This document shows, one piece after another, positions 1 through 64,000 of a stretch of 64,000 nt of DNA. The notes below the pieces were generated by a model. It did not search any database. It saw nothing but the letters and a program-made list of their open reading frames with translations, and was not told the origin of the DNA. The first letter of the stretch is position 1. The number at the start of each line of letters is the position of its first letter. The DNA comes from Collinsella sp. zg1085 (GTDB lineage: Bacteria; Actinomycetota; Coriobacteriia; Coriobacteriales; Coriobacteriaceae): positions 186,001 through 250,000 of the forward strand of contig NZ_CP076545.1 of assembly GCF_018889955.1 (NCBI RefSeq), read 5' to 3'. The translations under genes and the position numbers were made by a program.

Positions 1-439
1 GTTCGTCGCTCATCCAGCGATCGACCTCTTGACCCTCTTGGAAGAGCTTCAAGAAGCAAATACCATCTAGGTCATGACCGGGCAGCTCGGGCGCAATGGG
101 CAAAGAGCCGGTAGCCAGAATAAGCTTGTCATAGCTTTCATCGAAGCTGCTGCCATCAGCTGCTGTGCAATGGACAACATGTGCGTCAAAGTCGATGCTC
201 TCAACACTTGTCTCAAGATGAATCTGTGCACCCTTGTCTTCAAACGCCTGTTTGTTGGTATAGAACAGGTTTTCGTATGAATCAATCTGACGGCCAACCC
301 AAAGTGCGGTGCCGCAGCCCAAATAACTAAGATTGGTATTGCGGTCAATCATAACAACTTGCTGGTCAGGATAGTTATCCAGCAAGGTGTTAGCAGCTGC
401 AATACCTGCATGATTGGTTCCAACAATGACAGTCTTCAT
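1..439 (-). CDS. nox: NADH oxidase (FAD-dependent, Nox family), N-terminal part
   Basis: This is the first ~146 residues of a flavoprotein pyridine-nucleotide oxidoreductase that runs off the left edge of the window. The protein begins MKTVIVGTNHAGIAAANTLL, an FAD-binding Rossmann motif of the kind seen in NADH oxidases. It continues with NLSYLGCGTALWVG, where the Cys matches the redox-active cysteine of water-forming NADH oxidases and CoA-disulfide reductases. Further on, KLILATGSLPIAP is the conserved ATG segment. The start is the ATG preceded by AAAGGGG. By family it would oxidise NADH with O2 in the cytoplasm, useful to a fermenter exposed to oxygen. Without the C-terminus, an NADH peroxidase or CoA-disulfide reductase role cannot be excluded. 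Confidence 0.82.
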   Translation of the reverse strand, partial: MKTVIVGTNHAGIAAANTLLDNYPDQQVVMIDRNTNLSYLGCGTALWVGRQIDSYENLFYTNKQAFEDKGAQIHLETSVESIDFDAHVVHCTAADGSSFDESYDKLILATGSLPIAPELPGHDLDGICFLKLFQEGQEVDRWMSDE

Positions 440-607
440 AACATGCCCCTTTCACGCGAGCAACAGCGCTCAGCTAAAATGTTGCGCGGTCAGCTGAGAG
501 GTTGTGAGGCAAGCAATCTGCAGTGCCCTTAATCCATAAAAGCAACAACAAATGGCACAGCACATACTCTCAAAATGCAAGCATCTGCTTGAGCATAAAG
601 TGCTTCT

Positions 608-637
608 ATTCTAGTCACATTTATGGATATGCGCCAA
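608..637 (-). promoter_or_regulatory. Candidate sigma-70 promoter for the NADH oxidase gene
   Basis: On the minus strand TTGGCG is followed after 18 nt by TAGAAT, a reasonable vegetative promoter, and would give a leader of about 160 nt before the nox start. The rest of the 440-734 gap holds no convincing gene. The assignment rests only on hexamer similarity. Confidence 0.3.
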
Positions 638-734
638 TCGCGTTTTATCTGCGTGAATATCTGAAGAAAAATGTACAAACTGGCATGATGCTTGTAATAC
701 CAGGGCGTGGGTTTTAGCAGAGATTCACGGCGAG

Positions 735-772
735 CAAAAACAAAACAGGTCAGGCTCGGAACCTGACCTGTT
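735..772 (-). terminator. Rho-independent terminator of tRNA-Gln
   Basis: Read on the minus strand, an 11-bp perfect stem (AACAGGTCAGG with CCTGACCTGTT) and a 7-nt loop are followed by TTGTTTTTG. It lies a few bases after the CCA end of tRNA-Gln and would end that transcript. Confidence 0.85.
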
Positions 773-779
773 AAATAGC

Positions 780-853
780 TGGCTGGGGCGGAGGGATTCG
801 AACCCCCGTAACCGGCACCAAAAACCGGGGTCCTGCCGTTGGACGACGCCCCA
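780..853 (-). tRNA. tRNA-Gln (anticodon TTG)
   Basis: The minus strand folds into a full cloverleaf: acceptor TGGGGCG pairs with CGCCCCA, the D stem is GTCC/GGAC, and the anticodon stem CCGGT/GCCGG encloses the loop TTTTGGT, giving anticodon TTG. The T arm contains GGTTCGAATCC and the 3' CCA is encoded. The strong T-rich terminator follows directly. Confidence 0.95.
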
Positions 854-907
854 CTGTAAGCCGCACGCAAAAGCCTGCAAACTCAACGCCGGTATAGTGT
901 AGCGTAA

Positions 908-1816
908 TTAGGCGCTTAATGCATCACATACTCCATCAAGAAGTTTAAGCGCCAACATTTGTGCATCATTTGCGGTGAAGGAACCTGAGTTAGCCATGCC
1001 GGAAATCTCGAGTCTCAGGCGGGCGGGCGGTACTTTTGCTGCAGCGTAGGCGGTCTGAATACGCTGTGCAAGGTTGCTGACCTCACTTAGTACGATGGTT
1101 GCCTGCGGCTCAGCATCATCAGGGAGACTGCGGCTTGCAATATCAATAATAAAATCAACATCTTCTGGAGCGGTGCCATTAAAGAGCACCATACCGCTGT
1201 TGATGGTTGTTGCAGAGGCGATATTCCACATGCGCGATGCAACATTGCGCGAGATAGGGTCTTCGCCGCCCACTGCCACACGCACCTGTTCGAGCACGCT
1301 TGCGGCGCGTGCAAGACCCATGCGTGCGTGAGTAACCGCTTCGACTACGGAAGGCTTGCCGTCCCAAACGTGGCGCAGGCGAGCAATATAGCTAAACGTA
1401 TCTTGGAAAGCCATGCCATCGGCAAACAAGCCAACATTCTCCTGAAACTCCTGGAGTGCAGCCTCGGTATGCGGACCAAAATAGCCATCAACAACACCGC
1501 AGGCAAAGCCAAGTGTGTTAAGCGCTTGCTGAAGCTCGGCAACATCGGCTCCATGAAAGTTAGGAAGCCTGAGATAGAGCGTGCGATCGCCTAGCTTATA
1601 CGAGGCATCAACAAGCATGCTCCATGCAGGCATATCAATATCTTCAAGCTCGGGCAAGCCCTGTTCAGCGCGAAACGAACGCACTGCAGAAGCGGTGCTA
1701 GCTCCAAAGCTTTGCTCTTCGAGTTCGCGTTTATCAATCGAAAAGCCAAGACCAACAAGACGCGTCTGTACGTCTTCGACGGCAGGCCCCGTCATTCCTA
1801 CTACGATGGGCTCCAT
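908..1816 (-). CDS. Peptidoglycan-binding (PG_binding_1) domain protein
   Basis: A protein of about 302 residues starting MEPIVVGMTGPAVEDVQTRL. It carries two peptidoglycan_binding_1 repeats: one in the first ~70 residues and a second around VAELQQALNTLGFACGVVDG ... YFGPHTEAALQEFQ. The C-terminal ~170 residues look like an N-acetylmuramoyl-L-alanine amidase-type fold (INSGMVLFNG, IVLSEVSNLAQRI), but I do not see a complete zinc-binding set. There is no clear signal peptide. The ATG used here has AAAGG 6 nt upstream; an in-frame TTG five codons earlier lacks this support. It lies downstream of galE and the polyprenyl synthase on the same strand and probably has a wall-related role. The exact function is uncertain. 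Confidence 0.75.
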   Translation of the reverse strand: MEPIVVGMTGPAVEDVQTRLVGLGFSIDKRELEEQSFGASTASAVRSFRAEQGLPELEDIDMPAWSMLVDASYKLGDRTLYLRLPNFHGADVAELQQALNTLGFACGVVDGYFGPHTEAALQEFQENVGLFADGMAFQDTFSYIARLRHVWDGKPSVVEAVTHARMGLARAASVLEQVRVAVGGEDPISRNVASRMWNIASATTINSGMVLFNGTAPEDVDFIIDIASRSLPDDAEPQATIVLSEVSNLAQRIQTAYAAAKVPPARLRLEISGMANSGSFTANDAQMLALKLLDGVCDALSA

Positions 1817-1873
1817 GGCAATGCCTTTCAATGCTCAACAGAAGCGCAGTGCTTCTGGCGGTGTGCTTGTGTG

Positions 1874-2908
1874 CTAGTGTACCCGATGAATAAAATAGTC
1901 TGCCATGTCCATGAACAGGCGATAACTTTCTGGTTCAAATTCAATACCCGCAAGATGCGATTTTGCACGTTCTACCAGCTGCTTTGCCTGCTGAGCTGCA
2001 AAATCGCGGGAACCACATGCATCAAAAAGCTCAATAGCCCGTGCTATCTTTTGAGGTTCAGAGGTATTTGCCTTAAGTAGCGCAATAAGCTCCTCGCGCT
2101 GAGCGCATTGAGCATGAGTAAGTGCGTGAATAGCTATTAACGTGCGCTTTCCCTCTGTGATGTCGCTACCTTGGTCTTTTTCAGGCGCGCCATCGCGAAC
2201 ATCAAGGTTGAGAAGATCGTCTTGAATTTGAAATGCCAAGCCAGCGTCCATACCAAAGCTGCGCAGCGCCTCAATTTGTTCAGGGCTGCCACCGCCGATA
2301 ATGGCACCGCAGGCAAGCGGCGTTGCAGCGCTGTAATAGGATGTCTTAAGCCGCGCCATATTCAAATAATCTTCAACAGAAAGGTCAAAGCGCTCATCAC
2401 GTGCCCAACCCAAGTCAAGTGCTTGTCCCTCAATTGTGCGCGTTGTCATAGCGGTTAGCTCGTCGATAATCAATAGCTTGATGCTATCCTGGAGTGTTTT
2501 GTCCTCGAGTACGGTATGCACTACCCAAGTCAGGGCTAAATCTCCACAGTTGATTGCAAGTGCTTCACCCATCTGTATGTGCAGGCAGGGCTCGCCGCGT
2601 CGTAGTTGGCTGTGATCGGCAATATCGTCATGAATAAGCGCCGCACTTTGAAAATGCTCAATGGCTGCAGCTGCTGAGTACGCTTGCCAAAAGTCGCCGC
2701 CGACAGCTTTGGCTGCCAGCATGCATATGAGCGGACGTACGCGCTTGCCGCCGTTTTGCGTAAAGCGTGTGAGCGGCTCAAAGAGATAGCGCTCTAAGTC
2801 TGCCGACACTGTTTGCGCGGGGTTTGTTTGCCCTAAATAGGCAGTTTTAAGGTGCTCGTTGAGCGGCTCAACATGCTCTGCTAAAAAGGCAAGAAAGGAA
2901 CCAGACAC
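1874..2908 (-). CDS. Polyprenyl diphosphate synthase (trans-isoprenyl synthase)
   Basis: This enzyme condenses isopentenyl diphosphate onto allylic diphosphates to make the precursor of undecaprenyl carriers or quinones. The family signatures are present: GGKRVRP near the N-terminus, the first aspartate-rich motif LIHDDIADHSQLRRG, and the second, FQIQDDLLNLD. Length (about 344 aa) is usual for medium or long-chain synthases; the chain length of the product cannot be read from sequence. I place the start at a GTG with GGAG nine bases upstream. A TTG five codons earlier (at 2923) is an alternative with a poorly spaced AGGA. It follows galE by fewer than 30 nt, consistent with one operon for envelope precursors. 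Confidence 0.88.
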   Translation of the reverse strand: MSGSFLAFLAEHVEPLNEHLKTAYLGQTNPAQTVSADLERYLFEPLTRFTQNGGKRVRPLICMLAAKAVGGDFWQAYSAAAAIEHFQSAALIHDDIADHSQLRRGEPCLHIQMGEALAINCGDLALTWVVHTVLEDKTLQDSIKLLIIDELTAMTTRTIEGQALDLGWARDERFDLSVEDYLNMARLKTSYYSAATPLACGAIIGGGSPEQIEALRSFGMDAGLAFQIQDDLLNLDVRDGAPEKDQGSDITEGKRTLIAIHALTHAQCAQREELIALLKANTSEPQKIARAIELFDACGSRDFAAQQAKQLVERAKSHLAGIEFEPESYRLFMDMADYFIHRVH

Positions 2909-2935
2909 GGCTATGCGCTCCAAACGTCCTGCACG

Positions 2936-3997
2936 CTATTGAGCATCTTCAAAGCCGTTGGGATTTGCTGATTGCCAAGCCCATGAATCGCGGCACATAT
3001 CGGTGATGTCAAAGCGCGCTTTCCAGCCCAGCATCTGCTCAGCTTTGCTGGCATCACACCAGTTGGCGGCTATGTCGCCGGCACGACGCTCGCGAATAAC
3101 ATAGGGGATTGGCTTGCCCGCGGCTGCTTCAAAGGCATGAATCACCTCAAGCACGGAGCTGCCGGTACCTGTTCCGAGGTTAAATATTTCAACCCCTGTT
3201 TTACCGTGCATCCAGTTAAGCGCAGCAAGGTGACCTTGTGCAAGGTCAACAACGTGGATATAGTCGCGCACACCGGTGCCATCAGGGGTGGGATAATCAT
3301 TGCCAAAAACCTGGACTGCTTCGAGCTTGCCAACAGCAACCTGTGCTACATAGGGCACCAGATTGTTAGGAATACCTTTAGGGTCTTCGCCAATAAGACC
3401 TGAGGGATGCGCTCCAATGGGATTAAAGTAGCGTAGCAAAACAACATTCCACGCGGGGTCGGAGCTATAAATATCGGTAAGAATCTGTTCAATCATCCAT
3501 TTGGTCCAGCCATAGGGGTTGGTCACCATCTTTTTAGGAGAAAGTTCGGTCACTGGTGGCTCGTCGGGGTCGCCGTATACGGTTGATGAGCTAGAGAAAA
3601 TGATAGATTTGCACTCATGAGCTCGCATGACGTCAACAAGCGCCAGCGTGGAGCCAAGATTATTATGGTAGTACTCAATAGGCTTGCTAACACTTTCGCC
3701 TACCGCTTTATAGCCTGCAAAGTGAATGACACAGTCAATAGCGTGTGAAGTAAAGATGTGGTCTAGTGCTTCGCGGTCAAGGAGATTAGCTTCATAGAAG
3801 TGAAGACGCTCGGCATTTTTTTTGCCAACAATGGCGGCAACGCGCTCAAGAGCAACGGCGCTCGCGTTAGAAAGATCGTCAACTACAACCGCTTGATAGC
3901 CAGCTTCGAGCAGTTCAACAACGGTATGTGACCCAATAAAGCCCGCACCGCCGGTTACGAGGACACAGCCTTTGCTGTTGGTTTGTGTATCTGACAT
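2936..3997 (-). CDS. galE: UDP-glucose 4-epimerase
   Basis: GalE interconverts UDP-glucose and UDP-galactose using bound NAD. The protein of 353 residues opens with VLVTGGAGFIGSHTVVEL, the GxxGxxG NAD-binding motif of the short-chain dehydrogenase fold. The SSSSTVYGDP segment supplies the catalytic Ser/Thr, and NPYGWTKWMIEQIL carries the YxxxK pair. The C-terminal AEQMLGWKARFDI is typical of GalE. The ATG is preceded by AAAAGGAGC. It is the first gene of a minus-strand run with the polyprenyl synthase and the peptidoglycan-binding protein, suggesting a role in supplying galactose for surface polymers as well as in the Leloir pathway. Confidence 0.95.
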   Translation of the reverse strand: MSDTQTNSKGCVLVTGGAGFIGSHTVVELLEAGYQAVVVDDLSNASAVALERVAAIVGKKNAERLHFYEANLLDREALDHIFTSHAIDCVIHFAGYKAVGESVSKPIEYYHNNLGSTLALVDVMRAHECKSIIFSSSSTVYGDPDEPPVTELSPKKMVTNPYGWTKWMIEQILTDIYSSDPAWNVVLLRYFNPIGAHPSGLIGEDPKGIPNNLVPYVAQVAVGKLEAVQVFGNDYPTPDGTGVRDYIHVVDLAQGHLAALNWMHGKTGVEIFNLGTGTGSSVLEVIHAFEAAAGKPIPYVIRERRAGDIAANWCDASKAEQMLGWKARFDITDMCRDSWAWQSANPNGFEDAQ

Positions 3998-4162
3998 ACA
4001 AGCTCCTTTTCGAGTTGGCCTACATCAAAGTATACTCCCGCCTGTGTGGAGTAGGTCTACATTCCGTTAACGCTTGATGGAGATTGGCACCCGAGCGGTT
4101 GCTGAGGTATCCTATATCCGTCGTTTTACCGGAGACATATATATAGAATAAACGGAGAACGT

Positions 4163-5386
4163 ATGTCACGAACAACAAAAACGAGTGAAGAAGAGCAGCT
4201 CACAAAGCTTAACTCTTCTTTTGAATACACGGCAGAGCTTTCTCGTCGCAATGCCTTGAAGGCTGTTTTAAGTATGGCTGGCGCAGCGGTGCTGTTTGGT
4301 TTTCCACATTTAGCACAAGCTGCTGATGCAACTGAGGCTACTAAAAAAGCACTAGCTGAGGCACAGGCAAAATACGAGCAAGTACAAAAACAGATGAATG
4401 AGCTTGCTGCTCAGTTCCAAGAGCTCAGCGTGAAGCAGGATCAAACGCTGTCACAAATCGAGGCTGTTCAGAACCAGATTGACGCTACGCAGCTTGAGAT
4501 TGAAAAGAAAGAAGCCGAGCTCAAAGCAAAGAAAGGTATTCTTTCTGACCGGGTTTCGAGCAACTATAAAGCAGGCGGCACTGATGCGCTTGCTATGCTG
4601 TTGTCCTCCTCTTCATTTGATGAGCTTATTTCAAAGACCTTTTATCTCAACAAGGTAAATGAAAGCGACCAAGAAGCGATTGCTGCGGTTAACCGTGTTC
4701 AGCGTGAGCTTGAACAACAAAAGCTTAATCTTGAAAAGCAAAAGAGTGAGCTTGAGGCGCTTAGAGCAGTGCAAGCTGAGCAGCTCAAGGCTATGAACGC
4801 TAAAAAGGACGAGGTGCAGAATCTGCTCTCAAATTTGTCCGATGATGTTAAAGCGTTAATCGCTCAGCGCGACAAAGAGATTTTGGCTGCGGCAAAGGCC
4901 GAAGAAGAAGCACGTCGTGCAGCGGCTGCTGCTCGTCAACATGCAAATGGCGTGCGCGGGAGCGCGGGTGTTCGTCCGGGCATGAGCCAAACGGTTGCCG
5001 GTGCAACTGCGCAAAAGCGCGTGGTTAATTCTTGTGGTGTTACTCCTTCGCCAGGCTATGGCCTTTGCGCTGCATGGGTGAGCTACGTTTTTGAAAACGC
5101 AGGCTTGGGATATGTAGGCGGTAATGCCAACGATATGTATAACGCTTGGTGCACATCGTCAGATAAAAACAAACTTAAGGTTGGCATGATTATTGCTGTC
5201 TCGTCGCACCCGCAAACGCAGGCAGGTCAGGTTTATGGTCATGTTGGCGTGTACGTGGGCGGCAACACCGTTATGGATAATATTGGATATATTCGCTCCA
5301 TTAACCTTGACCAGTGGATTAACTTCTATGGAGAAACCGTTACGCCGCGCTGGGGCTGGGCAAGTGGCATCAACCTTGAGGCCTAA
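4163..5386 (+). CDS. Tat-exported coiled-coil protein with C-terminal CHAP/NlpC-like amidase domain
   Basis: A 407-residue secreted cell-wall protein. Residues 27-34 read SRRNALKA, a twin-arginine signal followed by a hydrophobic stretch and an AQA cleavage site near residue 53. Residues ~58-255 are a long Glu/Lys/Gln-rich coiled coil, as in PcsB/CwlO-type wall hydrolases. Residues ~290-407 form a cysteine amidase domain with candidate catalytic Cys302 (GYGLCAAW) and His360 (VYGHVGVY). The domain layout matches hydrolases activated by FtsEX during division, although no ftsEX is nearby. The start has GGAGAACGT before the ATG. Export by Tat rather than Sec is less usual for this layout. CHAP versus NlpC/P60 cannot be settled by eye. 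Confidence 0.85.
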   Translation: MSRTTKTSEEEQLTKLNSSFEYTAELSRRNALKAVLSMAGAAVLFGFPHLAQAADATEATKKALAEAQAKYEQVQKQMNELAAQFQELSVKQDQTLSQIEAVQNQIDATQLEIEKKEAELKAKKGILSDRVSSNYKAGGTDALAMLLSSSSFDELISKTFYLNKVNESDQEAIAAVNRVQRELEQQKLNLEKQKSELEALRAVQAEQLKAMNAKKDEVQNLLSNLSDDVKALIAQRDKEILAAAKAEEEARRAAAAARQHANGVRGSAGVRPGMSQTVAGATAQKRVVNSCGVTPSPGYGLCAAWVSYVFENAGLGYVGGNANDMYNAWCTSSDKNKLKVGMIIAVSSHPQTQAGQVYGHVGVYVGGNTVMDNIGYIRSINLDQWINFYGETVTPRWGWASGINLEA

Positions 5387-5422
5387 GGCTTGAATTGAGG
5401 CTTAGCTTATTTAGATATATTG

Positions 5423-5450
5423 GGCGCTGGGCATAGCTCAGCGCCTTTTT
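5423..5450 (+). terminator. Rho-independent terminator after the wall hydrolase
   Basis: GGCGCTG and CAGCGCC form a 7-bp GC-rich stem with a 9-nt loop, followed by TTTTT. It is placed to end the preceding plus-strand gene. Confidence 0.85.
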
Positions 5451-5513
5451 ACGTTCAATTCTACTAACTTGTTTGGTGCTAGGTAGAATGTATGCCATCA
5501 AAGCAGGCGATGC

Positions 5514-6320
5514 CTACAGAAGCAACGTACAGCCTGCAAGTGCACATATATATCCGCAAAAACAAGCGATAAAGAGCCCGTCGATACGCCAGCTTAAGCG
5601 CAGGTCATGATAGTGGCTGTGCGTTTTGCTATGTCCATAGGCACGTACTTCCATAGCACGTCCAAGGTTTTCGGCGTGGCGCATTGCGCTTGCAAAGAGC
5701 GGCACGAGTAGCGGAATACTTGCACGAATAGACCCAACAACACCAAGCCCTTCAAGTTGGGCACCCCGACTTATCTGGGCAGTTCGGATAATGTTGGCTT
5801 CTTGTACCAAAATAGGTACAAAGCGCAGGGTAATTGAGAGCATAAGTGCGAGCTGCTGTACTGGCACGCCAATGCGCGCGAGAGGTGAAAGAAGGCGTTC
5901 AAGCGCGTTACAAATTGCTGTAGGTGTTGTGGTGAGCATAAACGTAATGCCCGCGAGAAGCAGCATCAAAAAACGCACAGTATACATGAACGCGGCAGTG
6001 AGACCACTTAAGTGGAGGTGCAGTATGCCAAGTTGGAAGATACGAGGCCCAGATTGAACAAAAAAGAGATTAAACAGTGAGGTTATGAGCAGGAAGGCAC
6101 AAAGGGGGCGAAGCTGTCGTGCAATAAGACCAATTTGTACGCGCGATGCTATGCATGCGCTGAGTGAGGCGAGTGTACAAAGAGCAAGCGCAGGGAGGTT
6201 TTGCACCATAAAGCAGCTAATCATAAAGAGAATACAAATGAGCGTTTTGACGCGCGGGTCAATTTTATGAATGAAGGAGGTTCCGGCGAAGTATTTCCCC
6301 AGACTAGTGCGTATCACCAT
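5514..6320 (-). CDS. ecfT: ECF transporter transmembrane protein EcfT
   Basis: EcfT is the membrane scaffold that couples the ECF ATPases to the substrate-binding S component. The 268-residue protein begins MVIRTSLGKYFAGTSFIHKI ... DPRVKTL, the usual EcfT amino terminus, and has five to six hydrophobic segments. The cytoplasmic coupling helices carry the conserved Ala-Arg-Gly-like patterns (AQISRGAQLEG and MEVRAYG). The ATG has AGGAG four bases upstream and overlaps the end of the upstream ATPase gene by 17 nt, so translation is probably coupled. It is the last gene of the riboswitch-controlled riboflavin uptake operon. Confidence 0.92.
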   Translation of the reverse strand: MVIRTSLGKYFAGTSFIHKIDPRVKTLICILFMISCFMVQNLPALALCTLASLSACIASRVQIGLIARQLRPLCAFLLITSLFNLFFVQSGPRIFQLGILHLHLSGLTAAFMYTVRFLMLLLAGITFMLTTTPTAICNALERLLSPLARIGVPVQQLALMLSITLRFVPILVQEANIIRTAQISRGAQLEGLGVVGSIRASIPLLVPLFASAMRHAENLGRAMEVRAYGHSKTHSHYHDLRLSWRIDGLFIACFCGYICALAGCTLLL

Positions 6321-8160
6321 GTCGCTCCTCTTTACTCATTGAATGTGACGGCGTATCAAGTGCTATAAGAAGCTGCTCTACGAGTTCTGTGAGCGTAAGC
6401 GCACTCGGCGTTGTTTTAGACAGTAGCCCTAAGGCTTGCAGGTGCTGGGAGAGGTGTAGCGCGGCGGGGAGTCCGGGTGTGCGTAGCGGCTGAGCGCTAA
6501 AAACTGCACGCGGACTTCCCTGAGCAACTATATGCCCTTGTTCCATGCAGATAAGCTGGTCTGCAAACTCCGCTACATCATCAAGGGAATGTGTAATCAC
6601 AATGAGGGTAGTGCCGGCGGCTTTAAGGCGCATGAGGGTGGCGCGCATATGGTCGCGCCCTACAGGGTCAAGCCCTGCCATGGGCTCATCAAAAATGATG
6701 CATGCTTGCTGCATGGCAAGTATCCCGGCAAGAGCTACACTGCGCTGTTGTCCGCCAGAGAGATTAAAAGGCGAGCGCATGAGAAAATCTTCACGCGCAG
6801 AGATGCCCAGCGTGGACAGCGCGTCAATAACACGCCTTTGAACCTCATCGTTAGAGCAACCAAGATTGCGCGGACCAAAGGCAATATCATCAAAGACAGT
6901 TTGTGCAAAGAGCTGACGCTCAGGAAGCTGGGTCACATAGCCAATGTTGCGCCTAAGTTCTGCACGCCGACGCTTATCGGCGGTTGATATATCGCCCACA
7001 AAAATGCGACCCGTGTTCGGTTGAATATGTGCTGCCAAAAGTTCTGCAGTAGTTGACTTGCCAGAACCTGTCCGCCCCACGAGAGCAACTAAGCTACCAG
7101 GGCTTATTGTAAAGTTTAGATTCTCTACGGCAAAGTTTGATGAGGTATTACTGGGTGCGGAATAGCTAAAGCTCACCTGCTCAACTGAAAGAGCGGGAGC
7201 GTTTATATCTTGTGTAGAAACCGCCTTATTTGCAGCGAGCATATTGGAATCGATACCAGACCCAAGGGGCTGACCTGTGGGTTTATATGAGTTTTGCACG
7301 CCTGGACCGTGCTGCACACCCATACCATCTACTGGCTTTGATATATGTTCTTGCAACCACGAGATAAGCTCGTCCTCTTGCGCACAAACAGGCAAGATAT
7401 AGCCCGCATCCTCAAGTTGGGCGGCAACACGAAGGCTAAAGGGCAGCTCCAGACCGAGCTCTTGGACGCGCGTCCGGTTAGCAAACACCTCACAAGGGCT
7501 TCCCTCATATGCAATTTTGCCTTGCTGTAATACAAAAACCCGGTCAGCATCGAGCGCATCTTCCATGAAATGGCTTACATGAACAATGGTGATGCCTTGC
7601 TGGTTGAGCTGTACAATAATGCGTTGAATATCAGCATGCCCTTCTGCATCGAGCATAGCAGAGGGTTCATCAAGCAAGAGAATACGCGGGTTCATAGCAA
7701 GCGCACCTGCAAGAGCAATACGCTGCATTTGTCCACCAGAGAGTGTTGTGGGGTCAGCATCTGCATAGGCACTCATATGTACCGCGGCAAGTGCAGCATC
7801 AACACGCTTGGCAATTTCGGCTGCAGACACGCCGAGGTTCTCTGGACCAAAGGCAACATCATCAGCAACAATGCTCGTGACCAGTTGGTCTTCGGGCTGC
7901 TGAAATACCATGGCAAGATACTGGCGAATGTAATGGATAGAGTCGGGCTCTTCAAGCGTGGTTTTCATTATCTGCACGCTGCCGGTTTGTGGTTCTAACA
8001 AACCGGCAATCACCTGCAGAAGGCTTGATTTGCCCGAGCCATTTCCTCCTAGAATACAAATATGTTCACCTGGCTGAACAGTGAGAGACACATCATCAAG
8101 TGCTTGCACATCACCATAAGAAAGTGAAATATGTTGAAGTTGAATATGGGGACTAATCAT
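6304..8160 (-). CDS. ecfA: Fused ECF transporter ATPase (EcfA1-EcfA2 in one chain)
   Basis: This protein of 618 residues holds two complete ABC ATPase domains, powering vitamin uptake through EcfT. The first domain has Walker A GGNGSGKSS, signature LSGGQMQ and Walker B ILLLDEPSAMLD. The second has Walker A GRTGSGKST, signature LSGGQQRS and Walker B CIIFDEPMAGLD. A linker of about 60 residues joins them. In many genomes the two ATPases are separate genes, so this is a natural fusion. I choose the ATG that overlaps the ribU stop (ATGA) and gives MISPHIQLQHISLSYG. A longer reading adds ten residues of no family resemblance. Confidence 0.92.
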   Translation of the reverse strand: MISPHIQLQHISLSYGDVQALDDVSLTVQPGEHICILGGNGSGKSSLLQVIAGLLEPQTGSVQIMKTTLEEPDSIHYIRQYLAMVFQQPEDQLVTSIVADDVAFGPENLGVSAAEIAKRVDAALAAVHMSAYADADPTTLSGGQMQRIALAGALAMNPRILLLDEPSAMLDAEGHADIQRIIVQLNQQGITIVHVSHFMEDALDADRVFVLQQGKIAYEGSPCEVFANRTRVQELGLELPFSLRVAAQLEDAGYILPVCAQEDELISWLQEHISKPVDGMGVQHGPGVQNSYKPTGQPLGSGIDSNMLAANKAVSTQDINAPALSVEQVSFSYSAPSNTSSNFAVENLNFTISPGSLVALVGRTGSGKSTTAELLAAHIQPNTGRIFVGDISTADKRRRAELRRNIGYVTQLPERQLFAQTVFDDIAFGPRNLGCSNDEVQRRVIDALSTLGISAREDFLMRSPFNLSGGQQRSVALAGILAMQQACIIFDEPMAGLDPVGRDHMRATLMRLKAAGTTLIVITHSLDDVAEFADQLICMEQGHIVAQGSPRAVFSAQPLRTPGLPAALHLSQHLQALGLLSKTTPSALTLTELVEQLLIALDTPSHSMSKEERHGDTH

Positions 8161-8693
8161 GAGCGATGAGCTGCAAGTACATTCATGCAAGGAGCTAACA
8201 GCATCTGACCCATAACAAGGTTTATGAGCATCTTTAAGGCGTTAAATGGTAAGAGTATGGGCAAAATCATAGCCGCTGTTTGCATGAGGGTTACTGAGGT
8301 ATAAAGTGGCGTAATGATGAGGTTGGCAGCACATGAAACAGCAATGGCAAGCAGTGCTCCTACAATCATGCCAAGAAGTGAGGCGGCGCGTGATTGCTTA
8401 GCTTTTGTGTAGATAAGCGCCGCAGGCAGCACAAAGCTCACGGTATTGAGTGTTCCCATAATCATGCCAAAGGGATTAAAAAAGAAGTGTGGGAGCCAAG
8501 ATATAACCGCAACAGCAACTCCTAGTTTTGGTCCAAAAGCAAGGGCTGCTATGACACATATAACACCAGAGGGGTCATAGGACAGCCAAGGAGCCGCCGG
8601 AAAGATAGGGATTTGAATAAAGCTAACAATGAGGGAACACGCAGCAAGCATGCCGCCCACAGCAATGGTGCGCGTGTTAAAGGTTTGGGCCAT
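8157..8693 (-). CDS. ribU: Riboflavin ECF transporter S component (RibU family)
   Basis: The S component binds the vitamin outside and delivers it through EcfT. The 178-residue protein has about six membrane segments. It shows RibU-like landmarks: the PWLSYDPSGV segment after the first helix, an ALAFGPKLGVAVAVI helix, and LPFNALKMLINL near the end. An FMN riboswitch lies immediately upstream, which fixes the substrate as riboflavin or FMN more firmly than sequence similarity alone. It is followed by the fused ATPase with a 4-nt overlap and then ecfT, so this operon contains a complete ECF transporter. Confidence 0.9.
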   Translation of the reverse strand: MAQTFNTRTIAVGGMLAACSLIVSFIQIPIFPAAPWLSYDPSGVICVIAALAFGPKLGVAVAVISWLPHFFFNPFGMIMGTLNTVSFVLPAALIYTKAKQSRAASLLGMIVGALLAIAVSCAANLIITPLYTSVTLMQTAAMILPILLPFNALKMLINLVMGQMLLAPCMNVLAAHRS

Positions 8694-8701
8694 AATAGCT
8701 C

Positions 8702-8832
8702 CGTTTCTTCCGTCCGGACTGTACCGTCGGCTCCGGACTGTACCGGATCGGCCTTCTCTGGCTTGCGGGCTTCTGTATCAGTTTGTTGATACAGCTACCG
8801 CCGGTGGGGAATTGCACCCCGTCTTGAAACAT
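8702..8832 (-). promoter_or_regulatory. FMN riboswitch (RFN element)
   Basis: The minus strand contains the conserved RFN blocks in order: GGGGTGCAATTCCCCACCGG, then CGGTAGC, AGCCCGCAAGCC, GATCCGGTACAGTCCGGAGC, CGACGGTACAGTCCGGACG and GAAG. This is the family-wide order of the six-helix FMN aptamer. Its 3' end falls within 10 nt of the ribU start, with no space for a separate terminator, so control is probably by sequestering the ribosome binding site. FMN binding would shut off riboflavin uptake. Confidence 0.95.
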
Positions 8833-8840
8833 ACATCTAC

Positions 8841-8868
8841 ACTATACGCAAACAGACAAACTATGCAA
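8841..8868 (-). promoter_or_regulatory. Promoter of the riboflavin transporter operon
   Basis: On the minus strand TTGCAT and TATAGT are separated by 16 nt and would start transcription just before the first helix of the FMN riboswitch. Position and hexamers agree well. Confidence 0.65.
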
Positions 8869-8932
8869 CGGCGGGTATGATGAACGCAATAAACGGCGCA
8901 TAATTACCGATGAGAGGATTCGAGAGGATTCT

Positions 8933-9877
8933 ATGCACGAATACGATAGCTTTAATGAAGAAGTGTTAGGTGCTCTTGGAGCAGTTGTTGGCGCAGATAG
9001 CGTGCTTATGGTTGAGCCTATGCGAGAGCACACTACCTTTCGTGTAGGAGGTCCGGCCGATGTCATGGTGTTTCCACATTCGGTTGAGGAACTGGTACAG
9101 GTATTAAATATCGTATCAGTGGCACAGCTGCCAATAACAGTGGTTGGCAATGGCTCCGATTTACTGGTAAGCGATCGTGGTATTCGTGGTGTCGTTGTGT
9201 TGCTACGTGATACCTTTGCAACAATACGCCTTGAAGGAACAAAGATATATGCCGAGGCAGGAGCTTTATTGCGCGATGTTGCCCTTGAGGCAGCTACGGC
9301 ATCGCTTGCTGGTATGGAAGGACTTTGGGGCATACCGGCAACCGTAGGTGGTGCGTGTCACATGAACGCAGGAGCTTATGGTTATCAAACTGCAGACGTT
9401 TTAGAGTCGGTACAGGTATATGTTCCGGGTGTGCCAGGTGAGAAGGGTCGCGTGCAAGAGATTGCGGTGGCAGAACTTGCGATGGGCTATCGACAGAGTC
9501 GTATACATGATGAAAATCTGATTGTGCTTTCTGCACGTTTTGCTCTTTGTCCTGATACGGCTGAAGATATTCAGGCGCGTATGGCAGATTTTCAGCAGCG
9601 CCGCGAAGAGAAGCAGCCTCTTGAAATGCCGAGCGCAGGCTCAACGTTCAAGCGCCCCGAAGGATACTTTGCCGGTAAGCTTATTATGGATGCTGGGTTG
9701 AGGGGTGTTCGTATAGGCGGTGCACAGGTATCAGAAAAGCATTGTGGCTTTTTGGTTAACACGGGTACCGCGCGTGCGGCAGATGTTGATGCTCTTATTA
9801 AGCATGTACAGGATGAGGTGTTTCGTCAGTTTGGCGTAACTCTTGAGCCTGAGGTTAAGCGCATCGGTGAGTTCTAA
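8933..9877 (+). CDS. murB: UDP-N-acetylenolpyruvoylglucosamine reductase
   Basis: MurB reduces the enolpyruvyl group of UDP-GlcNAc to make UDP-MurNAc, using FAD and NADPH, in the cytoplasmic stage of peptidoglycan synthesis. The 314-residue protein shows TTFRVGGPADV at the start of the FAD-binding domain and VVGNGSDLLVSDRG for the diphosphate loop. MPSAGSTFKRP carries the catalytic serine, GGAQVSEKHCGFLVN is present, and the C-terminal LEPEVKRIGEF carries the catalytic glutamate. The compact C-terminal domain fits the type II (Gram-positive) form. The start has AGAGG upstream; a short direct repeat of GAGAGGATTC occupies the leader. It is divergent from ribU. Confidence 0.96.
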   Translation: MHEYDSFNEEVLGALGAVVGADSVLMVEPMREHTTFRVGGPADVMVFPHSVEELVQVLNIVSVAQLPITVVGNGSDLLVSDRGIRGVVVLLRDTFATIRLEGTKIYAEAGALLRDVALEAATASLAGMEGLWGIPATVGGACHMNAGAYGYQTADVLESVQVYVPGVPGEKGRVQEIAVAELAMGYRQSRIHDENLIVLSARFALCPDTAEDIQARMADFQQRREEKQPLEMPSAGSTFKRPEGYFAGKLIMDAGLRGVRIGGAQVSEKHCGFLVNTGTARAADVDALIKHVQDEVFRQFGVTLEPEVKRIGEF

Positions 9878-9910
9878 GTTTGGAGCCTGCAAGGGTGGAC
9901 TAGTTTGGAG

Positions 9911-9937
9911 AGCGAGGCAGCAAAATGTTGCTTCGCT
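9911..9937. terminator. Hairpin between convergent murB and DMT transporter genes
   Basis: A 12-bp stem (AGCGAGGCAGCA with TGTTGCTTCGCT, two G-U pairs) closes a 3-nt loop between the convergent genes. Neither strand has a T-run after it, so it may be a weak or Rho-assisted terminator. Confidence 0.4.
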
Positions 9938-10049
9938 GCGCATAACGCTGTAATACCGCGCGTGTCTGCCAAACTGTGTAGGGCGAGCTTGTTGCGTTAA
10001 GGCTGTTGAACTACAAGAGTTTTAATAACCGCAAACCGCTCTACATTCG

Positions 10050-11126
10050 CTAAACCGTTAAGAACACCATTGCAATAATAAGCGCAAAGCCTATGAGGTC
10101 AGTGGGCGCAAAAACCGTGCCTAAAAAGATTGCACTTAATACAGTGGCAGAGATGGGCTCCACGGTTCCCAGCAGGCTTGCGCGCATTGAACCAATTTCT
10201 TTAACACCTTGTAGATAGAGCTGATAGGCCAAAAAGGAACCAACGACAATTAAGATTATAAGTGCAAGTATGCCATCGGCTCCAAGGTGTGGCAGATTAT
10301 TCCACGGTTGCGCAAGGGCGCATGCCAAAATGCCTGAGCTAAACATAGCAGAGCCAGTTACTACGGTAGAGCCATAGTGCGGCAAAATATTAACTGGCGC
10401 AACCACAATAAAGGCAGCGGCAGCTGCTGTGAGCAACCCGAGAACAAGACCGTCAAAAGGAATTGCCAAGCTTGTGGGGTTGCCTCCCGTTGCAATGAGA
10501 TAGGTGCCAAGCAGCGCGAGCGCAACGCCTGCAACCTCGCGCTTACGTGGTAAGCGCTTAAGCCGGATACAAGAGATGACCATAACAATGAGGAGCTGGA
10601 GGCATTGCAATACGGTGGCAGTTCCGGGGTTGGTAAGCTTAACGGTCATGAGATAGGCAACCTGATTGCCAAAAATGCCCAACAGCGCAAACAACAGGAG
10701 TTCTCGCCGGTGAGCGGGTGTAGTCCACATCTGTTTGAGCTTTTCACGCTCGCGGGCAAAGGCAAGCAACATAAACAAAACGCCTGCAAAGAACTGTCGA
10801 ATACTTGTGAGCCACATTACATCGAGATGATAGTTTTGGAAGAGGTAGCTCGCAGTGGTACCCGATAAACCCCAAAAGGTGCCCCCTAAAATGGTTACGC
10901 TTACTCCAAATATGAGCTTTCGCCCGGCTTCGTCATTAAGGCGTGCGCGTATAGTTTTACGCTGGGCACGTTCGCTTGACCTTGCTTGTATGGGAATAGC
11001 TACCGGCTCGGTATTGACAGGTGACGCATCTGCTTGGACCGTGTGCTGAGGCTCTTCAACACCGGCGTTGAACTGCTGTTTTGTGTTGTGGTTGGTTACG
11101 TGATGGTTCTGTTGTACATCGTTCAT
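10050..11126 (-). CDS. EamA/DMT-family transporter
   Basis: A 358-residue inner-membrane protein of the drug/metabolite transporter superfamily. After a polar ~75-residue N-terminal tail there are ten predicted helices in two EamA repeats. The first begins ILGGTFWGLSGTTASYLF and the second around LGLLTAAAAAFIVVAPVNIL. The ending VEPISATVLSAIFLGTVFAP is the conserved EamA motif around helix 9, with a proline that is diagnostic of the family. The long hydrophilic start is unusual. AAGGA lies upstream of the ATG. The substrate is unknown; members export amino acids, purines or other metabolites. Confidence 0.88.
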   Translation of the reverse strand: MNDVQQNHHVTNHNTKQQFNAGVEEPQHTVQADASPVNTEPVAIPIQARSSERAQRKTIRARLNDEAGRKLIFGVSVTILGGTFWGLSGTTASYLFQNYHLDVMWLTSIRQFFAGVLFMLLAFAREREKLKQMWTTPAHRRELLLFALLGIFGNQVAYLMTVKLTNPGTATVLQCLQLLIVMVISCIRLKRLPRKREVAGVALALLGTYLIATGGNPTSLAIPFDGLVLGLLTAAAAAFIVVAPVNILPHYGSTVVTGSAMFSSGILACALAQPWNNLPHLGADGILALIILIVVGSFLAYQLYLQGVKEIGSMRASLLGTVEPISATVLSAIFLGTVFAPTDLIGFALIIAMVFLTV

Positions 11127-11355
11127 GGGCGCAGTCCTTGTGTGTGAAATTTAGCACAGCTACCTTATCCCATCTTTGTGCCATATGTATAAATTCACCA
11201 ATTCTGTGCCGCATAGTGCATGAAATATCGATGAACGGTAGCAATCTTTCGATATGCGTCACAAGAAAAATGTTCTGTTGCTGTATGAGATGGGTATGCT
11301 TAAGCCATATGATTGCAACTTGGTTATTTGTACCATGCAAGCTAAAGGAGTGTGC

Positions 11356-14300
11356 ATGACTTCAACAAGCCCTCAAGTGTCGAGCTCTGCTCGTGAGCGC
11401 GCGCAGAAAATATTGACGCCATATCTTGGTTCTCACCAGCAGCTTTCAGGTTTTGTGGTGGAGCGAAGCGAAACTATAGATGAGCTTGACTGCGAAGCCT
11501 ACGTTATGAGGCACACTGCCTCGGGCGCGCGTTTGCTCTACCTTGCCTGCGAAGACGATAACAAAGCCTTTGCTATTGGTTTTAAGACTCCGCCTACTGA
11601 CAACACGGGTGTGTTTCATATTCTTGAGCATTCGGTGTTGTGTGGGTCGGCAAAGTACCCCGTTAAAGAGCCTTTTGTAGAGCTTATTAAAAGCTCTATG
11701 CAAACCTTTCTAAATGCTATGACGTATCCGGATAAAACGGTTTATCCGGTGGCAAGCACCAATGAGCAAGACTTGCTCAATCTCATGGACGTATACATGG
11801 ATGCCGTACTTAATCCGGCAATTTATACCAAGCCTGCTATTTTTGAGCAGGAAGGCTGGCATCTTGAACTTGATGTTCCTGAAGGAGCGGCGCTCACAGA
11901 CCCAGAAACTCATCTGCGCTATAACGGTGTTGTGTATAACGAGATGAAAGGCGCCCTATCAGACCCTCTGAGCGTACTTGATGATGCCATTAACAAAGAG
12001 CTTTTCCCCGATACCGCATATGCCTATCAAAGTGGTGGCGATCCTCGGGCTATTCCTGAGCTCACGTATCAGGCCTTTTTAGATAACCACGCGCGTCATT
12101 ATAATTTGGCAAATAGCTATATCACGTTGTATGGCAACCTAGATATTGTGGCAACACTGGCGCATCTTGAAGAGCGTTTCTTAAACGATCAGGTGCGTGC
12201 ACGCGATGCTGAGGCGCGGCGTGCGGCGGCGCCCGATGCGCAGCAACTGGAGCGTGCATTAGCGGCAGGCCCTAATCCGCTAGAGATACAAGAGCCTATA
12301 AGCTGCGAGTATCGCAAAATTCAGATGCAAACGAGCCCTGAGAATGCAACGCTTGGTCTTGCCTATGTGTTGGGTGGCAACGGCGTGCTGGATCGTAAGC
12401 GCATTACAGCAGCTGAGGTGCTCGTGAGCGCCTTGTTTGATAGCAACGAGTCTCCCATTAAAAAGCTGCTGATGTCTGAGGGTTTGGGTAGCAATGTTTC
12501 TGCCTATACGCAGAGCGCATGTTTGCAGCCCTACGTGCTGATTACCGTACAAGGAGCACGCCCTGATGCAGCTCAACAGCTTCGCGAGCTCGTGGAGCGT
12601 GAGGCGGCGCGGTTAGTTACAGAGGGTATTCCACGTGAGCGCCTAGAGGCCATTCTCGCAAATAGTGAGTTTAATTTGCGTCAGCGCGACTATGGCACCG
12701 CTGATGGAGTCGTTTTGGCTTGTGAAGCCTTGTCAACTTGGCTTTATGATGACAATGCGGCCACACTGGCTCTGAGCTATGCACCGCTTTTTGAGGAGCT
12801 ACGTGCCGAGCTTGACACAAACTATTTTGAGGAGCTGCTGCGTTCGCTGGTGCTCGAGAATACACATCGTGCGCTGGTTGAGCTTGTGCCAACCAACGAG
12901 GCGCTTGATGATCCAAGTGAGGCTCAGCTCCAGCAGCTACGTACTGAGCTTGATGAGGCTTCTCTGAAAGAAATTGCACACCAAGTTGATAGCCTGCGCG
13001 AGATTCAAGAGGCTGAGGATACGCTTGAGGCAATGGCGACACTTCCTCGTCTGCACGTATCAGATATTGGAGACCCCGCGGCTGAGCCCGCCCTGGTGGT
13101 TGACACTTCTACACCGCTGACCTGCTTAAAGCATGATATTCCAACACGTAAACTTGCCTATATGGCAGCGTATTTTGACCTATCACACGTAAGCTTTATT
13201 GAGCTGTCATACGCAAGCATATTAGCGCGGCTCATGAAGCAGCTGGCAACAAAGCACCATTCGGCAAGCGAGCTTGACAGCTACATTACCTCGCAGCTTG
13301 GCTTTTTGTCATTTAGTGTGCAGATTTTTTCTCAGCCGGATTGGCGCTTGGCACGTCCGGTGCTTAAAGTGAGCGCGGGTGCCTTGTCAGAAAAACTAGA
13401 TGCGCTGGTTGATATTCCGCGTGAGGTATGGGCAGAGACTCTGTTTGAGGATACCGACCGCATTCGTGACGTGTTGGGTCAGATGAAATATGGTCTTGAG
13501 CAAAGCTTTTTGAATGCGGGACATCAGGCAGCTTTGGACCGAGCCATGAGTTATGTCAGTCCTCCTGCGCTTGCGGGGCAGCAGGTTTCGGGCATTGATT
13601 TTTATCGCTTTATTTCTGAGCTGCTTGCAAACTTTGATGAGCGCGTTGATGAGCTGGTTGAGCGCATGGAAAACTTGCAGGCGCGCATTTTTACGTCAAC
13701 TAATCTGGTTATGAGCTTTACTGGCTCTGATGAAGATTATCGTCGTTTTTGGGAGAAGGCAGGAAACCTCGGTCTTGAACCGCGTAAACACCCTGAGAAA
13801 GAAATGATGGTGCGTTGGCCTGAGCCTCGCGCAGAGGCATTTATTATTCCGAGCGACGTGTGTTATGCCGCGCGTGCAACCGACCCGCGTATCCCAAATC
13901 TTAAGCTTACAGGTGCATGGAGTGTTGCATCACGGGTACTGAGCTTTGACTATCTGTGGAACGAGATTCGCGTTAAGGGCGGTGCCTATGGTTGCGGATT
14001 CCGAGCGGCAAAAGACAGGCAGCTCGCTTTTTATACCTACCGTGACCCGGCAGTTGATGCATCACAAGCACGTATTGATGCTGCGGGCTCGTGGTTAGCA
14101 AACTTTGAAGCCGACCCAGAAACCTTTGAGGGCTATATCGTAAGCTGCACAGCTTCCCTTGACGCGCCATTATCGGCATACGCGCTCGCTGCTCGCCAAG
14201 ATGAGGAGTTCTTCTCTAAGCGCCGCGCTGGTTGGCGTGAAGAACTGCGCCAAGAAATACTCTCAACCACGCAAGATGATGTGCGTGCACTGGGCTTAGT

Positions 14301-14403
14301 AATTGAAGAGGCAACACGCCAGGCACCACTTTGCGTTTTTGGCGGTCGTGAGATTGTTGAACAAAGCACTCTTAATCTCAATGTGGTTGAGCTGTTGGGC
14401 TAG
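11356..14403 (+). CDS. M16C-family insulinase-type metallopeptidase (PreP/Cym1-like)
   Basis: A 1015-residue zinc peptidase of the clam-shell M16C subfamily that degrades short unfolded peptides. The inverted zinc motif HILEH sits at residues 88-92, within NTGVFHILEHSVLCGSAKYP, and the partner region follows (PFVELIKSSMQTFLNAMTYP). The middle carries the M16C-associated domain and the C-terminal half contains the SFDYLWNEIRVKGGAYGCG motif that contacts substrate. Length matches bacterial PreP homologues. The start is an ATG with AAAGGAG six bases upstream; 34 further in-frame codons upstream have no such support. There is no signal peptide, so it is probably cytoplasmic. Confidence 0.93.
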   Translation: MTSTSPQVSSSARERAQKILTPYLGSHQQLSGFVVERSETIDELDCEAYVMRHTASGARLLYLACEDDNKAFAIGFKTPPTDNTGVFHILEHSVLCGSAKYPVKEPFVELIKSSMQTFLNAMTYPDKTVYPVASTNEQDLLNLMDVYMDAVLNPAIYTKPAIFEQEGWHLELDVPEGAALTDPETHLRYNGVVYNEMKGALSDPLSVLDDAINKELFPDTAYAYQSGGDPRAIPELTYQAFLDNHARHYNLANSYITLYGNLDIVATLAHLEERFLNDQVRARDAEARRAAAPDAQQLERALAAGPNPLEIQEPISCEYRKIQMQTSPENATLGLAYVLGGNGVLDRKRITAAEVLVSALFDSNESPIKKLLMSEGLGSNVSAYTQSACLQPYVLITVQGARPDAAQQLRELVEREAARLVTEGIPRERLEAILANSEFNLRQRDYGTADGVVLACEALSTWLYDDNAATLALSYAPLFEELRAELDTNYFEELLRSLVLENTHRALVELVPTNEALDDPSEAQLQQLRTELDEASLKEIAHQVDSLREIQEAEDTLEAMATLPRLHVSDIGDPAAEPALVVDTSTPLTCLKHDIPTRKLAYMAAYFDLSHVSFIELSYASILARLMKQLATKHHSASELDSYITSQLGFLSFSVQIFSQPDWRLARPVLKVSAGALSEKLDALVDIPREVWAETLFEDTDRIRDVLGQMKYGLEQSFLNAGHQAALDRAMSYVSPPALAGQQVSGIDFYRFISELLANFDERVDELVERMENLQARIFTSTNLVMSFTGSDEDYRRFWEKAGNLGLEPRKHPEKEMMVRWPEPRAEAFIIPSDVCYAARATDPRIPNLKLTGAWSVASRVLSFDYLWNEIRVKGGAYGCGFRAAKDRQLAFYTYRDPAVDASQARIDAAGSWLANFEADPETFEGYIVSCTASLDAPLSAYALAARQDEEFFSKRRAGWREELRQEILSTTQDDVRALGLVIEEATRQAPLCVFGGREIVEQSTLNLNVVELLG

Positions 14404-14434
14404 GTGCTCACAGCTCAACCATTGTGTGCTGCAT

Positions 14435-15967
14435 TTAGAGCTTGTATAGCTCGCTAAACTTGTCTTCGAGATAGCGGCAGAAGAACTGAGCATCAAAGGC
14501 GGCTCCGCAGGCGTCGCGAATAATCTCAGGGGCATCTTTTGCGCGGCCCCACTGCCATATGTTCTCATTGAGCCAGCTGCGAATTGGGGCGAGGTCGCCA
14601 TGAGCGCAGCTTTGCTCAATGGGTACCTGTGCGCGATTCATGGCATCAATGAGCTGCGCATCATAGGCTGAGCCCAGCGCATAGGTGGGGAAGTAGCCAA
14701 AGCTGCCACCGCTCCAGTGTGTATCCTGCAAGCAACCTTCTGTAAAGTTAGGCACGTCAAGACCTAAGTACTGCTTGGTAAGGTCGTTCCAGAGACGAGG
14801 AATATCTGCTGCTCTTGCCTCGCCTGCAAAGAGCGCCTGTTCAATTTCGTAGCGAATCATGACATGAAGCGAATAGGTTAGCTCATCGGCCTCGGTGCGA
14901 ATGAGCGAAGGACCAGCAATATTGACTGCATGATAGAGCTCATCCTCAGAGACCTTGTTGTATATCTCAGGTGCATGAGCGCGTAAAAGCTTAAGCAGTG
15001 GTGCCATAAAAGCGCGAGAACGTCCGAGCGTGTTTTCAAATAGGCGGCTCTGGCTTTCATGAATACCGAGTGAGGTTCCACTAAAGAGGCAGGTATATGC
15101 AAAGTCTGGCTTGATATTTTGCTCGTATATAGCGTGACCAGCCTCGTGAATAACCGAATACACATTGGACATAAGGTTGTCTTCGTAGATGTGAGTAGCA
15201 ACGCGCACATCACCGAGCGCAAATCCTTCTGAGAACGGATGCTCGGTAAAAGCAAGCGTGCTTCCTGGCATATGTAGACCCACAAGTTTCATAAGGTCAT
15301 ACGACATGGCGCGTTGTACCGGCTCGGCTACAGGGTTTGTAAGAAAATCAGCTTTTGGACGGGGTGCTTTTGCAATCGCGGCTACAAGCGGCACAATGGT
15401 TTGTTTTGCAGCGTCACAAAAAGCATCAAATTGAGCCGAGGTTAGTCCTCGTTCAAATTGGTCGAGCATGACATCGTAGGGGTCACGCTGGCTATCTAAA
15501 TAGCCTGCGTGCCGCTTGAGTGTGTCAACCATCTGGTCAACATAGGGTTCAAAGGCTGCCCAATCATTTGCTGGTTTAGCTTTGTGCCAGACAGCGTTGG
15601 CCTCACATACAAGTTTTGCCCAAGCTACCGCTTCATCTTCTGGGATAGCGGCTGCTTCACGTTGGTCACGGGCAAGAACGCGCACACGGTTAAGCAGGGT
15701 GGGGTCAGTTTCTGCTCCGGTATCAACAGCCGCTTGTGCCTCGTGTACGAGCTGCTTTGCACACTCGCTGGTTAGCAGGCTGTGATGTTGTGCCGTGAGG
15801 TAGCCAAGTGCTTCTCCGCGGGCATCAGCGCCGTCTTCGGGGGCTATTGTTGCTCCATCAAATTCGGCTATCTTCATAAGATATTCTTGTGACCAGAGTT
15901 CTCGCTCAAGGGCATCAAGGCGCGCTTTGACGGGCTGTACAGAATCGGTTTGAGTGGTTTGAGACAT
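14435..15967 (-). CDS. M32 family metallocarboxypeptidase (carboxypeptidase Taq)
   Basis: A 510-residue zinc carboxypeptidase that removes C-terminal residues with broad specificity. The catalytic signature HEAGHAIYEQ is the HEXXH motif of M32, with GIHESQSRLFENTLGRS providing the third zinc ligand and the conserved HES segment. Length is that of the family (about 500 aa) and no export signal is seen. AAGGAG lies seven bases before the ATG. It converges on the M16C peptidase gene, so the two may together recycle peptides, but they are not co-transcribed. Confidence 0.95.
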   Translation of the reverse strand: MSQTTQTDSVQPVKARLDALERELWSQEYLMKIAEFDGATIAPEDGADARGEALGYLTAQHHSLLTSECAKQLVHEAQAAVDTGAETDPTLLNRVRVLARDQREAAAIPEDEAVAWAKLVCEANAVWHKAKPANDWAAFEPYVDQMVDTLKRHAGYLDSQRDPYDVMLDQFERGLTSAQFDAFCDAAKQTIVPLVAAIAKAPRPKADFLTNPVAEPVQRAMSYDLMKLVGLHMPGSTLAFTEHPFSEGFALGDVRVATHIYEDNLMSNVYSVIHEAGHAIYEQNIKPDFAYTCLFSGTSLGIHESQSRLFENTLGRSRAFMAPLLKLLRAHAPEIYNKVSEDELYHAVNIAGPSLIRTEADELTYSLHVMIRYEIEQALFAGEARAADIPRLWNDLTKQYLGLDVPNFTEGCLQDTHWSGGSFGYFPTYALGSAYDAQLIDAMNRAQVPIEQSCAHGDLAPIRSWLNENIWQWGRAKDAPEIIRDACGAAFDAQFFCRYLEDKFSELYKL

Positions 15968-16084
15968 TAGGAAACTCCTTATGTGCGGTAGTGCATTGTC
16001 CAGAGACTCAGTGTAGCGTGAGTCTTGTTACAGAAGTATATGTCTTACTGCTAAATCTTGGCGGGTGTGCTATTCTTGCCTTCA

Positions 16085-16358
16085 ACGCGATGACGGAGAG
16101 GGTGCTTGAGCGTTTGCATACGCCAAGAGAGGCATGGTCGTGGGCTGAAAGCCGTGCTGCGTATGTGTTTGGGCGCGTTCACTCCTGAGCAGCAACTTGA
16201 ACAGTGCACTATGCGCCCAGTAGGGAAGCCGCAAGCCCTAGCGATATAGGGTAGTAGCGGGCATGTCGGACAGACAACCGGCAGCCAAGCGAGGTGGTAC
16301 CGCGGATTCATCCGCCCTGGCTCTATTTCTTAATGGATTGAGACGGGGCGGATTTTTT
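16085..16358 (+). promoter_or_regulatory. T-box leader controlling pheS-pheT
   Basis: The leader contains the T-box antiterminator core GAGGTGGTACCGCGG, followed by a terminator whose stem pairs ATCCGCCC with GGGCGGAT and ends in TTTTTT just before pheS. Upstream is a long structured stem I region. A TTC at 16178-16180 is well placed to be the phenylalanine specifier codon. Uncharged tRNA-Phe would stabilise the antiterminator and turn on the operon. An extended -10 (TGC-TATTCT) at about 16065-16073 may drive it. Confidence 0.93.
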
Positions 16359-16374
16359 GTGAGAAGGGATAGCT

Positions 16375-17451
16375 ATGAGCTTGTTGGATGACTTGCGCCA
16401 GCTTGAAGTGCGTGCACGTCAGTTGATTGCGTCAGCTGAGACGCAGGAAAAACTTGAAGAGGCGCGTGTTGCACTTTTGGGGCGCAAGGGTGAGCTAACT
16501 GGCATGATGCGCATGATGGGACAGCTCACACCTGAAGAGCGGCCGCAGGTAGGCAAGTGTGCCAATGAGGTGCGCAGTGCAGTTGAACAGGTGCTTTCTG
16601 AGCGCATGGCGGCTATGAAACAGGCGGCTCAAGAGCGCAAACTTGCTGCCGAAGCGCTTGACATTACGCTTCCAGGCGTGCGTCCACATCTGGGCCATCA
16701 GCATCTTATTAGTCAGATTATTGAAGAGATTGAAGATGTCTTTTGCTCGATTGGCTATACCGTTGAGTCAGGTCCACAGGTTGAGACAAGCTATTACAAC
16801 TTTACTGCCCTAAATGCGCCTATGGACCATCCCAGCCGTTCTGCACGTGATACGTTCTATGTGCTCGATTTGGCACCCGGCTCGGTTGCGCACCCTGAGG
16901 TACATGCGCAGGGTGAGTCAGACGTGTTATTGCGTACGCAAACCTCAGGCGTGCAAATTCATACCATGGAAACCCAGACGCCGCCCATTTATATGATTGC
17001 TCCGGGGCGTGTGTATCGTCCTGATACTGCTGACGCAAGCCATCTCCCGCAGTTTAATCAGGTAGAGGGCTTGGTAGTTGATAAGGGTATTAGCTTTGCA
17101 GACCTTAAGGGCACGCTCGACTACTTTGTACGCTCTATGTTTGGTAAAGACCGTCGCACGCGCTACCGCCCGCACTTCTTCCCGTTTACTGAGCCGTCGT
17201 GTGAGATTGATGTATCGTGCGGGGTATGCCATGGTGAGGGTTGTAGTTTTTGTAAGCACTCAGGCTGGATTGAGATTTTAGGTGCAGGCATGGTTGACCC
17301 AAATGTGCTTGTAAACTGCGGTATCGACCCTGAGCTGTATTCTGGTTTTGCCTTTGGTGCGGGTGTGGAGCGTATCGCTGCACTTCGCTATGACCTTCCC
17401 GATTTGCGCACGCTGATGACCGGCGACATGCGCTTCTTGGCTCAATTTTAA
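16375..17451 (+). CDS. pheS: Phenylalanyl-tRNA synthetase alpha subunit
   Basis: PheS is the catalytic subunit of the heterotetrameric synthetase that charges tRNA-Phe. The 358-residue protein has the N-terminal coiled-coil arm (about residues 1-85) and then the class II core. Motif 2 is in the RTQTSGVQIHTMETQTPP region and motif 3 includes AFGAGVERIAALRYDLPDLR. FTEPSCEIDVSC is followed by a Cys cluster, CGVCHGEGCSFC, which looks like a zinc knuckle found in some bacterial PheS proteins. The ATG is preceded by AGAAGGGATAGCT and sits right after the T-box terminator. It is followed by pheT after 35 nt. Confidence 0.97.
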   Translation: MSLLDDLRQLEVRARQLIASAETQEKLEEARVALLGRKGELTGMMRMMGQLTPEERPQVGKCANEVRSAVEQVLSERMAAMKQAAQERKLAAEALDITLPGVRPHLGHQHLISQIIEEIEDVFCSIGYTVESGPQVETSYYNFTALNAPMDHPSRSARDTFYVLDLAPGSVAHPEVHAQGESDVLLRTQTSGVQIHTMETQTPPIYMIAPGRVYRPDTADASHLPQFNQVEGLVVDKGISFADLKGTLDYFVRSMFGKDRRTRYRPHFFPFTEPSCEIDVSCGVCHGEGCSFCKHSGWIEILGAGMVDPNVLVNCGIDPELYSGFAFGAGVERIAALRYDLPDLRTLMTGDMRFLAQF

Positions 17452-17486
17452 TCTGGTACATATCAGGCACATAAAGGAGTTGTTTT

Positions 17487-19940
17487 ATGCGCGTTTCTTA
17501 TGACTGGCTCAAAACCCTGGTAGATGTACCAGCAGACCCGCACGACTTGGTTCGTGAGTTTGTACGCACGGGCACCGAGGTTGAAGCCGTTGATGTGGTA
17601 GGCGAGCAGTTTGACCATATTGTGACCGCACAAGTTGTATCTAAGGTGGCGCACCCCGATTCTGACCACATGTGGTTGTGTCAGGTTGATGTTGGTGAGC
17701 ATCATCTAAATACGGAAGGCGAGCCAACACCGCTGCAAATTGTATGTGGCGCTCAGAATTTTAATGAGGGCGACCACATTGTAACTGCGCTGGTGGGCGC
17801 TGAGTTGCCGGGCGGCGTGCTTATCAAGAAAAGCAAGCTCCGCGGTCAGGTTTCTGAGGGCATGAATTGCTCAGCTCGGGAGCTTGGGCTCAGCACAGAC
17901 CATGAGGGCATTATGATTTTGCCTGCTGATGCGCCGGTTGGTATGCCCTTTGCTGAGTATTTAGGCACTTCAGACACGGTGCTCGATTGTGAGATAACGC
18001 CAAATCGTCCTGACTGCCTGTCAATGGTGGGTATTGCGCGTGAGGTAGGAGCTATTTTCGATTGCGATACTCATATTGAGATGCCAACTATTGCGACTGA
18101 GCAGGGTGCGCCTACCGCCGATGAGCTATCGGTTGAAATTACTGATGCAGCACTTTGCCGTCGGTATGTGGCGCGTATTATACGCGGCGTAAAAGTTGCT
18201 CCTTCGCCTGAGTGGTTGGTTCAGCGTCTTGCAGCACTCAAGATTCGTCCGCATAACAATATTGTTGACATTACCAACTACGTTATGATGCTAACTGGTC
18301 AGCCGCTTCATGCCTTTGACCTTGCTAGTTTTTCTGAGCAGGCAGGTAAGCGCAGGGTGTATGTACGAGCAGCGCATGAAGGTGAGCGTTTTGTGACACT
18401 TGATGGTGTTGAGCGCGAGCTTGCTGAGGGCATGGCGCTTATTACCGATGGCGTGCGCCCCGTTGCTCTGGCAGGTGTTATGGGCGGTGCTGACTCTGAG
18501 ATTAGTGATACAACCGTTGATGTTTTGCTAGAAAGTGCTTGTTTTGATGCGGGACGTACAAGCCATACCAGCCGCAATTTGTCGCTGATTTCTGATGCAA
18601 GCATTCGGTTTGAGCGTCAGGTTGATGAGCGTGGTTGTGTTGACGTTGCCAATATTGCCTGCGCTTTGATTGAGCAGCTGGCAGAAGGTCAGGTTGCACC
18701 TGGCTATGTGGATGTATATCCTGCTCCGTGTACGTTACCTGAGCTTGAATTACGCTTGCCGCGCGTGAAAGCTATCTGTGGTGTTGAGATTCCCGTGGCG
18801 TTTGTGGTGCGTGCGCTTACACGTCTGGGTTGCACGGTTGTTGAGGGAAACGAGCGTTTAGAGGTAACTCCTCCGAGTTATCGTCCTGATTTGGTACGCG
18901 AGATTGACCTTATTGAAGAGATTATTCGTCTTTGGGGCATGGACCGCGTACCGGCACAGGTTCCTGCGGCAAAAAATCATATTGGTGGTTTGACAGCTGA
19001 GCAGCACACGCTGCGTATGATGGGGCGCTTGTTGCGAAGCTGTGGCTTAAATGAAGCCACGAGCTTTAGTTTTGCAGCTCCTGGCGATCTTGAGCGCCTA
19101 GGTATGTCTGCAGATGGCCGTGGTTGCGCCGTTGAAATTATGAATCCTTTAGTGGCTGAGCAAACAGAACTTCGTCGTTCTTTGATGCCTGGTTTGTTGC
19201 AGTCGGTGGCTTACAACAATGCTCACGGAACACAGCAGGTCATGCTGTATGAGATAGGCGAGCTGTTCTGGGGGCGTGAGCATAAGAGCTTACCGCGTGA
19301 GCTGCGCTCCGTTGCTGGTGTGTTTTCGGGCACCGCAGCACTTGATACGTGGAATCAGCACCATCATGAACTGCGTTTCTTTGATGCAAAGGGAGTGGTA
19401 GAAGAGCTTTTGACTCAACTGCGGATACCTAAACCGCGCTTTGTAGTTGCCACAGGCGAGCAGTATAGTTTCTTGCAGCCAGGGCGCGCAGCAGAGGTGC
19501 AGAGCGGTTCAAGTGTACTTGGTTGGGTGGGTGAAATTCACCCCAACGCTTTACGCGCCTTTGATATTGATACGCCAGTTGCGGCTTTTGAGCTTAATGT
19601 TGAGCTGCTGTTAAGGCTTGCTCAGGCACAAGAGCAATATCGTGAGTATTCGAGTTTTCCCAGCGTAGACATTGACCTCGCGCTGGTAGTTGACGAAGAC
19701 GTGAGCTACGCCGATATTTTGCAGCGCTTACATGCAGCGGGAGGCAACTTACTTGCTGATGCGCGTCTCTTTGATGTATATCGCGATCCGGTACGGGTGG
19801 GCAAAAATAAAAAGTCTATGGCTTTTGCACTTACCTATCGCGCTGCTGACCATACGTTAACCAGCGAAGAAGTTGAACGAGCACATCAAAAACTGGTTAC
19901 TAAGGTGTGTCGCGCTGTTAATGGAGAGGTTCGTTCGTAG
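17487..19940 (+). CDS. pheT: Phenylalanyl-tRNA synthetase beta subunit
   Basis: PheT carries tRNA-binding and editing functions and pairs with PheS. The 817-residue chain has the expected domains: an N-terminal EMAP-like tRNA-binding domain (MRVSYDWLKTLVDV..., CGAQNF), the B3/B4 editing domain (RYVARIIRGVKVAPSPEWL, PLHAFDLA), B5 and the inactive class II fold. The C-terminal ferredoxin-like anticodon-binding domain begins near YREYSSFPSVDIDLALVVDE. Length is normal. AAAGGAG precedes the ATG. It is co-transcribed with pheS under the T-box. Confidence 0.97.
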   Translation: MRVSYDWLKTLVDVPADPHDLVREFVRTGTEVEAVDVVGEQFDHIVTAQVVSKVAHPDSDHMWLCQVDVGEHHLNTEGEPTPLQIVCGAQNFNEGDHIVTALVGAELPGGVLIKKSKLRGQVSEGMNCSARELGLSTDHEGIMILPADAPVGMPFAEYLGTSDTVLDCEITPNRPDCLSMVGIAREVGAIFDCDTHIEMPTIATEQGAPTADELSVEITDAALCRRYVARIIRGVKVAPSPEWLVQRLAALKIRPHNNIVDITNYVMMLTGQPLHAFDLASFSEQAGKRRVYVRAAHEGERFVTLDGVERELAEGMALITDGVRPVALAGVMGGADSEISDTTVDVLLESACFDAGRTSHTSRNLSLISDASIRFERQVDERGCVDVANIACALIEQLAEGQVAPGYVDVYPAPCTLPELELRLPRVKAICGVEIPVAFVVRALTRLGCTVVEGNERLEVTPPSYRPDLVREIDLIEEIIRLWGMDRVPAQVPAAKNHIGGLTAEQHTLRMMGRLLRSCGLNEATSFSFAAPGDLERLGMSADGRGCAVEIMNPLVAEQTELRRSLMPGLLQSVAYNNAHGTQQVMLYEIGELFWGREHKSLPRELRSVAGVFSGTAALDTWNQHHHELRFFDAKGVVEELLTQLRIPKPRFVVATGEQYSFLQPGRAAEVQSGSSVLGWVGEIHPNALRAFDIDTPVAAFELNVELLLRLAQAQEQYREYSSFPSVDIDLALVVDEDVSYADILQRLHAAGGNLLADARLFDVYRDPVRVGKNKKSMAFALTYRAADHTLTSEEVERAHQKLVTKVCRAVNGEVRS

Positions 19941-20000
19941 CTTCTTAAGAACGCTGCCATATATGGCGTAAGAAAGGGGAAGGCGCGTCGCGCTTGTTAT

Positions 20001-20957
20001 ATGCCAAGTTGGAATATTCATATTGCGCAAACAGAAGCCGTACTTGAGAGGGCAAGCTCCCTCGCGCGATTTATTCGCGATCAGAATGCGTTTTTGTTTG
20101 GCAATGTGGTGCCTGACATTATGGTGGGTTATATGGTCCCGGGCATTGAGGAGCCTTTGCCATATCGCGTGACGCACTTTGCCAACTCAGAACCTATTCC
20201 AAAACCCCGAGAGCAGGAGTTTTGGGAGCTGTATGTTGCGCCACTTTTGCAGAGGGTACCGGCATGTAATGAGTGTGATGTGGTGCCTATGGGCTCAATA
20301 GCGGCAGAGACGGCAAGTGTTGTCGAGCGGGTTCGGGCGGCGGAGATGCGGCGCGGGCCAGAGATATGCTGTGGGTGTGCCTGTGCTGAGGTACAGCCGG
20401 TGAGTGATGTTTCTGGATTATTGCCAGCCTTGTCGAGCGGTGTTGGTGTTATATCGTCTCAATTGTTGAGTAACATGGTTATGCGCGTATCACCGGTGAA
20501 TGAAGTGCAACTCCAGTGCTCCGTACTTGACCTAACCTTAGGAGCCTGGGCGCATCTTCTGGCCGATAAGCTCTGGAATCTGCGTGTCAATGAGTTTTTA
20601 GATGTGCGCGGCGACAGGCCAAACGATCAGTTTCGCCGCAAAAAACAAGCCGACTTTGATATGTTTGGTAAGACCTTACATATCGATGCATTCCCTCAGG
20701 TGACAGAGCGTTTACTACAGGCTGCGGCGCATTTTCCGCAATATAGTATTGATGGTGTGCACAGCATCGCAGCGGTTGGCGTGGCACACGAAACTGTTCG
20801 TGCTAATGAGCTTTTACAGACAGAACCAAATTATTGCATGCTTGATGCGCGGTTTTTTGAGCAGACCTTCTTTGAGGTAGTTGAAACAACTGAGCAGTTG
20901 TTTGCTGAGCGTTTGAATGTTTTAGACGTGTCTGTTACACCTGCAGTTGCAAGTTAA
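20001..20957 (+). CDS. Hypothetical protein resembling the zinc-dependent phospholipase C family
   Basis: A 318-residue protein beginning MPSWNIHIAQTEAVL. The N-terminal histidine, the segment AFLFGNVVPDIMVGYM, the THFAN motif and the helix LGAWAHLLADKLWN give the spaced His/Asp pattern of the zinc-dependent phospholipase C-like fold (PF00882), which is common as an uncharacterised cytoplasmic protein in Coriobacteriia and Clostridia. There is no signal peptide, so secretion as a toxin-type phospholipase is unlikely. The ATG lacks a well-spaced Shine-Dalgarno sequence, the nearest being AAGGGGAAGG about 17 nt away. It lies 60 nt after pheT and may share its transcript. Function is unknown. 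Confidence 0.6.
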   Translation: MPSWNIHIAQTEAVLERASSLARFIRDQNAFLFGNVVPDIMVGYMVPGIEEPLPYRVTHFANSEPIPKPREQEFWELYVAPLLQRVPACNECDVVPMGSIAAETASVVERVRAAEMRRGPEICCGCACAEVQPVSDVSGLLPALSSGVGVISSQLLSNMVMRVSPVNEVQLQCSVLDLTLGAWAHLLADKLWNLRVNEFLDVRGDRPNDQFRRKKQADFDMFGKTLHIDAFPQVTERLLQAAAHFPQYSIDGVHSIAAVGVAHETVRANELLQTEPNYCMLDARFFEQTFFEVVETTEQLFAERLNVLDVSVTPAVAS

Positions 20958-21316
20958 AAGGTGCTTTTAAGCTTCAAGTTTCAAGTTTGTGCGGGTCTGC
21001 CCGAGTTCGCGCAACCGTAATAGCGTGGCTAAACTCTTGTACCAGCGAATGCTCTTGAAAAATATTGTCAAGACCTTAGAGAGTCAGTTTTTTGTGTTTT
21101 TGATAGGGAATCTGTATATGTATTATGGATAGTTCTTACATACCCGCTTCGGGTATACGTCTCTGAACTGCGAAAAAATAGTTTTGATATAGATTTGTAT
21201 GAGTTTCGGACTAGCTTTTTTATAGATTTATGCACGATTTTGGGAGATAACAGGGTGCATCCTTGGCGCCAGTTACAGAGTTGAGTAAACCTCAATTGAA
21301 TGTAAGGAGGCACCTG
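20958..21316. other. AT-rich intergenic stretch at the edge of an accessory region
   Basis: No gene is supported here. A 7-bp hairpin (ATACCCG, loop CTT, CGGGTAT) and a tandem TTCAAGT repeat are visible. The base composition becomes clearly more AT-rich than in pheT, and this continues through the next two genes and to about 23.7 kb, suggesting acquired DNA. Confidence 0.5.
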
Positions 21317-21718
21317 TTGGAAACAATATTTTGTTCTACCTCATCGTTTTATATCCATAGAATCCCACCGCAGTTGTTTGAATGCCTGCTTGAGGCGGCA
21401 GCAACCAAGACTGAAGCAGTAACACATAAAAAGGCTTTGATGGCTTTACTTAGAGATATTGCACCGTTTCCCCTGCGTATACTCACTTTTTGTCGCGATA
21501 GGCGCCGGCCAAGTAAAGGTATTAAACCTATGGTACTCAATGATATTGTAATCGATGATTATGTGATACCAGCCTGTTCAGATTGCGCCTACACAGATGC
21601 ACGCGTGACAGCAGTAACTCTGTCACGGGATATTTCTTTGATTCATTTGTGTATGGCTTTATTTGAATTAGCGGCAGTTTTTCGGTATTTGAAATTCCCT
21701 CATGTTACAGACAGGTAA
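21317..21718 (+). CDS. N-terminal half of a split coriobacterial nuclease-like protein
   Basis: A 133-residue product starting at a TTG with a perfect AGGAGG six bases upstream. It contains SSFYIHRIPPQLFECLLEAA and ends with SLIHLCMALFELAAVF. It resembles, from memory, the N-terminal part of a large coriobacterial family whose C-terminal half is a PD-(D/E)XK or DUF559-like nuclease fold. The next ORF has that C-terminal half in the next reading frame, so this is probably one gene broken by a frameshift between about 21667 and 21716. No function is established for the family. AT-rich codon use differs from the flanking housekeeping genes. Confidence 0.5.
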   Translation: METIFCSTSSFYIHRIPPQLFECLLEAAATKTEAVTHKKALMALLRDIAPFPLRILTFCRDRRRPSKGIKPMVLNDIVIDDYVIPACSDCAYTDARVTAVTLSRDISLIHLCMALFELAAVFRYLKFPHVTDR

Positions 21719-21741
21719 TAGGGGATATATTAGGCAGGGAA

Positions 21742-22377
21742 TTGCGTTATCAGAATTTGCTACACGAGTTTTTAGATAATGCTCCAGTTTTGGATTCAAG
21801 CCTCTGTAAACGTGCTCCGCTGCTTTCCGTATCTCAACTCGAGTCCATACTTCCAAATTTCAAAAGAAAAAATGGCTACCTTAAACTTGAAGCTGCTCTT
21901 AGATATGTTCGAGATGGAGCTGCGTCACCTTTTGAAGCGCAGGCAGCGATATTGTTTGGTTTTTCTTGCTATAAGGGTGGTGCTGGGTTCAGTAATTTTT
22001 CTTTGAACCGCCGAATTATACTAAGTAGGCGAGCTAAGCATATGCTTCAGAAGAACTATGTTGTAGCCGATTTGTTATTTGAGCCAAATGATGGTGGTGT
22101 TCCCGTTATCGTTGAGTGCCAAAGTAAGCTGATTCATGACAACAAAGCGAGTTACTTGGCTTATGCAGATAGAGCGCTTGCATTAGAAACAATGGGCTAT
22201 CATGTTGTGCTGCTTACCTATGCCACCATGTCTTCGCTTAAAGCATGGCATTCTGTTGTAGAGCATATTCGTAAGAAATTAAACTATTCCAAGCCTCGTC
22301 AGCCGCAAGATTTTGAGTTACGCGAATTAGATTTGCGGCGAAACGTCTTAATTGACTGGAAAACTCTTGGGTTTTAG
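21742..22377 (+). CDS. C-terminal half of a split coriobacterial nuclease-like (PD-(D/E)XK type) protein
   Basis: A product of up to 211 residues whose frame is open back to 21667, overlapping the end of the preceding ORF in a different frame. It has ALRYVRDGAASPFEAQAAIL, then GGAGFSNFSLNRRIILS, then VVADLLFE ... VIVECQS. The last two resemble the Asp ... Glu-x-Lys/Gln catalytic core of PD-(D/E)XK/DUF559-like nucleases. MGYHVVLLTYATM is also typical of that fold. The only start near the beginning is a TTG with weak SD support, which fits a broken gene better than an independent one. It may be non-functional. Confidence 0.5.
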   Translation: MRYQNLLHEFLDNAPVLDSSLCKRAPLLSVSQLESILPNFKRKNGYLKLEAALRYVRDGAASPFEAQAAILFGFSCYKGGAGFSNFSLNRRIILSRRAKHMLQKNYVVADLLFEPNDGGVPVIVECQSKLIHDNKASYLAYADRALALETMGYHVVLLTYATMSSLKAWHSVVEHIRKKLNYSKPRQPQDFELRELDLRRNVLIDWKTLGF

Positions 22378-22678
22378 GAGCAAATGCATCTAATGTACGA
22401 TTTTCTCGACTAGGGTCAAGTATACTCCACTACAGTAAAGCGTCTTTCCTGCGGAAACGCTGAAAAGTTCGCTTGTACAGACCCCCTATACTTGGACCAC
22501 AGGGAATAATTCGTACACTAGAGCGATTTGCTTCCAGAAACCCTGAGTTTTCGCAATTTTGTAAAGCTATTACAAGGTATTCCAACACTGCAATTCATTA
22601 CGGCATGTTACGCAATAGTATAGCTGATGCACTAAACATAAACTACCACCACCATCAAATCAATAAGTTACACCTGTC
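22378..22678. other. Non-coding stretch after the split nuclease-like gene
   Basis: A possible 73-codon frame lacks a ribosome binding site and any family resemblance, so I do not call a gene here. The stretch leads into the palindromic elements that follow. Confidence 0.4.
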
Positions 22679-22845
22679 GTTTTGGCAAAAATAACGAAAA
22701 AGTACTCTCTATAACCCAGCGGGTTGATTTTTAGTTGGCAAAACTGCAGGTAGATGAGTTGAGAGTAAGTTGACAACTGTTTCTTTACGCCAAATTAGTC
22801 AAAAATGACAGATTTCTGCGTCAAATTGGTCATTTTTGCCAAAAC
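22679..22845. repeat. 167-bp palindromic element A (conserved core CTGCAGGTAGATGAG)
   Basis: The ends are inverted repeats: the left 18 nt (GTTTTGGCAAAAATAACG) is nearly the reverse complement of the right 18 nt (GGTCATTTTTGCCAAAAC). Inside, ACTCTC (22703) pairs with GAGAGT (22762), a small hairpin AACCC-AGC-GGGTT sits at 22713-22725, and the core CTGCAGGTAGATGAG is at 22744-22758. Element B downstream has the same length and order of parts with different arm sequences. This could be a miniature mobile element, a structured RNA or a protein-binding array. No transposase is present. Confidence 0.75.
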
Positions 22846-22992
22846 GCAGGTCAAAAGTGTTGCATAGGCATCAAGTGAGAGGCTTTATCGAAGTGGCGGC
22901 TGCAACTTATGTAAGAGATTGCACCATACTAGCTCGGTAGCTCGAATTTTGTTCACGAGTCTAAATTGCTTAGGCGATACTAGTCCAAACCT

Positions 22993-23158
22993 TTTTGACA
23001 GAAACGGGCAATTTGGCAGTGTAGAACCCCCGTGGGTTATTCGTTAGTTTTTAAACCTGCAGGTAGATGAGGTGCAGTTTCTCTTGCTATAGGGGGTTTA
23101 TTGCCAGATTGCCCGTTTTTGTCAGGTTTTACTGCCAAATTGCCCGTTTCTGTCAAAA
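22993..23158. repeat. 166-bp palindromic element B (conserved core CTGCAGGTAGATGAG)
   Basis: The terminal 28-nt arms are perfect inverted repeats; the left begins TTTTGACAGAAACGGGCAAT and the right ends with its reverse complement. Inside are an AACCC-CCGT-GGGTT hairpin at 23025-23038, an AACCCCC ... GGGGGTT pairing around the core, the core at 23057-23071, and a third degenerate copy of the arm motif at about 23101-23126. Core offset from the left end is 64 nt, against 65 nt in element A. Confidence 0.8.
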
Positions 23159-23288
23159 CTGTTATTCCAAGTTGGCGGTGTTTTGAAATCTGCCCATGCA
23201 GGAGAGAAACGAGCTACTTTTCAGGAAAAGTGTTTATGAACTACTCTTTTCTTGATTTGCGATTTTGAAAAGAACGATAAGTAGGTGA

Positions 23289-23354
23289 GAGACTAAGGTA
23301 TTGTATTCGGAGAATTTTGCGCATCACATTCAGGGAAGGCAATACCTTGGTCTC
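23289..23354. repeat. 15-bp inverted repeat around a 36-nt spacer
   Basis: GAGACTAAGGTATTG and CAATACCTTGGTCTC are reverse complements at 14 of 15 positions. Similar GAGAAACGAGC words lie on each side, at about 23203 and 23363. No T-run follows, so it is not an obvious terminator. Confidence 0.55.
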
Positions 23355-23418
23355 ATCTGAATTGAGAAACGAGCAGTTTTGCGACGCATATGTTCCTAGG
23401 TAAACTTTCGAGTAGAAA

Positions 23419-23458
23419 AGCCCTTAAAACGAGATTTCGCTCTTGTTGCGAAAGGGCT
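23419..23458. repeat. Inverted repeat AGCCCTT/AAGGGCT
   Basis: A 7-bp perfect stem around a 26-nt spacer, in the non-coding stretch before glmS. It lies about 160 bp from another hairpin, and both are preceded by a similar AACTTTCG-GTAG word (about 23402 and 23581). Confidence 0.35.
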
Positions 23459-23577
23459 CCGACCCAAACTCTTTTCATCACATACGTGCTGCTTGTGTAT
23501 GGTGGGATGTGGGGTGAACCGATTGTGTGGGACAGGTGAGACAGAGCTACAGCATAAGGGTGGCATAGCTTTTCTAA

Positions 23578-23603
23578 GGGAACTTTCGCGTAGCGCAGTT
23601 CCC
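23578..23603. repeat. Hairpin GGGAACT/AGTTCCC before glmS
   Basis: A perfect 7-bp stem with an inner GCG/CGC pairing, about 190 nt before the glmS start. Neither side has a proper T-run. The remaining sequence to glmS shows no gene and no recognisable glmS ribozyme core. Confidence 0.4.
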
Positions 23604-23792
23604 GTTAAAAGACTATGCATCTAACAAATTTGCAAATCAAACGACAGATGCAAGGTTAGAACCACACCCCACACTCCACCTCTGGGAAACAAGCAAGCGC
23701 GTATAGTCCTCGCTTGATGCACGAGATTGTCATATCCATACGTTAGCATCTAACTCCGATAACGTTTGCTTAACTGAGTGGAGGAGCATGAT

Positions 23793-25667
23793 ATGTGCGG
23801 CATAGTTGGTTATACAGGACAAAACCCTGCAGCAAACATACTGGTAACTGGGCTAAAGCGACTTGAATATCGTGGGTACGATTCTGCAGGTGTCGCGCTT
23901 GCAGAACGTGATGCCACGGGCACATACACGCTCAACATCATTCGCCGTGTGGGCAAGGTTTCTGGTCTTGAATCTGAGCTTAACGGGCACAGCTCGACTT
24001 CTACCTGCGGCATTGGACATACCCGTTGGGCAACACATGGCCGTCCTACGCAGGCAAATGCACATCCGCATATAAGTTGCGATGGCCGTATTGCAATTGT
24101 ACATAACGGTATCATTGAAAACTTCGCCGAACTCCGAGAGGAGCTTATCCAGCGCGGACACCATTTCTCAAGCGACACCGACACCGAGGTCTTTGCGCAT
24201 CTTATTGAAGAAGCATACGAGGGTAATGAATCCTCAGGTATCCCTGCTACACACAAGCTTTTGGACGCGCTGCGCATTGCCTGCACGCAAGTGGTGGGTG
24301 CTTATGGTGTCGCGGCTATAGCGGCAGATGAACCAGGCACCATTGCTGTTGCTCGCAAAGATAGCCCTATCGTCATTGGTCGCGGCGAGCACGGCAGCTA
24401 TGTTGCTTCTGACGTTATTGCTCTCATCGATGCAACTCGTGATGTGGTGGTGCTCGAAGATGGTCAATTCGCACTTCTGACACCCAACAAAATCATATAT
24501 ACCGACGACCAAGGCACTCCCATTGAACCAGCCGTCACTCATATTGACTGGGATATTGATTTGGCAGAAAAGGCTGGCTATCCCGACTTTATGCTCAAAG
24601 AGATTTTTGAGCAGCCGCGCGTGGTTCGCGATACCTTGGTTGGGCGATTAACAGGGGCGGGTGAGCTCGACATCGACGAGCTTGGACTAAGCTTTGAGGA
24701 GCTAAACCTTGTTGACCGCGTTTACGTTATTGCCTGTGGCACCAGCTATCATGCAGGTCTCATTGCAAAAAACCTTATAGAAGCCTGGGCTCGTATTCCC
24801 TGCGAGGTTGAGGCAGCTAGTGAATTTCGTTATCGAAATCCAATCATCACGCCGTCTACCTTGGTAGTTGCAGTTTCACAGTCGGGCGAAACAGCGGACA
24901 CCTTAGCAGCTATTCGAGACGCACGCATTAAAGGGGCAAAGGTTTTTGGCGTTACCAACGTAGTTGGCAGTCCGGTGGCGCGCGAGTCCGACGGCGTAAT
25001 TTATACTAAAGCAAATAAAGAAATTGCCGTTGCAAGCACAAAAAGCTTTATTGGTCAGGTAGTGAGTTTAACCTTGCTTGCCATGCTGCTTGGTCAGGTA
25101 AAGGGAAAGCTCACGACGGGACAAACGCGCATGTTGTTCCGCGAACTCGGCGATACAGCTGAGCATATCCAGACAATTCTCGATACACAACAGCAGGCTA
25201 TACAAAGCGCTGCTACTGCCTGTAAAGATGCCCCATCGGCACTTTTTGTGGGTCGCGGCATGGGCGCAGCGGTTAGCAACGAAGGTGCGCTAAAGCTGAA
25301 AGAGATTAGTTATTTGCATGCTGAGGCCTATGCTGCTGGTGAAATGAAGCACGGTGCTATTGCCCTGATTGAGCCGGGTTTTCCTGTTATTGCCGTTGCC
25401 ACCAAAAGCGCCGTATATGACAAAGTGCTCTCTAATCTCAAAGAGTGCGAAGCGCGTGGCGCAAAGATTATTGCTGTTGCCACTGAGGGCGACCACGAAA
25501 TTGAGGCCATTGCCGATTACGTAATTTATGTGCCGCCTACGCGTGAGGCGTTCTCAGCAATTACTGCGACTGTTCCGCTGCAGCTTTTGGCACGCGAGGT
25601 TGCACGTTTGCGTGGCTGTGATATTGACCAGCCAAGAAATCTTGCAAAGAGCGTAACGGTTGAATAA
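23793..25667 (+). CDS. glmS: Glutamine-fructose-6-phosphate aminotransferase (isomerizing)
   Basis: GlmS makes glucosamine-6-phosphate, the first step toward UDP-GlcNAc for peptidoglycan. The 624-residue protein begins MCGIVGYTGQ, with Cys2 as the N-terminal nucleophile of the class II glutaminase domain, followed by GHTRWATHGRPTQANAHPH. The isomerase half has two SIS domains (CGTSYHAGLIAK, VSQSGETADTLAA, and a second at FVGRGMGAAVSNEGALKLKE), ending in the typical LRGCDIDQPRNLAKSVTVE. The start is the ATG before TGC, with GGAGGAG upstream; five extra in-frame codons upstream would block nucleophile maturation. Confidence 0.97.
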   Translation: MCGIVGYTGQNPAANILVTGLKRLEYRGYDSAGVALAERDATGTYTLNIIRRVGKVSGLESELNGHSSTSTCGIGHTRWATHGRPTQANAHPHISCDGRIAIVHNGIIENFAELREELIQRGHHFSSDTDTEVFAHLIEEAYEGNESSGIPATHKLLDALRIACTQVVGAYGVAAIAADEPGTIAVARKDSPIVIGRGEHGSYVASDVIALIDATRDVVVLEDGQFALLTPNKIIYTDDQGTPIEPAVTHIDWDIDLAEKAGYPDFMLKEIFEQPRVVRDTLVGRLTGAGELDIDELGLSFEELNLVDRVYVIACGTSYHAGLIAKNLIEAWARIPCEVEAASEFRYRNPIITPSTLVVAVSQSGETADTLAAIRDARIKGAKVFGVTNVVGSPVARESDGVIYTKANKEIAVASTKSFIGQVVSLTLLAMLLGQVKGKLTTGQTRMLFRELGDTAEHIQTILDTQQQAIQSAATACKDAPSALFVGRGMGAAVSNEGALKLKEISYLHAEAYAAGEMKHGAIALIEPGFPVIAVATKSAVYDKVLSNLKECEARGAKIIAVATEGDHEIEAIADYVIYVPPTREAFSAITATVPLQLLAREVARLRGCDIDQPRNLAKSVTVE

Positions 25668-25770
25668 GACGGACGGGAAAAAGGAGCAAAAGAGCAGCGT
25701 AGAGTGCGGCCAGTCTGACCGGTTTCACTGCGCAAAATAAGCACACTATTACAATTAAATCAGCATAGTT

Positions 25771-25803
25771 TGTGGCTTTCAGATGATGGAAGCCACATTT
25801 TTT
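25771..25803 (+). terminator. Rho-independent terminator after glmS
   Basis: TGTGGCTT and AAGCCACA form an 8-bp stem, followed by TTTTTT. Confidence 0.88.
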
Positions 25804-25843
25804 ACCGCTGCTCGAAAAAATATACCGTCCACCTAATTGTTGT

Positions 25844-25866
25844 ACCCGTAACGCATATTTACGGGT
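25844..25866. promoter_or_regulatory. Inverted repeat ACCCGTAA-N7-TTACGGGT (possible operator)
   Basis: A perfect 8-bp inverted repeat with a 7-nt spacer lies about 60 nt before the next gene. A second perfect repeat, GCGTCA-N7-TGACGC, lies at 25889-25907. Both are in the leader or promoter zone and could be operators or mRNA hairpins. The cognate regulator is not known. Confidence 0.4.
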
Positions 25867-25926
25867 TAAGTAGAGGTATCAGGAAGTCGCGTCAGAACGT
25901 ATGACGCATCAACCCGAGGAGGCCCC

Positions 25927-26238
25927 ATGGGTGTGAAAGCAGATGAGACGCTAACGGTTAATTTTGAGGAGCTCTTAGCCTACTTGCGCTCAAAGACCCG
26001 TGTATTCATGACTGTTGAGGGGCATGAATACTATGTTACCCATACCGATGGATATTGGCGTGTACAGGATTGTGAAGAGCTCAACGAAAAAGGTCGGTTC
26101 ACCGATTGTTCAGAGTTGGTTACTACACTTTCTGAGCTGGTTGAACTACCGTGGCTTGATGGAAAAAGCCTTCATGATTTGGCTGACTCAGCCAGTTTTT
26201 ATGAGTCAATTCAGGAAGGGTGGATTTGCCCTGCATAG
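25927..26238 (+). CDS. Small hypothetical protein (103 aa)
   Basis: An acidic soluble protein of 103 residues, preceded by an excellent GAGGAGG Shine-Dalgarno sequence. It contains YLRSKTRVFMTVEGHEYYVT ... HTDGYWRVQDCEELN and no membrane segment or signal peptide. I do not recognise a family. The gene stands alone between glmS and the marR operon, with two inverted repeats in its leader and a terminator-like hairpin after it, so it is probably an independently regulated single-gene unit. Confidence 0.7.
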   Translation: MGVKADETLTVNFEELLAYLRSKTRVFMTVEGHEYYVTHTDGYWRVQDCEELNEKGRFTDCSELVTTLSELVELPWLDGKSLHDLADSASFYESIQEGWICPA

Positions 26239-26321
26239 GCGCTAGCTACAACGTACATGTGCGCGCAACCTGCTACCTGCATGAAAAGAGAAAAAGGAGC
26301 AAACGGCGCGTATCCCATATG

Positions 26322-26365
26322 ATGATGTCAAACCGCAACGCCTTGTGGTTTGGCATCATTTGTTT
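26322..26365 (+). terminator. Terminator-like hairpin after the 103-aa protein gene
   Basis: ATGATGTCAAACC pairs with GGTTTGGCATCAT (13 bp with one G-U pair) and is followed by TTGTTTG. Confidence 0.65.
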
Positions 26366-26410
26366 GCCAGTTCTCAGCAAACTCGCTACATAAACACCGA
26401 CGTCTCGCAC

Positions 26411-26439
26411 TTGACATTTGTTTGGTACCTTACTAGAAT
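26411..26439 (+). promoter_or_regulatory. Promoter of the marR-ABC exporter operon
   Basis: A perfect -35 TTGACA is separated by 17 nt from the -10 TAGAAT, about 30 nt before the marR start. A strong vegetative promoter in front of a MarR repressor gene suggests autoregulation, but no clear MarR palindrome was identified by eye. Confidence 0.85.
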
Positions 26440-26469
26440 CGTTCTCCTTGTGACGAGGAGGAAGATATT

Positions 26470-26964
26470 TTGAGTGATGTGAGTAAGCGTTTTGACCAAC
26501 TAGCTGCCGCTGAGCAGCTCACAGAAGCACAGCCCCATGAATCTCTTGAAGAACAGCGTGCCCGTTCTATTTTGGCGCTGATGGGGTTTTGTGGGCACTA
26601 TCTACATTTTAGGCGGGGCGGGCGTTCTGGTCAGACGCCAATTCTTTGCTTCTTGGCAAAACATGGGGGAGAGTTGTCTCAGCAAGAGCTACGGGCTCAG
26701 ATTCCCATCAAGCCAGGTTCGCTCTCAGAGATTTTGTCAAAGCTTGAGGTTGCTGGGTTAATTGAACGTCGTAAAAACCCTGATGACCGTCGGCAACTCA
26801 CGATTAAGCTTACCGAAGAGGGCGCAAAACGAGCAGCGCTTGACCAAGAAGAGCGTGTGCAGTTTCGTCGCCGAGCATTTCAGGCGCTTAGTGAACCTGA
26901 GCAGGAGCAGCTCGAAGCTCTGTTAACAAAGGTGCGGCATAGTTGGGAGGACTTGGATGATTAG
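26470..26964 (+). CDS. MarR-family transcriptional regulator
   Basis: A 164-residue winged-helix regulator, probably the local repressor of the two ABC exporter genes that follow. The DNA-binding segment reads QQELRAQIPIKPGSLSEILSKLEVAGLIERR, followed by the wing NPDDRRQLTIKLTEEG, which is characteristic of MarR proteins. The TTG start has GAGGAGG about eight bases upstream. The stop overlaps the next start by 8 nt, so the three genes form one translationally coupled operon. The inducer is unknown; MarR-ABC operons often respond to antimicrobials or bile-like compounds. Confidence 0.9.
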   Translation: MSDVSKRFDQLAAAEQLTEAQPHESLEEQRARSILALMGFCGHYLHFRRGGRSGQTPILCFLAKHGGELSQQELRAQIPIKPGSLSEILSKLEVAGLIERRKNPDDRRQLTIKLTEEGAKRAALDQEERVQFRRRAFQALSEPEQEQLEALLTKVRHSWEDLDD

Positions 26965-28738
26965 AACGCTGATAAAGAGCATTCGTCAGTACAGGGGTGT
27001 AACTATTGCAACCCCGCTTTTGGTTATGGGCGAAGTTCTCTTTGAAATTCTTATTCCCTTTGGTACAGCGCTCCTTATTGATCGCGTAAAGGCGGGCGCT
27101 CCCATTTCTGAGCAGCTGCAGTATGCCGCGATACTGGCACTTTTGTCGTTAATCTCTCTGGCATTTGGCGCTGCTGCAGGTCTTACCTGTGCAAAGGCAT
27201 CGGTAGGCTTCTCGCGCAATCTGCGACTTGATATGTTTCAAGCCATTCAGACGTATGACTTTGCAACCATTGATAAGTTCTCTCAATCGTCGCTGGTTAC
27301 GCGCCTGACGACAGATATTCAAAACTTGCAAATGGCCTTTATGATGATTATTCGCACCGCCATTCGTACACCTCTTGTTATTTTGTTCTCCTTCGTTATG
27401 GCTTATATCATGGGTGGCTGGGTCTCTTTTATCTTCTTGGCGGTTATTCCGCTCATGGGGCTGTCGATGTTCTTCATTATTTCGAGGGTTAAGGGCATTT
27501 TCAAGCGTATTTTCAAGCGCTACGACCGCTTAAATGAGTCAGCTGGCGAGAACCTTTCAGCTATTCGCGTGGTAAAAAGCTACGTGCGCGAAAACTACGA
27601 GATTAAAAAGTTTGATACAGCCGCCGAAGAGGTTCGCCTAGACTTTACGCATGCTGAGCGAACTATTGCACTTATGGGTCCGCTTATGAACTTCTTCTGG
27701 TACGTTATTATTATATTTCTTTTAACAGCTGGCTCCTACGCCATTATTGACTCGCACGGAACAATGCTTGATGTGGGTCAGCTTTCCAGCATGATTTCCT
27801 ACGGTGTGCAAATCCTTATGAGCATGATGATGCTTTCCATGGTATTTGCCCTTATTGCTATTGCTGAAGAAGGTGCGCATCGCATTACTGAGGTGCTGAC
27901 CACCATGTCAGAAATAACCTCACCAGATAATCCAGTTACCCAGGTGGTCGACGGCTCAATTGACTTTGAGGGCGTTGGTTTTACCTATGGTTCTGAAGGC
28001 GAGGCCGAGGCGCTTTCGGATATTGATTTACATATTGCATCGGGTGAGACCATTGGCATTATTGGATCGACGGGCTCTGCAAAGTCGAGTTTGGTTCAGC
28101 TTATCCCACGTTTGTATGACGTAAGCCGTGGTAGCGTAAAGGTGGGCGGCGTAGACGTTCGCGCCTATGACCTCGACGTTTTGCGTACCGAGGTTGCCAT
28201 GGTGCTCCAGAAAAATGTGTTGTTCTCGGGCAGCATTGCAGATAATCTGCGCTGGGGCAATGCGGGAGCCAGTGATGAGCAGATTGTTGAGGCTGCGCGC
28301 TTGGCTCAAGCCGATGAGTTTATCCAGGGTTTTGATGATGGGTACGAGCACTATATCGAGCAGGGTGGTGCAAATGTATCGGGAGGTCAGCGCCAGCGCC
28401 TCTGTATCGCGCGCGCTTTGCTGCGTGAACCAAAGATTCTTATTCTTGACGACTCCACCAGTGCGGTTGATACAAAAACCGACAAGCTGATTCGAGCTGG
28501 TCTTAAATCATATCTGCCGCAAACTACCAAGATTATTATCGCGCAGCGTACAAGTTCTGTTGAGGATGCCGACCGTATTTTAGTTATGAACAATGGGCGT
28601 ATTTCTGCTATTGGCACCCACGAGGAGCTTCTGCGCACCAGTGAAATTTATCGCGAGGTATATCTTTCGCAGACAAAGCAAAGTCATGACGAACATGCAG
28701 CAGAACTTGACGATACGGAGGTGTCGCACCATGAGTAA
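26957..28738 (+). CDS. ABC exporter half-transporter with degenerate nucleotide site
   Basis: A 593-residue type IV ABC exporter subunit: six membrane helices in residues ~15-310, then an ATPase domain. Walker A reads GSTGSAKSS, the signature is VSGGQRQR, Walker B is ILILDDSTSAVD with Asp where catalytic Glu is normal, and the switch region is IIIAQR with Gln instead of His. These substitutions mark the degenerate-site partner of heterodimeric exporters such as TM287/288 or LmrCD. It overlaps the MarR gene and the second exporter gene by 8 nt each. The substrate is unknown; multidrug efflux is likely. Confidence 0.93.
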   Translation: MIRTLIKSIRQYRGVTIATPLLVMGEVLFEILIPFGTALLIDRVKAGAPISEQLQYAAILALLSLISLAFGAAAGLTCAKASVGFSRNLRLDMFQAIQTYDFATIDKFSQSSLVTRLTTDIQNLQMAFMMIIRTAIRTPLVILFSFVMAYIMGGWVSFIFLAVIPLMGLSMFFIISRVKGIFKRIFKRYDRLNESAGENLSAIRVVKSYVRENYEIKKFDTAAEEVRLDFTHAERTIALMGPLMNFFWYVIIIFLLTAGSYAIIDSHGTMLDVGQLSSMISYGVQILMSMMMLSMVFALIAIAEEGAHRITEVLTTMSEITSPDNPVTQVVDGSIDFEGVGFTYGSEGEAEALSDIDLHIASGETIGIIGSTGSAKSSLVQLIPRLYDVSRGSVKVGGVDVRAYDLDVLRTEVAMVLQKNVLFSGSIADNLRWGNAGASDEQIVEAARLAQADEFIQGFDDGYEHYIEQGGANVSGGQRQRLCIARALLREPKILILDDSTSAVDTKTDKLIRAGLKSYLPQTTKIIIAQRTSSVEDADRILVMNNGRISAIGTHEELLRTSEIYREVYLSQTKQSHDEHAAELDDTEVSHHE

Positions 28739-30629
28739 TATGCATATGAAGCCCGCAAAAGGCACCGCAAAACGTCTGATGAACATGCTGCGCGAGTTTT
28801 ATCCCGTGCTATTGCCAACGGTGGGTCTTGCCATTGTGCTAAACGCGCTTGTTCAATCAGCGCCCAATGTATTTATGCAGCGAATTTTGACCATCGTTCA
28901 AGAAACTTGGGAGAGTGGCTCGTGGGATGTGGCTGCAGGTCCTATTCTGCAAAACATTGTTATGCTTGGTCTGTTTTATGCATTAGGCCTTATCTGCATC
29001 GCCTTTTGGCAGCAGGCTATGGCAATTATTACGCAAGGCTCACTCAAGAAGTTTCGTCTTACTATGTTTGAGCATATGCAAAAGCTGCCGGTTCGCTATT
29101 TCGATACGCATCTGCACGGCGACATCATGAGTTATTACACGAACGATATTGATGCCATGCGACAGATGATTTCGCAGAGCCTTCCTATGCTTATGATGAC
29201 AATTATGACCATGGGCTCCTTGATGGCAGTCATGGTGTATTACAGCTTGCCTATGGCGGTTCTCGTGGTTGGTGGCTCAGCGCTTATGGCATGGACAACC
29301 AAGATACTGGGTGGACGTTCGGCAAAAAACTTTATGCGCCAGCAGCAGGCAGTTGCTGAGCTTGAAGGTCATGTTGCTGAGATGATGGCAGGCGAGAAGG
29401 TTATTAAGGTTTTTACCCATGAGACCGAGGCAACAACAGATTTTGATCGCATTAATGTGGCATGGGAAGACGCTGCACGTGCAGCAAATAGTTATGCCAA
29501 TATTTTAATGCCGGTGCTTATGAATCTCGGTAACTTGCTCTACGTTATTGTGGCTATTGTGGGTGGTATGCTTATTTCAGTGCAGGCTCCCAATGTATCT
29601 ATTTCTGGTTTGCCACTTACGCTTGCTGTTGCTATCCCGTTTCTTAATATGACCAAACAGTTTGTTGGACAGATTGGTCAGATTTCAAACCAAATCAATG
29701 CCGTGGTTATGGGCATGGCTGGCGCTTCTCGTATCTTTGAGCTGCTCGATCAAGAGGAAGAGCAGGATGAGGGCTACGTCACCCTAGCCAATATGGCTGT
29801 TAAAAACAACGAGCTGGTAGAGTCTCAGGAGCGCACGGGTCTTTGGGCTTGGAAGCATGTGCACCAAAGCGACGGTCGTGTTGAGTATGTACCTTTGCGC
29901 GGTGATGTACGCATGGAGCACGTTGACTTTGGTTATAAGCCAGGGCAAACCGTGTTGCACGATGTTTCGGTATTTGCCAAGCCGGGTCAAAAGATTGCGT
30001 TTGTCGGAGCTACCGGTGCAGGTAAGACCACCATTACTAACCTCATCAATCGCTTTTATGACATTGCTGATGGAAAAATTCGCTACGACGGTATTAACAT
30101 CAATAAGATTTGTAAAGCCGACCTGCGTCGGTCTTTAGGTGTGGTGTTGCAAGACGTTAATCTATTTACCGGAACTGTGATGGATAACATTCGCTATGGC
30201 AAGCTAGATGCCACAGATGAGGCGTGCATCAAAGCAGCTCAGCTGGCTGGAGCCGATGAGTTTATTCAGCGCTTGCCTGAGGGTTATAACACCATGCTAA
30301 CCGATAACGGCTCACAGATTAGTCAAGGCCAACGCCAGTTACTCTCGATTGCCCGCGCTGCGGTTGCCGACCCACCGGCAATGATTCTTGACGAGGCAAC
30401 ATCGAGCATTGATACGCGCACCGAGGCAATTGTGCAACGTGGTATGGATGCCCTTATGCAAGGACGAACTACCTTTGTTATTGCGCATCGCCTTTCAACG
30501 GTTCGCAATGCCGATTGCATTATTGTGCTCGATCATGGTCGGGTTATTGAGCGCGGTACTCACAACGAGCTTATTGCGCAAAAAGGTTATTATTACCAGC
30601 TCTATACCGGTGCCTTTGAGCTTGAGTAG
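28731..30629 (+). CDS. ABC exporter half-transporter with consensus nucleotide site
   Basis: A 632-residue partner of the preceding subunit. It has six helices followed by an ATPase domain with Walker A GATGAGKTT, signature ISQGQRQL, Walker B MILDEATSSID (catalytic Glu present) and switch histidine in VIAHRLSTV. An insertion of about 60 residues lies between the membrane and ATPase domains (ESQERTGLWAWKHVHQSDGR region). The start chosen is the ATG inside ATGAGTAA, with GGAGG upstream, giving coupled translation. A longer frame extends 46 codons upstream inside the previous gene without SD support. Confidence 0.93.
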   Translation: MSNMHMKPAKGTAKRLMNMLREFYPVLLPTVGLAIVLNALVQSAPNVFMQRILTIVQETWESGSWDVAAGPILQNIVMLGLFYALGLICIAFWQQAMAIITQGSLKKFRLTMFEHMQKLPVRYFDTHLHGDIMSYYTNDIDAMRQMISQSLPMLMMTIMTMGSLMAVMVYYSLPMAVLVVGGSALMAWTTKILGGRSAKNFMRQQQAVAELEGHVAEMMAGEKVIKVFTHETEATTDFDRINVAWEDAARAANSYANILMPVLMNLGNLLYVIVAIVGGMLISVQAPNVSISGLPLTLAVAIPFLNMTKQFVGQIGQISNQINAVVMGMAGASRIFELLDQEEEQDEGYVTLANMAVKNNELVESQERTGLWAWKHVHQSDGRVEYVPLRGDVRMEHVDFGYKPGQTVLHDVSVFAKPGQKIAFVGATGAGKTTITNLINRFYDIADGKIRYDGININKICKADLRRSLGVVLQDVNLFTGTVMDNIRYGKLDATDEACIKAAQLAGADEFIQRLPEGYNTMLTDNGSQISQGQRQLLSIARAAVADPPAMILDEATSSIDTRTEAIVQRGMDALMQGRTTFVIAHRLSTVRNADCIIVLDHGRVIERGTHNELIAQKGYYYQLYTGAFELE

Positions 30630-30772
30630 CAGCTTGTATACGTGTGCGCGCAAGGAGGGCTTTGCGCGCATCGTCCGTGCCACCATGCTGCTAAGCTGCT
30701 ACGTTTGTTGCACTGCTGTATCGGCTATGCCATCTTTACCTATCCAATGTGCTCACAAGGCACACAATCCAC

Positions 30773-30809
30773 GGCCACTCTAGGGACTAGTTCTGGGGTG
30801 GTCTTTTTT
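30773..30809 (+). terminator. Terminator after the ABC exporter operon
   Basis: GGCCACTC pairs with GGGTGGTC (two G-U pairs) and is followed by TTTTTT. The structure overlaps the last codons of the convergent yitT-like gene. Confidence 0.75.
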
Positions 30810-31815
30810 CGTGCTGGACCATACCGGGTCTAAAACCGGCGTAGCGACGAAGCTTAGCCATTGATGCCAAGAGAGGGTCAACCGGCGGTGTTGCCTTCAC
30901 TTTTGTGGGAAGCGGTTCGTCAATGCCATCGTGGCGGAAATTGCCAACAAAGTTCTCGTTAGGCATAACATTGATAACCGCCCGCGAATCAACGGAGCGT
31001 ATGAGCTTAATGGCATCACTGACTTCGTAGGTTGACAAAACTGCATGGATAATACCGACCGGTTCTCCGCTAAAGGCACCCGTTGCATCGATGATGCTTG
31101 CGCCGTGGTCCATTTCTTGCGTATAAGCGCGCGCGACTTCAGTGGGTTGTTTGGTGGTCACTAAAAGCACAGAGCGCTGATAGCGATGGTAAAACTCATC
31201 GACTGTTTTAGTGGCAATGAATTGGAACACAATTGAGTATGCAGCTGGTCGCCAGCCAAAAATGGACCCAAAAATAAGCAGCATGATGCAGTTGCCAATA
31301 AATACTGGTGTCCAAATAGTTTTGCCCGTGCGGTTAGAAACAAACAATGCAATAAAGTCAGTACCAGCGGTTGAAGCCCCTCCCTTTAGGGCAACAACGG
31401 TTGATAGTCCAATGAGTACGCCGCCAAAGAGTACTTCAAGAACGGTATCTCCTGGCAAGAGTGCCGGAAATTCAAAGATTTCAAGAAAGAGGCTTAAGAG
31501 CGCCACCTGAAGCATTGAGAAAATTACAAAACGCTTTGAGATGCTTTTCCAACATGCGAGAGCCACGGGGATATTGAGTGCAAGCATACCAACCGAAATA
31601 GGAATAGAAATTCCAAACAGTGAGGTTGTCCTGTCAATAAGAATAGCTGCGCCGGTAAAGCCACCTGATAACAGATTGGCTGGAATGATAAACGCTTCAA
31701 TAACATAGGCCTGTAACAAGGCAGACAACACAACACAAAGTGTGGTTACCAGTCGTCTTACACTGGCAAATCGACCTAGCGAAAGCAGGCGTTCATAGAG
31801 CTCTATGAGATGCAT
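30787..31815 (-). CDS. YitT-family membrane protein (DUF161/DUF2179)
   Basis: A 342-residue protein with five to six membrane helices in residues ~20-200. It contains the YitT family landmarks FIIPANLLSGGFTGAAIL and LKGGASTAGTDFIALFVSNRTGK. A C-terminal cytoplasmic DUF2179 domain follows (SVLLVTTKQPTEVARAYTQ ... GASIIDATGAFSGE). Function of the family is not established; transport or stress roles have been suggested. The start has GAGGGGG before the ATG. The last codons lie inside the exporter operon's terminator hairpin. Confidence 0.88.
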   Translation of the reverse strand: MHLIELYERLLSLGRFASVRRLVTTLCVVLSALLQAYVIEAFIIPANLLSGGFTGAAILIDRTTSLFGISIPISVGMLALNIPVALACWKSISKRFVIFSMLQVALLSLFLEIFEFPALLPGDTVLEVLFGGVLIGLSTVVALKGGASTAGTDFIALFVSNRTGKTIWTPVFIGNCIMLLIFGSIFGWRPAAYSIVFQFIATKTVDEFYHRYQRSVLLVTTKQPTEVARAYTQEMDHGASIIDATGAFSGEPVGIIHAVLSTYEVSDAIKLIRSVDSRAVINVMPNENFVGNFRHDGIDEPLPTKVKATPPVDPLLASMAKLRRYAGFRPGMVQHEKRPPQN

Positions 31816-32042
31816 AAGACCCCCTCATTATGTGTTGCGCTTGCGTTATCTTCCTTGATTTTGGCGGCGATGCCAAGAAGCGATATGAATATGTTGAGCC
31901 ATGAGTGCAGCGCGGTGTTAAAGCGTAGCGCACCGGCAATCTTTTTTCATCCAGATGGCTAAGCTTTGGTTTCGCCCCCACAAATAGCTAAATTCGTTGT
32001 ACCATACAGGCAAGTCTATGGTGTAGCGAAAGGACGTCTGAC

Positions 32043-33737
32043 ATGGTAGATGTACATGGATTGCTCAACACGTGGTTAGAAAACGTTCAGGATGCCGAGC
32101 TGTTGCATGAGCTTGAACAGCTGCGCGATTCTAACGATGACACTGCAATTACTGATGCGTTCTTTAAGGATTTGTCTTTTGGTACTGCAGGCTTGCGTGG
32201 CATTATTGGTGCAGGTACCAACCGCATGAACATCTATACCGTTGGCCGTGCAACGCAGGGGTTTGCTGACTATCTCAAAAAGACCTTCGATGAACCCAGT
32301 GTTGCCATTGCTCGTGATAGTCGTAATAAGGGCGAGCTCTTCGTGCGCACAACTGCCGCTATTCTTGCGGCAAATGGCATTCGGGTATATCTGTACCCGC
32401 AAATTTCTCCGGTACCTACACTGTCGTGGGCAGTTCGCTATCTTGCCTGCTCAGGTGGTATTTGCATGACCGCATCTCATAATCCGGCTGCATATAATGG
32501 CTATAAGGTATATGGTCCTGATGGCTGCCAGATTACGAGTGAAGCTGCTGCTGCTATTTCAGATGCTATACATGCAACTGACCCTTTTGCTGATGTATGT
32601 ATGTGTGACTTTAATCAGGCGGTCAATGAGGGCCGTATCACGTGGATTGATGAGCAGGTTCTTGATGCATATTACGATGCAGTACTAGCTACATCGGTAA
32701 GCACCTTAACTCCTCAAGATCGCGCAAAAGCTCCACTTAAGCTGGTCTATACGCCGCTCAATGGTACAGGGCTCATCCCGGTAACCACAGTGCTTGAACG
32801 TGCAGGCATTACGGATGTAAGTGTGGTAGAAGAGCAGCGCAATCCTGACGGTGATTTTCCAACATGTTCATATCCAAACCCTGAGATTCGTGAGGCTATG
32901 CAAAAAGGTATTGACCTTTGTGAGAAGCTTGGTCCTGATTTACTGCTGGCAACTGACCCTGATGCTGACCGCGTGGGAACAGCGGTTAAGAGCGGTGAGG
33001 ATTATGTACTGCTTTCCGGCAACGAAATGGGTATTTTGCTGTTGGATTATATTTGCAAAATGCGCGCTGAACAGGGCGAGGTTTTATCCAATAAGGTAGC
33101 GGTGACCACGATTGTGTCTTCTGCTATGACTGATGCTATTGCCCAGACATATGGCTTTGAGCTGCGCCGTTGCCTAACAGGCTTTAAGTACATTGGCGAC
33201 ATCATTACGGCTCTTTCTGATGCGGGTACACCTGAGCGCTTTATCTTTGGTTTTGAGGAGAGCTATGGCTATCTCACCGGAGACCACGTCCGCGATAAAG
33301 ACGCGGTTAATGCTTCGTTGCTCATCTGCGAGATGGCGCAGTATTACAAGCTTCGTGGCATGAATTTGGCTGACGCTATGACAGCGCTCTATGAGCAGCA
33401 CGGGTATTATCTTAACCGGACGGTAGCCTTATCGTATCCAGGAGCTGAGGGTGCAGCAAAGATGGCAACCCTTATGGCTCATCTACGTACCAATCCGCCA
33501 GCAGCACTTGCTGGTATGCCAGTGCAGACCGTGCGCGATTATGCAGAAGGGATTGATGGCTTACCAACGGCTGACGTACTTGAGTTTGACTTAGGCACCG
33601 GCAACAAGTTAATTGTTCGTCCATCAGGCACCGAGCCCAAGGTTAAGTTGTATGTTTTTGCAACCGGTGACCGGATGAGCTCAGCAACAGATGCGCTCAA
33701 TTGTCTTGAAGCGGCTGGTCGCGAGTTGTTGGCATAA
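32043..33737 (+). CDS. Phospho-sugar mutase (phosphoglucomutase/phosphomannomutase family)
   Basis: A 564-residue alpha-D-phosphohexomutase that interconverts hexose 1- and 6-phosphates. The four active-site loops are visible: catalytic phosphoserine in TASHNP, metal-binding DPDADR, sugar-binding GFEESYGYLTGD and phosphate-binding RPSGTEPK. Length and the early FGTAGLRGIIGAGTNRMN segment fit the bacterial PGM2/PgcA group. AAAGGA precedes the ATG. With galE and glmS in the window it links glycolysis to sugar nucleotides. The preference for glucose or mannose cannot be decided from sequence. Confidence 0.94.
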   Translation: MVDVHGLLNTWLENVQDAELLHELEQLRDSNDDTAITDAFFKDLSFGTAGLRGIIGAGTNRMNIYTVGRATQGFADYLKKTFDEPSVAIARDSRNKGELFVRTTAAILAANGIRVYLYPQISPVPTLSWAVRYLACSGGICMTASHNPAAYNGYKVYGPDGCQITSEAAAAISDAIHATDPFADVCMCDFNQAVNEGRITWIDEQVLDAYYDAVLATSVSTLTPQDRAKAPLKLVYTPLNGTGLIPVTTVLERAGITDVSVVEEQRNPDGDFPTCSYPNPEIREAMQKGIDLCEKLGPDLLLATDPDADRVGTAVKSGEDYVLLSGNEMGILLLDYICKMRAEQGEVLSNKVAVTTIVSSAMTDAIAQTYGFELRRCLTGFKYIGDIITALSDAGTPERFIFGFEESYGYLTGDHVRDKDAVNASLLICEMAQYYKLRGMNLADAMTALYEQHGYYLNRTVALSYPGAEGAAKMATLMAHLRTNPPAALAGMPVQTVRDYAEGIDGLPTADVLEFDLGTGNKLIVRPSGTEPKVKLYVFATGDRMSSATDALNCLEAAGRELLA

Positions 33738-33795
33738 TTGCACGTTGATGGATACCACACAGTATATAAGCATGTGAGAGAGATACGAGGAAGCC

Positions 33796-34035
33796 ATGAA
33801 TATAAGGTATGAAAACGTAAAGGACGTGTCATTTGACGTGCGTACACGTGTGTCCGTTGTAGCGCTATGTGCTGTGTGCCTAAGCTGGCTGTTTACCATG
33901 CTGCCAACAACTGGTGCTTTACCGTGTGTGGGTGACGACACGTTCTCGTATGTGCTGATTGCGCTTGGTATTGGCGCAGCGCTCATTGTGGCGGCAATCA
34001 TTCTCAAAATATATAACAAGAAGCATGGTAAGTAG
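33796..34035 (+). CDS. Small membrane protein with sorting-signal-like C-terminus
   Basis: A 79-residue protein with two hydrophobic segments, VSVVALCAVCLSWLFTML near residue 20 and SYVLIALGIGAALIVAAII near the end, then a basic tail KIYNKKHGK. LPCVGDD directly precedes the second hydrophobic segment. The order LPxxG-DD, hydrophobic helix, basic tail imitates a sortase signal, but Val replaces Thr, so anchoring is doubtful. GAGGAA lies before the ATG. I recognise no family. It lies on the same strand 58 nt after the mutase gene and converges on the cysteine desulfurase. Confidence 0.65.
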   Translation: MNIRYENVKDVSFDVRTRVSVVALCAVCLSWLFTMLPTTGALPCVGDDTFSYVLIALGIGAALIVAAIILKIYNKKHGK

Positions 34036-34046
34036 GTCGGTAATCC

Positions 34047-35261
34047 TTATAGGGTAGAGCCACTGAGCAAGCGGCATCGTTTGATGACGGCAGGAACGTG
34101 CTCACACAAATAGGCGGTGTCCTCGTCTGAAATATCATCGGAAAGAGAGAGCCGCAGCGAGCCTCGGTTTTGTCGTGCATCGGTGTACCCTAGGGCACAG
34201 ATAACATGAGAGGGTTCAGTTGAGCCACTTGCGCAGGCAGACCCTGTTGCTGCAGCTATGCCTGCTTGGTCGAGCATAACCACCAGCAGTTCTGCATCAA
34301 CATCGGTACATATAAATGAAGCGAGTGAAGGTAGACGATGTGCCCCTGGGCGAGGTCCGCTCAGCTGGGTCTGTTCGTCGGCGTTAAGCACGGCCTGGAT
34401 AAGTGCATCGCGAGCGACGCTCACGTGATTTGAGCGAACCCCAAGCTCCTTACAGACTTCTACGAGAGCTGCTGTCATGCCAGCCATGCCAGCGAGGTTT
34501 TCGGTTCCGGCACGCATGCCATACTCCTGTGCGCCGCCAGCAATAAGAGGCAACATGGGCATGTCACTGCGCACATAAAGCCCGCCTATGCCACAAGGAC
34601 CATGAAACTTGTGCGCAGAAAACGAAAGGGCATCAACGCCTAGTTGTGTCACATCAACCGGAATATGCCCCAGCGCCTGTACTGCGTCGGTATGAATGCG
34701 CACGCCGTGAGCATGAGCGCATGCAGCAAGCTCGGCGATGGGCTCAATGCTTCCCACTTCGTTATTGGCAAGCATGAGTGATACTAAGGCAACGTGATGT
34801 TTGTGGTGCTTGAGGGCATTGTCTAAATCGGTTACCGAGATAAACCCCTGCTGGTCAACAGGCAAATACTCAACAACAACCCCTTGTTGCTCAAGGGCAG
34901 TACAGCAGTGCAAGACTGAATGATGCTCGATAGCGCTGGTAATGATGACAGGCTGAGCCGTTCTGCCATGCTGCTGCCAGACTTGCTCAGCCGCGCTGCG
35001 TAAAATCCAATTGTTAGACTCTGACCCGCCGCTGGTGATATATAGTTCACGCGGACGCGCTTGTATGCACGCTGCAAGTTGTTCGCGCAACTGTGACAGT
35101 TTATCAGCAGCTCGTTTTGCAAGGCGATGAATACCGCTGGGATTAGCATATATGTCAGTAAAAAAGGGTTCCATAGCAGTGCGAGCAGCAGCAGAAAGTG
35201 GGGTTGTTGCTGCATTATCAGCATAGATATAGCGTTGTTTACAAGAAGAAGATGGCATCAT
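34047..35261 (-). CDS. Cysteine desulfurase (NifS/IscS family)
   Basis: A 404-residue PLP enzyme that converts cysteine to alanine and a protein persulfide for Fe-S clusters or thio-nucleosides. It starts with YADNAATTPLS and has the PLP-contact ETxxH-like region SGGSESNNW. The PLP lysine is in SFSAHKFHGPCGIGG, and the catalytic cysteine loop is GSACASGSTEPSHV. The SACASG loop is the extended NifS/IscS type (class I). No scaffold (iscU/sufU) or mnmA gene is next to it, so the acceptor is unknown. The 157-aa tail-anchored protein gene lies 49 nt upstream on the same strand. SD support (AAGAG) is modest. Confidence 0.93.
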   Translation of the reverse strand: MMPSSSCKQRYIYADNAATTPLSAAARTAMEPFFTDIYANPSGIHRLAKRAADKLSQLREQLAACIQARPRELYITSGGSESNNWILRSAAEQVWQQHGRTAQPVIITSAIEHHSVLHCCTALEQQGVVVEYLPVDQQGFISVTDLDNALKHHKHHVALVSLMLANNEVGSIEPIAELAACAHAHGVRIHTDAVQALGHIPVDVTQLGVDALSFSAHKFHGPCGIGGLYVRSDMPMLPLIAGGAQEYGMRAGTENLAGMAGMTAALVEVCKELGVRSNHVSVARDALIQAVLNADEQTQLSGPRPGAHRLPSLASFICTDVDAELLVVMLDQAGIAAATGSACASGSTEPSHVICALGYTDARQNRGSLRLSLSDDISDEDTAYLCEHVPAVIKRCRLLSGSTL

Positions 35262-35310
35262 TACAATCTCTTATATCGAGGTTTAGACAACATTGTGCGA
35301 TATGGACAGC

Positions 35311-35784
35311 TTATCTAAGAAAGAAAAACCAAAGCGTGAACAAAATAGTTGATACACAGATAAGCAGGGCAAGTATGCCCTTTGTGAGAGTGTCATACCG
35401 ATGTTGACGCGCTGTGAAAATGGATTTTCCTGGCTTGGGTGTTTCAAGATAGCGGTCAAAGTGAAGTGTACGCCGTTGAGCTGGGCTTTTCTTGGTTGTA
35501 AGCGGCCGCCTTGCGCTATGTGTGTCAAATCGTTGCTCTTGAGACTGCGTGCTGTCCGTGTTTACTGAGGGTAGATAGTCAGGGTCACTACTTGCAGTTC
35601 CCATGTGCCGCCGCCTACGTTTTTGCTGCTCAAGCGTGGTATATCGATTGATGGTTGTATAGGTGGTTTCATCCTCACTAATAGGTTCTTGAGAGATATG
35701 GGGCCGCATACGCTCCCATGAGCGTGGCGTGTGCGCATCATCGCCGCGAGGCATGTTGCTCGTGGTGTGATTGCGTTGCTCCAT
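35311..35784 (-). CDS. Hypothetical C-tail-anchored membrane protein
   Basis: A 157-residue protein: the first ~130 residues are polar and rich in Arg, Thr, Ser and Gln, with a basic cluster KRRRRHM. One hydrophobic segment, GILALLICVSTILFTLWFFF, is at the very C-terminus, followed only by LR. This is a tail-anchored topology with the bulk in the cytoplasm. No family was recognised. The ATG has AAGGAAG upstream. It precedes the cysteine desulfurase in the same direction and they may be co-transcribed. Confidence 0.65.
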   Translation of the reverse strand: MEQRNHTTSNMPRGDDAHTPRSWERMRPHISQEPISEDETTYTTINRYTTLEQQKRRRRHMGTASSDPDYLPSVNTDSTQSQEQRFDTHSARRPLTTKKSPAQRRTLHFDRYLETPKPGKSIFTARQHRYDTLTKGILALLICVSTILFTLWFFFLR

Positions 35785-36061
35785 ACACTTCCTTTATCGA
35801 GGATACAGATAATGTCATTGTACTGGGAATTGCAGCGATATATGGCATGTAGAAGCAAACATAAGCGCGTTTCCACATATGTGAAGATCTGCTTTATATG
35901 AGTTTGCAGACAGTAAGACATAATATCTAAGTCTTTATCACTCATATTTGATGACTTTATGGCACTAAGATAATTTGAATACAAGGGTACAACTTGGGGG
36001 ATAGTAGGAGTGAACAACCGCCCGGTGCCCCGTAGGGCACCTTTCGTCAAAGGAGATTAAC

Positions 36062-36496
36062 ATGACGAGTTTGTATCCGTATCGCTTAGTTTTTGGTATC
36101 AATCCACTGGTAAGAAAGTCGCTTTTAAGTGCATTTGACGACATGATGGATTTTTCTGAGTCAACCATTGCAAGCAAAGCTTTTCCTCTTGATGTTGAGG
36201 ACCAAGGGGAGGCATATGAGGTCACGGCTTATCTAACGGGCGTCTCAAAAGAGAACATTGATATTGAGCTTAACGAGGGTCGTTTGTCTATCTCAGTACG
36301 TGTTGAGGAGTCTGAGGAAGATAAAAACAAGAATTATTTGCAGCGTGAGTTTGGCGCATATGCAGCAACACGTGGCGTGTATCTCAAGGATGCGTCAAGC
36401 GAGGGTTTGTCGGCGCGCTATGCCGATGGGGTGCTTAGGGTAAGCGTCCCAAAGTTTGTTGAGAAGCAAAGCGTTACGAAGGTCGTTATTGACTAA
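36062..36496 (+). CDS. Small heat shock protein (Hsp20/alpha-crystallin)
   Basis: A 144-residue ATP-independent holdase chaperone. The alpha-crystallin domain spans about residues 40-140, including FPLDVEDQGEAYEVTAYLTG, VSKENIDIELNEGRLSISV and the terminal ADGVLRVSVPKF, which is the conserved beta-strand with the A-x-x-x-G-V-L motif. AAAGGAG is upstream of the ATG. The 277-bp leader contains a CAAG-N7-CTTG dyad but no CIRCE or HAIR element that I can identify, so its regulator remains open. It starts the right arm of a divergent pair with the tail-anchored protein. Confidence 0.93.
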   Translation: MTSLYPYRLVFGINPLVRKSLLSAFDDMMDFSESTIASKAFPLDVEDQGEAYEVTAYLTGVSKENIDIELNEGRLSISVRVEESEEDKNKNYLQREFGAYAATRGVYLKDASSEGLSARYADGVLRVSVPKFVEKQSVTKVVID

Positions 36497-36582
36497 TCAT
36501 GCTTGGCGTATTGGTGTCCGGTAACCAGTGCCATCACAGCACAAACAACCATGGCATATGCCCAAAAACGATGTGAACCCAT
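36493..36582 (-). CDS. DUF6219-like 29-residue membrane micro-protein
   Basis: The minus strand encodes MGSHRFWAYAMVVCAVMALV-TGHQYAKHD: a short polar start, one hydrophobic helix and a TGH-basic ending. It has a strong ribosome binding site, AAAGGGAG, seven bases before the ATG. The pattern matches, from memory, the short DUF6219 family (H-x-x-W-A ... TGY/H-K). The stop overlaps the Hsp20 stop codon. It is divergent from the DUF6110-like protein and metal ATPase genes, and I infer a shared metal or membrane role. It is shorter than most gene callers accept. Confidence 0.6.
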   Translation of the reverse strand: MGSHRFWAYAMVVCAVMALVTGHQYAKHD

Positions 36583-36725
36583 AAGCAAACTCCCTTTAGC
36601 TTATTTAACAGCAAACATTTACTGCCTTTGTGCCTTAAATTCAGTGTAGACTATCCTACTATAGATGCTAGGAAACAAAAATGCACCTGCTTGATATACA
36701 ACAGGGATGAAAGGATGAGGTAGAA

Positions 36726-36995
36726 ATGTTTAGCGTATCAAAAACACATGCGTTACTTGTCGGTGCGGGTGTTGTGCTTGGAGCCGTGGGCGTTCAACTT
36801 CTTAAAAGCACCTGCGTTCGCAATCTTGCTGTTCAGGGCGTTGCTGCTGGTATGCGTGCTAAGGTCGGATACCAAGACATTGTTGAGCAGGCAAAAGCTG
36901 AGGTTGACGATATTGTTGCAGAGGCAGGCTATCTAAACGAGCAGGTTGAAGAGGCTGCTCAGGCAGACGCATGTGCATGCAATATTGATGCGTAG
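36726..36995 (+). CDS. DUF6110-like small membrane protein next to a metal ATPase
   Basis: An 89-residue protein with an N-terminal hydrophobic glycine-rich helix (ALLVGAGVVLGAVGVQLL) and a C-terminal amphipathic acidic region ending DACACNIDA. It matches my recollection of DUF6110, a family found beside P-type metal ATPases in Coriobacteria and Firmicutes, possibly as a chaperone or regulator of the pump. The paired cysteines CAC at the end could bind metal. GATGAGG lies before the ATG. The P1B ATPase follows after about 100 nt with a GC-rich hairpin between. Confidence 0.7.
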   Translation: MFSVSKTHALLVGAGVVLGAVGVQLLKSTCVRNLAVQGVAAGMRAKVGYQDIVEQAKAEVDDIVAEAGYLNEQVEEAAQADACACNIDA

Positions 36996-37029
36996 GGTTT
37001 TTGCACATCTATAATTTAACAAGGTGAGA

Positions 37030-37062
37030 GCAGCCGCGGTGTTCCTAGCGACCCGCGGCTGC
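37030..37062 (+). other. GC-rich intercistronic hairpin
   Basis: GCAGCCGCGG and CCGCGGCTGC form a perfect 10-bp stem around a 13-nt loop between the DUF6110-like gene and the metal ATPase. No proper T-run follows (TTGTCGAT), so it more likely attenuates or stabilises the transcript than ends it. Confidence 0.6.
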
Positions 37063-37096
37063 TTGTCGATAAGGCTTTGGAAAGCGACACCAAATC

Positions 37097-39310
37097 ATGA
37101 AGTTTAGTATTGAGCATGAGGTTCCCGGACGTATTCGCGTGAAGCTTCAAGGGCGGGTTCCCACAGCGGATATTGGCGCGCTTACTCGCTTGCTTATGGA
37201 GCATTCGGTTATACAGCATGTAAGCGTGTACCCGCGAGCGGCTTCAATTGCCGTGCGGTATTGTGCAGAAAATACCGATGATTGTGCAGACTCATCTGCT
37301 CATGAACATGTGCATGCTCTTACTCCACATGCCCCTGACTGCCCTTGCTGCTCTGGTGAGCTGCTTGAAGACCCCTTTGCTAGCATCCCTGGTCGCGCTG
37401 AGGCGCTTGCGGCACTTGCTGCAATTAATGCTCATGATGTTGAGATAACGCGACGTGCTTATCCAGAAGCTCAGGTACCGCGCGTGCATGACCTGCTTTT
37501 GGATGTTGCATGGCTTCTAGGCACTCATATGGCGCGTCGTTGGTTTTTACCAGCGCCCCTATCATCTCTTTATGCGGTTTGGAGCTACCGCCACTTTATT
37601 GCAGAGGCCGCGCGTTCCCTCATAAACGGGCGGCTCGACGTTCCGGTGCTGGATGCCTCAGCTATCGGAATTTCGTTTGTTAAAGGTGACTTCAAGACAG
37701 CGGCAGGTACGATGGTATTGCTGCAGCTTGGTGATTTGCTTGAAGACTATACGCGGGCGCAGTCGCAGAATCAGCTTATCTCGTCATTGCTTGATATTCC
37801 TGAGTACGCTCAGTTGTTGCCGGATGGCGATGCTGACATGAGAGGAGCTGAAGAATGCCGTGTTCATGCCTCAACGCTTGAAAAGGGGAGCCTGATTGTA
37901 GTTCGCACTGGTATGCCCATTCCGGTTGATGGCACGATTGAGCGAGGTCTTGCCATGGTTAATCAGGCTACGCTTACTGGTGAGCCGCTTGCTATTGAGC
38001 GGCGCGAGGGAGACGATGTTTTTGCTGGCACCGCAGTTGAAGATGGTGAGATATTTGTACGCGTACGTGCGGCGGCAGAAGATACCAAGCTGCGCTCTAT
38101 TGTGAGCTTAGTTGAAAACTCCGAGCGATTAAAAGCAGAATCACTTGCGCGTCGCGAAAATCTTGCAGACGCTATTGTGCCTTGGAACTTTTTGCTTGCA
38201 GGTCTTGTCGCGCTCACCACACGCAGTCTTGAGCGAACTTCGGCAGCGCTGATGGTTGACTATTCATGTGCACTCAAGTTAACAGGCGCAATTTCGGTGC
38301 TTACCGCCATGAGCCAGAGTGCGCAGGAAGGCTTCATTGTTAAAGGGTCTAAACACTTTGAGACCTTTGCTAAGGCTGATACCATCGTTTTTGATAAAAC
38401 GGGAACACTTACGGCTGCTGCTCCGCAGGTAAAAGAGATTTTAGGATTTGATGGCTGGGAAACCGATGAGGTTTTGCGTTTTTCAGCCTGCCTTGAAGAG
38501 CATTTCCCGCACCCCGTAGCGCGTGCTGTGGTGCATGCCGCTGCACAGGCCGGCCTTAAGCATCGTGAGCGTCATGCTGAGCTTGACTACATTGTGGCGC
38601 ATGGCATCGCGAGCTCACTCAATGGTGCGCGTGTTGTTATTGGCTCTAAGCATTTTGTTGTGCAGGACGAGGGCGTGCTAATTTCTGATGAAGCTGCGGC
38701 TCAAATTGCCAATCGTATGACTGGTCTTTCAACGCTGTACCTTGCGGTTGATGGGGAGCTGCGCGGCGTGATTGGTGTTGAGGACCCTATCAAAGAAGGC
38801 ACGCCAGAGGCTTTAGCCGAGCTCAAGCGTTTGGGGGTCAAGCGTCTCATTATGTTGACGGGCGATAATCAACATGCTGCCCGCCGCATTGCAAAAGAGG
38901 CGGGAATTACAGAGTTTCGGGCAAATTTACTTCCTGAGCAGAAGCATACAATCATTGAAGAACTCAGGGCTGAGGGTGCCTGTGTGGTTATGGTTGGAGA
39001 TGGCGTAAACGATTCGCCTGCCCTGTCTGCAGCCGATGTTGGCATAGCTATGGGCTCAGGCACAGCTATTGCAAAAGAGGTGGCTGACATTACGCTCACT
39101 GAGGGCGATTTGTCTTCTTTGGTGGCATTGCGTCGTCTTTCACAAGGTCTTAAAGTGCGCATGGAAAACTCGTTTAATCAGGTTATTGCTATCAATTCAG
39201 CATTGCTTGCAGGTGGAATTACCGGCTCGTTAACACCTCAAACCAGCGCACTTATTCATAATGGTTCAACTATTGCGCTCAGTATGAGAAACGCACGAAC
39301 CTATGAATAA
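37097..39310 (+). CDS. Heavy-metal translocating P1B-type ATPase
   Basis: A 737-residue metal pump. The N-terminal ~60 residues form an HMA-like fold without the usual CxxC, followed by a His/Cys-rich segment (HEHVHALTPHAPDCPCC) that could bind metal instead. The phosphorylation motif is FDKTGTLTAAAP, the actuator has TLTGEP, and the hinge has MVGDGVNDSPAL. The membrane metal-site motif appears as DYSCALKLTG (S-C-A rather than CPC or SPC), as in CtpC-like pumps. The C-terminus ends after HNGSTIALSMRNA, normal for the family. The substrate is not predictable with confidence; manganese, zinc or iron are candidates. It follows the DUF6110-like gene. Confidence 0.9.
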   Translation: MKFSIEHEVPGRIRVKLQGRVPTADIGALTRLLMEHSVIQHVSVYPRAASIAVRYCAENTDDCADSSAHEHVHALTPHAPDCPCCSGELLEDPFASIPGRAEALAALAAINAHDVEITRRAYPEAQVPRVHDLLLDVAWLLGTHMARRWFLPAPLSSLYAVWSYRHFIAEAARSLINGRLDVPVLDASAIGISFVKGDFKTAAGTMVLLQLGDLLEDYTRAQSQNQLISSLLDIPEYAQLLPDGDADMRGAEECRVHASTLEKGSLIVVRTGMPIPVDGTIERGLAMVNQATLTGEPLAIERREGDDVFAGTAVEDGEIFVRVRAAAEDTKLRSIVSLVENSERLKAESLARRENLADAIVPWNFLLAGLVALTTRSLERTSAALMVDYSCALKLTGAISVLTAMSQSAQEGFIVKGSKHFETFAKADTIVFDKTGTLTAAAPQVKEILGFDGWETDEVLRFSACLEEHFPHPVARAVVHAAAQAGLKHRERHAELDYIVAHGIASSLNGARVVIGSKHFVVQDEGVLISDEAAAQIANRMTGLSTLYLAVDGELRGVIGVEDPIKEGTPEALAELKRLGVKRLIMLTGDNQHAARRIAKEAGITEFRANLLPEQKHTIIEELRAEGACVVMVGDGVNDSPALSAADVGIAMGSGTAIAKEVADITLTEGDLSSLVALRRLSQGLKVRMENSFNQVIAINSALLAGGITGSLTPQTSALIHNGSTIALSMRNARTYE

Positions 39311-39411
39311 GTGGCAGAAGTTTTGAGTTGAGCTTTGCTCGCATTGCCTTTGTGCATGCGGGGTATGCTGTGAGCAACGGGCGATGGGTAAGTTTTTAGA
39401 AGGGAATTGCT

Positions 39412-39642
39412 ATGCGAGCAATTATTACGCCATTTCAGGTGGCAGACTTGAATACTCACCTTGCACATGAGCAGATTGCGGTTAAAGTGCACTTAACTGA
39501 TGCCTGTGGCGCACAATCGCTGTGGCTTGAAGGTGATGCAAGCCAGTTTGCTGCGGCAGAGGCATCTATCACAAACTTTTTAGCGGATATTCGTCTGACC
39601 CCACAGTTCAGTGATGATAAGTCACGCTTTACACTCGTTTAG
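39412..39642 (+). CDS. RDAC-family small protein
   Basis: A 76-residue soluble protein containing KVHLTDACGAQSLWLEGDAS, which corresponds to the RDAC signature (here T-D-A-C). This is a small family of unknown function seen in Coriobacteria and Firmicutes. AAGGGA lies before the ATG. It starts a tight plus-strand run with the ArsC-like protein 9 nt downstream. The single conserved cysteine within DAC is a candidate functional residue. Confidence 0.75.
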   Translation: MRAIITPFQVADLNTHLAHEQIAVKVHLTDACGAQSLWLEGDASQFAAAEASITNFLADIRLTPQFSDDKSRFTLV

Positions 39643-39650
39643 GAGGCATC

Positions 39651-40022
39651 ATGAACAAACATATCGTATTTCTTGAATATCCAAAGTGCACAACCTGCAA
39701 GCGTGCAAAAAAATGGCTGGATGAGCACGGTATCGCTTATATCGACCGCCATATAGTGGAGGAGCGCCCCACGGCTGATGAGCTTGCTGCATGGCAGGCC
39801 GCTTCGGGCTTAGCTCCGCGTCGGTTCTTTAACACGAGCGGCATGAAGTATCGCGAGCTTGGCATTAAAGCTCAACTCGATGCTGGCATGAGCGAGGCAG
39901 ATATGTTTGCACTGCTTGCTACTGACGGTATGCTGGTAAAACGTCCGCTTGTAGTTGTAGATGATGGCGAGCAGGTACTGGTTGGCTTTAAGGAAGATGT
40001 TTGGGCGACCAGTTTGCTGTAA
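39651..40022 (+). CDS. ArsC/Spx-family thioredoxin-fold protein
   Basis: A 123-residue arsenate reductase-like protein. It has the CxxC-type active site YPKCTTCKRAKKWLDEHG and the following DRHIVEERPTADELAAW, with the family RPL motif as VKRPLVVVDDG near the end. The three residues before the conserved Arg-Pro suggest the YffB/YfjC-type ArsC group, rather than a regulator like Spx. True arsenate resistance genes are absent. AGGAGG lies before the ATG. It is part of the RDAC-arsC-like-yfcE-mazG run. Confidence 0.88.
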   Translation: MNKHIVFLEYPKCTTCKRAKKWLDEHGIAYIDRHIVEERPTADELAAWQAASGLAPRRFFNTSGMKYRELGIKAQLDAGMSEADMFALLATDGMLVKRPLVVVDDGEQVLVGFKEDVWATSLL

Positions 40023-40066
40023 GGTGGCTCTCAGGTTTAACAGAGCCTTATTGAGATAGGACAGAG

Positions 40067-40504
40067 ATGTCTCAACTTCAACGCGGATTTCGGATAACAG
40101 CGTTTTTGATGATATGCGGAGCGGCTGATTTTATTATCAGCGCGCTGGTACTTGCCAGCTCAGGAGAAAATCTTCAACCTCTTCAGGCGGCGCTACTGTG
40201 GTCACTTTCGCTGCTTGAGCTCATGCTTGGCGTATTTGCCGCTAAGGTATCGGCAAATCCTACATGGCTACCTCGTCTGCTGTCTTTGCTGGTAGTTAGC
40301 CTGCTATTCAATGTGGCTCATGTGATAGTTGCTGTGCAGTATGGGCAGCTGCTTGTTGCTGCTGCAATGAATGCTCTGATTGTTGTTGCTATGGCATTGT
40401 TGGTTCGTTTAATGCGTACTCAGTTAGCGCTGGCGACACATGAGGAGGCACCTGAGTTTGTAGAAGAAGCTGTAGTTGAGGCAGAGACAGACACTACGTT
40501 ATGA
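40067..40504 (+). CDS. Hypothetical four-helix membrane protein
   Basis: A 145-residue protein with four hydrophobic segments (about residues 8-30, 42-62, 72-92 and 97-118) and an acidic Glu-rich cytoplasmic tail (EEAPEFVEEAVVEAETD). No family was recognised. AGGACAG lies before the ATG. Its stop overlaps the yfcE start (ATGA), so translation is coupled to that of the phosphodiesterase. Confidence 0.7.
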   Translation: MSQLQRGFRITAFLMICGAADFIISALVLASSGENLQPLQAALLWSLSLLELMLGVFAAKVSANPTWLPRLLSLLVVSLLFNVAHVIVAVQYGQLLVAAAMNALIVVAMALLVRLMRTQLALATHEEAPEFVEEAVVEAETDTTL

Positions 40505-41079
40505 AACTTGTAATTGCTTCTGACATACATGGCTCGGCGTATTGGACTGAGCGCCTCGTTGCTGCAATTCATACTGAGGCTCCTACGCATATTGTGCTGC
40601 TCGGCGACTTGCTTTATCACGGCCCGCGCAACGATCTGTCAAAAGATTATGCACCTAAGCGGGTTATCCCTTTATTACGTGAGCTAGCCAATGATTATCA
40701 GGTAGTTGCCGTGCGGGGCAATTGTGACGCTGAGGTTGATCAGATGGTGCTTTCGTTTCCCTTGATGTCGGATTTTGCAGAGCTTGTCGATTCAGGGGGA
40801 CGCAGCTTGTTTTTTACCCATGGGCATGTATTTGGCGCAGGCTATCACAATAGTGTTGATTGTTTGCCACAACTTCGTGCGGGCACTGCAGTTGTATTTG
40901 GTCATACCCACCATAAGGTAAATGAAGCTATGGTGCGCTATCCCGAGCTGTGGGCATTTAACCCAGGGAGCGTTTCTATTCCTAAAGATGGGACGCATAG
41001 CTTTGGTGTCTATCAAGATGGACAGTTTTCGCATCGTATATTAGGAGAAACCGAGGTAGAAGAGTATGCCGGAATGTAA
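40501..41079 (+). CDS. yfcE: YfcE-type metallophosphodiesterase
   Basis: A 192-residue calcineurin-like phosphoesterase. The metal-binding motifs occur in order: SDIHGS, LLGDLLYHG, VRGNCDAEVD, FFTHGHVFG and VFGHTHH. YfcE enzymes hydrolyse phosphodiesters in vitro; the physiological substrate is unknown. The start overlaps the preceding gene (ATGA) and its end overlaps mazG by 14 nt, so the three are translationally coupled. Confidence 0.93.
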   Translation: MKLVIASDIHGSAYWTERLVAAIHTEAPTHIVLLGDLLYHGPRNDLSKDYAPKRVIPLLRELANDYQVVAVRGNCDAEVDQMVLSFPLMSDFAELVDSGGRSLFFTHGHVFGAGYHNSVDCLPQLRAGTAVVFGHTHHKVNEAMVRYPELWAFNPGSVSIPKDGTHSFGVYQDGQFSHRILGETEVEEYAGM

Positions 41080-41902
41080 TGCGCACGCGCCTCAGAATGT
41101 GCCTGTTGATGTACGCGATGCCTCACAAGCCCTTATAGAAACGGTTTGGCGGCTGCGCCAGCCTGATGGTTGTCCATGGGATCGCGAGCAAACCCATGAA
41201 AGTATTGCTAAAAACCTTATTGAAGAAGCATATGAGGCGCTTGACTGTATAGAGCAGGGCGATATTGAGCATTTGCGCGAGGAGCTGGGCGACGTACTCA
41301 TGCAAGTGGTATTGCAGTCACAGATTGCACACGACCAGCAAGAATTTACTTGCGCCGACATCATGTGTGAGCTTAACGAGAAGCTAATTCGCCGTCACCC
41401 TCATGTTTTTGGTGACGTACAAGCAGCAACAGGCGAAGAAGCGCTTAAGAGCTGGGAACAGGTTAAGCTTGCAGAAAAGGCTCAAGCAGCAGAGAAAGGC
41501 TTGCATAAAAGTCTTCTTGATGATGTACCGCGCAGTTTACCAGCGCTTATGCAAGCGCAAAAGGTTTCACGGAAAGCCGCATCAGTAGGTTTTGAGTGGG
41601 AGACTATCGAAGATATTTGGGCACAGGTAGATGAGGAGCGCTCAGAGTTTTTGGCGGAGGAACCAAAAACTGAAGCCCGCGCTCGTGAGTTTGGTAACCT
41701 ATTATTTGCACTCGTGAACATCGCGCGGCGTGAGGGGATTGACGCTGAGAGTGCCTTGCGAGCGAGTACGTCAAAGTTTCGGGCTCGATGGGCGCATATT
41801 GAAGCGCATGCAGAAGCACGGCACTGCGGCGTCGAAGAGCTTTCAACAGCAGAAATGAATGAAATTTGGGAGCAAGCTAAGCGTTTTGAAGCTGAAGGCT
41901 AA
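41066..41902 (+). CDS. mazG: Nucleoside triphosphate pyrophosphohydrolase MazG
   Basis: A 278-residue two-domain all-alpha NTP pyrophosphatase that cleaves NTPs to NMPs for housekeeping. The first domain has CPWDREQTHESIAKNLIEEA ... YEALD and EELGDVLMQVV, with the EExxE and ExxD metal motifs. The second domain is more degenerate (VDEERSEFLAEE and EFGNLLFALVN). Length is normal for MazG. It starts inside the yfcE coding region. No mazE/mazF-type toxin system is implied by the name. Confidence 0.95.
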   Translation: MPECNAHAPQNVPVDVRDASQALIETVWRLRQPDGCPWDREQTHESIAKNLIEEAYEALDCIEQGDIEHLREELGDVLMQVVLQSQIAHDQQEFTCADIMCELNEKLIRRHPHVFGDVQAATGEEALKSWEQVKLAEKAQAAEKGLHKSLLDDVPRSLPALMQAQKVSRKAASVGFEWETIEDIWAQVDEERSEFLAEEPKTEARAREFGNLLFALVNIARREGIDAESALRASTSKFRARWAHIEAHAEARHCGVEELSTAEMNEIWEQAKRFEAEG

Positions 41903-41915
41903 AAAATACGTGATA

Positions 41916-41929
41916 TTGAATCGTTTCAA
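41916..41929. promoter_or_regulatory. LacI/CcpA-type operator candidate upstream of eno
   Basis: TTGAATCGTTTCAA is a 14-bp palindrome with a central CG and one mismatch, matching the LacI-family consensus TTGAAACGTTTCAA. It lies about 35 nt upstream of an extended -10 element (TGC-TATAAC, -10 at 41964-41969). The position upstream of the -10 could fit activation or repression of enolase. The regulator is not in this window. Confidence 0.4.
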
Positions 41930-42000
41930 TCAGGTTCATCTGTGATTTTGCCCGCTCTCGTGCTATAACACCCCTAAATTGGGGATAATAGATACATCTG

Positions 42001-43342
<1,342 letters not shown>

Positions 43343-43376
43343 CAATACTATGAGGGTCGTTTGACCCGGCATTGAG

Positions 43377-43446
43377 AACTCCGGTATCAAGCTCGCTGCG
43401 CTTGACTGTCAAGCGCGTGTGGGCTTTGTACCGGAGTTTCTTTTTA
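43377..43446 (+). terminator. Rho-independent terminator after eno
   Basis: AACTCCGGTA and TACCGGAGTT form a perfect 10-bp outer stem around a 42-nt structured loop, followed by TCTTTTT. Confidence 0.85.
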
Positions 43447-43762
43447 GACGCTCCACGTGCTATGTAGGCTTGCATCTCGCTTTACCGCGATGCGTGGGTC
43501 TGTCTGAACGTTTCGGTTTCATCGCTATTCTGTTTGAGTTACTTCACCGATATAACAGGTCTTAAAAAGTTAATACCACATGAGTGCGTGCTCATACCGT
43601 CTACCTAGTGTTTCATACCATTCGCCGACGCATGCCCCTTTTGCTTAATCGATTACCTGAATCACATATAGGATGAATTGGTATCAAGAGATTCTGTCAA
43701 TGACGGCGACGTTTTATGTTGCGTCTAATCTCACGTGTGCTTTTGCTTGAAAGGGGCAGTAT
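43447..43762. other. Leader region of the wall-anchored hexosaminidase
   Basis: No gene is seen. The stretch probably holds the promoter and 5' leader of the surface protein; AAAGGGG lies seven nt before its ATG. I could not assign convincing -35/-10 elements. Confidence 0.4.
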
Positions 43763-46700
43763 ATGAGGCATCGTACTATCCGCCAATCATTCTGGAGGGC
43801 AATTGTTGCACTCGTAGGGCTTGTGCTTCTTTCACTACCGCTTGCTGTTCAGGGAGCGCAGGCTGCAGAGGCCACCCAGAATTTGGCGCTTACCGGTAGT
43901 GTTACATCTTCAGGACGTGAGCTTGATGATAAGTGGGGGCCTGAGCTTGCCATTGATGGCAACATTGGCGGTGACCGTACTTTTCGCGAGGTTGGCGCAA
44001 ACTTTCGCTCTCCAGATGCAAGCCGATGGTCGGCTAACAAAGCTGACGAAGTATGGCTTGCCGTTGATTTGGGTGCTCGTGCCAAGATTGATGACGTAAC
44101 CGTTACGTGGGGTAAGCAGTACGGTACAAACTATACTATCGAGACTTCAGATGACGGCGTGCATTGGACCGCCGCGGCTCCTGCAGTGACGCAGACAAGT
44201 CCTTCTGAGCAGGTTAAGACGGAGCTTTCTGGTGCGGTTGCGCGTCATGTGCGTGTTCATGTGACGGCACGAAACAGCGTATGGTCTGTAGGCATCTGGG
44301 AGGTTGAGGTTCACGGCGTTTGGGCGGGCAAGCCGCCAATGAAGGAATCAGATTTGCCAGCGGTGGTTCCAACTCCGGTTCGTTATGCGCCTGTTGAAGG
44401 TGAGGATTTTACGCTTGACCCTGCGGCAGAGATTATTGCTACCGGTGATGCCGTGGCTGAGGCTGAAAAGTTTGCTACGACGCTTCGCCGCTCTACGGGC
44501 TACAAACTGCCGGTAGTTGCAGCTTCCACCGATGATGTGGCAGACATCACGTTTGCCCTCACAGACGCTGACCCCTTGTCTGAGGCGTATGCAATCAGGG
44601 TTATGAACACTGGTATTCAACTTACAGCTCATTCAGTGCATGGCTTGTTTAACGGTGCTCAAACTATGTATCAGCTTTTTGGACCGTTCTCAGTGGCGGC
44701 GTTTACTACTAATGGGCCATGGACGGTACCTGCTCTTTCTATTGACGACGCGCCACGTTTTTCGTATCGCGGTATTATGCTTGACCCTGCTCGCTCTCTT
44801 TTTACGGTTGATGAAATCAAGCAGTCTATTGATGTCATGGCAATGTATAAGCTCTCGTACCTGCATTTACATTTAGTTGATGACCAGGGTTGGCGTATAG
44901 AGATTACCAATGAAGGGCGTGTTGAGGGAGACACTATCGACTACACACGTCTTACAGAGATTTCTAGCAAGACCGCTATGGGAACCACGGAACGACAAGC
45001 TATTCCCGGCGTCCCTGGCTACTATACACAGGACGACTTGCGCGAAATTGTGGCGTATGCAGCGGCGCATCATATTGAGGTAGTTCCCGAGATTGATATG
45101 CCTGGGCATTCGCAGGCTATTCTGCACGCTATCCCCGAGTTGAACTCAGCGGGGTCATCGCATAATGGAACCGTTGACCCAGATACGGGTGCACTCATCA
45201 CCGATCCAGCGCACTATATTACGGCGCCAAATCAGAGTAGTGGCAACGTGGGTAATTCCTACCTTGATCCTACGAGTGAGAATACCTGGACTTTCCTAAA
45301 CCACGTAGTTGACCAAGTTTCAAAGATAACCGGTTCGAAGTTTTTCCACATGGGTGGTGACGAGACTCACGCAATGAACCAGAAGCTTCCAGGCGCTGCT
45401 GGCCGCTTCCTTACCAAGGCAGGCGAGATGCTGCGCGGCAAGGGTCTTTTGCCTATTGGTTGGAACGAATGGGCACAAGGTGGCGGTGAGATTAAAGAAA
45501 ACGATACTATTCAGTATTGGACTGGTCAGAAAGCCCCAACTACAAATGTTGTGAGCTCCAAGGCTGCAAAAGTCATCTTCTCTGGTGCTGCTCAGGCATA
45601 TTTCCCGCAGAAGGCAGGCGCATCAATTTGGGGTGCCACGTGGGCAGGCAACGCCAATCTTTCTGGTTTCTATGATTACGATCCTGTTGCAATGATGGGT
45701 GTTAGTGAGGACGCGCTGCGCGGTGTTGAAGGCGCTATGTGGAACGAGCATGTTCGCAGTATTCAGGACTTCTTCATGCCTTCTTATCCGCGTGCTATGG
45801 CACTTGCTGAGGTTGGTTGGAGTCCGCAGGCGCGCCGTACTGGTAAGCTTGCCGATCTTAAGCGTCGCTTGGCAGCCACTGTACCTGCGCTTACGCTTCA
45901 CGGAGCAGATTTTTATGCCGAAGATGGTTTGGTAAATAGGGCGATTATTGCTGGCACAAACCTTACGGCTACGGTTGGTGATGAGGGTGGGCATACGATT
46001 GCATATGCCTATCTGCCTATGACCGCAGCAGACGCTGTAACAGCAAAACTTACTTGGGATAATGGGTCAGCTACCGAGCTTGTAATCAAGCAGACGAGAC
46101 CCTATCAGGCGCCCAATCCTAATAACAATAATAATCGTGCACAAAATGGTATATGGGAGCTTGTTTTGGCTCACTTGCCCGAAGAGGGGACGCATAGTGG
46201 CACCGTAACGTTTAGTGTTGGCGACCAAACGGTAAGCGATACGGTTACTTGTACGGTGCGCGCAAAGCCTGCGCCGACGCTCATTAATCTTGCTGCTGCA
46301 AAGTTTAGCGCTCCTCCGGTGCTTGAGGTTGCAGCAGTTGATGCTGAGCACCCAGCGATGTTTGACCCTGCCAAGGTTACGGTAACGCTTCCGAGTGGTG
46401 CGGCGTTGCGCTCGGCAGCTGCTGATGCGGGAACGGTTCTTGAGTACGGGAAAGATTACACCCTTGAGTATGAGGGGAATACCGACGAAGGCCCTGCAAC
46501 GGTGCTTGCGCGTGGTATGGGTGCCTACACTGGTACAACGAGTGCACATGAGTTTATGGTTCGCGTGGCAAGTGCTGCTGGCTCGGATAGCTCTACAAGC
46601 TCGGAGACAGGTAATCCTGCAGCACCTGATACGGGTAATTCCTCGGTTCCTGATGCGGGCAGCTCTATAACCACTGATTCTGGTACCCCCGCGGCTCCGG

Positions 46701-47104
46701 ATACAGGTAGCTCTACGACTCCTGATTCTGGCACCTCTGTGGCTCCAGATGCAGGTAATTCTACGGCTCCGAGCGATACGACGACTGTTCCTGGTTCAGA
46801 TAATCCTACAGTTTCAGAAGGCTCTACTGCTTCAGAGGCTGCGGGTACGCATGACCCTGCGGTTCACGTGGAGAATACGAGCCCAAATACGCCCGCTTCT
46901 ACAGACCTAGCTGGTGCAAAGGATTCAGGTGGAAAGGTAGACAAGCATTCAAACCCGACCAACAAACTCAATAAGCCTAAGGCTAATCGCGTGATGCTTC
47001 CCAAGACAGGAGATAGCGTTACTGCTCTTATGACTGTGGTGCTTATGCTCGCTGTTGTTTCTCTTGGAGCTGCGAACTTGCTTGGTCGTCCTCGTCGTGA
47101 TTGA
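43763..47104 (+). CDS. Wall-anchored beta-N-acetylhexosaminidase (GH20) with F5/8-type carbohydrate-binding domain
   Basis: An 1113-residue exported glycosidase that would cleave terminal GlcNAc/GalNAc from host glycans. It has a Sec signal peptide (to about residue 35, AQAAEA), a discoidin/F5-8C-type domain at ~40-185, a GH20b domain at ~200-320 and the GH20 catalytic domain at ~325-690. The catalytic Asp-Glu pair lies in HMGGDETH near residue 530. Beta-sandwich segments follow, then a Ser/Thr/Pro/Asp repeat region of PDTG/PDSG units (~940-1050) spanning the wall. The sortase signal LPKTGD at residue 1079 precedes a hydrophobic helix and RPRRD. AAAGGGG precedes the ATG. Confidence 0.95.
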   Translation: MRHRTIRQSFWRAIVALVGLVLLSLPLAVQGAQAAEATQNLALTGSVTSSGRELDDKWGPELAIDGNIGGDRTFREVGANFRSPDASRWSANKADEVWLAVDLGARAKIDDVTVTWGKQYGTNYTIETSDDGVHWTAAAPAVTQTSPSEQVKTELSGAVARHVRVHVTARNSVWSVGIWEVEVHGVWAGKPPMKESDLPAVVPTPVRYAPVEGEDFTLDPAAEIIATGDAVAEAEKFATTLRRSTGYKLPVVAASTDDVADITFALTDADPLSEAYAIRVMNTGIQLTAHSVHGLFNGAQTMYQLFGPFSVAAFTTNGPWTVPALSIDDAPRFSYRGIMLDPARSLFTVDEIKQSIDVMAMYKLSYLHLHLVDDQGWRIEITNEGRVEGDTIDYTRLTEISSKTAMGTTERQAIPGVPGYYTQDDLREIVAYAAAHHIEVVPEIDMPGHSQAILHAIPELNSAGSSHNGTVDPDTGALITDPAHYITAPNQSSGNVGNSYLDPTSENTWTFLNHVVDQVSKITGSKFFHMGGDETHAMNQKLPGAAGRFLTKAGEMLRGKGLLPIGWNEWAQGGGEIKENDTIQYWTGQKAPTTNVVSSKAAKVIFSGAAQAYFPQKAGASIWGATWAGNANLSGFYDYDPVAMMGVSEDALRGVEGAMWNEHVRSIQDFFMPSYPRAMALAEVGWSPQARRTGKLADLKRRLAATVPALTLHGADFYAEDGLVNRAIIAGTNLTATVGDEGGHTIAYAYLPMTAADAVTAKLTWDNGSATELVIKQTRPYQAPNPNNNNNRAQNGIWELVLAHLPEEGTHSGTVTFSVGDQTVSDTVTCTVRAKPAPTLINLAAAKFSAPPVLEVAAVDAEHPAMFDPAKVTVTLPSGAALRSAAADAGTVLEYGKDYTLEYEGNTDEGPATVLARGMGAYTGTTSAHEFMVRVASAAGSDSSTSSETGNPAAPDTGNSSVPDAGSSITTDSGTPAAPDTGSSTTPDSGTSVAPDAGNSTAPSDTTTVPGSDNPTVSEGSTASEAAGTHDPAVHVENTSPNTPASTDLAGAKDSGGKVDKHSNPTNKLNKPKANRVMLPKTGDSVTALMTVVLMLAVVSLGAANLLGRPRRD

Positions 47105-47142
47105 TGCGATAAGCCTCTAAAAGATATTTGAGACAGCTCGCG

Positions 47143-47191
47143 ATGCCCCAGTTTTGTTGCACAGTCGTGCTGGCAAGACCGGGGCATTTTG
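47143..47191 (+). terminator. Rho-independent terminator after the hexosaminidase gene
   Basis: ATGCCCC pairs with GGGGCAT, and GTTTTG with CAAGAC inside, followed by TTTT. Confidence 0.85.
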
Positions 47192-47271
47192 TGTGATGAG
47201 CTTGCAAACGGCTTCTGCGTGGTAAGCTAGCTGAGCACGCGCAAACACACTGCAACCACACAAGGCGCAAC

Positions 47272-48354
47272 ATGGATAGATTTAGTAACAATCGAGGCTT
47301 TTCAGTACATGAGGATAGCTCACAGAGGACAACCGAGCGTGGACGTCGGCTAGAGGCAGACGTAACAGGTGATTTGTCTGCTGCTGTTGAATCTTTGGGT
47401 CGTGCACGTGTGAAAAAGCCCAAGCAAAAGCGAACGCGGATAGAAGGTGACACGAGTAGTACGCGGAGTGCTCGTGAGACTAGGCGTACTGACAAAAAAG
47501 GAGCTGACAAGGGTACTCGTCGCCCTTCAACAAGTCGGGACGCACGTGTTGCCTCAACACAATCGACGCCTAAAGTGGACAAGAGCTCAAGGGCTGCTTC
47601 GAGACGTGCAGGATTTATGCAGTATGCAAATGATAATGCGGCTGTACAGGCGCTATATCATATAGTCACCGGACCGTATCGTGTGCTGTTTTATCTTATC
47701 GTGATTGCATCGGTGGTATTTGGTCTTTATTTTCCCGTTCGGGATATGTATATTGCTCATCGCAATCATGGTTTGCTGCAAGAGCAGCTCAAGATTCGCA
47801 GTGCCTATAATGAAATGCTTCAAAAAGAGGTTAATTCCTATCTCTCAAATGAAGGTATTGAGGATACCGCGCGCACCAAATTTGGCATGGTAAAAGAGGG
47901 TGAGACGCGTGTTGACCTTGTAGGTGTTGACGAAAACGGGGACCCACTTCCACCTGAGAAAAGTAACGCTCAGACAGAGGACAAAGCGGAGCAACAACTT
48001 GGTGCGAACGGTGATGAGTCTGATGAAAACTCGGCAGAGGAAGGCGACACATCCAAAACACCTGAGGGCGAAAACCAATCAGGTACAGACGCTTCAATCA
48101 GAAAAGAAGATACCGCCTCTCATCCTCAGATAACAGGCAAAAAATCAGTATCTTCGTCGGCGGATAAGAATAAAACATCGCGTGTACCTAAAACAGCTGC
48201 AGAGGTTGAAGATGCTGTGCGTCATGTCTATGAGAACTCCCCTTGGTTCTATCGTTTGTTAGACACCTTATTCTTTTACTCTGGAACTGAGGGGCAGGCA
48301 GTTGTTTCTGCAGGCAGACAGGGTTCAATGCAGGGAAGCGCCTCAAGTTCTTAG
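47272..48354 (+). CDS. FtsB/DivIC-like septum formation protein with long polar tails
   Basis: A 360-residue bitopic protein. The first ~125 residues are basic and disordered (KKPKQKRTR, RRTDKKGADKG), a single membrane helix lies at VLFYLIVIASVVFGLYFPV, and an extracellular coiled coil follows (HNHGLLQEQLKIRSAYNEML). The segment EGIEDTARTKFGMVKEGETRV is the conserved FtsB/DivIC motif. The ~150-residue C-terminal tail is acidic and low in complexity. FtsB/DivIC links FtsL and FtsQ/DivIB in the divisome. Position next to ppx/gppA is common in actinobacteria. The SD before the ATG is weak (AAGG). Confidence 0.85.
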   Translation: MDRFSNNRGFSVHEDSSQRTTERGRRLEADVTGDLSAAVESLGRARVKKPKQKRTRIEGDTSSTRSARETRRTDKKGADKGTRRPSTSRDARVASTQSTPKVDKSSRAASRRAGFMQYANDNAAVQALYHIVTGPYRVLFYLIVIASVVFGLYFPVRDMYIAHRNHGLLQEQLKIRSAYNEMLQKEVNSYLSNEGIEDTARTKFGMVKEGETRVDLVGVDENGDPLPPEKSNAQTEDKAEQQLGANGDESDENSAEEGDTSKTPEGENQSGTDASIRKEDTASHPQITGKKSVSSSADKNKTSRVPKTAAEVEDAVRHVYENSPWFYRLLDTLFFYSGTEGQAVVSAGRQGSMQGSASSS

Positions 48355-48442
48355 CGTGTTGTACGTTTTATTTGTCTCTGTGCGCACACCTTGCTGTGAA
48401 TTTGAGATTTGCCGGCACAAGGGGATACGGGAGGTTTGCTTC

Positions 48443-49429
48443 GTGGGTTATCGTGTGGCTTCGATAGATATTGGTACCGTTTCAACGCGCTTGAGTATGG
48501 CGCATATGAGACACGCTTTTGATATGGTGCCTACCCAAAAAACGGTGATTACAAATCTCGGTGAGGGTGTTGATGCCACGGGGGCATTTTTACCAGCAGC
48601 AGTTGATCGTGTTCTAACATGCTGTCGAGATTATTGTCGTGATATTCGTGAGTTTGATGCTGATGCAGTTTGCGTAACACTTACCAGTGCTGCACGTGAT
48701 GCTTCAAACAGTGATGATTTATTGCATGGATTGCAAGACCTTGGTCTTAAGCCACAGGTTATTTCAGGTGAGCTTGAGGCTCAGCTTATGTTTTTGGGTG
48801 TGGCAGGTGATGCAGTACAGGAGCATATTGTTGTTGCCGATTCGGGTGGAGGCTCAACTGAGCTAGCATCAGGCGTGCTTATGCTGGGGCGGGGTCTTGA
48901 ATTTGATAATCTAGTCTCGCTCAACGTGGGTTGTCGGCGTATTACTGAGCGCTATCTGCATGATGGACCTTTGTTACAAGGTGAAATTGATGCTGCAGCA
49001 AGTTTTGTTGCGCAGCTGTGTATTCCGTATTGGCAGGCTGTGCGTGAATGCGGGCAGATTCCACAGCGGTTACTGGCGGTGGGAGGGACTGTTACCACGC
49101 TGGCAGCTATGCGCATGAAATTAGAAAGCTACGATGCAAAGCTTGTGCATGGGTATCGTCTGTCGTTTCATGAGGTTGAGGAATTTCTGGCAGTTACAAA
49201 GGGTATGCATTACGCAGAGATAGCCTCGTTTCCAGGTATTCAGCCGGAGCGGGTGCCTGTTATTCGCGGTGGTGCCATTATTGTGCGAGAACTCATGCGT
49301 AGAGGTGAATTTGAAGAGCTTTTTATTAGCGAGCGCAGTCTGCTTGCTGGCGTTGCAACGGTGGTTTTTGAACACTTAGATGGGCAGGTATTAAGTCTTG
49401 CTTGGCAGCCTGAGTTGTCACGGTTATAA
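48443..49429 (+). CDS. Exopolyphosphatase / Ppx-GppA phosphatase
   Basis: A 328-residue member of the ASKHA-fold Ppx/GppA family that hydrolyses polyphosphate or pppGpp. The phosphate-binding loops are RVASIDIGTVSTRLSMAH and VVADSGGGSTELASG; the catalytic Glu region is in QVISGELEAQLMFLGV. The length fits the short form without the HD domain. I use the GTG with CGGGAGG nine bases upstream; a frame open 47 codons further upstream overlaps the FtsB-like gene and has no support. The PPX versus GppA activity cannot be separated by sequence. Confidence 0.92.
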   Translation: MGYRVASIDIGTVSTRLSMAHMRHAFDMVPTQKTVITNLGEGVDATGAFLPAAVDRVLTCCRDYCRDIREFDADAVCVTLTSAARDASNSDDLLHGLQDLGLKPQVISGELEAQLMFLGVAGDAVQEHIVVADSGGGSTELASGVLMLGRGLEFDNLVSLNVGCRRITERYLHDGPLLQGEIDAAASFVAQLCIPYWQAVRECGQIPQRLLAVGGTVTTLAAMRMKLESYDAKLVHGYRLSFHEVEEFLAVTKGMHYAEIASFPGIQPERVPVIRGGAIIVRELMRRGEFEELFISERSLLAGVATVVFEHLDGQVLSLAWQPELSRL

Positions 49430-49478
49430 TAAGCAAATGGGGTACGCCTCGACTGTCTGTAAGGAATACCTATGCAGG

Positions 49479-49503
49479 AAAATGAGAAACGGCCTCATTT
49501 TTC
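49479..49503 (+). terminator. Rho-independent terminator after ppx/gppA
   Basis: AAAATGAG and CTCATTTT form a perfect 8-bp stem with loop AAACGGC, ending in TTTTTC. Confidence 0.8.
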
Positions 49504-49562
49504 TTGTTTTGCTCAAGATATGTATAAAGCCTGAATTGGTGTTTTCTGTGCTATCTTTCAAT

Positions 49563-49616
49563 AAAGAAGGGGTTTCCCCGCCGACCCGTTTAGCGGGGGG
49601 GTCTAACCCCTCTTTT
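49563..49616. repeat. Two-level palindromic structure of unknown role
   Basis: An outer stem pairs AAAGAAGGGGTT with AACCCCTCTTTT (one-nt bulge). An inner stem pairs CCCCGC with GCGGGG around the loop CGACCCGTTTA. It lies about 60 bp after the ppx terminator at the left edge of an accessory pocket and is unusually GC-rich in an AT-rich surround. It could be a structured RNA, terminator or remnant element. Confidence 0.55.
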
Positions 49617-49755
49617 ATTCTGAATAAGTATTCCTTTTTAATATTATTGCTTACTTGAATTGGGTTTTTCAACGTAGTGCAAGCTAACGTATTTAGAAAA
49701 AGAGGGCAGCGCAAAATCTTGTGCTCAACCTGTTTATTTTTCGTTTTCTTTAGGG

Positions 49756-49845
49756 TACAATGGCATCGACGGCAGCCCACGTTCGTCATAGCTGGGCAGC
49801 GTCGTTGTTTGAGTAAGACCGCCGCGCTAACGGCGGTTTTTCTTT
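49756..49845 (+). ncRNA. Putative antitoxin small RNA (antisense to the 41-aa peptide gene)
   Basis: A -10 TACAAT at 49756-49761 would start a transcript near 49768. The RNA has a first stem-loop pairing CGACGGCAGCCCA with TGGGCAGCGTCG. It ends in an intrinsic terminator, ACCGCCG-CGCTAA-CGGCGGT followed by TTTTTC (49818-49842). The terminator lies across the last codons of the convergent peptide gene, so the two transcripts are complementary at their 3' ends, and fully so if the peptide mRNA reads through. The layout matches type I antitoxins such as RatA/SR4. The assignment as RNA is inferred, not shown. Confidence 0.55.
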
Positions 49846-49952
49846 ACTTTACAACGGGACTGACCCCGCGCTTTGGTATGAAGTTTCATCAAAGCTGCTG
49901 CTAGTCCAACTAACGCTGTAGCTAGCTTGAGCAATTCAATCAATAACTCCAT
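49827..49952 (-). CDS. Putative type I toxin: 41-aa hydrophobic peptide with basic tail
   Basis: The minus strand encodes a 41-residue peptide: MELLIELLKLATALVGLAAA begins it, then LMKLHTKARG and a basic end with KVKKNRR. One amphipathic/hydrophobic helix is followed by a positive tail, as in Fst/Ldr/TxpA-type membrane toxins. The ribosome binding site AGGAGGTGAT is a full anti-16S match, eight nt before the ATG. The stop codon lies inside the terminator stem of the convergent small RNA. A -10-like TACAAT at 50036-50041 would give a leader of about 75 nt containing GCTGGGCAGCG, a word also present in the small RNA. No known family is claimed. Confidence 0.6.
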   Translation of the reverse strand: MELLIELLKLATALVGLAAALMKLHTKARGQSRCKVKKNRR

Positions 49953-50230
49953 GAGCATCACCTCCTCTCTAAAGAGTAGGCGCTGCCCAGCACGTGGTTA
50001 CCTACTTAAAGGTTGCTGCGTCTTTGCCGTTAATTATTGTAGCTCAAACCATAGTTGAAACCTCGGTATTTACTCCCTCAATTTATATAACTACTTCTTA
50101 TCAATCTGGGTATCTTAAGCATGAGGAGCATGTAGTGCTTGAGCTGGAATAACTTATTGTTTACTACTTCAATTGCCCTTATCTATTGGCATAATATTTA
50201 CGAGCTTATACACGATGAAAGGAACTAGTC

Positions 50231-50416
50231 ATGCCAACCTCAGACGCGCAAAAACGTGCAACTAACAATTACAGAAAAAAGAATATAAGGAACTATAATC
50301 TTTCGTTGTCTCCCGTTGATGCTGACCTTATTCAATGGCTCGACGCTCAAGACAATAAGCAAGGTTATCTCAAGCGATTAGTTCGTGAGGATATGGAGCG
50401 CAAGAAAAGAGACTAG
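50231..50416 (+). CDS. Small mobile-element-type protein (RHH-like)
   Basis: A 61-residue basic protein beginning MPTSDAQKRATNNYRKKNIR and containing DADLIQWLDAQDNKQGYLKRLV. This pattern is widespread in phage and conjugative-element genes of Firmicutes and Actinobacteria and is predicted to be ribbon-helix-helix-like; the DNKQGYIKxLIRxDM ending is characteristic. AAAGGA lies before the ATG. It suggests that the pocket between ppx and tRNA-Leu is a remnant of an integrated element. Function is not known. Confidence 0.65.
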   Translation: MPTSDAQKRATNNYRKKNIRNYNLSLSPVDADLIQWLDAQDNKQGYLKRLVREDMERKKRD

Positions 50417-50440
50417 AGCGCCTAGCATGGTCAATCTAAT

Positions 50441-50478
50441 AAGAGCGGACACGAGTGTGCAAACTCCTGCCCGCTCTT
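50441..50478 (+). terminator. Inverted repeat after the RHH-like gene
   Basis: AAGAGCGG and CCGCTCTT form a perfect 8-bp stem around a 22-nt loop, followed by GCACGTTTT. It is plausibly a weak terminator. Confidence 0.5.
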
Positions 50479-50566
50479 GCACGTTTTAGGTACTTGATGT
50501 TACTCCGTATCCATATTAAGTTTGTCCGCTGCGTCTTCACAATGCTCAAGAGCGTAATATTTCTCC

Positions 50567-50725
50567 TTAAAATGGAATATCTTCGTCATAGACGTTTACA
50601 GGTACTGCTTGCTTGAACGCTTGGTTGACCACGTTTTGCATAGGCGCGTGCCAAATCTGTGCCACAAAATGTGCCCACAAATTATAATGCCTGATAAAAG
50701 ATGGTAAAGCTTTTAGGAAATTCAT
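50567..50725 (-). pseudogene. SSB-like C-terminal remnant
   Basis: A 52-codon minus-strand frame ends ...VPVNVYDEDIPF. The acidic DEDIPF ending is the protein-interaction tail of single-stranded DNA-binding proteins. A different frame of the same DNA reads GTDLARAYAKRGQPSV, which is reminiscent of the SSB core (G..AE..AKY..KG). I infer a decayed ssb-like gene of a mobile element with internal frame damage. There is no ribosome binding site at the ATG. The attribution rests mainly on six residues and is uncertain. Confidence 0.35.
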
Positions 50726-50780
50726 CAGTAAGACATGCAGTCAGTTATTATATTTCTGCAGGTAGATGATAGTTTTATCA
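50692..50780. repeat. Third copy of the CTGCAGGTAGATGA core, near tRNA-Leu
   Basis: CTGCAGGTAGATGA at 50756-50769 is identical over 14 nt to the cores of the two palindromic elements at 22.7-23.1 kb. A TGATAAAA ... TTTTATCA inverted repeat (50692-50699, 50773-50780) encloses it. The long terminal arms of the other elements are not present here. It sits 22 nt from the 3' end of tRNA-Leu(TAA). Confidence 0.5.
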
Positions 50781-50791
50781 ACAAAACAAGG

Positions 50792-50876
50792 TGGTAGGGG
50801 CGGTGGGACTCGAACCCACAATCCCGAAGGCCGAAGATTTTAAGTCTCCTGCGTATGCCAATTCCGCCACGCCCCC
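50792..50876 (-). tRNA. tRNA-Leu (anticodon TAA)
   Basis: The minus strand gives a class II cloverleaf: the acceptor GGGGGCG pairs with CGCCCCT (G-U at the end). The anticodon loop CTTAAAA gives anticodon TAA, there is a long variable arm (CGGCCTTCGGG), the T arm is GGTTCGAGTCC, and CCA is encoded. Confidence 0.95.
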
Positions 50877-50956
50877 GCAGGCAATAGTCTACCACGCAAA
50901 GACGATTTTAGGGTATACACTATTTTGAAGTGTGGCAACTTTGGAAGGAGTTTTGT

Positions 50957-51238
50957 ATGAAGAAGTTCGTTTTAGCCTGTGGCGCAGGGATTGCAACCTC
51001 AAGTGCCGTGGCAAAGCGCGTAAGCACCTTACTCGATGAACACGGCTATGAAGGTCAGTATGAGATTGTTCAGTGTCCTATTTCAGAGGCCGCCGAGCAT
51101 TGTGCTGATGCTGATGTATTGGTTGCTACTACAGTTGCGCCTGCTGGTGTAACCTGCGCCTATGTAAGTGGCGTACCCTTTTTAACGGGCATGGGTAAAG
51201 CTGATGCTGAAAAGCAGATTCTGGCATTGATGGCATAA
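50957..51238 (+). CDS. PTS sugar transporter IIB component (galactitol-type), orphan
   Basis: A 93-residue phosphocarrier of the galactitol/ascorbate PTS IIB family. It begins MKKFVLACGAGIATSSAVAK, where the Cys in VLACGAGIATS is the phosphorylation site, and has the GatB-like VLVATT ... VPAG-type loop. IIA and IIC partners are not in the surrounding genes, so it must work with distant partners, have a regulatory role, or be a leftover. The start is the ATG with GGAAGGAG upstream; nine further codons in frame are not supported. It sits between two tRNA-Leu genes. Confidence 0.88.
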   Translation: MKKFVLACGAGIATSSAVAKRVSTLLDEHGYEGQYEIVQCPISEAAEHCADADVLVATTVAPAGVTCAYVSGVPFLTGMGKADAEKQILALMA

Positions 51239-51335
51239 GTGCCAATTGGCGCGTTTTAGCATGCAGCTTTTGCGCGTACTCTCAAATTTTCCTCTAGCGA
51301 AAGCACATACAGTAGTGTAAACTCATACGGTGCTT

Positions 51336-51422
51336 GCGGGCGTGGCGGAATTGGCAGACGCGCTAGCTTCAGGTGCTAGTGGGCTTCGGCTCGTGAAGGT
51401 TCAAGTCCTTTCGCCCGCACCA
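51336..51422 (+). tRNA. tRNA-Leu (anticodon CAG)
   Basis: A class II cloverleaf: acceptor GCGGGCG/CGCCCGC, anticodon stem CTAGC/GCTAG with loop TTCAGGT (anticodon CAG), a long variable arm (TGGGCTTCGGCTCG), T arm GGTTCAAGTCC, and encoded CCA. Confidence 0.96.
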
Positions 51423-51431
51423 TTGGATTTT

Positions 51432-51456
51432 AAGCTCCCATTTCGGGAGCTTTTTT
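51432..51456 (+). terminator. Rho-independent terminator of tRNA-Leu(CAG)
   Basis: AAGCTCCC and GGGAGCTT form a perfect 8-bp stem with loop ATTTC, then TTTTTT. Confidence 0.9.
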
Positions 51457-51558
51457 GTTTCTTATTACCATCACGTGACAGATACATTCCTAGCATATTC
51501 TTGCAATGAGGATACTCACCGAACTGCTGTTGTGGCAGTCTTTGTTAAGCGAGGTTAC

Positions 51559-52809
51559 ATGAAACTCACGCACCTTCGTTCTGTTGACCCTGCGGTTGCG
51601 TCCGCAGTTGACCAAGAGCTTGACCGTCAACGCGGTACTATTGAGCTCATTGCATCTGAGAACTTTACAAGTCCCGCTGTTATTGAGGCAATGGGCACAG
51701 TATTGACAAATAAATATGCGGAAGGTTATCCCGGTCATCGCTACTATGGTGGTTGCGAAAAGGTTGACCTTGTTGAGGATTTAGCTCGTGAGCGGGCATG
51801 TAAACTGTTTGGCGCAGGCTATGCCAATGTACAGCCTCACTGTGGCGCAAATGCAAATTTAGCCGCCTATGCAGCGCTTATTCAGCCGGGGGATACCGTT
51901 TTAGGCATGAGTCTCGATGAAGGCGGCCACCTCACACATGGAAGTCCGGTAAATTTTTCGGGCAAACTGTATCGATTTGTTCCGTATCCGCTCAATCTTG
52001 AGACCGAAACTATTGACTACGATGAGCTGGAACGTCTTGCTCAAGCTGAGCGCCCTGCGCTTATTGTGGGCGGCGCATCAGCCTATCCGCGTCTCATTGA
52101 TTTCGAGCGCATGGCAGAGATTGCGCATCAGGTGGGTGCTAAGTTCATGGTTGATATGGCGCATATCGCGGGCCTGGTTGCTACTGGTCGTCACCCGTCT
52201 CCGGTACCTTATGCCGATGTAGTGACCTCAACAAGCCATAAGACTCTGCGCGGACCGCGCGGCGGCTTTATTCTAACCAACAACGAAGAGCTAGCAAAAG
52301 CTATTGACAAAGCAGTATTCCCAGGCACACAAGGTGGCCCTTTGATGCATGTTATTGCTGGTAAAGCGGTTGCTTTTGGCGAGGCTCTTCAGCCGTCGTT
52401 TGCTGAGTATACCGACCGGGTAATAGAAAATGCTGTTGCGATGGGCGAGGGACTGCAAGCAGGCGGACTGCGCTTGATTTCTGGTGGAACCGACAATCAT
52501 CTTTGCTTGGTTGATTTAAGTGCTGCAGACGTAACCGGAAAAGCTGCTGAGAAACTGCTTGAAGAAGCAGGTTTAACTGTCAATAAGAACTCAATTCCGG
52601 GTGAGCCACGCTCTCCGTTTGTGACAAGTGGTATTCGTGTAGGCTCGGCTGCCGGTACCACGCGCGGCTTCAACGCTGATGAGTTCCGTGAGATTGGTGA
52701 GCTTATCGCTCGCGTGGTCTTTAATGCAGAAAACGAAACCGTGCGTGCTGAGGTTCACGCACGTGTGATGGATATGCTCGGTGCGCACCCCTTGTATCCG
52801 GAGTTGTAA
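51559..52809 (+). CDS. glyA: Serine hydroxymethyltransferase
   Basis: GlyA converts serine and tetrahydrofolate to glycine and methylene-THF, the main one-carbon source. The 416-residue PLP enzyme has [20 protein letters not shown], then [17 protein letters not shown]. The PLP lysine is in [19 protein letters not shown] and [20 protein letters not shown] near the C-terminus. The ATG with GAGG six bases upstream yields the family-standard start [10 protein letters not shown]; 28 codons further upstream in frame are not supported. It is followed by a strong terminator and is a single-gene unit. Confidence 0.97.
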
Positions 52810-52849
52810 CGTGCGTAAATAAGTAGGATTATCTGCTGCGATAAGCTTA

Positions 52850-52889
52850 TGCGCGGTGGTCATTGAGATGTGGCTACCGCGCATTTTTT
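52850..52889 (+). terminator. Rho-independent terminator after glyA
   Basis: TGCGCGGTGG pairs with CTACCGCGCA and is followed by TTTTTT. Confidence 0.88.
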
Positions 52890-52961
52890 AGATACCGAGA
52901 AAGATACTAGTTAAAGCAAGTTTTACTGCTTTTTATCGCGAGATAAGCTTATGTATCAAAA

Positions 52962-53135
52962 CTAACTCCAGAAACCTTCTTCTTCATCGGAGTTTTTGGG
53001 TCCACGGTCAACATACATTTGATGGGTGCGATGCTCGAGAATGGCGGCAATAAGCGCAAAAACCACAATGCCGCCTATAAAAAGTACGGCAAAACCTGAC
53101 CGAGTATTAAAGAGAAAGTTAAAAATATCGTCCAT
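52962..53135 (-). CDS. Small conserved-type membrane protein (57 aa)
   Basis: The minus strand encodes a 57-residue protein: [19 protein letters not shown] begins it, one hydrophobic helix ([19 protein letters not shown]) follows, then a charged tail [20 protein letters not shown] and GFWS. AAGG lies six nt before the ATG. The pattern N-x-LFNTRSGF plus a basic-acidic cytoplasmic tail recalls small proteins seen near serS in Coriobacteriia. No function is known. It is divergent from serS and has no other gene on its strand nearby. Confidence 0.6.
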
Positions 53136-53225
53136 CTGGTGCCTTCTTGCATTCTAAACTATCGGCGAACGTCTACCAGTATATACTTGCTGAAGCAAAT
53201 TCCTGAGCATGAACTGGAGGCAAGG

Positions 53226-54518
53226 ATGCTTGACATTAAATTTGTTCGCGAGAACCCCGATCTTGTTGATAGCGCTATGGCGAATCGTCAGACCTCGTGG
53301 GATCGTGTTCATTTTTTCGCGCTTGATGGAGAGCGCCGTCTGGTTATTACTGAGGTAGAAGAGTTGCAGGCTACACGCAACGCTGAATCAAAAAAGATTG
53401 GTCAGCTTATGCGTGAGGGTAAAAAGGGTGAGGCAGACGCTGCAAAAGAAGCGGTTCGCTTGGTTAACGAGAAAATTGAGACGCTTGCTGCGCGGCGCAC
53501 TCAACTTGAGGCTGAATTAGACACCTTTATGGCTCATTTGCCTAATTTACCAGGAGAGGCTACTCCGGTTGGTGTTAATGAGGACGAGAATCCCGAGCTT
53601 CGCCGCTGTGGTGAACCTCGCGATTTTGCTGCTGAGGGGTTTGAACCAAAAGCGCACTGGGATTTGGGAACCGAGCTAGGTATTCTTGATTTTGAACGCG
53701 GCAATAAGCTGTCGGGTAGTCGTTTTACCGTGCTTGGTGGTGCAGGTGCACGGTTAGAACGTGCGCTTATCAATTACTTCTTAGATGTGCATACGAGCCG
53801 CGGCTTCAAAGAGTGGTGGCCGCCTATTGTAGTTAAACGCCAGACTATGTTTGGAACCGGTCAGTTGCCTAAATTTGAAGAGGATGCTTATCACGTGGGC
53901 GAGGACGAATTTTTGATTCCTACTGCTGAGGTAGTGTTAACCAATTTACACGCCAGTGAAGTCTTGGACGCCAATACGCTGCCGCGTCGCTATACCGCGT
54001 TTACCCCGTGTTTTCGCGAAGAGGCTGGGTCTGCAGGTCGTGATACGCGTGGTATTATTCGCCAGCATCAGTTTGATAAAGTTGAGATGGTTAAGTTTGC
54101 TACGCCTGAGCAGTCAGACGAGGAGCTTGAGTCTATGACTGCCGAGGCGGAGTATCTGCTGCAGCAGCTTGAACTGCCGTATCGCGTTATTGCGCTTTGC
54201 ACCGGCGATTTGGGATTTTCGGCGCGTCAGACCTATGACGTAGAGGTTTGGTTGCCCAGTTATAATGCATATAAAGAGATTTCTTCGTGCTCGAACTGCG
54301 GGGACTTTCAGGCGCGTCGTGCCAATATAAAGTATCGCGACCCTGAGCAGTTCAAAGGCACGCGCTTTGTGCATACATTGAACGGATCGGGTTTGCCGGC
54401 TGGACGCACTATGGCAGCTATTTTGGAGAACTATCAGCAGGCAGATGGCACTGTGGTGGTGCCTAAGGTCTTGCGTCCATATATAGGATGCGACGTTATT
54501 AGCGCTGAGGAGCTATAA
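53226..54518 (+). CDS. serS: Seryl-tRNA synthetase
   Basis: SerS charges tRNA-Ser. The 430-residue class II enzyme starts [18 protein letters not shown], with the long N-terminal coiled-coil tRNA arm (residues ~30-100). Motif 2 appears as [22 protein letters not shown] and motif 3 as [19 protein letters not shown]. The start has GGAGG shortly before the ATG; 29 in-frame codons upstream are unsupported. A strong terminator follows about 135 nt after the stop. It is a stand-alone gene. Confidence 0.97.
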
Positions 54519-54653
54519 GCTCGATATGTGCGAGATGAGCTGCAAATCATAGGGTGGCATATCCGTACTGAAGTGGAATGAGCGTATTGCAATCAGTAGG
54601 GGATGTTTTCGCAATCTAAAGCCTTGGCGTGGTGAGGTACTGATTGTTTGATA

Positions 54654-54680
54654 AAGCGGACATCTGGGATGTCCGCTTTT
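54654..54680 (+). terminator. Rho-independent terminator after serS
   Basis: AAGCGGACATC and GATGTCCGCTT form a perfect 11-bp stem with loop TGG, followed by TT and GC. Confidence 0.85.
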
Positions 54681-54711
54681 GCTATGAAGAGATGAAGAAT
54701 TTCAAAAAATA

Positions 54712-54752
54712 CGAACACATGTTCTTATTTTTGATATACTATCTATATCAAA
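54712..54752 (+). promoter_or_regulatory. Candidate LexA (SOS) box and a second palindrome over the promoter of the 112-aa gene
   Basis: CGAACACATGTTCT (54712-54725) fits the Gram-positive LexA consensus CGAAC-N4-GTTCG at all but the last base. Five bases later, TTTGATATA-N5-TATATCAAA (54730-54752) is a perfect 9-bp inverted repeat that overlaps the TATACT -10. Together they suggest LexA repression plus a second regulator at the same promoter. Confidence 0.6.
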
Positions 54753-54770
54753 CATACGTTTGGAGGAGAG

Positions 54771-55109
54771 ATGAAAGCCCTATTTGAGCCAGCAGCTATA
54801 TTGCATGAATCACGGGTGCAAGAAGACCATGTCAAAATATGGTGCCACACTACAGCAGAGGGAGCATTTGAGCTTCATCAGCTTAATGAGGGGCCACTTG
54901 CTCATTGGTGCTTTGATACAAGCCCTTATGAATACGTTATAGGCGTTGATGCTCAGCCTGCTGCGTATGCAGCAGAGCGCTTGGGGCTTGAAGGCGCTCA
55001 TGCTCTCCCTCGTATGTTTGCGGCACTTTGCATGGAAGCAGATGCTTGCTTGGTAGTTTGTGACCTGTTTGATGAGCTTACCGTGCCTGTTTATGAGAAG
55101 GAGCTATAG
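54771..55109 (+). CDS. Hypothetical protein (112 aa) with SOS-type promoter
   Basis: A 112-residue soluble acidic protein. It has VKIWCHTTAEGAFELHQLNE, then AHWCFDTSPYEYVIGVDAQP and DACLVVCDLFDELTV; no membrane segment, signal peptide or known motif. GGAGGAG precedes the ATG. Its promoter carries a LexA-like box and a second palindrome, so it may belong to a damage response. It is alone, between the serS terminator and the toxin-antitoxin pair; no DNA polymerase or recombinase is next to it. I do not recognise the family. Confidence 0.7.
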   Translation: MKALFEPAAILHESRVQEDHVKIWCHTTAEGAFELHQLNEGPLAHWCFDTSPYEYVIGVDAQPAAYAAERLGLEGAHALPRMFAALCMEADACLVVCDLFDELTVPVYEKEL

Positions 55110-55376
55110 CGTGTTTATGTTGCGGGCGTATTTGAGGGCATATTGTGTGGCGGTGCGCAAGCAGCCTGAGATTTTCAATCTGTCTGGATAAGTGTCACAG
55201 AGCTATATGTATTGTCAGCGGCTATTAGTTTTTGTTGTAGACATCAACTTCGATAACCACATTACGAAAACCGTTTAGCAGAACTAGGTAGAGCCATGGA
55301 TGAACTGATTGTAAAAATGTAGTTGATTTCGAGGGTTTAGCGGTAGAGATTGAGATAGCCACTCGCATCAAAATGA
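55110..55376. other. Intergenic stretch before the toxin-antitoxin operon
   Basis: Short open frames in this stretch (for example one ending DFEGLAVEIEIATRIKMIAF) lack ribosome binding sites and may be remnants of a decayed gene. Nothing else is recognised. Confidence 0.3.
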
Positions 55377-55405
55377 TTGCATTTGTTTAACTTTTGCGTT
55401 ACAAT
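55377..55405 (+). promoter_or_regulatory. Promoter of the dinJ-yafQ operon
   Basis: TTGCAT and TACAAT are separated by exactly 17 nt. The start codon of the antitoxin lies about 24 nt after the -10. Confidence 0.75.
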
Positions 55406-55428
55406 ACAAGCAACAGGAGGTGGCTAAG

Positions 55429-55719
55429 TTGGCTAAAACAGCAAATATCAATCTCAGGATCGAACCTCAGGTCAAACGGGATGCTGAGGCGATTTTTGAA
55501 AGCTTTGGGATTTCGGTTACTGATGCGATTAACATCTTTTTGCATCAGTCCATCATGGAGCAGGGTTTTCCGTTTGCGATTCAGCGTCCCAGATATAACG
55601 CAGAAACCGAAGCAGCTCTGCAAGAAGCACGCGATATTCTTTCAGGAAAGATTCCAGCCAAGTCGTATGGTTCAGCCAGAGAGCTCTTTGCTGACTTGGA
55701 TCTGGAAGCTGAAGAATAA
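55429..55719 (+). CDS. dinJ: RelB/DinJ-family antitoxin
   Basis: A 96-residue ribbon-helix-helix antitoxin. Its DNA-binding segment is NINLRIEPQVKRDAEAIFES, followed by SVTDAINIFLHQSI, the canonical DinJ pattern, and then the GFPF(A)I toxin-binding region. The C-terminal part is acidic, ending DLDLEAEE. The TTG start has AGGAGG eight bases upstream; a GTG three codons earlier is too close to the SD. It is followed by the YafQ toxin after 2 nt and likely autoregulates from the strong promoter upstream. Confidence 0.9.
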   Translation: MAKTANINLRIEPQVKRDAEAIFESFGISVTDAINIFLHQSIMEQGFPFAIQRPRYNAETEAALQEARDILSGKIPAKSYGSARELFADLDLEAEE

Positions 55720-55721
55720 TC

Positions 55722-56000
55722 ATGTTAGAGCTTCGCGCGACATCCAAGTTTCGCAAGGACTATAAGCGCATCGAGAAACGCGGCTATAATTTGGCTTTGC
55801 TTGAAGCGGTTCTGGAAAAGCTTCTCAACCAAGAACCGTTAGAAGCAAGGTATAAAGACCATGCCCTCACCGGCTCCTACGCAGGCTTTAGAGAATGTCA
55901 TATCCAGCCTGACTGGCTTTTTATCTATGCGGTCGAAAAAGACCAGCTCATTCTTGTTGCTGCCGGCACAGGCACACATGCCGATTTATTCAACATGTAA
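55722..56000 (+). CDS. yafQ: YafQ-family mRNA interferase toxin
   Basis: A 92-residue RelE-superfamily endoribonuclease that cuts mRNA at the ribosome. The catalytic set visible in YafQ proteins is present: KDHALTGSYAGFRECHIQPD, DWLFIYAVEKDQLIL, and the terminal GTGTHADLFNM, giving the His/Asp residues used for catalysis. It begins 2 nt after the antitoxin stop and relies on coupling. All key residues are intact, so the system is presumably active. Confidence 0.92.
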   Translation: MLELRATSKFRKDYKRIEKRGYNLALLEAVLEKLLNQEPLEARYKDHALTGSYAGFRECHIQPDWLFIYAVEKDQLILVAAGTGTHADLFNM

Positions 56001-56003
56001 GTC

Positions 56004-56033
56004 ATAAAGTCGCTCGGAAACGGGTGACTTTAT
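56004..56033 (+). terminator. Terminator-like hairpin after yafQ
   Basis: ATAAAGTCGC pairs with GTGACTTTAT (one G-U pair), followed by TGTCTTAT. The T-tract is weak. Confidence 0.5.
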
Positions 56034-56078
56034 TGTCTTATAAGCCGAGATTTATCAACCAGTATTGTTCACTAGCAC

Positions 56079-56113
56079 CAAAAAAGCCTGAGATGAGAAA
56101 ACACCTCAGGCTT
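56079..56113 (-). terminator. Terminator of the minus-strand surface-protein gene
   Basis: AAGCCTGAG and CTCAGGCTT form a perfect 9-bp stem; on the minus strand it is followed by TTTTTT. Confidence 0.85.
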
Positions 56114-56197
56114 AGAACGATAATTGCGGCTTAGCTATAGCAGTCTAATGGGTCCAGCGTATAACCAAGGTTCAGGAGAAGCAAGACATGGCTGTTC

Positions 56198-59146
56198 TTA
56201 GAAGCGACGACGCTGTGTTGCAGCTGCAAAGGCACCCGCGATTGTTGCAGTAAGACCGCCAAGACCTGCAAACGCGCTGGCAAATACATTCATGTCGTTT
56301 GTTTTAGGGAGCATCTTGCGTGGCTTTGATGGCTTGTTCAAATGCTTTTGCTTATCTGCTGTAGAGCCTGACCCAGAGTTAAGCGTGTTTGGATGATTTG
56401 AATCTATATGGGGTTTGTCCGTGGATTCTGTCTCAGTTTCCGTATTGCTGGGAGTGCCGGCAGAAGTATTATTCGCTGTAGGTTGTCCGCCGTTGCTAGG
56501 AGTACCGCTTCCCTCAGGTTGATTAGTGTGCTCGGCGCTACCTGTAGCAGGAGCTACCTCAAATACTGCATTGAGGCGAAGATTGCGGCTCACCGGCATG
56601 GTGGCAAAATTGAAAACAACCGGCATATCGTCAGCGGCTCGGTCTGTTGGTGCAATAACCCAGTGCTTAAAGACATATCCGGGCTTTTGAGGGTCAGTTG
56701 GCTTTTGGGCAAAGCCTCCCTCTTTAATAGTCTGTACGGCACCATAAGGTTTATCATCAACATAGAAGCTTACGGTATAGGAAGCTAAAGGCTGCGTTCC
56801 TGATTCGTTACCATTCGAGGTACCGGGGGTATTGCCATCAGCTGTGTTTACGCTACTGCTGCCAGGATTGGCACCGGTTCCTGCAACTATGTTTAGCTCA
56901 TCGGCGCGAACAACCACGTTGGACGAAACAGCGTCACCGCCGGTGCCAAGCCTGCCGGTAACGGTTACTGTGCCTGCGTTAGAGGCATCTCCGCCCCGAG
57001 CTGTGAGTGTTGCAACATCAATGGTACCGGTTCCGTCAATGCCTCGACCAGCAGTATTTTGGGCTGCATTTCCGCCGCGTGCGTCAAGAGCACCCTTGCC
57101 GGTAATGCTTGAACCTTCAGCCATGACAACACCGTTGCCGCCTTGCGTGGCATAAACGGGGTTAACAAGGCCGCCCTGAACGAGCAGCGATGAGCCTTCT
57201 GCAAGCTTGAGTTTGGCATCACGTTCAAGATGCATGCCGTCTTGCCCAGCAAGTGAAGCTGCGCCCTCCTCGGCTTGAATGAGGTTGGCCCCCTGAACGC
57301 TGACCTCACCTTGTATAACTACAGGGCTCTTAGGTGTTGGGGCGTCTGCATTGCCATCGGTGAGATAGTGTGCTGAGCTATCAAGTTCAAGGTTTTCCAT
57401 AGTTGAGCCGTCGTGGAAGGTTACGGTATTGGTAGTAGTTGCATCTTCGCCAGATAAGGTGCCGTGCACGTCAAGCGGTCCAAAAACAACTGAGTCAACG
57501 AGCTTGAGCTTGGCTCCCTTTTCAACAATAACGCGAACGCTCGAGTTGATTTTCATGTTATGCAAGGTGACATTGGCACCGGCGGGGATTGTTAAGGTTT
57601 CAGAGGCGTATGCCCGCTCCCCACTGCCAATCTGACCATAGACACCACTTTCGTGGCTACCGTAGATATTTGCAAGATGAGTGGGCACAACAGCATTGCC
57701 TGTAGTAGGTATGCTGTAGGGTTCCATGTCCCAATCTTTATGGGCACTATCAAGCTGTGCAAAGCGCTCAGCTAAACTTTCTTTGCCACTGTAAATGCGC
57801 AATGGAATTGGATTTGAGCGAGCACTGCGAACACCGTCGCTTACCACCGCAGTGACCTGATAGGTTCCGGGTGTATCAGGCTGACCATTTACATACACTT
57901 TGTCATATATGAGCGAGGCGTTCATGCCGCTGCCAGCAGGGCTAATTTCAAAGCTTACTCTGGCGTTGGGGTTGCTCCGCTGGAAATCAAGAATACCAAC
58001 TGCAGGAGTTTCACCTTCAGCAACTTTGAGAGTTAATTTATTAGTTGCGGTATTGGCAGATAGGTTTCCGCTGCTACCTCCACTGGCGCTTGCGCGCATC
58101 ATAAACGGCTGCGCGCTTGCAGACCGCATAGCGGGTGAATGAGATGCGGTAGGTGAGCCAGATTTGCCTGTTACTGAAACATATGCTTGGAGTTCACCCT
58201 CAAGAATAGCTTTAATGGGCTCAACAACAGAAATAGTAAACACTTTAGATGTGCTATCTTCTTGCCCGTCATCTTTGGTGACGTGCGCTGTGAGTGTGAT
58301 GGTGTAGGAGCCAGCTTTGAGCGCGGTACCACCAAGGCTTAGCTGGCCTTGGACGACAGAGGCAGTAAGACCTGAGGCAGTATCGCTGATAGAGGCAGTT
58401 ACTGTAGCGCTAGATGCTTTGGTACCCTCAAGTGTATAAGCAACAGTTTGTGATGCAGCACTGCCTTTAACAAGAGTAGTAAGCTGAGTTTCTTGAACGC
58501 TCAAAGCAAGTGGTGCATAGACATCCGCCGCAGGTATGCCCGTATTGGTGGGTTCGGTTGTGTTGCCGGTGTAGGTGGCAGACCCGTTATTCTCTATTTT
58601 GCCTGTTTCAAACGTGCAGTTTTCAAATATTGCGGTACCGTTTATCACAGGTGTATTAGAGAAGTTAACATTGCTAAAGCGAACGGTTGCACCTTTCTCA
58701 ACCCTAACGTTGGCACCAACCCAATCTGTCCGGCGTGGCGAGCGGTAAAAGTTAATGTGGTCAACGGTAATATTTGATCCAGAGGCAAACACAACATTGG
58801 TTTCGTTGGCATAACCAAAATTAACCATTTTAGGCTGAGACGGAAATCTTCCATAGCCTTCGAGGCGTGTAATGCTGGCGGGGAAGGTGATGGTTCCAGA
58901 CTCGGTTACATCTGTGGTCATACGAATAACATTGGCATGTTTGCCAATCGCTGTTTCAAGCTGGCGCGCAAAATTAGGATAATTATCTGAATAGGTGTAG
59001 ATAACATCTTCTTGTGCACTACGCTCGGCAATTGCCACTGGTTGGGCAATTGCGTCATCTGCATGTACAAAGCTGAGTGGTGCTCCTAAGCCTGCAACTA
59101 TGGCAGCGGCAGCTATTGCACCCCGAAAAGCTCGGCTGTTGTGCAT
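56198..59146 (-). CDS. LPXTG-type wall-anchored adhesin-like protein (LPKTN signal)
   Basis: A 982-residue exported surface protein. A Sec signal peptide covers residues 1 to about 30 (FVHADDA). The next ~180 residues resemble right-handed beta-helix or fragment-like repeats (SNITVDHINFYRSPRRTDWV). An Ig/cadherin-like domain lies at about 215-315 and a further beta-helix-like repeat stretch at ~500-800 (short sequences such as GNGVVMAEGSSITGKGALD). An InlB-type B repeat follows at ~800-880 (SFYVDDKPYGAVQTIKEGGF) before a Ser/Thr/Asn/Pro-rich wall-spanning region. The sortase motif is LPKTND at residue 946, before a helix and RRRF. No enzymatic motif is seen; adhesion is the likely role. Confidence 0.88.
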   Translation of the reverse strand: MHNSRAFRGAIAAAAIVAGLGAPLSFVHADDAIAQPVAIAERSAQEDVIYTYSDNYPNFARQLETAIGKHANVIRMTTDVTESGTITFPASITRLEGYGRFPSQPKMVNFGYANETNVVFASGSNITVDHINFYRSPRRTDWVGANVRVEKGATVRFSNVNFSNTPVINGTAIFENCTFETGKIENNGSATYTGNTTEPTNTGIPAADVYAPLALSVQETQLTTLVKGSAASQTVAYTLEGTKASSATVTASISDTASGLTASVVQGQLSLGGTALKAGSYTITLTAHVTKDDGQEDSTSKVFTISVVEPIKAILEGELQAYVSVTGKSGSPTASHSPAMRSASAQPFMMRASASGGSSGNLSANTATNKLTLKVAEGETPAVGILDFQRSNPNARVSFEISPAGSGMNASLIYDKVYVNGQPDTPGTYQVTAVVSDGVRSARSNPIPLRIYSGKESLAERFAQLDSAHKDWDMEPYSIPTTGNAVVPTHLANIYGSHESGVYGQIGSGERAYASETLTIPAGANVTLHNMKINSSVRVIVEKGAKLKLVDSVVFGPLDVHGTLSGEDATTTNTVTFHDGSTMENLELDSSAHYLTDGNADAPTPKSPVVIQGEVSVQGANLIQAEEGAASLAGQDGMHLERDAKLKLAEGSSLLVQGGLVNPVYATQGGNGVVMAEGSSITGKGALDARGGNAAQNTAGRGIDGTGTIDVATLTARGGDASNAGTVTVTGRLGTGGDAVSSNVVVRADELNIVAGTGANPGSSSVNTADGNTPGTSNGNESGTQPLASYTVSFYVDDKPYGAVQTIKEGGFAQKPTDPQKPGYVFKHWVIAPTDRAADDMPVVFNFATMPVSRNLRLNAVFEVAPATGSAEHTNQPEGSGTPSNGGQPTANNTSAGTPSNTETETESTDKPHIDSNHPNTLNSGSGSTADKQKHLNKPSKPRKMLPKTNDMNVFASAFAGLGGLTATIAGAFAAATQRRRF

Positions 59147-59276
59147 GAAACCTCCTTCAATTGAGTGTGCTTATCCTCTGTTAACGATACAGAGTGATAC
59201 ATATTGTAAGCCGTATCTAACAAATTAGGTAAAAGTTAAATAGTGGTAACATATAAACAATATTATTCATTTCCTG

Positions 59277-60251
59277 ATGTATCTTCCTGAATTGAGAGAG
59301 ATGTTTACAACACTTGAGTTTTTTGCCTGCGATACCATGTGCTTTTTGACTGCGGAAGGAGAGTGTGCTGCTGAGGCTCTGCACGCTGCCGAGACACTCT
59401 GTCATTGGTACGAACACCTGTTGAGTGAGTTTATTGACGGTACAGATATTTCGCGCATCAATAATACGGGCGGCTATCCGGTTGAGGTGCATCCTGAGGT
59501 AGCACACCTACTTGAGTTGTCGCTTAGTTATTGCGAGGCGTCGGGCGGGCGCTTTGATATTACAGCTGAGCCACTTGCCCGTTTGTGGAACTATCACACG
59601 GCACAACTCCCTTCGCCTTCAATGGTAGAAGAGGCAAAACAGCACGTTAATTATCGTGGTGTGCACGTCAGGGATAATCGGGTTTGGCTTGATGATGCAC
59701 AGGCGTGCATTACTTTGGGCGGTACGGCGAAAGGATATATTGCAGATAAGATGCGTGAGCTGCTGATTTGCAGAGGTCAAGAGCGTGGCATGGTCAATTT
59801 GGGCGGCAATATTGCAATTTTTGGAGAGCGTAGCGATGGGTTTCCTTGGGAAGTAGTTCTTGACAATCCAGCACAAGCGGGAAGCCCAGTGGCAATTCTT
59901 GATGTTGGGCCACTAGCCGTAGTAACAAGCGGTGTATCTGAACGTTTTTTTAAAATAGACGGAGAGCGCTACCATCATATTGTGGATGTGAGTACAGGGT
60001 ATCCAGCAAAGACCGACATTCTATCCGTGACAGTTATTGATTCATCAGCCATGCGTGCCGAAGGCTTTTCTACTACACTGTTATTGGCGGGTTCAAAAGA
60101 GGCGTACCGCATGGCGATACGAGAAGGTCTTGAACTTCTTATTGTTCGAGATGATGGGCTGATTATAACAAGCCCTGGTCTTATTTCTGGAGAACCACGT
60201 ACGGCAGCAGCAATTTTTGGTGTGGTATTGCCCGTGTGGCAGTTATTCTAA
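59277..60251 (+). CDS. apbE: FAD:protein FMN transferase (ApbE family)
   Basis: A flavin transferase of up to 324 residues that attaches FMN covalently to threonine in target proteins. LEFFACDTMCF opens the fold, GGTAKGYIADKM is the FAD-binding motif, and MVNLGGNIAIFG and YHHIVDVSTGYPAKT match conserved family blocks. The metal-site segment reads SAMRAEGFSTTLLLAG, with Glu where the usual Asp-Ala-x-(S/T)-T occurs. No signal peptide or lipobox is seen, so this is probably a cytoplasmic form. The start is uncertain: neither the ATG used here nor another eight codons later has a good SD. Confidence 0.85.
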   Translation: MYLPELREMFTTLEFFACDTMCFLTAEGECAAEALHAAETLCHWYEHLLSEFIDGTDISRINNTGGYPVEVHPEVAHLLELSLSYCEASGGRFDITAEPLARLWNYHTAQLPSPSMVEEAKQHVNYRGVHVRDNRVWLDDAQACITLGGTAKGYIADKMRELLICRGQERGMVNLGGNIAIFGERSDGFPWEVVLDNPAQAGSPVAILDVGPLAVVTSGVSERFFKIDGERYHHIVDVSTGYPAKTDILSVTVIDSSAMRAEGFSTTLLLAGSKEAYRMAIREGLELLIVRDDGLIITSPGLISGEPRTAAAIFGVVLPVWQLF

Positions 60252-60369
60252 GTACAATGTGTTGATGGTGCTCACTATGCTGATGATACTCACATGCAAA
60301 CTGCTGCATTTCAGTTTTACATGCGCACTACTCATACCAGCTGCTAACCATCTGCAAACTTCAAAGAAA

Positions 60370-61476
60370 CTAGGACATGTATGCAGCAACAAACCTTGGA
60401 CGCTGTGTTAAGTCTGCAATGACCCGCACGTCAACAAAGCCCGCCTCACGACAAAGTTGAGCTGCTGCTTCACAGGCATCTTCGTATAGCTCACAAATAA
60501 ATAAGCCACCTGAGCGAAGCATTTGAGGTGCCACATCAATGAGACGCCGATACATATCTAGGCCATCCACCCCACTGACGAGAGCAAGTTCAGGCTCATA
60601 ATTTTTCACGTTAGTAGGAAGTTTGTCCATGACATTGCATGGAATGTAGGGGGGGTTTGATACTAGTACATCAAACTGACCCTGTTCATCTACGCGAATA
60701 GGCTCAATAAGGTCGCCTTCGCGTAAGTCAAATTGATTGCCACTCAATTCAAGCGCTGCACAATTATGTGCTGCAAGCTCGACGGCTGCAGGTGCAATGT
60801 CAGTGGCTACGCAGTTAATAAGACCGGGACGTTCAGCGAGGAGTGAAAGCGAAATGCATCCGGTGCCAGTTCCAATTTCGAGCACCCGCGCCATGCGACA
60901 CGTATTTTGTTTGTCTGCATCATCTGCGGCAACGGTGGTCTCGGTGTGAGCTATGTCTACGTTGCACACAGGTGTGCCATCATGGTTGCTCATGCTTTCA
61001 GCGCCGAGGTTTTCGGCAGAGCTATCTTTAGCTTGCGTTTGTTCTATTGCGGCTGCTTCTGCCTTACGCGCTGCTTCAATCTCGGCGTTCCAAGGCAACA
61101 CTGCCTTGTTGGTCTGCGTTTGAGGCAAAATTTTACCATCAAGATAGTTGAGCACTTCTTCAACGAGCAATTCAGTTTCTGGACGTGGAATCAATACGCC
61201 TGGACGACACGCAATCGTGAGCGTGCGAAATTGAGTTTCTCCCGTTATATATTGAATGGGTTCACCTTTTACCAATCGAACAACATAAGTATGCATCAGT
61301 TTGAGCTCTTCGGCTGAAAGCGGCTGGTCGAAGGAGAGATATAGCTCAATACGAGATTTTTTGGTAACAGAAGACAGGAGCCATTCAGCGAGAAAACGCG
61401 GTTTTGTCTCTCCTTTTTCCGCTAAATATGTTTGCGTCCAGCTTAAACAGCGCTGAATTGTCCAAACTTCGGCCAC
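60370..61476 (-). CDS. prmC: Release factor glutamine methyltransferase PrmC/HemK with a central insertion
   Basis: PrmC methylates the GGQ glutamine of release factors RF1/RF2. The 368-residue protein has the N-terminal recognition helices (residues ~1-115, including KGEPIQYITGETQF). The SAM-dependent core has ARVLEIGTGTGCISLSL and the catalytic VSNPPYIPC. The usual length is about 280 residues; here roughly 60-70 extra, low-complexity, Glu/Ala/Thr-rich residues lie between the two domains (KAEAAAIEQTQAKDSSAENL and following). GTG start with AAGGAAG upstream. prfA is not adjacent; dnaX is 42 nt upstream on the same strand. Confidence 0.9.
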   Translation of the reverse strand: MAEVWTIQRCLSWTQTYLAEKGETKPRFLAEWLLSSVTKKSRIELYLSFDQPLSAEELKLMHTYVVRLVKGEPIQYITGETQFRTLTIACRPGVLIPRPETELLVEEVLNYLDGKILPQTQTNKAVLPWNAEIEAARKAEAAAIEQTQAKDSSAENLGAESMSNHDGTPVCNVDIAHTETTVAADDADKQNTCRMARVLEIGTGTGCISLSLLAERPGLINCVATDIAPAAVELAAHNCAALELSGNQFDLREGDLIEPIRVDEQGQFDVLVSNPPYIPCNVMDKLPTNVKNYEPELALVSGVDGLDMYRRLIDVAPQMLRSGGLFICELYEDACEAAAQLCREAGFVDVRVIADLTQRPRFVAAYMS

Positions 61477-61518
61477 GAATACCTTCCTTTATATGCACAA
61501 ATACCTTGTAGGTGCAGT

Positions 61519-63900
61519 CTAGTCTTCTTTGAATACTACGCCTGCGCCAAAAATATCTCCGATAAGCGCCTTTGCATCATCTGTTGATTGCGGCGCTTCT
61601 ATGTTGGAGCCAACATGCTCATGCGTGTTTACCGGAGAATCAGCAACAGGTAAAGAGCTTGATTGAGCACTCGGCGTTTCATCAACGTTTTCATCAAATA
61701 CCGCCACATCTGCGTCGTCATAGGGGACATACTCATCTTCCCATGCTGCGCGGTCTGCCTCAACGTGGGGCTCAGAAACAAGGGTTGGTCCTGTTGAAGT
61801 ATCGGCTTGGGGGTTTTCCCAAGGCGGTAGTTCTTCATCGTATTTCGTTGTGTGCGCTGGCGGTTGGGGTGTAAGTGTTGGAGCTTTTGCAGGGTGAGCT
61901 GCGGCAGCAGGCTTCGAGGCTGGTGCTGCTGCTGTTGTTGTTGATGGCGTTGTTGCTGTTGTTGCGCTTGGCACGGAGACGGGGTGAGACGCTTTTGCTG
62001 CCGTTGCTGCAGGTGATGGAGCTGCTGTGGGAGCAGGAGTAGCTGCCTGTACCGGAGCAGAGTTGACTGCTTGTACTGGGTGATTTTCCGAGATAGTTGC
62101 AGCTGCTTGTGCTGGAGGAGCTTCCGAGATAGTTGTATCTGCCTGGGCTTGACCTGCCATGACATAGCTCACTTGACGTGTGCCAAAAATGCGCTGGACA
62201 ATGGGCTGGATAAGCGCTTGCGAATCTGGTCTGCCAAGCATGGTTAGTGCAAAGTTTGACCCAGCAGGAAGCGTGACTACCAGCTGGTCGCCATCATCGG
62301 AGCTGAGCTGCGCATGTTGCAGTAAGGCACCGCGCGAGGCTTGCGCCGCTGTTGTTTGCTGGACAACCTCACGCCAACGTGCTTGCGCATCAGGAGCACC
62401 TGCGGTATAGGGGCGATTATCCTGTTCTGTGTTTTTTGAAGCTGTGGCGCGCTGTGCAGACGTGCCCAGTGTCACAGCAGGTGCCGTGGTGGACATGGGA
62501 GCAGCGGGAACAGCAGTAGGAATTGGCTCAGCAACCGGAGCTGCTGTATGTTGAGTCTGCTTAACAGGCTTCTCGGCAGCTACCGCGGGCGTCTCTACAG
62601 ACATACCAGCCGCTTGCTCGACCGTCGGTTGCATATTCTGTATTGGCATTGCATTTTTTGGCGCACATTGCGCCGCCGCCCTACCGCGTGTCTGTGCCAG
62701 CGTCTGCTCATGTACTACATTACCTGCTGATACACGCTCCAGCTGAGCTTCGAGCCTAGCAATACGTTCTGCTAAGGCTTCAAGTGTCAACTCGCTTTCA
62801 GGACGCGCCAAGCGAGTCAAGGTTAACTCAAGTACCAAGCGTACATCGGTTGCATCGCGCATCTCAAGCGCTGCATGGTCGAGCGCCACCAAGATGCGCG
62901 CCAGTCTATCAGGAGACTCAAATGCTGCAGCTTCCGCCTTCATTGCGGCATAGCTTGACTCGTCTGTATGTAAGTCTTCAATTTGAGTATCCGCTACTAA
63001 AACGCTATACACATCGCGTAAATGCGCAAGCAAATCTCGGGTTAATACCACAAGGTCGGCACCTGATTTAGTCTGTTCACGAACCAAGCTATAAAGACCG
63101 GCAACATCACGCGCGGCTAAGGCTTGGCTCAGTAAACCCAAGACTGATGCTGAGGTAGCACCAAGCAGTGCCTGCGCATCGGCTAAACGAATCTCACCAG
63201 CACCAAATACGCTGAGCTGTTCTAGCGTTGATAGTGCGTCACGCATTCCACCACGCGCATGATGCGCCACCAATTCAAGGGCCTCATCATTCGCCTGAAA
63301 TCCCTCGTGCTCGCATACAAAACGCATGCGCTGTATCAAATCGTTCGTGCCAATTCTATGAAAGTCAAAACGCTGGCAGCGCGACAAAATAGTCTCAAGT
63401 ATTTTTTGCGGGTCGGTTGTACATAAGATAAAAACAACGTGTGCGGGCGGTTCTTCGAGGGTTTTAAGCAGCGCATTAAAGGCTGCTGTGGTAAGCATAT
63501 GAACCTCGTCGATGATATACACCTTATAGGCACCGCGTACGGGCGCAAAGCTTACCGAATTAACAATCTCCTCACGCACGTTGTCAACACCGGTGCGGCT
63601 TGCCGCATCAAGCTCATAAACATCAGGATGAATACCTGCGGCAATCTCTTCACACTCATGGCAGGTGCCATCTGGTATACACCCCATACCCTCTGGTGTT
63701 TCAGCGCTTTTCTTGCACAGCAGCGCCTTTGCCAAAATACGCGCCATGGTAGTTTTGCCCGTACCACGCGGACCACAGAACAGATATGCATGCGATAGCC
63801 GGTTTTCTGTAACCGCATGCTCAAGGGTTGACACAATATGTTCTTGTCCAACAACACTGTCAAAGCTGAGCGGTCTATAGCGACGATAGAGCGATTCCAT
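61519..63900 (-). CDS. dnaX: DNA polymerase III gamma/tau subunit
   Basis: DnaX is the clamp-loader ATPase of the replisome. The 793-residue protein starts MESLYRRYRPLSFDSVVGQE and has Walker A CGPRGTGKTTMAR, a zinc module (CIPDGTCHECEEI), Walker B VYIIDEVHMLTTAAFNALL and SRCQRFDFHRI. The AAA+ core covers residues 1 to about 370. The second half is an Ala/Pro/Thr/Gln-rich linker with a small tau-like domain (residues ~500-600) and a further acidic tail. The ATG has AGGAGTT upstream. No clear slippery A-AAA-AAG frameshift site is present, so gamma may not be made by slippage. prmC follows on the same strand. Confidence 0.95.
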   Translation of the reverse strand: MESLYRRYRPLSFDSVVGQEHIVSTLEHAVTENRLSHAYLFCGPRGTGKTTMARILAKALLCKKSAETPEGMGCIPDGTCHECEEIAAGIHPDVYELDAASRTGVDNVREEIVNSVSFAPVRGAYKVYIIDEVHMLTTAAFNALLKTLEEPPAHVVFILCTTDPQKILETILSRCQRFDFHRIGTNDLIQRMRFVCEHEGFQANDEALELVAHHARGGMRDALSTLEQLSVFGAGEIRLADAQALLGATSASVLGLLSQALAARDVAGLYSLVREQTKSGADLVVLTRDLLAHLRDVYSVLVADTQIEDLHTDESSYAAMKAEAAAFESPDRLARILVALDHAALEMRDATDVRLVLELTLTRLARPESELTLEALAERIARLEAQLERVSAGNVVHEQTLAQTRGRAAAQCAPKNAMPIQNMQPTVEQAAGMSVETPAVAAEKPVKQTQHTAAPVAEPIPTAVPAAPMSTTAPAVTLGTSAQRATASKNTEQDNRPYTAGAPDAQARWREVVQQTTAAQASRGALLQHAQLSSDDGDQLVVTLPAGSNFALTMLGRPDSQALIQPIVQRIFGTRQVSYVMAGQAQADTTISEAPPAQAAATISENHPVQAVNSAPVQAATPAPTAAPSPAATAAKASHPVSVPSATTATTPSTTTAAAPASKPAAAAHPAKAPTLTPQPPAHTTKYDEELPPWENPQADTSTGPTLVSEPHVEADRAAWEDEYVPYDDADVAVFDENVDETPSAQSSSLPVADSPVNTHEHVGSNIEAPQSTDDAKALIGDIFGAGVVFKED

Positions 63901-64000
63901 GAATAACTCCTGCAAAGTTCAAGCGCAATTAAGCGCATATCTCACGAGTAATGTTCTATGATACCGCGCCTGTATGCGCTCATAGCCGCCTGTATGAAAA
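63901..64000. other. Upstream region of dnaX
   Basis: The last 100 bases contain the dnaX ribosome binding site and AT-rich leader. I see no SRP RNA gene here, which in some Gram-positive genomes sits in front of dnaX, and no other gene. Confidence 0.4.

Follow-up and report, generated by a model that had tools for sequence, protein, structure and literature searches.

What is the 286-bp unit that occupies positions 49756-50041 of the window (the whole 64-kb stretch of DNA analysed here), and do its small features mean anything? The initial annotation had read it as a coriobacterial type I toxin-antitoxin module that lacks annotation. The features go beyond chance, since the genome contains the unit four times and every component is kept in diverged relatives. 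Homologues with the same architecture, coding constraint on the peptide frame, covariation in the small RNA (sRNA) and co-occurrence of both parts support the proposal, and the sequence evidence makes this very likely a new type I toxin-antitoxin family, previously unnamed, to which we would give a probability of about 0.82.

Layout of the unit and a proposed mechanism

The coordinates of the features are collected in Table 1. A 41-codon minus-strand frame with a Shine-Dalgarno (SD) sequence, a hydrophobic helix and a basic tail had been described, as had a plus-strand −10 box, stem-loop and intrinsic terminator, and all of them are found where they had been placed. The frame translates as MELLIELLKLATALVGLAAALMKLHTKARGQSRCKVKKNRR*, with a top 19-residue hydropathy of 2.08 and a tail charge of +8. 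Within the SD, GGAGGTGA is kept by nearly all homologues. One detail has to be corrected: the toxin stop codon had been assigned to the terminator stem, but 49827-49829 form the loop of the terminator (ACCGCCG-CGCTAA-CGGCGGT plus a T-run at 49818-49845, +). The fold of 49766-49845 (+) has z = -3.9. The −35 boxes of the window module are weak; TANNAT-like boxes lie ~70-90 nt 5′ of the toxin ATG in most relatives. A good terminator 3′ of the stop codon was looked for on the toxin (minus) strand and none was found.

Table 1. Positions in the window of the module parts and of the prophage remnant around them, with the loci that carry a solitary sRNA
Feature	Position or locus	Strand	Remarks
Toxin peptide frame, putative	49827..49952	-	41 aa, stop included; one hydrophobic helix and basic tail
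Shine-Dalgarno AGGAGGTGAT	49957..49966	-	Upstream of ATG at 49952
Toxin leader hairpin	49953..49988	-	GGGCAGCGCCU arm and AGGUGAUGCUC; SD sequestered
Word W, GCTGGGCAGCG, leader copy	49981..49991	-	
Toxin promoter −10, putative, TACAAT	50036..50041	-	Kept in 4/4 genomic copies
sRNA promoter −10, putative, TACAAT	49756..49761	+	
Antitoxin sRNA, putative	49768..49845	+	About 75-78 nt; ends inferred
sRNA hairpin CGACGGC-A-GCCCA...UGGGC-AGC-GUCGUUG	49767..49807 (approx.)	+	Covariation, 52 distinct sequences
Word W, copy in sRNA 3′ arm	49791..49801	+	Candidate anti-RBS segment
sRNA intrinsic terminator	49815..49845	+	Covers final 19 nt of toxin frame
Prophage remnant bearing the window module	49513..50648	.	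Five collinear blastn pieces, 82-96%, vs copy 3 prophage
Solitary sRNA loci	L155, L156, L158, L162, L169, L172, L174, L175, L178, L180, L183, L191, L192		Toxin start deleted

We propose that the minus-strand mRNA would encode a 41-aa single-helix membrane peptide, which may harm the membrane if produced in excess. The SD of this mRNA would be held in the leader hairpin, the 5′ arm of which is the word W (GGGCAGCGCC). The convergent plus-strand sRNA (~77 nt) would be the antitoxin, a true antisense over the 3′ coding end of the toxin mRNA, and the W in the 3′ arm of its own hairpin may pair in trans with the ribosome binding site (RBS; GGUGAUGCCC/GGUGAUGCUC). Binding would then involve two sites, the 3′ overlap joining the RNAs and W clamping the RBS, with a translation block and/or cleavage of the duplex by an RNase III-like enzyme as the expected outcome. 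The sequence itself displays the peptide, the SD hairpin, the promoter, hairpin and terminator of the sRNA, W in both RNAs, the co-occurrence of the parts and their mobility; transcription of the unit, toxicity of the peptide, pairing in vivo and a role in keeping mobile elements are what we infer from it.

Conservation of the sRNA and predicted pairing of the word W

Homology and covariance searches brought up relatives in other Coriobacteriia: the peptide in 60 of 298 genomes (20/125 genera; 18/100 in a sample of relatives) and matches to the sRNA covariance model in 79 of 298 (27/125 genera), the families with the module being Coriobacteriaceae, Eggerthellaceae-like and Atopobiaceae-like. 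Diverged peptides are often 40-50% identical, with a minimum of 24% in the peptide alignment. All six peptide matches of a phylum-wide sample fell within the window genome's own order. A DNA pattern built on the leader only was found at 13 places among 84,980 species, 12 of them in Coriobacteriia, with Adlercreutzia, Slackia, Anaerotardibacter, Olsenella and Aphodovivens represented; the sRNA is present at 12/12 of the leader-pattern loci in named Coriobacteriia. The thirteenth place is a probable chance match. L114, a hit on a viral contig, has neither sRNA nor peptide and was rejected as a chance match. The leader-only pattern and the sRNA-only model each recovered the same peptide-sRNA pair.

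On the opposite strand and just past the toxin stop, all modules carry a −10 box and a hairpin, followed by a terminator that extends back across the 3′ end of the toxin. This −10 box matches TATAAT at five or more of six positions in 45 of 59 distinct modules, where shuffles expect 4.1. In the 52 distinct hairpins 86% of cells are paired, and compensatory changes fall mostly at two hairpin pairs (CG 29/UA 22; GC 21/AU 16/GU 4). The covariation score of 0.214 exceeds that of every shuffle (0.155; 0/500) and of the slid controls, which reach no more than 0.081. In the own genome, the covariance model finds exactly the four toxin copies, with a fifth match at E = 3.4. The sRNA accompanies 90 of the 91 loci found via the peptide or the leader, L114 being the exception, and sRNA-first loci without a peptide match revealed more than 20 new hydrophobic peptides behind the same leader. 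Among Rfam covariance models, RNAI included, the top score was 16.9 bits against a gathering value of 47; the sRNAs of ten related loci matched no Rfam RNA family, and Collinsella-1 (RF01700) was rejected as the identity of the sRNA. Elsewhere in the window, an FMN riboswitch (Rfam RF00050) is found at 8698-8835 (-).

The initial annotation had also pointed to a word shared by the sRNA and the toxin leader. This emphasis was justified; what changes is the meaning of the word, from antisense target to shared anti-SD arm. W has only two exact occurrences in the 64-kb window. The copies lie on opposite strands, and both RNAs therefore read W in one and the same sense; W is thus not itself an antisense match, and we rejected it as a direct antisense word. 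As the 5′ arm of the leader hairpin it pairs with the RBS side in 64/64 modules, and at least 60% of the SD is paired in 60/64 leaders. Since the second W, in the sRNA, has the same sense as this arm, it could pair with the RBS in trans. The simplest reading would be that both copies of W have the RBS as partner, the leader copy in cis and the sRNA copy in trans.

Comparison among modules makes such a trans anti-SD mechanism likely. The W 10-mers of leader and sRNA are identical in 19 of 54 modules; the mean W distance between sRNA and leader is 1.22 within the own module and 2.25 across other modules (p = 6e-5; relatedness not removed), and variants such as GGGCAGAGCC, GGGCCGCGCC, GGGCGACGCC and GGGTCGCGCC change together in both places. 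Paired with the RBS, the sRNA arm gives duplexes that average -15.4 kcal/mol vs. -12.5 for shuffled targets. With relatedness left in, cognate combinations exceed non-cognate ones both for this pairing (p = 0.008) and for the cis leader hairpin (p = 0.003). The trans covariation of W with the RBS is of modest size, and other constraints also keep the RBS conserved.

These comparisons bear on an alternative that accepts the module and would have the antitoxin act through the 3′ overlap only, by RNase III cleavage or conformational change, the sRNA copy of W being a mere part of a stable hairpin that arose by inverted duplication of the leader. It would account for an overlap that is universal in the modules, for an sRNA W that is occupied within its own hairpin and for the alikeness of the mRNA and sRNA 5′ ends, and it has a precedent in txpA/RatA, which lacks RBS complementarity (PMC4147584). 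It does not predict that W should covary between leader and sRNA, nor that W should pair better with its cognate RBS than with others, and we regard it as unlikely, with a real share of the probability.

Besides the trans pairing of W with the RBS, two further contacts were considered. Pairing of the sRNA 5′ arm with the leader W is possible, and its effect on the RBS would be opposite. Pairing of the sRNA with the mRNA 5′ end through an ACGGC motif was rejected: the complementarity is conserved, but cognate pairs are not preferred (+0.33 kcal/mol, p = 0.15). In Eggerthellaceae-like and Atopobiaceae-like loci the toxin leader opens with a conserved motif, (C/G)ACGG-N-GTAAGTCCCG, which resembles the sRNA 5′ arm.

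The toxin promoters of some relatives have features of their own. LexA-like boxes scoring 8-9/10 occur in 12 of 71 toxin promoters vs. 1 of 71 in the control, mostly in one Collinsella clade. LexA-like boxes (CGAACATATATTCG, CGAACAAATGTTTG) are situated ~90-110 nt 5′ of the toxin ATG at L011, L045, L046, L048, L050, L060, L061, L072 and L065, and resemble the boxes that precede lexA and recA in the same genomes. SOS induction of the toxin is possible in some clades, judging from these boxes. For the window copy, SOS control is not supported, its box being weak (7/10, p = 0.16).

The peptide, its genomic copies and decayed loci

The 62 distinct peptides of the family have a median length of 41 aa, and 95% of them reach a 19-residue hydropathy of at least 1.6. 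The helix keeps the pattern K/R-L-x-T-A-L-x-x-L-x-x-A while the tail is variable. Conservation of the frame in relatives, which the initial annotation had made a test of its proposal, is borne out by a pN/pS of about 0.46 in the helix region over ten clades, and by this measure the helix is under moderate purifying selection; among the four own-genome copies, with few changes, the ratio is about 1. No Pfam, NCBIfam or PHROG family covers the peptide (32 members in the Pfam/NCBIfam scan), in agreement with the earlier view that it has no known family. The PHROG comparison returned weak holin matches at E about 0.1.

The four copies of the peptide in the 1.72-Mb genome each lie within a ~280-bp unit that is kept between its two −10 boxes, share 88-95% DNA identity and occupy unrelated sites. 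Copy 3 is inside a prophage where Pfam identifies a portal protein, small terminase, HNH, SSB and integrase; a terminase large subunit is proposed there from gene position alone. Copies 2 and 4 are near a tRNA-Ser and between two large surface-protein genes. The remnant that bears the window module is shrunken, is flanked by a gppA-like gene and a tRNA-Leu, and retains, besides the module itself, a 61-aa gene and an SSB tail. In Collinsella aerofaciens, circular plasmids with ParA bear the module, the peptide being annotated as “hypothetical protein”. Peptide clades in common point to Collinsella as the genus of the window genome. A DNA search of plasmids returned Collinsella records and two chance matches, and a DNA search of phages gave no match to the module. 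Presence in a prophage and on plasmids suggests that the module may help to keep mobile elements.

Other arrangements were noticed on the way. Tandem modules a few hundred bases apart are seen at L007/L062 (G018 C12) and L076/L088/L090 (G183 C33). Contigs break inside toxin 3′ ends with a common end, TATGAGAAAGCCATTG, at L059/L189 and L188, where an insertion sequence probably targets the terminator region. Within the window, positions 55420-56000 likely contain a type II module, in which a RelB/DinJ-like antitoxin precedes a YafQ/RelE-like toxin, judged by inspection of the sequence.

At least 12 loci have decayed, keeping the sRNA, the terminator and often the last toxin codons and losing the toxin leader and start. 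None of the peptide-first loci lacks the sRNA. Antitoxin-only loci with no toxin-only counterpart are as toxin-antitoxin logic predicts, and lend indirect support to a peptide that would inhibit growth and an RNA that would relieve it; part of the asymmetry is ascertainment, because an sRNA-only locus is detected more readily than a truncated peptide.

It is reasonable to ask whether the peptide could instead be a useful small membrane protein, for holin-like lysis, transporter regulation or signalling, that an antisense sRNA tunes. The prophage location and the weak PHROG holin matches would fit, and holins and type I toxins are similar in appearance. Such a role is harder to reconcile with copies outside phages, on plasmids and beside unrelated genes, with multi-copy and tandem modules, with decay to antitoxin-only loci and with a peptide whose tail and sequence are highly variable while the RNA control is not; we consider it improbable. 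That the four near-identical 280-bp copies are repeats of a selfish or structural DNA element in which the frame arose by accident is hardly credible, given the coding constraint, an SD and start conserved across divergent genera, and no sign of terminal repeats or target-site logic.

Relation to known type I systems

Two marks of type I systems are found in the predicted module, a small (<60 aa) hydrophobic helical peptide and an antisense RNA with promoter and terminator. A 2025 paper restricts known type I systems to three phyla, Proteobacteria, Firmicutes and Tenericutes, apart from the cyanobacterial case that it adds itself (PMC12390103), and the literature that we searched, mostly without subscription journals, holds no report from Coriobacteriia or Actinomycetota. 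The family would add to these phyla Actinomycetota that are common in the human gut (Collinsella, Adlercreutzia, Slackia, Olsenella). The fullest version of our proposal, Actinomycetota's first type I family with an antitoxin that is an inverted copy of the toxin promoter and leader and supplies a trans anti-SD strand, is offered tentatively, at slightly under even odds. The ~100 natural variants with built-in covariation are material for studying how a sequestered RBS is recognised by an antitoxin RNA, and the covariance model is a route to new toxins from the RNA side.

In the known Gram-positive type I systems the RNAs overlap at the 3′ end (PMC4147584), and by our reading the module appears to follow this plan of 3′-overlapping convergent RNAs. 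It shares with par of pAD1 (RNA I/Fst - RNA II) convergent RNAs that meet at the 3′ end, a small membrane peptide, SD control, a plasmid-borne state and repeats near the 5′ ends of both RNAs. In par, the direct repeats DRa/DRb make the two RNAs complementary, and this pairing keeps the ribosome from binding (PMC4147584). In the module the repeat is inverted, so both RNAs have it in the same sense and par-type 5′ complementarity is absent. Neither Fst nor Ldr was among the Pfam matches of the 32 members scanned (E up to 1).

The module resembles txpA/RatA and bsrG/SR4 of B. subtilis in its 3′-overlapping convergent antisense RNA, its hydrophobic peptide and its association with a prophage or skin element, and bsrG also has an RBS hairpin. 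Reportedly, txpA/RatA works by RNase III cleavage and bsrG/SR4 by conformational change. The overlap of the module is short in comparison, covering ~19 nt of coding sequence in the window copy, or more if the toxin mRNA continues further, and its sRNA has an RBS-complementary segment additional to what is found in txpA/RatA; Pfam and NCBIfam gave no TxpA/BsrG family match for the 32 members at E up to 1. The TisB_toxin Pfam model is weakly resembled by the helix of 6 of 32 members (best E 0.077), which is at most suggestive, and the LexA-like boxes at some module toxin promoters, none of them convincing at the window copy, may also recall tisB/IstR-1 of E. coli. IstR-1 pairs at a standby site, without 3′ overlap. 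MsoT1/MsoA1 of Microcystis, from a different phylum and likened by description rather than by sequence, is comparable as a candidate type I system beyond the classical phyla, with its antitoxin over the toxin 3′ end (PMC12390103).
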